From: an uncultured Prevotella sp.
GTDB lineage: Bacteria > Bacteroidota > Bacteroidia > Bacteroidales > Bacteroidaceae
NCBI GenBank assembly: GCA_938018155.1
Contig: CALIIG010000201.1
Coordinates: forward strand, 1 to 18,084
Reading direction: 5' to 3'
DNA length: 18,084 nucleotides
In this document: one piece after another, positions 1 through 18,084 of the stretch
How the letters are laid out: every line of letters starts with the position of its first letter
How positions within the stretch are numbered: position 1 is the stretch's first letter
The notes under the pieces: generated by a model
Told to the model about the DNA's origin: nothing
What the model saw: only the letters and a program-made list of their open reading frames with translations
Databases searched by the model: none
Position numbers and translations under genes: made by a program

Positions 1-164
1 ATGTTGCCCATCATGCCAAGGGTGTTGCTTCCTGCAAATTCAGGGCGGTTCTTCCAGATGACACCGATAGGTGCTGCAAGGTTAGTTACAAAGGCGATCA
101 TTCCGAAAAGGAAGATCATTGCCATAATCGCGATAGCGCGACCTTTTTGATTTGTGTTTGCCAT
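1..164 (-). CDS. MFS-type transporter, N-terminal 54 residues only
   Basis: Partial gene; the rest lies beyond the left edge. Reading down from the ATG at 162-164, the frame stays open to base 1. It begins MANTNQKGRAIAIMAMIFLF and continues with a hydrophobic first membrane helix (about residues 10-32) ending in the motif FVTNLAAPIGVIWKN. A short polar N-terminus, a first helix, then an Asn/Pro-containing stretch and a short loop resemble the start of Bacteroidota sugar-type major facilitator transporters. Those are 12-helix inner-membrane carriers, usually of sugars or sugar derivatives. The substrate cannot be read from this fragment. The start is supported by the lack of any other in-frame ATG upstream and by a -7-like box 43 bases upstream. 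Family assignment rests on recalled resemblance of one helix, so it is moderate; it could be another multi-pass membrane protein. Confidence 0.6.
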   Translation of the reverse strand, partial: MANTNQKGRAIAIMAMIFLFGMIAFVTNLAAPIGVIWKNRPEFAGSNTLGMMGN

Positions 165-206
165 ATTTGTTTTTATTTAATTAGGATTCGGTTTAAAAAT
201 CGGACG

Positions 207-214
207 TAAAGGTA
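207..214 (-). promoter_or_regulatory. Possible -7 box for the MFS gene
   Basis: On the minus strand this reads TACCTTTA, one mismatch (last base) from the Bacteroidota -7 consensus TAnnTTTG. It would place transcription start near 200 and give a leader of about 35 bases. No clear TTTG -33 box is seen at the usual spacing. The gap between queG and the MFS gene is AT-rich and otherwise shows nothing. Confidence 0.35.
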
Positions 215-260
215 ACAAAAAAGAATTAAAAACCTATATACGATGTAACGTTTTTTTGCA

Positions 261-1337
261 TTATTCGGAGTCATTGGTGCCTAAAGCCGCAATATTTCTC
301 ATTAAGCCGTCGTATTTAGCGCGCTTTACCGCCGAGCCTTTAAATAATACACGGTATTGTTCGATGGTAAGATGGTTCCATTTCTCACGTGTCATTTGTA
401 AAAGTTCTTCGCGGGGTTGTAATTCAGTAATATCGGTAGGGGTTGCAAATTTGTTCCATGGGCATGCCTGCTGACATCGGTCGCATCCGTAGATAACGTT
501 GCCCATGGCGCGCTTTGCCTCTGCACTTATGTCGCCCCGATTCTCTATGGTTTGGTACGAAAGGCAGCGTTCGGCGTTGAACGGCTGTTGTTCGGGTGCG
601 CCGTTTGAGCGATTTTCGGACAGGGCATGGGTGGGACACGCATTGATACACCTGCTGCACGAACCGCATTTACTGGCTATTGGCGTGTCGTAATCGAGCT
701 GGAAAGGCAGGAATAATTCTCCTAAGAAGAACATGCTACCCGCATGAGGGATGATCAACTGGCGGTTTTTGCCAATCCATCCCAGGCCTGCCTGCACGGC
801 CCAATAACGTTCAAGTACGGGCCCGCTGTCGACAAATACGCGGAAAGGTTCTTGTTTTTCTTCAGCCTTTTGTTGATTTTGTGGTGCAGGGATGTCGTCA
901 AGGACTGACTTTTCTTTTAAAAAGTCTCCGCCATTTTGTCCGTAATCCTTTTCAGAAAGGGCCTTTAGGCGTTTTCTTTCTTCCACGGCAAAGGTGCCGA
1001 GCTGCCGCAGTCGTAGCTTTACCACGTCGTGATAGTCTTGTCCTAAGGCATAAGCGGCAATTTGTGGCTGACCTTCAGGCAATTGCCTGGCAGGCGCATA
1101 GTTCATGGCTACGCAAACAATCGACCGTAAACCAGGCATGAGAAGTTGCGGGTCAAGCCGCTTGTCCAGATAGTTTTCCATCCATGCCATGTCGGCATTC
1201 ATGCCTTTTTCGAGCCACAAACGCAGGCCTTCCTCAACCGATGGTGCCACACGGGCGGCACGGGCTACGCCACAAGCTGAGAAGCCGAGCCTGTGAGCTT
1301 TGGCCTTAATAAGCGCAGAGAGGGAAGATGAAGACAT
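261..1337 (-). CDS. queG: Epoxyqueuosine reductase QueG
   Basis: Last step of queuosine synthesis in tRNA: reduction of epoxyqueuosine to queuosine at the wobble base, using cobalamin and two [4Fe-4S] clusters; cytoplasmic. Numbering from the ATG at 1337 (358 residues), the N-terminal cobalamin-binding reductase part includes LGFSACGVARA (18-28), VFVDSGPVLER (167-177, with the conserved Asp170) and GLGWIGKN (184-191). Two ferredoxin motifs follow. C224, C227, C230, C234 and C258, C285, C288, C292 supply the eight cysteines expected for two clusters. I chose the ATG at 1337 over an in-frame GTG at 1367 because the family begins a few residues before this point and the 10 extra residues look unrelated. 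A hydrophilic insertion (about residues 118-165) sits where relatives have a short loop. The gene lies 88 bases downstream of the deacetylase and may be cotranscribed with it. Confidence 0.93.
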   Translation of the reverse strand: MSSSSLSALIKAKAHRLGFSACGVARAARVAPSVEEGLRLWLEKGMNADMAWMENYLDKRLDPQLLMPGLRSIVCVAMNYAPARQLPEGQPQIAAYALGQDYHDVVKLRLRQLGTFAVEERKRLKALSEKDYGQNGGDFLKEKSVLDDIPAPQNQQKAEEKQEPFRVFVDSGPVLERYWAVQAGLGWIGKNRQLIIPHAGSMFFLGELFLPFQLDYDTPIASKCGSCSRCINACPTHALSENRSNGAPEQQPFNAERCLSYQTIENRGDISAEAKRAMGNVIYGCDRCQQACPWNKFATPTDITELQPREELLQMTREKWNHLTIEQYRVLFKGSAVKRAKYDGLMRNIAALGTNDSE

Positions 1338-1425
1338 GAACGGAATATGAAAGACAATGTTATTCACGCAAGTTCACTGCTTTGTAATCAATGCGTTATA
1401 CAGCTCTTGCAGATGGAAGAAACAG

Positions 1426-2037
1426 TTATTCGAACGTTTTGAAAGCGTAGCCCTGATCCTTTAGCCATTGTAATGATTCGGGAAGAGCCTTTTTCAGCTT
1501 GTCAATACTTTTGAGCGAATCGTGGAAAGTGATAATAGCCCCGTTGCGTGTATATCGTTTTACGTTGCGCACCACGTCGTCGGCTGTCATCCATTTTGAG
1601 TAATCGCGCGTTACAAGGTCCCACATTACAATGGTGTATCTGCGGCGAAGCCACCAGTATACCGAGTGACGCATCCAGCCATGAGGCGGTCGGAACAGGT
1701 GCGATTTGATTAAATCGTTGGCCATTTGTGTATTTACGCCGTAGGTCATAGTCCAGTGTTTAAATGCGCCTATGTGGTTAAAGGTGTGGTTTCCCACCTG
1801 ATGGCCCTCTTCAACTATCTGATTATACAGGTCGTGATAGCGCAAAACGTTTTCACCTACCATAAAAAAGGTAGCCTTTGCATTGAATTGACGCAGCGTC
1901 TCAAGGATGAAAGGGGTCGACTCAGGTATCGGTCCGTCGTCGAAAGTAAGGTATACCGAGTGGTCGTTCTTGTCCATACGCCACAGGGCATGTGGGTAAA
2001 TCCACCGCAGAAACTTGGCTGGTTGTTCAATAAACAT
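1426..2037 (-). CDS. Polysaccharide deacetylase (NodB / CE4 family)
   Basis: Metal-dependent deacetylase of N-acetylated sugars or related amides. The five NodB motifs are present in 203 residues: TFDDGP (31-36, catalytic and metal Asp33/Asp34), HTFNH (84-88, metal His84 and His88), RPPHG (116-120), WDLVTRDY (139-146) and TFHDS (170-174, catalytic His172). The whole protein is little more than the catalytic barrel. I see no convincing signal peptide or membrane anchor, so it is either cytoplasmic or exported by an unrecognised route; its substrate (peptidoglycan, exopolysaccharide or a lipid-linked sugar) is not readable. The ATG at 2037 begins MFIEQPAKFLRWIYPHALWR, a lead-in common in short Bacteroidota members. 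It follows the DUF2723 gene by 167 bases, with a terminator-like hairpin between them, so it probably has its own transcript with queG. Confidence 0.9.
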   Translation of the reverse strand: MFIEQPAKFLRWIYPHALWRMDKNDHSVYLTFDDGPIPESTPFILETLRQFNAKATFFMVGENVLRYHDLYNQIVEEGHQVGNHTFNHIGAFKHWTMTYGVNTQMANDLIKSHLFRPPHGWMRHSVYWWLRRRYTIVMWDLVTRDYSKWMTADDVVRNVKRYTRNGAIITFHDSLKSIDKLKKALPESLQWLKDQGYAFKTFE

Positions 2038-2057
2038 GTCGTGATGTGTGTTGGATA

Positions 2058-2118
2058 AAAGGCGTCTGTCGCAGACATCATTCCCTTATGGGGATGCTTG
2101 TCTTCGGCAGACGCCTTT
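2058..2118 (-). terminator. Long terminator-like hairpin after the DUF2723 gene
   Basis: Perfect 11-base inverted arms, AAAGGCGTCTG at 2058-2068 and CAGACGCCTTT at 2108-2118, enclose a second, imperfect stem: GACATCATTCCC (2073-2084) against GGGATGCTTGTC (2090-2101). Read on the minus strand the outer stem ends in CGCCTTTT, so a short U run follows, as in an intrinsic terminator. It lies 86 bases beyond the DUF2723 stop and 20 bases upstream of the deacetylase start. It could also act as a leader structure for the deacetylase. Confidence 0.55.
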
Positions 2119-2174
2119 GAAGTATTTTGTCAGCTGCTTTGGATAATTTTGTTAATTCGTTACGGCTGCGCTGT

Positions 2175-2190
2175 CAGCCCGAAGGGGCTG
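2175..2190 (-). other. Small GC hairpin just after the DUF2723 stop
   Basis: CAGCCC (2175-2180), a 4-base loop, then GGGCTG (2185-2190): a perfect 6-bp stem 14 bases downstream of the DUF2723 stop codon. No U run follows on the minus strand, so it is more likely a 3' end stabiliser or chance than a terminator on its own. Confidence 0.3.
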
Positions 2191-2204
2191 TGATATATTC
2201 AGCT

Positions 2205-5200
2205 TTACTGTTGCTCTATTTGTCCACCCTTTCCCACGTAAGTGCGGTAGAAATTATCGAGTTGTGCTTTCTGCCTGGCAGCGAGTTTACGGTCAACCAG
2301 TGACGTAACGGTGCGAACCTGGTCCAGTATTGACATCTGAACGAGGCAGTCGTGCTGGGCCTGTATGAAGCGAATGCCGGTCAGCGACTGATAGTAACGC
2401 TCATACTGTGCAGCGTCGTTCCAGATGGCGTTGATGCATTTGAGCGCCTCTTTCTTCTGTCCAAGCAGAGCGTAAGCCTTGGCTATGTCGGTTCCTCCGC
2501 TCATATAGTTCATCGGAACATTGTATACAGGAATCTCCTTTGCAGCCTTTTGCAGCACCTTCAAGGCTTTATCTTTCTTGCCTTCGCCAATGAGTTGCAA
2601 AGCGAGCTGCCCGAAAAGCCTGCGGTGTGTGTAGCACATCCGCATCACAGTCTCGTCTATATAAAGGCCCGGACGGCTTAAACCGCCATACTTGTAGCGC
2701 GTCATCATGTTGCGATATGTCTTTTCAGTGTCGAAGTTTTTGGTGCCTTTCCTGTTCGTTGTGAACGGAGTGATGCGGTTTGCCAGACCTTCTTGTATGA
2801 AGTTGTCGCCGAGATTCATGTAGTTTTCCGGCCCGACAGACAGCGCTACATATACCGGACGCGTCCAGTTACACTGCGAAATCATCTCCAACATCATCAG
2901 ATCGCCCTTGTAAAGAGCGTTCTTTCCCGCAAGCGAAATGACCATACGGTCGGGTATTGTGTCGCTGGCCATCATCATTCCACTGCGTTTTACGGCCTCC
3001 TTGTCGGTGGTGACGTAGAGCGTATCGGTAGGAATGACGTGCATATCGTTGTTCTTTGAGCGAACCCAATACTTCATAATGTTCTTCACTTCAAACGGAT
3101 TGTCGCCGAACTGTGCACGTGCTGCCGCAGGATTCTGCTTGTAGAAGTCGAGTATTTGTTGCTTTAACGCAGGGTTTACCTCCACATATTCGTTGGTTCC
3201 CGAACAGTAATCGAGACGTGGCCACGAGATAGGAACGGCCGGAGAATTGTATGCAGGGCGCTTCATCTGGTCGATATACCAGTCGGTTTGCAGGTAACTG
3301 AGGTTGCAGACACGTGCATCGGTGCGCACGCCCTCAACGTCCTGGTTATACCATAACGGGAAAGTGTCGTTGTCTCCATTGGTAAAAATAACGGGCGCAC
3401 CCTTGTCCTGGAGTGTCATTAAGTAGTTTTGGCCGAAGTCGCGACAGGTATATCGTCCTGACCTGTCGTGGTCATCCCACGTCTGGCTCACCATCTGGAC
3501 GGGCACTAACAGGCATAACAGCGCAGCAATGCTACTTACCAACGTTCCGTGAAGCTTCAGGTATTTGTTGAGCAAATCGATGACAGCTGCTACACCTATG
3601 CCGCACCAGATGGCGTAAGCATAGAACGAACCTGCGTAGGCATAATCGCGTTCGCGTGGCTGTACCGGCGTTTGGTTCAGATAAATAACTATGGCAAGCC
3701 CCGTCATAAAGAAGAGAAAAGCCACCACCCAGAACTGTCTGATGCCGCGTTTACCGCGAAAAGCCTGCCAGAACAAGCCGATGAGGCCCAGCAACAACGG
3801 CATACAGTAGAACACGTTATGTCCTTTGTTGGTCTTCAATTCGTCAGGAAGCATGTCCTGATTGCCCAGCCTTGCATCGTCAAGAGGCTTAATACCTGTT
3901 ATCCAGTTGCCGTGTTCCAGCTCGCCATTACCCTGTATATCGTTCTGCCTTCCGGCGAAATTCCACATGAAATAACGCCAGTACATAAAGTTACACTGGT
4001 AGGAAAGGAAGAACCTGATGTTGTCAAGCTGCGACGGCATCTTCACCGTCATCTGCTCTCCACATCGGTCATAGGGAACCTCTGTGCCCTCAACGCCGCC
4101 CATCCACGACTCATAGTCCTGTGTGTGCGCCTGATCGTACATGCGAGGGAACAGCATATTCTGGGCGTATTTGTACTTATTCTTGTGCGAAACAACAAAG
4201 TAAGAGTCTTTCTCATCCTTTGTTTTCTTTTCCTTTCGACTGTAAATAGGCGCACCTTCCGACATTTCGGGCTTGCATATATTGCCATCTGTCTTCAGGG
4301 CTACCTGCGAAGTGTAGGCCTGCCCGTACAGTAAGGGGCGGTCTCCATACTGGTCACGGCTCAGGTAAGAACCGAGCGTGAAGATGTCTTCCGGCGAATT
4401 CTGATCCATTGGAGGGTTGGCAACCGAGCGAATTACGATGAGCGCGTAGCTCGAATAGCCTATCATCAGCATCAGCATACACAGCAGAGCCGTATTCTTC
4501 AGGCGGGCCGAAACCAGGTATTCGGGCCGTTTGTTGACGGTTTTCTTATAGTTAAGCAAGAAGCCGACAATGCCCAGAACGATGATTCCGATAATAACCG
4601 CACTCCATCCATAGCCGTAGAATGGTATGCCGATGAGGCCAAAGGCAACGAGGAACGATATATTTTCACGCTTTTTATTGCGGTCAACGTAGCTCTCGTA
4701 GATGGCCCACAGCACGGCTGCCACAAGAAGGGCAATGTAAATAACAAGCCCTGTGTTGAAAGGAAGACCCAGAACGTTGACAAACAGCAGCTCAAACCAT
4801 CCGCCAACAGTTACAATTCCCGGTACGACGCCGTAGAGAACGGCTGCCACTAAGGCAAACGAAATCATCAGTGCCACCAGCGAACCTTTGGCCTCGACGT
4901 TGGGAAAACGGCGGTAGCAGTAAACCAACACGATGGCCGGCAGGCACAACAGGTTCAGCAAATGCACGCCAATGCTCAACCCCGTCATGTAAAATATCAG
5001 CACTAACCATCGGTCAGAGTGAGGCTCATCGGCGTGATCCTCCCACTTTAATATAAGCCAAAACACAATGGCTGTGAAAGCAGAGGAGTAGGCGTACACC
5101 TCACCCTCGACGGCAGAAAACCAGAATGTGTCAGACCATGTGTAGATAAGCGCGCCCACTAAGCCGCTGGCCTCAATGGCAATTAGCTTTGAGGTGGTTA

Positions 5201-5534
5201 GCTCGCTCCAGTTGTTCAGAACGAGTTTGCGTGTAAGGTGCGTAATTGTCCAAAACAGAAACAGGATGGTGGTGGCCGAGAGCAGTGCGCTCATCGTGTT
5301 TACCATACGCGCAACCTGACTGGGATCGCTTACAAAATGGCTGAAAAGGTTAGCCGTCAACATAAAGAACGGTGCCCCCGGCGGGTGTCCTATTTGAAGT
5401 TTATAACCCGTATCAATAAACTCCGGGCAGTCCCAGAACGAGGCTGTAGGTTCAATTGTGGAGCAGTAGGTGTAGGCAGCGATGATAAACGCCACCCATC
5501 CCAGCACATTGTCCACTAATCTGTACTGTTTCAT
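2205..5534 (-). CDS. DUF2723 / GT117 family membrane protein (TMEM260-like)
   Basis: A 1109-residue multi-pass inner-membrane protein. The N-terminus runs straight into a helix (about 9-27) and then the signature WDCPEF (34-39) and GHPPGAPFF (49-57), the hallmark of DUF2723 (Pfam PF11028), a GT-C fold group that includes human TMEM260, a protein O-mannosyltransferase assigned to CAZy GT117. Asp35 and Glu38 sit in the first external loop, where GT-C enzymes keep catalytic acids. Hydrophobic helices fill about 10-330, 345-370 and 575-685; a hydrophilic loop (about 370-570) separates the last blocks. NQTPVQPRERDYAYAGSF (620-637) is another recognisable family block. The remaining ~420 residues are soluble, with DNDTFPLWY (721-729) and a TPR-like helical repeat near 981-1045. 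By analogy it would glycosylate exported proteins using a lipid-linked sugar, but the bacterial substrate is inference. It begins at the only sensible ATG, 41 bases from a -7 box. Confidence 0.85.
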   Translation of the reverse strand: MKQYRLVDNVLGWVAFIIAAYTYCSTIEPTASFWDCPEFIDTGYKLQIGHPPGAPFFMLTANLFSHFVSDPSQVARMVNTMSALLSATTILFLFWTITHLTRKLVLNNWSELTTSKLIAIEASGLVGALIYTWSDTFWFSAVEGEVYAYSSAFTAIVFWLILKWEDHADEPHSDRWLVLIFYMTGLSIGVHLLNLLCLPAIVLVYCYRRFPNVEAKGSLVALMISFALVAAVLYGVVPGIVTVGGWFELLFVNVLGLPFNTGLVIYIALLVAAVLWAIYESYVDRNKKRENISFLVAFGLIGIPFYGYGWSAVIIGIIVLGIVGFLLNYKKTVNKRPEYLVSARLKNTALLCMLMLMIGYSSYALIVIRSVANPPMDQNSPEDIFTLGSYLSRDQYGDRPLLYGQAYTSQVALKTDGNICKPEMSEGAPIYSRKEKKTKDEKDSYFVVSHKNKYKYAQNMLFPRMYDQAHTQDYESWMGGVEGTEVPYDRCGEQMTVKMPSQLDNIRFFLSYQCNFMYWRYFMWNFAGRQNDIQGNGELEHGNWITGIKPLDDARLGNQDMLPDELKTNKGHNVFYCMPLLLGLIGLFWQAFRGKRGIRQFWVVAFLFFMTGLAIVIYLNQTPVQPRERDYAYAGSFYAYAIWCGIGVAAVIDLLNKYLKLHGTLVSSIAALLCLLVPVQMVSQTWDDHDRSGRYTCRDFGQNYLMTLQDKGAPVIFTNGDNDTFPLWYNQDVEGVRTDARVCNLSYLQTDWYIDQMKRPAYNSPAVPISWPRLDYCSGTNEYVEVNPALKQQILDFYKQNPAAARAQFGDNPFEVKNIMKYWVRSKNNDMHVIPTDTLYVTTDKEAVKRSGMMMASDTIPDRMVISLAGKNALYKGDLMMLEMISQCNWTRPVYVALSVGPENYMNLGDNFIQEGLANRITPFTTNRKGTKNFDTEKTYRNMMTRYKYGGLSRPGLYIDETVMRMCYTHRRLFGQLALQLIGEGKKDKALKVLQKAAKEIPVYNVPMNYMSGGTDIAKAYALLGQKKEALKCINAIWNDAAQYERYYQSLTGIRFIQAQHDCLVQMSILDQVRTVTSLVDRKLAARQKAQLDNFYRTYVGKGGQIEQQ

Positions 5535-5574
5535 TTATCAGTATTAATAATTGTGTTATTGCAATAAATCAGTG

Positions 5575-5582
5575 CAAAGGTA
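5575..5582 (-). promoter_or_regulatory. -7 box of the DUF2723 gene
   Basis: Minus strand TACCTTTG, an exact match to the Bacteroidota -7 consensus TAnnTTTG. The predicted transcription start is near 5568, giving a leader of about 33 bases. No convincing TTTG is found 19-21 bases further upstream. The leader is AT-rich and has no Shine-Dalgarno sequence. Confidence 0.6.
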
Positions 5583-5811
5583 ATAAAAAGCCTGTATAGT
5601 GCCACCTTTTGCATGGGGTTTTTATAAAATTTAGGTATTAATACGATGTATTGGTTTGTATGCCTTCGCCATATCGTTTGAAGCGCGTTATTTATAGGTT
5701 TATTGAAGAACAGGTGGGCAGGTGGGGGCCTTTACGGCAGAACGATTTAAATATTTTTACGTTTCGTCTCATGGTAAATGTCGTAAGGGTAACGGGTTTA
5801 TATCATACGGG
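5583..5811. other. Gene-free stretch between the promoter and the palindromic repeat
   Basis: The full intergenic gap is 5535-5946. Apart from the -7 box at 5575-5582 and the repeat at 5812-5910, I see nothing I can support here. It is moderately AT-rich on the left, with a purine-rich patch carrying GGTGGGCAGGTGGGGG near 5714-5729. A plus-strand frame is open from 5651 to 5920, but I do not accept it as a gene (see rejected items). No tRNA-like fold was seen. Confidence 0.4.
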
Positions 5812-5910
5812 TCATTGTCTGGCGGCCGTCAGCAGCGCGTTCGACGGCCGTCGGACGATGGGTGTGACGGCCGTCAACAGCGCGTACGGCGGCCGCCGTA
5901 CAATGAGCAT
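5812..5910. repeat. GC-rich palindromic repeat, two 45-base units (REP/BIME-like)
   Basis: Two direct units of 45 bases, 5821-5865 and 5866-5910, match at 35 of 45 positions. Each holds two copies of the 10-base palindrome GACGGCCGTC or a close variant (5821-5830, 5843-5852, 5866-5875, 5888-5897) separated by AGCAGCGCGTTC or AACAGCGCGTAC. The last palindrome is enlarged to a perfect 18-base one, GTACGGCGGCCGCCGTAC (5884-5901). The whole is closed by 7-base inverted ends, TCATTGT (5812-5818) and ACAATGA (5900-5906), whose pairing continues into the GC arms. It lies 37 bases past the yqaA stop. The same unit recurs at 18042-18084. Tandem palindromic units in an intergenic 3' region resemble REP/BIME elements; function and mobility are not shown. 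Confidence 0.85.
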
Positions 5911-5916
5911 ATGCGC

Positions 5917-5935
5917 GTAAGGCCACGAGGCTTAC
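5917..5935 (-). other. Hairpin directly after the yqaA stop
   Basis: GTAAG (5917-5921) and CTTAC (5931-5935) pair, extended by CC/GG around an ACGA loop with one bulged G. It lies between the yqaA stop and the palindromic repeat. There is no U run on the minus strand, so it may be a 3' structure rather than a full terminator. Confidence 0.3.
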
Positions 5936-5946
5936 ACCTCAGAGAG

Positions 5947-6399
5947 TTATAGAAAAAGGCTTACACTGTAAATCAATACGATGTAACGCAATATCTTTCC
6001 GAGGCTTATGCTGATTAAAGATATAAAGATATTGCTGCGCATCAGGCCCAGTGCGATGGTTATGGCCGAGCCCATAACAGGTAGAAAGGCAAAAAATCCC
6101 ACCCACGCACCGTGCCCCGCCATGAACCGTTGTGCGCGGTCAAGGTCGGAACGCTTTACATGAAGGTAGCGTTCTATCCAGTCGAGGCGGCCCAACGACC
6201 CTATCCAGTAGTTGAACATACCGCCTGCAATATTTCCCGCCGAGCCGTAAACCACAAGTCCCACGGGCTGAAGCCCCGCAGCAAGCAAGGCTGTCATTAC
6301 CGTTTCGCTGCTGAAAGGGATGAAACTTCCGGCAAGAAACCCTACCAGAAACATGCCCGGATACCCATAGTTAATTAAAATATCGTTGAGGGCAGCCAT
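5947..6399 (-). CDS. yqaA: YqaA-type DedA/VTT membrane protein
   Basis: A 150-residue inner-membrane protein of the SNARE-associated/DedA (VTT) superfamily, closest in length and motifs to E. coli YqaA. Visible family marks are IPFSSETVM (27-35), GNIAGGMFNYWIGS (55-68), the LPVMGSAITIALGLMR segment (106-121, with the conserved Pro and Gly in the re-entrant region) and GKILRYI (134-140). DedA-superfamily proteins are linked to undecaprenyl-phosphate or phospholipid flipping and membrane homeostasis; the role of the YqaA branch is unknown. The ATG at 6399 overlaps the end of the preceding gene by 25 bases, so the two are almost certainly co-translated from one mRNA. It is slightly longer at its N-terminus than E. 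coli YqaA. It is the last gene of its operon, followed by a hairpin and the palindromic repeat. Confidence 0.85.
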   Translation of the reverse strand: MAALNDILINYGYPGMFLVGFLAGSFIPFSSETVMTALLAAGLQPVGLVVYGSAGNIAGGMFNYWIGSLGRLDWIERYLHVKRSDLDRAQRFMAGHGAWVGFFAFLPVMGSAITIALGLMRSNIFISLISISLGKILRYIVLIYSVSLFL

Positions 6400-7313
6400 A
6401 GGTTATAAGCGGTGACAAGCAATGAAACCAGCGTGATAAACAGAAAAAAGATATTGGAAAGCCGCGAGTGGGTAAACGTGATAAAATGACCGATGAGCGG
6501 AGCTGTAAAAATAATCATCATGCTTAACAAATTGTCGAAGTGTTGCGGTTGCAACACAATGAATATCAGACAGCATGCGTCAAGGGCGATGAACATTTCG
6601 TAAAACAGGCGTGTTTTAATGCGATCCTGATAGCTGTAAAGCAAAAAATGAACGGTCGCTGTTAAGGCTAACAGCGAAATAAAAACCAGTGTGACGAGGT
6701 GATGACCGTCAAGAGAGGCAAAGCAGAAAGGCTTTTCGAACTGTAAAAGCCCAATAAAGTGTTGTCCCAGAGCCTGCAGCGTGCCCGTGTAGGCATAATA
6801 GGCCGCTGTAAACCAGTAGGGAACGACAAGACCGATAAGCGATGCAGCCCACGTCTTCGGACTGAAATCCATAAGGTAAACAGCCATCATAATCCAGAGA
6901 ACGGGCGGGAAAAACAGAATCTGTATAAAGAAAATACTGGCCGTTCCGAGGGCAAGGAAAGCGTAAAAAACGCGTCCGGTAGCGTCCTGTTCCTGATAAG
7001 TGCCAAGCAACAACAGCAGTGCGGCAATGGCACACAGCTGTACAATGCCCGTGGTTACCGACTGTAAGAGGAACGACGACATCACCATCATAACCAAAAA
7101 CGAACACGTTATCATGTGGCCATAGACGCGAAGGAGTGAGTTTTCACTGTTAAGCCCGGCCATCATCAGGGCTGAAAGGGCAAGTATTGCTGACTGCAGC
7201 CACTGGTTTTCAGCAAGCATGTTTCCGGCAAGACAGGCTGCAAGGCAGCAGAGGGCGACGACGGGCAATGCCCATCTCGATTCGGCTATCTTGTTTTGTA
7301 AGCGTTTTGTCAT
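6375..7313 (-). CDS. Multi-pass membrane protein of unknown function
   Basis: 312 residues, almost entirely hydrophobic, with roughly nine to ten predicted membrane helices and a short basic N-terminus (MTKRLQNKIAESRW). I find no catalytic motif. The most polar parts are a loop around QFEKPFCFASLDGHH (about residues 192-206) and SYQDRIKTRLFYE (about 227-239). Genes of this type beside purD in other Bacteroidota are annotated DUF6427 or hypothetical; I think this is that family, but I recall it by context and general character rather than by a diagnostic motif. It overlaps yqaA by 25 bases and follows purD by 68 bases, with a hairpin between. The coupling suggests that it and YqaA act in the same membrane process. 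Confidence 0.8.
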   Translation of the reverse strand: MTKRLQNKIAESRWALPVVALCCLAACLAGNMLAENQWLQSAILALSALMMAGLNSENSLLRVYGHMITCSFLVMMVMSSFLLQSVTTGIVQLCAIAALLLLLGTYQEQDATGRVFYAFLALGTASIFFIQILFFPPVLWIMMAVYLMDFSPKTWAASLIGLVVPYWFTAAYYAYTGTLQALGQHFIGLLQFEKPFCFASLDGHHLVTLVFISLLALTATVHFLLYSYQDRIKTRLFYEMFIALDACCLIFIVLQPQHFDNLLSMMIIFTAPLIGHFITFTHSRLSNIFFLFITLVSLLVTAYNLWLPSTIF

Positions 7314-7341
7314 TGTTTATCAGTTGTAGAGGGGAAGAAAC

Positions 7342-7367
7342 AGCCATCTGATGACAGGCAGATGGCT
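7342..7367 (-). terminator. Hairpin between purD and the membrane operon
   Basis: Perfect 9-bp stem, AGCCATCTG (7342-7350) and CAGATGGCT (7359-7367), with an 8-base loop, 14 bases past the purD stop. On the minus strand the stem is followed by GTTTCTTCCCC, a weak U-rich tail, so it fits an imperfect intrinsic terminator or attenuator. The base of the stem, AACAGCC (7339-7345), can instead pair with GGCTGTT (7377-7383), which includes the purD stop region; the two folds exclude each other. Confidence 0.55.
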
Positions 7368-7381
7368 ACGTAAAGAGGCTG

Positions 7382-8650
7382 TTATAAGTCCTGTCCGATG
7401 TCGCGACGAAAGTATTTATCCGTGAAGTTTATTTTCTGTGCTTCGGTAAAACTCTTTTGCAGGGCTTCGGCCTTGTTGCGTCCGTATGATGATACGGCGA
7501 TGACACGGCCGCCGCTTGTTACCACATTGCCGTCGCGAAAAGCCGTTCCGGCGTGGAACACGATGCTGCCGTTAACCTGGTCAATGCCCGTAATGGGGTA
7601 GCCTTTTTTGTAGGCCTGCGGGTAGCCGCCGCTTACAAGCATGACGCAAACGGCCGAACGGTCGTCGAATTCGACGTGATATTGGTCGAGATTTCCATCA
7701 GCAACGCCTTCGAAAAGGTCAACAATGTCGGTCTTTAAACGCAACATTACGGTTTCGGTTTCAGGGTCGCCCATGCGGCAATTATATTCAATGACGTAAG
7801 GTTCGCCCTTAACATTGATAAGCCCGAAGAAGATAAAGCCCTTGTAATTAATGCTTTCTTCGGCCAGTCCGTTAACTGTTGGGCGGATGATACGGTCGTC
7901 AACCTTCTGCATCCACTCCTTATTGGCAAAGGGAACTGGCGATACACTGCCCATGCCGCCGGTGTTAAGGCCCGTGTCGTGTTCGCCAATGCGCTTGTAA
8001 TCCTTGGCTTCGGGCAGTATCTGATAATGCTTGCCGTCGGTCAATACAAAAACCGAACATTCTGTTCCGCTAAGAAATTCTTCGACAACTACCCTGGCCG
8101 AGGCATTGCCAAACATGCCGCCGAGCATCTCTTTCAGCTCTTTTTTCGCCTCGTCGAGGGTAGGAAGTATGAGCACTCCTTTGCCTGCGGCCAGACCGTC
8201 AGCCTTTAAAACGTAGGGGGCTTCGAGCGTTTCGAGAAATTTCAGGCCTGCATTGATGGTGGTTCCGTCAAATGTAGCATAAGCGGCTGTGGGAATATGG
8301 TGCCGCGTCATAAAAGCCTTGGCAAAGTCTTTACTGCCTTCGAGCACGGCTCCTGCGGCCGAAGGGCCTATAATGGGCATTGATGAGGTGCGGGCATCGC
8401 GCTTGAACTCGTCATAAATACCGTTTACAAGTGGGTCTTCAGGGCCTACAACAACCATGTCGATATGGTTGTCAACGGCGAAGTTTTTGAGCGCATCAAA
8501 ATCGTTTACGCCTATATTGACGTTGGTTCCAAGCTGTGATGTGCCCGCGTTTCCAGGGGCAATGAACAGCTTTTCACACTTTTTGCTCTGTGCAATTTTC
8601 CATGCAAGAGCGTGCTCGCGGCCGCCTGAGCCTAACAATAAAATTCTCAT
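7382..8650 (-). CDS. purD: Phosphoribosylamine-glycine ligase (GARS)
   Basis: Second step of de novo purine synthesis: 5-phosphoribosylamine + glycine + ATP gives glycinamide ribonucleotide; cytoplasmic, ATP-grasp fold. The 422-residue length is typical. Signature blocks: the N-terminal [32 protein letters not shown] (66-78), the ATP-binding [11 protein letters not shown] (149-159), [12 protein letters not shown] (224-235) and the metal-binding [12 protein letters not shown] (288-299). The start is unambiguous because the family begins at this Met. It follows the peptidase gene by only 12 bases, so it is cotranscribed with it; no separate promoter box is seen in that gap. A hairpin lies after the stop. 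No other pur gene is in the window. Confidence 0.97.
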
Positions 8651-8662
8651 GATTACAGGTTT

Positions 8663-10873
8663 TTATTTGAGAAAGTCGAAGAAATAGCGCGAAATACGTT
8701 CGTGTAAGTGCGTAGACTGGTGTCCTCGCATATTGTGAGGTTCGCCCGGATAGACGAAAAGGTCGGGCTGTATGCCATCATTGATACACTGTTTTAAGAA
8801 CGAAAAGGTATGCTGCGGGAGCACAACGGGGTCGTTTAAGCCAATAATAATCTCTAAACGGCCCTTTAAATTCCTGGCTTTATTGATTAAACTTGTTGAC
8901 GCATAGCCCGCAGGATTGTCCTGAGGACGGTCCATATATCGCTCGCCATACATGATTTCGTACCACTTCCAGTCGATAACCGGCCCGCCTGCAACGCCTA
9001 CTTTAAATACGTCGGGGTAAGTAGTCATGAGGTTAATGGTCATAAAGCCGCCAAAACTCCATCCGTGAACGCCTAACTTGTTGGCATCAACATAAGGCAA
9101 ACTTTTCAGGAAGTCGACACCTTTCATCTGGTCTTGCATCTCTACATCGCCCAAATGGCGGAAGGTTACCTGCTCAAAATCGCGCCCTCTGTTTTCGCTT
9201 CCCCGATTATCAAGGATGAAAAGCAAGTACCCATTTTGCGCCATATAGGTCTCCCATGAGCGACTTCCCCAGTGCCAACGGGCGTCAACGTTGTGCGCGT
9301 GCGGGCCACCGTATACGTAAACAATGGCCGGATATTTTTTGTTTGGGTCGAAATGAAGAGGCATTACCATCCTGTAATAAAGGTCAGTATGGCCGTCAGC
9401 CGCCTTAATGGTGCCGCATTTATACTCGGGAACAGCATAGCCTTTCCATGGGTTTTCGGCAGTAAAGTAGCGCGTGCACTTCGCATTTTCGGTGTTTACA
9501 ATGGCTATATTACGCGGAATATCGGGTGCCGAGTAGCTGTCTGCCGCGTATTTCCCTGACGAACTAAGCTGCGCAGTGTGCCAGCCTATGCCGTTTTCGT
9601 CGATACGTGTGCGTATGCCCGTATCGACATTTACCGAGAAAATATTGCGCTGTATGGGGTTGCACTCGTTGGAAAGAATAATAATGGAGTGATTGTCGCG
9701 GTTGAATCCTACAACGTTTTCGACAACCCATGGGCCTTTTGTAAGCTGTTTGATGAGCTGTCCGTCCTTATTAAACAGGTATAAATGGTTGTAACCGTCG
9801 CGCTGACTTTGCAGAATAAACTTGTCGTTATCCCATGGGAGGAACTGGATGGGGTGCTGAGGTTCAACGTATTTTGCGTCGGTTTCGTGATAAAGCCCGG
9901 CTAACCGGTCGCCCGTTTCGGCATTGTAGCTTACCAATCTGCAGTCGTTCTGGTCGCGATTCAGCTCAAAAAGATAGATGGTTTTTGAATCAGGGCTCCA
10001 CGCTACGTTCGTAAAGTAGCGGTCGGTAGGGTCTCCTGCTTTCAGATATACGGTTTTATTGGTGAGCAAATTGTACACACCGATGGTTACTTTGTGCATG
10101 GATTCGCCCGCCATAGGATACTTAAAGGGGGCCGGTTTGGCCATACGCGTGCCGCTTTCAGGCTCATTTGCCGGTTCGGGAATATCGACAAGAGGATAGC
10201 TTGGCACCATACTCTGGTCCATTTTAGTAAATGCAAGCATCGTCCCGTCGGGGCTAAAGAAGGTACCTTTCGTGTATCCGAACTCGTTTTGATGTACGCT
10301 TTGTCCGTAAAGTACATCGCGCGAAGCGTCGGTTGACACCTGATGATCGTTGCCATTAGCGTCAATAACGTGCAACTGATAATCGTCAGGATTGACGTAT
10401 GCCGTAGCTTTCGACGTAGCATCCCAATCGGAATGAGAGAACCCTTGCGTCGATTGCGTCCATACAATCTTGTGTGTTTTGAAGTTGAAGAGCTGGCGAA
10501 GATGAGCATATTCAACCATTACGACAGGCTTATCGGCGTATGGAAAGGAAGCGTCGGCAAGGGTATGGAGTAAAGAGCCTTGCGTATTTCCTGCCCATTT
10601 GTTATATTGGTCAACAGTGAAAAGAATCTTTTCTTTGCCCGTTGACTTGTCAACGACGCTGCATTTATCCACATCAAGGTGCACCAAATTGTCGCCCCAC
10701 CAGGTAGTCCACCTGTTTTTGGGAATCATGTTATGGTAGTTTCTACCCCCGAAATTGAGGTCTTCGAGGGTAAAATGTTTCAGATTTTGCGCACTTGTCT
10801 GTTGCATAAATGGGTAACTTGCGAGGAAAACTATGGCAGTTAAAACCATAGTTGTGAGCTTAATCTTCATCAT
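8663..10873 (-). CDS. Exported S9B peptidase, prolyl tripeptidyl peptidase-like
   Basis: Serine exopeptidase that releases short peptides ending in proline from N-termini; in asaccharolytic oral Bacteroidales such enzymes feed peptide uptake. From the tandem ATG at 10873, 736 residues. A signal peptide (basic MMKIK, hydrophobic core, TSA cut site near residue 28) is followed by a beta-propeller domain and a C-terminal alpha/beta hydrolase. The catalytic triad is Ser606 in GWSFGG, Asp681 in GLNDPVV and His713 in EPHNMRG. Glu197 in HQNEFG and Glu639 in WYEIMYGER match the residues that hold the substrate amino group. As I recall P. gingivalis PtpA (732 residues; Ser603, Asp678, His710, Glu205, Glu636), the C-terminal residues line up at a constant offset of 3, so PtpA is a better match than DPP IV. 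The frame is open 93 codons further upstream, but that part overlaps the methyltransferase tail and would bury the signal peptide. The start overlaps the methyltransferase stop by 14 bases. Confidence 0.88.
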   Translation of the reverse strand: MMKIKLTTMVLTAIVFLASYPFMQQTSAQNLKHFTLEDLNFGGRNYHNMIPKNRWTTWWGDNLVHLDVDKCSVVDKSTGKEKILFTVDQYNKWAGNTQGSLLHTLADASFPYADKPVVMVEYAHLRQLFNFKTHKIVWTQSTQGFSHSDWDATSKATAYVNPDDYQLHVIDANGNDHQVSTDASRDVLYGQSVHQNEFGYTKGTFFSPDGTMLAFTKMDQSMVPSYPLVDIPEPANEPESGTRMAKPAPFKYPMAGESMHKVTIGVYNLLTNKTVYLKAGDPTDRYFTNVAWSPDSKTIYLFELNRDQNDCRLVSYNAETGDRLAGLYHETDAKYVEPQHPIQFLPWDNDKFILQSQRDGYNHLYLFNKDGQLIKQLTKGPWVVENVVGFNRDNHSIIILSNECNPIQRNIFSVNVDTGIRTRIDENGIGWHTAQLSSSGKYAADSYSAPDIPRNIAIVNTENAKCTRYFTAENPWKGYAVPEYKCGTIKAADGHTDLYYRMVMPLHFDPNKKYPAIVYVYGGPHAHNVDARWHWGSRSWETYMAQNGYLLFILDNRGSENRGRDFEQVTFRHLGDVEMQDQMKGVDFLKSLPYVDANKLGVHGWSFGGFMTINLMTTYPDVFKVGVAGGPVIDWKWYEIMYGERYMDRPQDNPAGYASTSLINKARNLKGRLEIIIGLNDPVVLPQHTFSFLKQCINDGIQPDLFVYPGEPHNMRGHQSTHLHERISRYFFDFLK

Positions 10874-12389
10874 TGAATCGTCTGTTCTTACCAAATTTCT
10901 GTGCGTCTCTGCGGCCGTTTCCACCTTTAAAGCCTTTACCCGGATGGCCTTTAGAGCCGTTTCGGCCCTTAAAATCGTCGTGTTTTTTGAAGCCTTTGTG
11001 TGATTTCGAATCGTCATTATCCCATGAACTGTCGTGGTTTCTGCGATTTTCGCGGCCCTTATATGATTCACGTTCCTTTGAACCGTAGAGTTTTGATTCG
11101 AACGAATGGAACTTAAACGAACGAATATCGCCCTCTTCGTTGGCCTCTTCACCCTCTAATCGCTCCTTAAATTCGCGGTTTTTCTTAAATCGGTGCTTTT
11201 GTGCCATCTCGCGTTTCTCGTCATCAGTCTTCACGATGCCGCCTTCAGAGCGGAACGAATTCATCTTTCCTTCAAAGAGAGTATATTTGCGAAGCTCACA
11301 CTCTAAGCTGCCATTGTAGAGCGGTATCTTAATACTCGGCTTTAAACCAACCTGATCAAAGCACTCCTCCTTATATGATAAGATCCAGGCTTCATTTCCT
11401 CCAAACTCGTGCTTTAGCCTTTCACCTATCATACGATACGTGCCAAGGAGGTTGGGAGTAGAGATGCGTTCTCCGTAAGGTGGGTTCATAACGATGAGGC
11501 TTTTCGACGTTGGCTTCGTAAAATCCTTAAAGTCTTGCTGCTCAATGGTGATGTTTTTTGACAATCCTGCCGCTTTTACGTTGAGGCGTGCAGTGTTTAC
11601 AGCCTTCATATCTACATCGTAACCGTAGATATGATGCGTAAATTCGCGCTCCTGACTATCATCATTATAGATCTCGTCAAAAAGCTTTTGGTCGAAGTCT
11701 GGCCACTTTTCGAAGGCAAATTCCTTGCGGAAAACACCAGGCGATATGTTGCGGGCTATGAGTGCTGCTTCAATAGTGATGGTGCCAGAACCACACATGG
11801 GGTCGATGAAATCGCAATCACCTTTCCACCCTGTCATCATAATGATACCGGCTGCCAATACCTCATTGAGGGGTGCTTCCACGCTTTCCTGACGATAACC
11901 ACGTCGGTGAAGGCTCTCGCCAGAAGAGTCGAGGCAGAGCGTTGCCTGCTCATCGGCGATATGAATATGAAGCCGTATATCAGGATTACTGACAGAAATG
12001 TTCGGTCTTTCGCCCGTTTTCTCTCTGAATTGGTCAACAATAGCGTCCTTTACTTTATAGGTAACGAATCGCGAATTACGAAATTCTTCCGAATAAACTA
12101 CAGAGTCAACGGCGAACGTTTTCCCTTTTTCGATGTACTGATTCCAGTCTATTTTGTGAATCTCATCGTAAACTTCTTCGGCCGAATGCGCTTTAAAGTG
12201 CTTGATGGGCTTTAGTATTCGTATTGCGGTATGCAACTGAAAGTTGGCACGGTACATCATAGCCTTGTCGCCTGTAAATGATACCATGCGGCGCCCTATT
12301 AGTACATTGTTTGCACCCAGTTGGGTAAGCTCTTGTGCCAAAACGGGTTCTAATCCCATAAAAGTTTTAGCGATGAGTTCAAATTCCAT
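10860..12389 (-). CDS. rlmL: THUMP-domain RNA methyltransferase (RlmL-like) with basic tail
   Basis: SAM-dependent guanine-N2 methyltransferase, by family acting on 23S rRNA (E. coli RlmL modifies G2445). The N-terminal ferredoxin-like and THUMP region spans about 1-160, ending at LDSSGESLHRRGYR (153-166). The Rossmann-fold methyltransferase domain follows, with the SAM loop FIDPMCGSGTI (194-204), the acidic GYDVD (256-260) and the catalytic NPPYGER (302-308). The domain ends near residue 375. Residues about 385-509 form a highly charged, Lys/Arg/Gly/Asp-rich tail without predicted fold, which probably binds RNA; such tails are common in Bacteroidota members and absent from the E. coli core domain. 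The E. coli RlmK half is missing. The exact target base is inferred from family only. It lies 49 bases downstream of cysE and overlaps the peptidase start. Confidence 0.87.
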   Translation of the reverse strand: MEFELIAKTFMGLEPVLAQELTQLGANNVLIGRRMVSFTGDKAMMYRANFQLHTAIRILKPIKHFKAHSAEEVYDEIHKIDWNQYIEKGKTFAVDSVVYSEEFRNSRFVTYKVKDAIVDQFREKTGERPNISVSNPDIRLHIHIADEQATLCLDSSGESLHRRGYRQESVEAPLNEVLAAGIIMMTGWKGDCDFIDPMCGSGTITIEAALIARNISPGVFRKEFAFEKWPDFDQKLFDEIYNDDSQEREFTHHIYGYDVDMKAVNTARLNVKAAGLSKNITIEQQDFKDFTKPTSKSLIVMNPPYGERISTPNLLGTYRMIGERLKHEFGGNEAWILSYKEECFDQVGLKPSIKIPLYNGSLECELRKYTLFEGKMNSFRSEGGIVKTDDEKREMAQKHRFKKNREFKERLEGEEANEEGDIRSFKFHSFESKLYGSKERESYKGRENRRNHDSSWDNDDSKSHKGFKKHDDFKGRNGSKGHPGKGFKGGNGRRDAQKFGKNRRFNDED

Positions 12390-12438
12390 TATTGTTTATA
12401 GTATGGTTAAATGATTTTTCGATTCAAAATCGATGTAA

Positions 12439-13335
12439 TTATTTGTGCATTGTTTTGTAAATGGCTGCCCCTGGCTTCATATCCTGAAGCACCCAGGTAT
12501 TGGCTCCTACAATGCAATGGTCGCCAATGGTGATACGTCCCAGCACAGTGGCGTTGGCATATATTACTACATGGTCTTCGATTATAGGGTGACGCGCTAT
12601 ACCTTTAATCGGATTCCCCTCGTCATCTAAGGGGAAACTCTTTGCCCCAAGCGTTACACCCTGATACAATTTCACGTTATTGCCAATGACACAAGTCTCT
12701 CCAATCACAACGCCTGTGCCGTGATCGATGGTAAAGTATTCCCCAATCGTTGCACCTGGATGTATGTCTATGCCAGTCTCTGAGTGCGCCATCTCCGTCA
12801 TTATACGTGGAATGAGTGGCACACCCATTTTAAAAAGCTCATGAGCAATACGGTAATTGGTGAGCGTTTTAATCACAGGGTAGCACAAAATAATCTCTGC
12901 AGTGCTCTTGGCTGCGGGGTCACCGTTGAAGGCTGCCATCACATCGGTACCGAGAATCCTGCGCAGTTCGGGGAATTTCCCGATGAGTTGTGAGGCAATT
13001 CTTTCTGCTTCGGCCTTGCATTTACTGCATCGAATATTCTCACCTTTGTCGCAAGAATAGCATAATCCTGCCAGAATCTGTTCGGCTAAAAGGTGATATA
13101 GCTTTTCAACATTAACACCAATCTGATATTTTATGGTCTCAATGTTTACTTGTGATTTTCCAAAATATCCCGGAAAAAGGATAGAACGTGACAGGTTTAT
13201 AATCTCTTCGAGTCGCTTGCCTGAAGGCAAAGGGTTGCCGTCCTGGTGCTGATGAAAAAGACCTTGCAGCGATTGAGGATCTGCAAGACGGTCTATGGTT
13301 TCAGTAAGCGTGAGAGACATTCGCTGTGCGATCAT
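12439..13335 (-). CDS. cysE: Serine O-acetyltransferase
   Basis: First step of cysteine synthesis: L-serine + acetyl-CoA gives O-acetylserine. The 298-residue protein has an alpha-helical N-terminal domain (about 1-180) and a left-handed beta-helix of hexapeptide repeats (about 188-290). Catalytic elements match the family: IDIHPGA (189-195, Asp190), IDHGTGVVIGET (203-214, His205) and ARHP (247-250, His249). The N-terminal region is the long Bacteroidota form and contains four cysteines, C92, C95, C103 and C106 (CX2C-X7-CX2C), that could bind a metal. The C-terminus ends TMHK and lacks the terminal Ile that docks into CysK in enterobacteria. A second in-frame ATG at 13320 is also possible. 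A promoter lies just upstream; the methyltransferase, peptidase and purD genes follow closely and are probably cotranscribed. Confidence 0.94.
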   Translation of the reverse strand: MIAQRMSLTLTETIDRLADPQSLQGLFHQHQDGNPLPSGKRLEEIINLSRSILFPGYFGKSQVNIETIKYQIGVNVEKLYHLLAEQILAGLCYSCDKGENIRCSKCKAEAERIASQLIGKFPELRRILGTDVMAAFNGDPAAKSTAEIILCYPVIKTLTNYRIAHELFKMGVPLIPRIMTEMAHSETGIDIHPGATIGEYFTIDHGTGVVIGETCVIGNNVKLYQGVTLGAKSFPLDDEGNPIKGIARHPIIEDHVVIYANATVLGRITIGDHCIVGANTWVLQDMKPGAAIYKTMHK

Positions 13336-13360
13336 CTTTATGTATCAGTAAATTTTTAGG

Positions 13361-13391
13361 CAAAGTTACTAAAAAGCCGAATAATACCGAA
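13361..13391 (-). promoter_or_regulatory. cysE promoter (-33/-7 type)
   Basis: On the minus strand TAACTTTG (13361-13368) matches the Bacteroidota -7 consensus exactly. Nineteen bases upstream is TTCG (13388-13391), one mismatch from the -33 TTTG. The transcription start would be near 13354, leaving a leader of about 19 bases to the ATG at 13335 or 34 to the one at 13320. It probably drives the cysE to purD series. Confidence 0.6.
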
Positions 13392-13446
13392 GGAATAGCA
13401 TTATTTTTTGTTCTTCCCGCTGCAAAGCTGTTCTATACTTTACAAT

Positions 13447-13476
13447 GGGGTGGAACATACAAAATGTTTAAGCCCC
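13447..13476 (-). terminator. Possible weak terminator after the activase fusion
   Basis: GGGG (13447-13450) and CCCC (13473-13476) enclose AACAT/ATGTT, an interrupted stem, five bases past the TAG stop at 13482-13484. On the minus strand the following bases are ATTGTAAAG, so there is no proper U run. Function uncertain. Confidence 0.3.
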
Positions 13477-13481
13477 GTGAA

Positions 13482-16400
13482 CTATACGGCAATACTGTCG
13501 AGGAATAGCAGCAGACGGTTTGTTACGTTTACGGCTGAAACGCCCGAGTCGAAGTCGAGAGAAACAAGGTTTAACTGCGGAAACATTGCCTTAAGCTTCT
13601 TTTCTATGCCTTTCGAAACAATGTGATTGGCAATACATCCAAACGGCTGGAGGCTTACAACATTGTTTACTCCCTGGTTCACCATGCTGATAATTTCGCT
13701 CGGTAACAGCCATCCCTCACCAAATTGTGCGGCAAACGACACCACGTTTCCTGCCTCTTCGGTCTCCTTAAATATATTAGTGAACGGCCGAAAATATCGA
13801 AATCGCGATGCCAGTGCGTTCATTTTCTTCTGCCTTCTCCATATCAGTTGGTAGATGCTTTTCAGCACAAAGTCGGGCACTTTTGAGCTTTTTAGTCCCA
13901 TGTGCTTTTGGGCAATGGCGTTGACAAACTCTTGTAAGAAGAAGGGAGACAGCAACGGAGGCACTACCTCAACACCTTTTTCTATTATGCGTTGTGCAAG
14001 AAACTGATGGGCAAACGGATTGAATTTCAGGAAAATTTCGCCTACAATGCCTGCGGCTGGTATCTTTCTGTCGTCAACTATATCGTCAAAAGCCACGGCA
14101 GCCTCGCCGATGAGGTCCATAATTTCTGATGGCTTGTTTCTCAAAATAGGCTCTGCCACCACTGTCAAATAGTGCTCACGAAGCTGCTCTGCCATGTTAG
14201 CGAACTTCCCTTGTGGTCGTTGTGCCTCTGCCTTTAAACGCGAAACGGCCCCGTGATACATTTTTGAGATAACGTCTCCATATAATAATGATGTGACAAT
14301 TACGGGTGCCATCTTCATCCATGGCACGTCAAGGTTGTTGTCGTTACCATAGTCTTCGCCCATCTGTGTGGAAACACCTATGGTAATTAGTGGAACATTG
14401 CCGAACCCGTTAGCGTCTATTGCGCGTCTGATTAGGGCGGTATAGTTGGTTGCTCTGCATTGTCCGCCTGTCTGACTCATTACCAACGACACGTTCCCGG
14501 TGTCGTACCGGCCCGACTTTAACGCTTTTACGAAGTCGCCTACTATCAGTGTTGCCGGGTAACATACTTCGTTATTGGCAAACTTTAGTCCCAGTTCGGC
14601 ACTCTCTGCATCGCTCTGTGGCATCACCTCTACGTCCCAGCCGAAGAGCCTGCACAGCGGCGGGACGATGGGTGTAAGGTATTCTGTAAAGTAAGGTGCA
14701 AGGATATGGCGTTGCACGGGTGGCAGTTTGTACGTCTCTTTTTTGTCTTCTCCCCCCACTTTAATATGCTCTTGTTTCTGTCCTTTCGGCGTATGGTCAT
14801 TCTGTTTCTGCTCACTCAGCGATTCAATCAGCGAGCGAACCCTCAGCTTCAGGCTCCCGATGTTGCTTACATCATCTATTTTTAGCAACGTGTAAGGCTT
14901 GCCATGGTTCTTCATAATGGTACGAATCTCGTCCTGAATAAAGCTGTCAGGCCCGCAGCCAAAAGAAGTCATCTGCACGTAATGCACGTCAAAGGGCTGC
15001 TCTGCACACCATTGCCCGGCTTTGATAAGGCGGTTCATGTAGGCCCATTGCCGCACAAGGGGAGTGTCTCCGGCCCCTGTTTTCATGTCGCCTCTTACAA
15101 TATCGTCGGATATTACATTGACGCCAAGTGCGGCAATCATTTCCGAAAGTTTGTGCTGTATCAGCGGGTCGGTATGGTAAGGACGTCCTGCAAGCAGTAT
15201 GGTAAGTCGGCCATCGCGTCGGCTTTTGGCCAGAATTTGTGCGGCTTTCTGCTGTATATCGGTCACATAACTGTGCTGAGCGTCCTGTGCTTCAGCAAGA
15301 GCTGCGCGGGCTTCCTTACGTTTTACGCCATATTTATTGAGGAAATTGCATACCTCTTTTTGCAGCAGCTTCTCGTCTTTAAAGTTGATAACGGGCGAAA
15401 CAACGTCGTTACTGAGTTTCATTGCGCTCCTGATAACATCCGAATAAGCCGATACAACAGGGCAGTTATAGCTGTTGTTGTTGCGCTTGTCGTCCATAGG
15501 CTCAAACACAACATAGGGCATAAATATAAACTTGGGAACGTCGTTGTCCATCGACGACAATATATTGTCGAGCTCTTGCACATGCGAGTGTACGAGCTTT
15601 GCAGGGAAACAGATGTTGTCGCTCATCACCGAGCCAAGAGCTTGCTCGTATCGATGAAAGTCTGATTCGCTGCTAAGTTTCACCTCAAAGCCTGCTTCGG
15701 TAAACAAAGCGTACCAGAACGGGAACTCCTCATACATGTTCAGCACACGCGGAATGCCCACTATGCCACGGCTTTTACGTGGTTCTTCTTTCTCTTTCCC
15801 AAAAACAAAACGTATTTTTTCAGCGTAATTATAGGTGTAACAGTCGAATAACTGGTGATACTTATACGTGTAAATATTTTCGCCTTTCGTGCTGTTCTTC
15901 CCCTTGTTGTTGAATACACGCTCACACTTGTTGCCCGAATAAAATTTCCTTCCGCCCGCAAAGTTGTACATTGTAACTAAGCAATGGTTTTCGCAACCTT
16001 TACAATTCAGCAGCTTTGTGTTGTAAGTCGACGTACCAAGTAAGCTGTTGAGCGTTCTGCTTTCAGTGTTACCGTATATCGTTTCTATCGCATGCAGTGC
16101 ACAACCGTAGGCTCCCATCATCTCGGGCATGTTGCTACGAGCCACCTCTGTGCCCGTAAGCAGCTCGAAGGCACGCACTACCGAGTCGTTCTTCATGGTG
16201 CCACCCTGTACCACGATGCGTTGTCCGAGGCGGTCGTTACCATGTAGTTTCAGCACCTTGTAAAGACAGTTACGCACCACCGAGTATGAAAGGCCCGCAG
16301 CAATATCGGCTACCGATGCCCCCTCACGCATAACTTGCTTTACCTTCGAGTTCATAAACACGGTGCAACGCGTGCCCAGGTCGCAGGGCTTTACAGCCTC

Positions 16401-17903
16401 ACAGGCCAGCTGTGCAAACGTACTTACGTCGTATCCCAGGCCTTGTGCAAACGTCTGTATGAAAGTACCGCATCCCGATGAGCACGCTTCGTTAAGCTCC
16501 ATACGCACTACTGCTCCGTTCTCTACGAAGATAGCCTTCATATCCTGCCCGCCAATGTCGAGAATAAACGACACATCAGGCATCAGGTGAGCGGCGGCAC
16601 GATAATGCGCCATCGTCTCTATGATACCCTCATCCATGTTGAACGCAGCCTTGATAAGCTCCTCGCCGTAGCCCGTTGTACATGTACCTGCAATGTCAAT
16701 AGTGGCTCCGGCACGTGTGGCTTCGTCGTGGAGGCGCGTCAATCCTTCGTGAACGGCTTGAATAGGATTGCCATGATTCATGGCATAATGGCTGAAAACA
16801 ATTTGCCCTTCTTCGCCGGGGGTGGTGCGTGCAGCTATTATTTTTGTAGTGGTCGAACCCGAATCAACGCCTATTACCACGCTTTCGTGCCCGCTTTTTA
16901 AGGGATAAACGGGTGTGGCAAAACGCTTTTTGCCCTCGAGCCACGCCGTATGTCCGGCTTCATTGCTGAACAAAGGCAACAGCTCTTCGTGCACCTCAGT
17001 GGTTTTTTCTTCGGTCATTCCGCAACCTGTATGGCACGACGAGCCGCAACTTTGTGCCTGCTTCTCAACCTTTGGCCCTTGTTTCAGGCTGCGGCGTAAG
17101 GCTTCTATGCTTACGGCTTCGGCCTTATCGGCACGCAATGCGCAGCCTATCGACGGTATAAGATTGCCTTCGCGCAGCACGATAAAGTCGTCATCGTTCA
17201 TCTTTAAGTATTCAGCGAACGCCTTTCGCAAGGCTGGAAGAAACGTCAAAGGGCCGCCACAAAGCAGAATAGGCGGCGTAAAGTCGCACCCGTGGCTAAG
17301 CGTTGTTATGGTTTGTACGGCAATGCTGTGGAAAATACTGGCCGCAATGTCGCTCTCAGGCAGGTTGCGTGACATGAGGTTTTGGATGTCGGTCTTGGCA
17401 AATACGCCGCATCGCGCTGCCATAGGGTACAGTTGTCTGGCAGCCATTGCCTTGTCGTTCAGCTCGCTGTTCGTGCTACCCGTCAATGCTGCCATCTGAT
17501 CTATGAAAGCCCCTGTGCCGCCGGCGCAGTTGCCATTCATGCGCAACTCCATGCTTTGGCCGTTGAAAAACACCACCTTTGCATCTTCGCCGCCTATATC
17601 AATCAATGCCCTGGCCTGTGGACAACGATGGCGGGCAAACACCGTGGCAGCAACAACCTCCTGCACAAACTCGGCTTTCATGTGCTCGGCAGCCGACATT
17701 CCTACCGACCCCGTGACGCACAGTTGCAGACTTACCGGCCCCAGTTGTTGCTCAATTTCGTTAAGATAGCTGTCCACAAGTTCGTCAACCCTGGCGTTGT
17801 GGCGTTCATAGCGTGAAAAAATTAATTGGTCAGATTCATTGAGAACGGTTATCTTGGCTGTTGTAGAGCCTACGTCGAGGCCCGCTCTGTATATCTTATT
17901 CAT
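13482..17903 (-). CDS. Fused double BcrAD/HgdC-type activase with HgdB/DUF2229-like regions
   Basis: A 1473-residue relative of 2-hydroxyacyl-CoA dehydratase activators. HgdC-type activators are homodimeric ATPases holding one [4Fe-4S] cluster that inject an electron into a dehydratase or reductase. Numbers are from the ATG at 17903. ATPase 1 (about 1-262) has AGLDVGSTTAKI, DIGGEDAK and Cys126 and Cys165. A linker holds C286, C290, C294. ATPase 2 (about 342-610) has VIGVDSGSTTTKI, DIGGQDMK and Cys474 and Cys513. Next come a CX2CX3C block (C634, C637, C641) and two related HgdB/DUF2229-like blocks, CFPAKLVHSHVQEL (765-778) and CYPATLIVGDFVKAL (1114-1128). ATG 17903 is chosen because the family starts here and the -7 box lies downstream of the upstream Met codon at 17939, which could not be on the mRNA; ATG 17915 remains possible. 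The substrate is unknown: no separate HgdA/B or CoA-transferase gene is nearby. Confidence 0.88.
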   Translation of the reverse strand: MNKIYRAGLDVGSTTAKITVLNESDQLIFSRYERHNARVDELVDSYLNEIEQQLGPVSLQLCVTGSVGMSAAEHMKAEFVQEVVAATVFARHRCPQARALIDIGGEDAKVVFFNGQSMELRMNGNCAGGTGAFIDQMAALTGSTNSELNDKAMAARQLYPMAARCGVFAKTDIQNLMSRNLPESDIAASIFHSIAVQTITTLSHGCDFTPPILLCGGPLTFLPALRKAFAEYLKMNDDDFIVLREGNLIPSIGCALRADKAEAVSIEALRRSLKQGPKVEKQAQSCGSSCHTGCGMTEEKTTEVHEELLPLFSNEAGHTAWLEGKKRFATPVYPLKSGHESVVIGVDSGSTTTKIIAARTTPGEEGQIVFSHYAMNHGNPIQAVHEGLTRLHDEATRAGATIDIAGTCTTGYGEELIKAAFNMDEGIIETMAHYRAAAHLMPDVSFILDIGGQDMKAIFVENGAVVRMELNEACSSGCGTFIQTFAQGLGYDVSTFAQLACEAVKPCDLGTRCTVFMNSKVKQVMREGASVADIAAGLSYSVVRNCLYKVLKLHGNDRLGQRIVVQGGTMKNDSVVRAFELLTGTEVARSNMPEMMGAYGCALHAIETIYGNTESRTLNSLLGTSTYNTKLLNCKGCENHCLVTMYNFAGGRKFYSGNKCERVFNNKGKNSTKGENIYTYKYHQLFDCYTYNYAEKIRFVFGKEKEEPRKSRGIVGIPRVLNMYEEFPFWYALFTEAGFEVKLSSESDFHRYEQALGSVMSDNICFPAKLVHSHVQELDNILSSMDNDVPKFIFMPYVVFEPMDDKRNNNSYNCPVVSAYSDVIRSAMKLSNDVVSPVINFKDEKLLQKEVCNFLNKYGVKRKEARAALAEAQDAQHSYVTDIQQKAAQILAKSRRDGRLTILLAGRPYHTDPLIQHKLSEMIAALGVNVISDDIVRGDMKTGAGDTPLVRQWAYMNRLIKAGQWCAEQPFDVHYVQMTSFGCGPDSFIQDEIRTIMKNHGKPYTLLKIDDVSNIGSLKLRVRSLIESLSEQKQNDHTPKGQKQEHIKVGGEDKKETYKLPPVQRHILAPYFTEYLTPIVPPLCRLFGWDVEVMPQSDAESAELGLKFANNEVCYPATLIVGDFVKALKSGRYDTGNVSLVMSQTGGQCRATNYTALIRRAIDANGFGNVPLITIGVSTQMGEDYGNDNNLDVPWMKMAPVIVTSLLYGDVISKMYHGAVSRLKAEAQRPQGKFANMAEQLREHYLTVVAEPILRNKPSEIMDLIGEAAVAFDDIVDDRKIPAAGIVGEIFLKFNPFAHQFLAQRIIEKGVEVVPPLLSPFFLQEFVNAIAQKHMGLKSSKVPDFVLKSIYQLIWRRQKKMNALASRFRYFRPFTNIFKETEEAGNVVSFAAQFGEGWLLPSEIISMVNQGVNNVVSLQPFGCIANHIVSKGIEKKLKAMFPQLNLVSLDFDSGVSAVNVTNRLLLFLDSIAV

Positions 17904-17928
17904 GTAAAAATTCATAGAAAAAGTCAGG

Positions 17929-17936
17929 CAAATGTA
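17929..17936 (-). promoter_or_regulatory. -7 box of the activase fusion gene
   Basis: Minus strand TACATTTG, an exact TAnnTTTG match. It predicts a start of transcription near 17922, after the most upstream in-frame Met (17939) and just before the ATGs at 17915 and 17903. No clear -33 TTTG is present at the expected spacing. Confidence 0.55.
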
Positions 17937-18036
17937 CAAAATTATAGATATTTGGAGCTGTTTTTCTTACAATATTTAACTGTAATGGTAAGGTTATACG
18001 GCCATAACATACTTGGGATTACAGGCAATTGGTTAC

Positions 18037-18084
18037 CGTCCGACGGCCGTCAGCAGCGTTGCTGACGGCCGTCGGACGATGGGT
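18037..18084. repeat. GC-rich palindromic repeat, second copy, cut by window edge
   Basis: A perfect 19-bp inverted repeat, CGTCCGACGGCCGTCAGCA (18037-18055) and its complement (18060-18078), with a four-base GCGT loop. From 18042 to the window end the 43 bases align without gaps to the first unit of the repeat at 5821, including an identical 15-mer (18044-18058 with 5823-5837) and an identical 21-mer (18064-18084 with 5843-5863). At 5.8 kb the same unit is followed by a second one, so this copy may continue past the window. It lies upstream of the activase promoter, in otherwise AT-rich DNA. Confidence 0.85.

Follow-up and report, generated by a model that had tools for sequence, protein, structure and literature searches.

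Intergenic tandem arrays of roughly three to five near-dyad units, with a period of exactly 22 bases, fixed unit spacing and genome-specific motifs make up a class of repeats in Bacteroidaceae and Prevotellaceae. One element of the window, that is, the whole 18,084-nt stretch of Prevotella DNA analyzed here, falls within this class by the 22/23/22-base steps between its dyads and by the period of 22 that TRF assigns to it, one step being off by a single base. As judged from sequence searches, the element appears private to its source in sequence and shares its architecture with many arrays of its relatives. We tentatively read these repeats, with a confidence that stops a little short of even, as species-specific repeats that have spread to scattered places and consist of twofold-symmetric sites, arrayed in phase, for a predicted DNA-binding protein.

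Layout and setting of the element

Recomputation bore out the layout described in an earlier note on this DNA, namely two direct units of ~45 bases that contain four dyads of 10 bases each and are bordered by inverted ends of 7 bases (Table 1). The direct repeat is real, with 82% identity between the 44-base stretches 5817-5860 and 5862-5905 at a spacing of 45. However, the 45-base unit proposed in that note has a finer period, as revealed by both TRF (period 22, 3.3 copies, just 65% matches) and the half-unit parse; the basic period is 22/23, and 45 corresponds to two such units. The half-units alternate in orientation, each opening with CCGYC followed by six bases. The outer ones bear CCGCC together with an ACAA running into TGA and so differ from most inner half-units, CCGCC being also present in half-unit 7. 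Allowing one mismatch at most, we counted five occurrences of GACGGCCGTC across the window, including two that belong to the second copy described below; 0.39 were expected, and none of 200 shuffles had as many. Similarly, perfect 10-base palindromes follow one another at distances of 21-24 bases in a chain of three in the window and of no more than two in 100 shuffles, these values being five and four when one mismatched pair is permitted. GC content is 0.67 across 5800-5899, as compared with 0.31-0.45 in the adjoining intergenic DNA. A CRISPR array was rejected as the identity of the element, since its units abut or are joined by linkers of a few bases rather than separated by unique spacers of about repeat length.

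Table 1. Features of the window element, its second copy and flanking genes, and arrays next to RAYT-like genes (positions in the window, or in the named locus)
Feature	Positions	Strand	Details
Whole element	5812..5906	.	four dyads / eight ~11-base half-units plus inverted ends
Terminal arm TCATTGT	5812..5818	+	
Terminal arm ACAATGA	5900..5906	+	inverted copy of 5812-5818
Dyad 1 GGCGGCCGTC	5821..5830	.	centre 5825/5826
Dyad 2 GACGGCCGTC	5843..5852	.	step 22 from dyad 1
Dyad 3 GACGGCCGTC	5866..5875	.	step 23 from dyad 2
Dyad 4 GGCGGCCGCC	5888..5897	.	step 22 from dyad 3
Half-unit 1 CCGCCAGACAA	5815..5825	-	
Half-unit 2 CCGTCAGCAGC	5826..5836	+	
Half-unit 3 CCGTCGAACGC	5837..5847	-	
Half-unit 4 CCGTCGGACGA	5848..5858	+	
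Half-unit 5 CCGTCACACCCA	5859..5870	-	12 bases, giving the 23-base step
Half-unit 6 CCGTCAACAGC	5871..5881	+	
Half-unit 7 CCGCCGTACGC	5882..5892	-	
Half-unit 8 CCGCCGTACAA	5893..5903	+	
Second copy of the repeat	18031..18084	+	half-units CCGTCGGACGG (-), CCGTCAGCAGC (+), CCGTCAGCAAC (-), CCGTCGGACGA (+); cut by window end
VTT-domain gene ('yqaA' of the earlier note)	5947-6399	-	Pfam 33.6 bits, just under the cut-off of 33.9
TMEM260-like gene (DUF2723 of the earlier note)	2205-5534	-	PF11028
Arrays near RAYT-like gene, L089	525-695; 1940-2080		period 22; period 44
Array near RAYT-like gene, L090	1042-1256		period 66
Array near G006 RAYT gene, L092	828-885		period 22, dispersed F2 family, 616 bases from match

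The repeat of 5812-5906 is present at two loci within 18 kb and is therefore dispersed; this second locus and the intergenic position sustain the earlier idea of a dispersed repeat that is no part of a gene. The left ends of the two copies are unlike (TCATTGT versus GGTTA). The stretch 18064-18084 is a 21-base exact copy of 5843-5863 at whose end the window terminates precisely, which suggests a contig break at the repeat.

We then looked for the same sequence beyond the window. The relatives' set consisted of 80 loci kept out of at least 598 stretches matching the TMEM260-like gene. A covariance model of the unit, a search put forward in the earlier note, was built from three units and run on the window and 61 of these loci; it matched the two places of the window, i.e., its training set, and no further one. 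The best blastn hit of the element to the 80 loci had an E value of 0.16, so the sequence is absent from them, and matches to phages (8 records) and plasmids (9 records) were weak (E 0.1-0.4), none covering 80%. Scanning of viral contigs with one strict pattern yielded zero matches, as did searches of 21 genomes and of 61 genomes of the phylum, and weak matches in 7 of 399 genomes of the family, where 8 places were checked by eye, were judged chance. A scan of 81 sources for chains of palindromes with six-base arms retrieved the window alone, with a stringency too high for degenerate relatives.

The array lies 40 bases beyond the stop of the VTT-domain gene and 277 bases upstream of the TMEM260-like gene, whose closest relatives are found in Prevotellaceae, at best with 78-79% amino-acid identity among the matches listed. 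In 38 of the 80 loci and in the window, the TMEM260-like gene is preceded on the same strand by a yqaA-like match at a distance of 2.5 kb at most; the gap between both genes has a median length of 123 bases (31 loci within 500) and spans 416 in the window. Four of these 39 sources (the window, L013, L021 and L076) carry a period-22 array in the gap, with motifs that look unrelated and, in L021, a weak array with an 11-base component. The remaining 35 have none, which marks the window array as a lineage-specific addition. In three further loci (L054, L060 and L075), where no yqaA match was found, the TMEM260-like gene is preceded by an array of period 22. Comparisons of orthologous gaps, of the kind envisaged in the earlier note, delivered array-free gaps but neither a clean empty site nor a target-site duplication; near relatives inspected for empty sites (~63-90% identity) have diverged too far for junctions to be placed.

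Other features of the window include a terminator-like 20-base inverted repeat at 2058-2118 (90% complementary, 21 bases between arms), located between a polysaccharide deacetylase gene and the TMEM260-like gene. Within 8663-12389, a DPP-IV-like ORF (8663-11152) overlaps an RlmL-like methyltransferase ORF (10860-12389), and the true start of the former probably lies further in.

Arrays of period 22 in related genomes

Among the 80 loci and the window, 37/132 intergenic tandem arrays have a period of exactly 22, versus 7/85 coding ones; the census took in arrays of period 10 at least, and those lying 50-90% inside reading frames were counted as neither intergenic nor coding. Rows of 22, 44 or 66 bases were evident in one or more arrays of 30 of the 80 loci, and a lag scan independent of TRF, covering 112 kb of intergenic and 1.42 Mb of coding DNA, uncovered 23 and two segments at lag 22, respectively. 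These loci also exhibit a smaller second excess of 13 intergenic arrays at period 14, and heptamer rows (7/14/21) were noticed in several of their arrays. Two 400-kb stretches of Prevotella sp. oral taxon 376 (G006) scored period 22 in 26/29 and 23/28 intergenic arrays, a Bacteroidaceae MAG (G340) in 20/46, with four more at 44, and Bacteroides fragilis (G417) in 7/13. The peak was not seen in a phylum-wide control (2/28 arrays in 681 kb, 36 of 40 stretches being usable). Stretches of 50 kb from Ensifer and Streptomyces, a comparison of little power, contained zero and one intergenic array, respectively, none at 22. Dyad symmetry of the consensus unit was significant (p<0.05) in 8/39 period-22 arrays of the 80 loci, 5/27 of G006, 3/7 of G417 and 13/22 of G340, as compared with 8/77 other intergenic and 7/88 coding arrays of the 80 loci.

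G006 harbors at least three motif families, usually with three or four units per array, and a two-unit pattern of family F1 occurs 81 times genome-wide versus zero for the reversed control. All unit spacings up to 60 bases equal 22 or 44 in F1 (37/37), F2 (39/39) and the G340 motif (30/30), with no other step in the 106 intervals of these three families. The 5-base linkers of F1 are of 26 different sequences in 35, with an identity of 0.51 within and 0.37 between arrays; those of F2 (2 bases) are of seven kinds in 37, and those of G340 (13 bases) all differ (29/29), yet are ~0.6 identical. Linker length is therefore held as sequence drifts, and the likeness within arrays indicates that inheritance through tandem duplication accounts for part of the fixed step. 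Slippage alone could be invoked here, with neutral minisatellites arising by replication at hairpin-prone seeds and 22 being set by replication geometry. In arrays of three units, corresponding halves (left-left, right-right) do in most cases resemble each other slightly more inside one array than across arrays; arrays of four units give a mixed picture. We nevertheless regard this as the least probable of the explanations considered, since a single motif is shared by tens of unlinked sites in G006, every interval conforms to 22 or 44, and the peak is missing from the phylum-wide sample.

Each genome studied has motifs of its own. Reading the sequence of relatives at three G340 gaps revealed, at the first, an array of another motif in G549, yet another in G554 and G564, and none evident in G561 and G555; at the second, no evident array in any of five relatives; and at the third, a different array in G554 and G564 and none evident in G549 and G555. 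For the array at 14403-14477 of L155, no array was seen in the matching gap of the five relatives in which this gap was recovered. Within the 80 loci, L064 and L067, with flanks 79-80% identical, bear 22-base arrays of different motifs in the same gap, and no array was evident in the partner in the remaining comparisons of this kind. In G340, a mixed array (L170, 6695-6821) passes without interruption from units of the main motif to units of a different one.

Folding, mobility and RAYT genes

The earlier note had pointed to two mutually exclusive folds of the element, either one hairpin per unit or a long pairing of the outer arms. The long-arm pairing (5812-5852 with 5866-5906) is 76% complementary, and the RNA fold of lowest energy adopts it, with outer arms that pair over 7 positions, one unpaired position and 11 more (-71.5 kcal/mol, z -7.8). 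The minus-strand RNA (-62.8 kcal/mol, z -6.7) and the DNA (z -6.9) also fold strongly. However, the notion that alternative folds are the point of the element found no support in related arrays. Mirrored variable positions pair less, not more, than shuffled ones in 58 F1 units (fraction of shuffles at or below the observed value, 0.027 and 0.013) and 64 F2 units (0.24, 0.12 and 0.001), the deficit being significant at some positions, and half-site pairing schemes across whole arrays gave no consistent support to local or global hairpins, the between-array level not being consistently exceeded. Such avoidance of pairing could stem from the instability of perfect palindromes. As far as the relatives tell, period-22 arrays are not hairpins selected as such; since the window copy folds strongly, an RNA role is conceivable for that copy.

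A general RNA-level function, with tandem hairpins serving as transcription terminator or 3' mRNA stabilizer, nonetheless seems distinctly unlikely to us. Its attractions are the strong folds just after the yqaA stop and the position of arrays nearer to 3' gene ends (median distance 77 bases) than to 5' ends (143). These are countered by the lack of covariation at pairing positions, by an exact 22-base step that hairpins do not need, by the 16/88 arrays located in divergent gaps, and by the terminator-like hairpins with T-runs that, as seen by eye, already precede the arrays in L155 and L214. An intrinsic terminator was specifically discarded for the window element by its sequence, which has no T-run after the array on either strand. 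Across the arrays, orientation relative to genes (53 co-oriented, 19 convergent, 16 divergent; 10 edge arrays dropped and three L006 arrays counted twice) shows no significant bias (p 0.21). Rfam returned a single sub-threshold match across 5500-6400 (mir-4859, 25.1 bits versus a gathering score of 100).

The main rival of the binding-site reading is mobile origin, and both may hold. It would make the element a non-autonomous MITE-like unit akin to BrickBuilt of Porphyromonas gingivalis, with end modules as transposase ends and the 22-base units as passengers devoid of cellular function. Several observations are compatible with such mobility, which the earlier note had also considered: dispersed copies in both the window and G006, the inverted ends of the window element and the end modules of G340, and the absence of arrays from the same gap of relatives at L155 and in most yqaA-DUF2723 pairs. 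In addition, the left flank of an array is more like the right flank of that array, taken as reverse complement, than like those of other arrays in the 80 loci (p 0.0005) and G006 (p 0.01), although not in G340 (p 0.64) or G417 (p 0.52). Yet the two window copies have unlike left ends, and an inward AAACRAC..A module, a motif chosen by eye from the very G340 arrays scored, marks just 16/48 array ends in that genome (outward in 3; 0.85 expected). Furthermore, the clean empty site with target duplication is lacking, and mobility alone would not hold spacing at 22 across motif families. On balance, we deem this origin unlikely as a full explanation, though a serious contender.

A further rival is a REP/BIME-like repeat whose spread would depend on a RAYT (TnpA-REP) transposase, in line with the earlier note, which likened the element to a BIME-like composite and suggested looking for a RAYT gene. 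PF01797 proteins were identified in 6/13 and 2/9 genomes, G006 included, but no match was found in the array-rich G340, G549, G554 and G564 or in B. fragilis G417, some of these being incomplete MAGs. Period-22/44/66 arrays occur within 1.5 kb of three of four RAYT loci (L089, L090 and L092; none in L091), 95-806 bases from the gene match, whereas random windows of equal size contained such arrays in 22/300 (80 loci), 53/300 (G006) and 82/300 (L062/L064/L067) cases. The L090 and L092 arrays lie inside predicted, possibly spurious, frames, and those of 44 and 66 bases depart from the simple 22-base dyad. From a sample of four loci, we take this proximity as a lead rather than a result. By eye, an inverted repeat, GGTGGAGCRAAGCGGAACC, seems to lie on both sides of the L092 RAYT gene (1497-1968); it is a candidate for the cognate repeat and differs from the 22-base arrays. 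A subclass of Bacteroidetes RAYT genes is described as having atypical structures at its flanks, with copies elsewhere (PMC6006769). The unpaired GTAG/CGTC tag of REPs is missing: CCGTC lies inside the dyads of the window element, and the F1, F2 and G340 motifs show no tag by eye. The kinship retains a palindromic intergenic repeat, apparently of high copy, with several families per genome and an F2 array beside the G006 gene, against which count the absent tag, the different repeat flanking that gene, the genomes without PF01797 and the paucity of RAYT loci. The link is weakened. The arrays at three of four loci led us to move this explanation from very improbable to improbable, and to lower the binding-site reading from an even chance to its present standing just below it.

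Phased dyads as candidate binding sites and their relation to known repeats

According to the binding-site reading, the window element would be one copy of a species-specific intergenic repeat, usually of three to four near-palindromic units at a strict 22-base step, that acts as double-stranded DNA. Every dyad would be the site of a predicted dimeric DNA-binding protein, and the step of 22 bases, about two helical turns, would place neighboring dimers on nearly the same face for cooperative binding along 65-90 bp. New arrays would originate by tandem duplication of the 22-base unit and be copied to other intergenic sites by some further route, with motif turnover between species perhaps occurring together with that of the protein. 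A fixed step combined with degenerate, near-symmetric half-sites would fit the need of cooperative dimers on one DNA face. Plasmid iterons, direct repeats ~22 bp apart that serve as cooperative protein-binding sites, offer a parallel, with the difference that they occupy one replication origin and the period-22 arrays many chromosomal sites. Against this reading, 22 is one base above two 10.5-bp turns, the window copy has a 23-base step, and many arrays lack significant dyad symmetry.

Known dispersed repeats share some of these traits, as far as the consulted parts of their descriptions go. Tandem direct repeats of 22 and 23 nt are described from P. gingivalis, the 22-nt ones being credited to the W83 genome paper, and BrickBuilt comprises a 23-nt array of up to 22.8 copies in a MITE, with a leader and a tail of up to 285 and 318 nt and IS5-type ends (GAGACC...) (PMC4596501). 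Like the repeats as described there, the window element is intergenic, dispersed and species-specific, with tandem 22/23-base units without spacers, inverted ends and predicted long stem-loops; unlike BrickBuilt, it has a 22/23-base period and four dyads, no long leader or tail recognized, and ends (TCATTGT/ACAATGA) other than the IS5-type ones of Table 2 in that paper. REP super-families bear unpaired GTAG or CGTC tags at the hairpin end, and CGTC REPs, without a dedicated transposase, are reported from five phyla including Bacteroidetes (PMC3733652). The arrays resemble REP/BIME (PMC3733652) in being short palindromic intergenic repeats, often in opposite orientation and, as the 81 two-unit F1 matches of G006 suggest, of high copy, and differ in the placement of CCGTC within the dyad, the untagged motifs of relatives and the fixed 22-base tandem step. 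Pneumococcal BOX, with reported effects on expression, is alike in its modular design, with end modules around a tandem array, but its boxA/boxC ends are about 50 nt long (PMC3049150). Within the consulted descriptions, none of these three combines a family-wide 22-base lock with motif turnover. A literature search by titles and abstract openings, with most subscription papers outside its reach, yielded no description of a family-wide period-22 class, and we file the element as a new variant among dispersed intergenic repeats.

Unit length fixed while sequence changes by species is predicted neither by slippage nor by ordinary REP biology, and in at least one Prevotella the majority of intergenic tandem repeats are period-22 arrays. 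Metagenome assemblies may also break at them, as the window end at a 21-base exact repeat copy would suggest. If the arrays are mobile, they would be a new kind of non-autonomous element, possibly tied to the little-known RAYT genes of Bacteroidetes. If they bind protein, they would disclose an unrecognized chromosome-wide DNA-binding system in Bacteroides and Prevotella. In its boldest version, which we hold to be unlikely but worth stating, each Bacteroidaceae genome would carry tens to hundreds (by extrapolation) of helically phased operator arrays, each made of three to four dyads of 22 bp and recognized by rapidly evolving predicted dimeric proteins that organize the chromosome or insulate transcription units, their sites being refilled with new motifs while the 22-bp geometry stays fixed.
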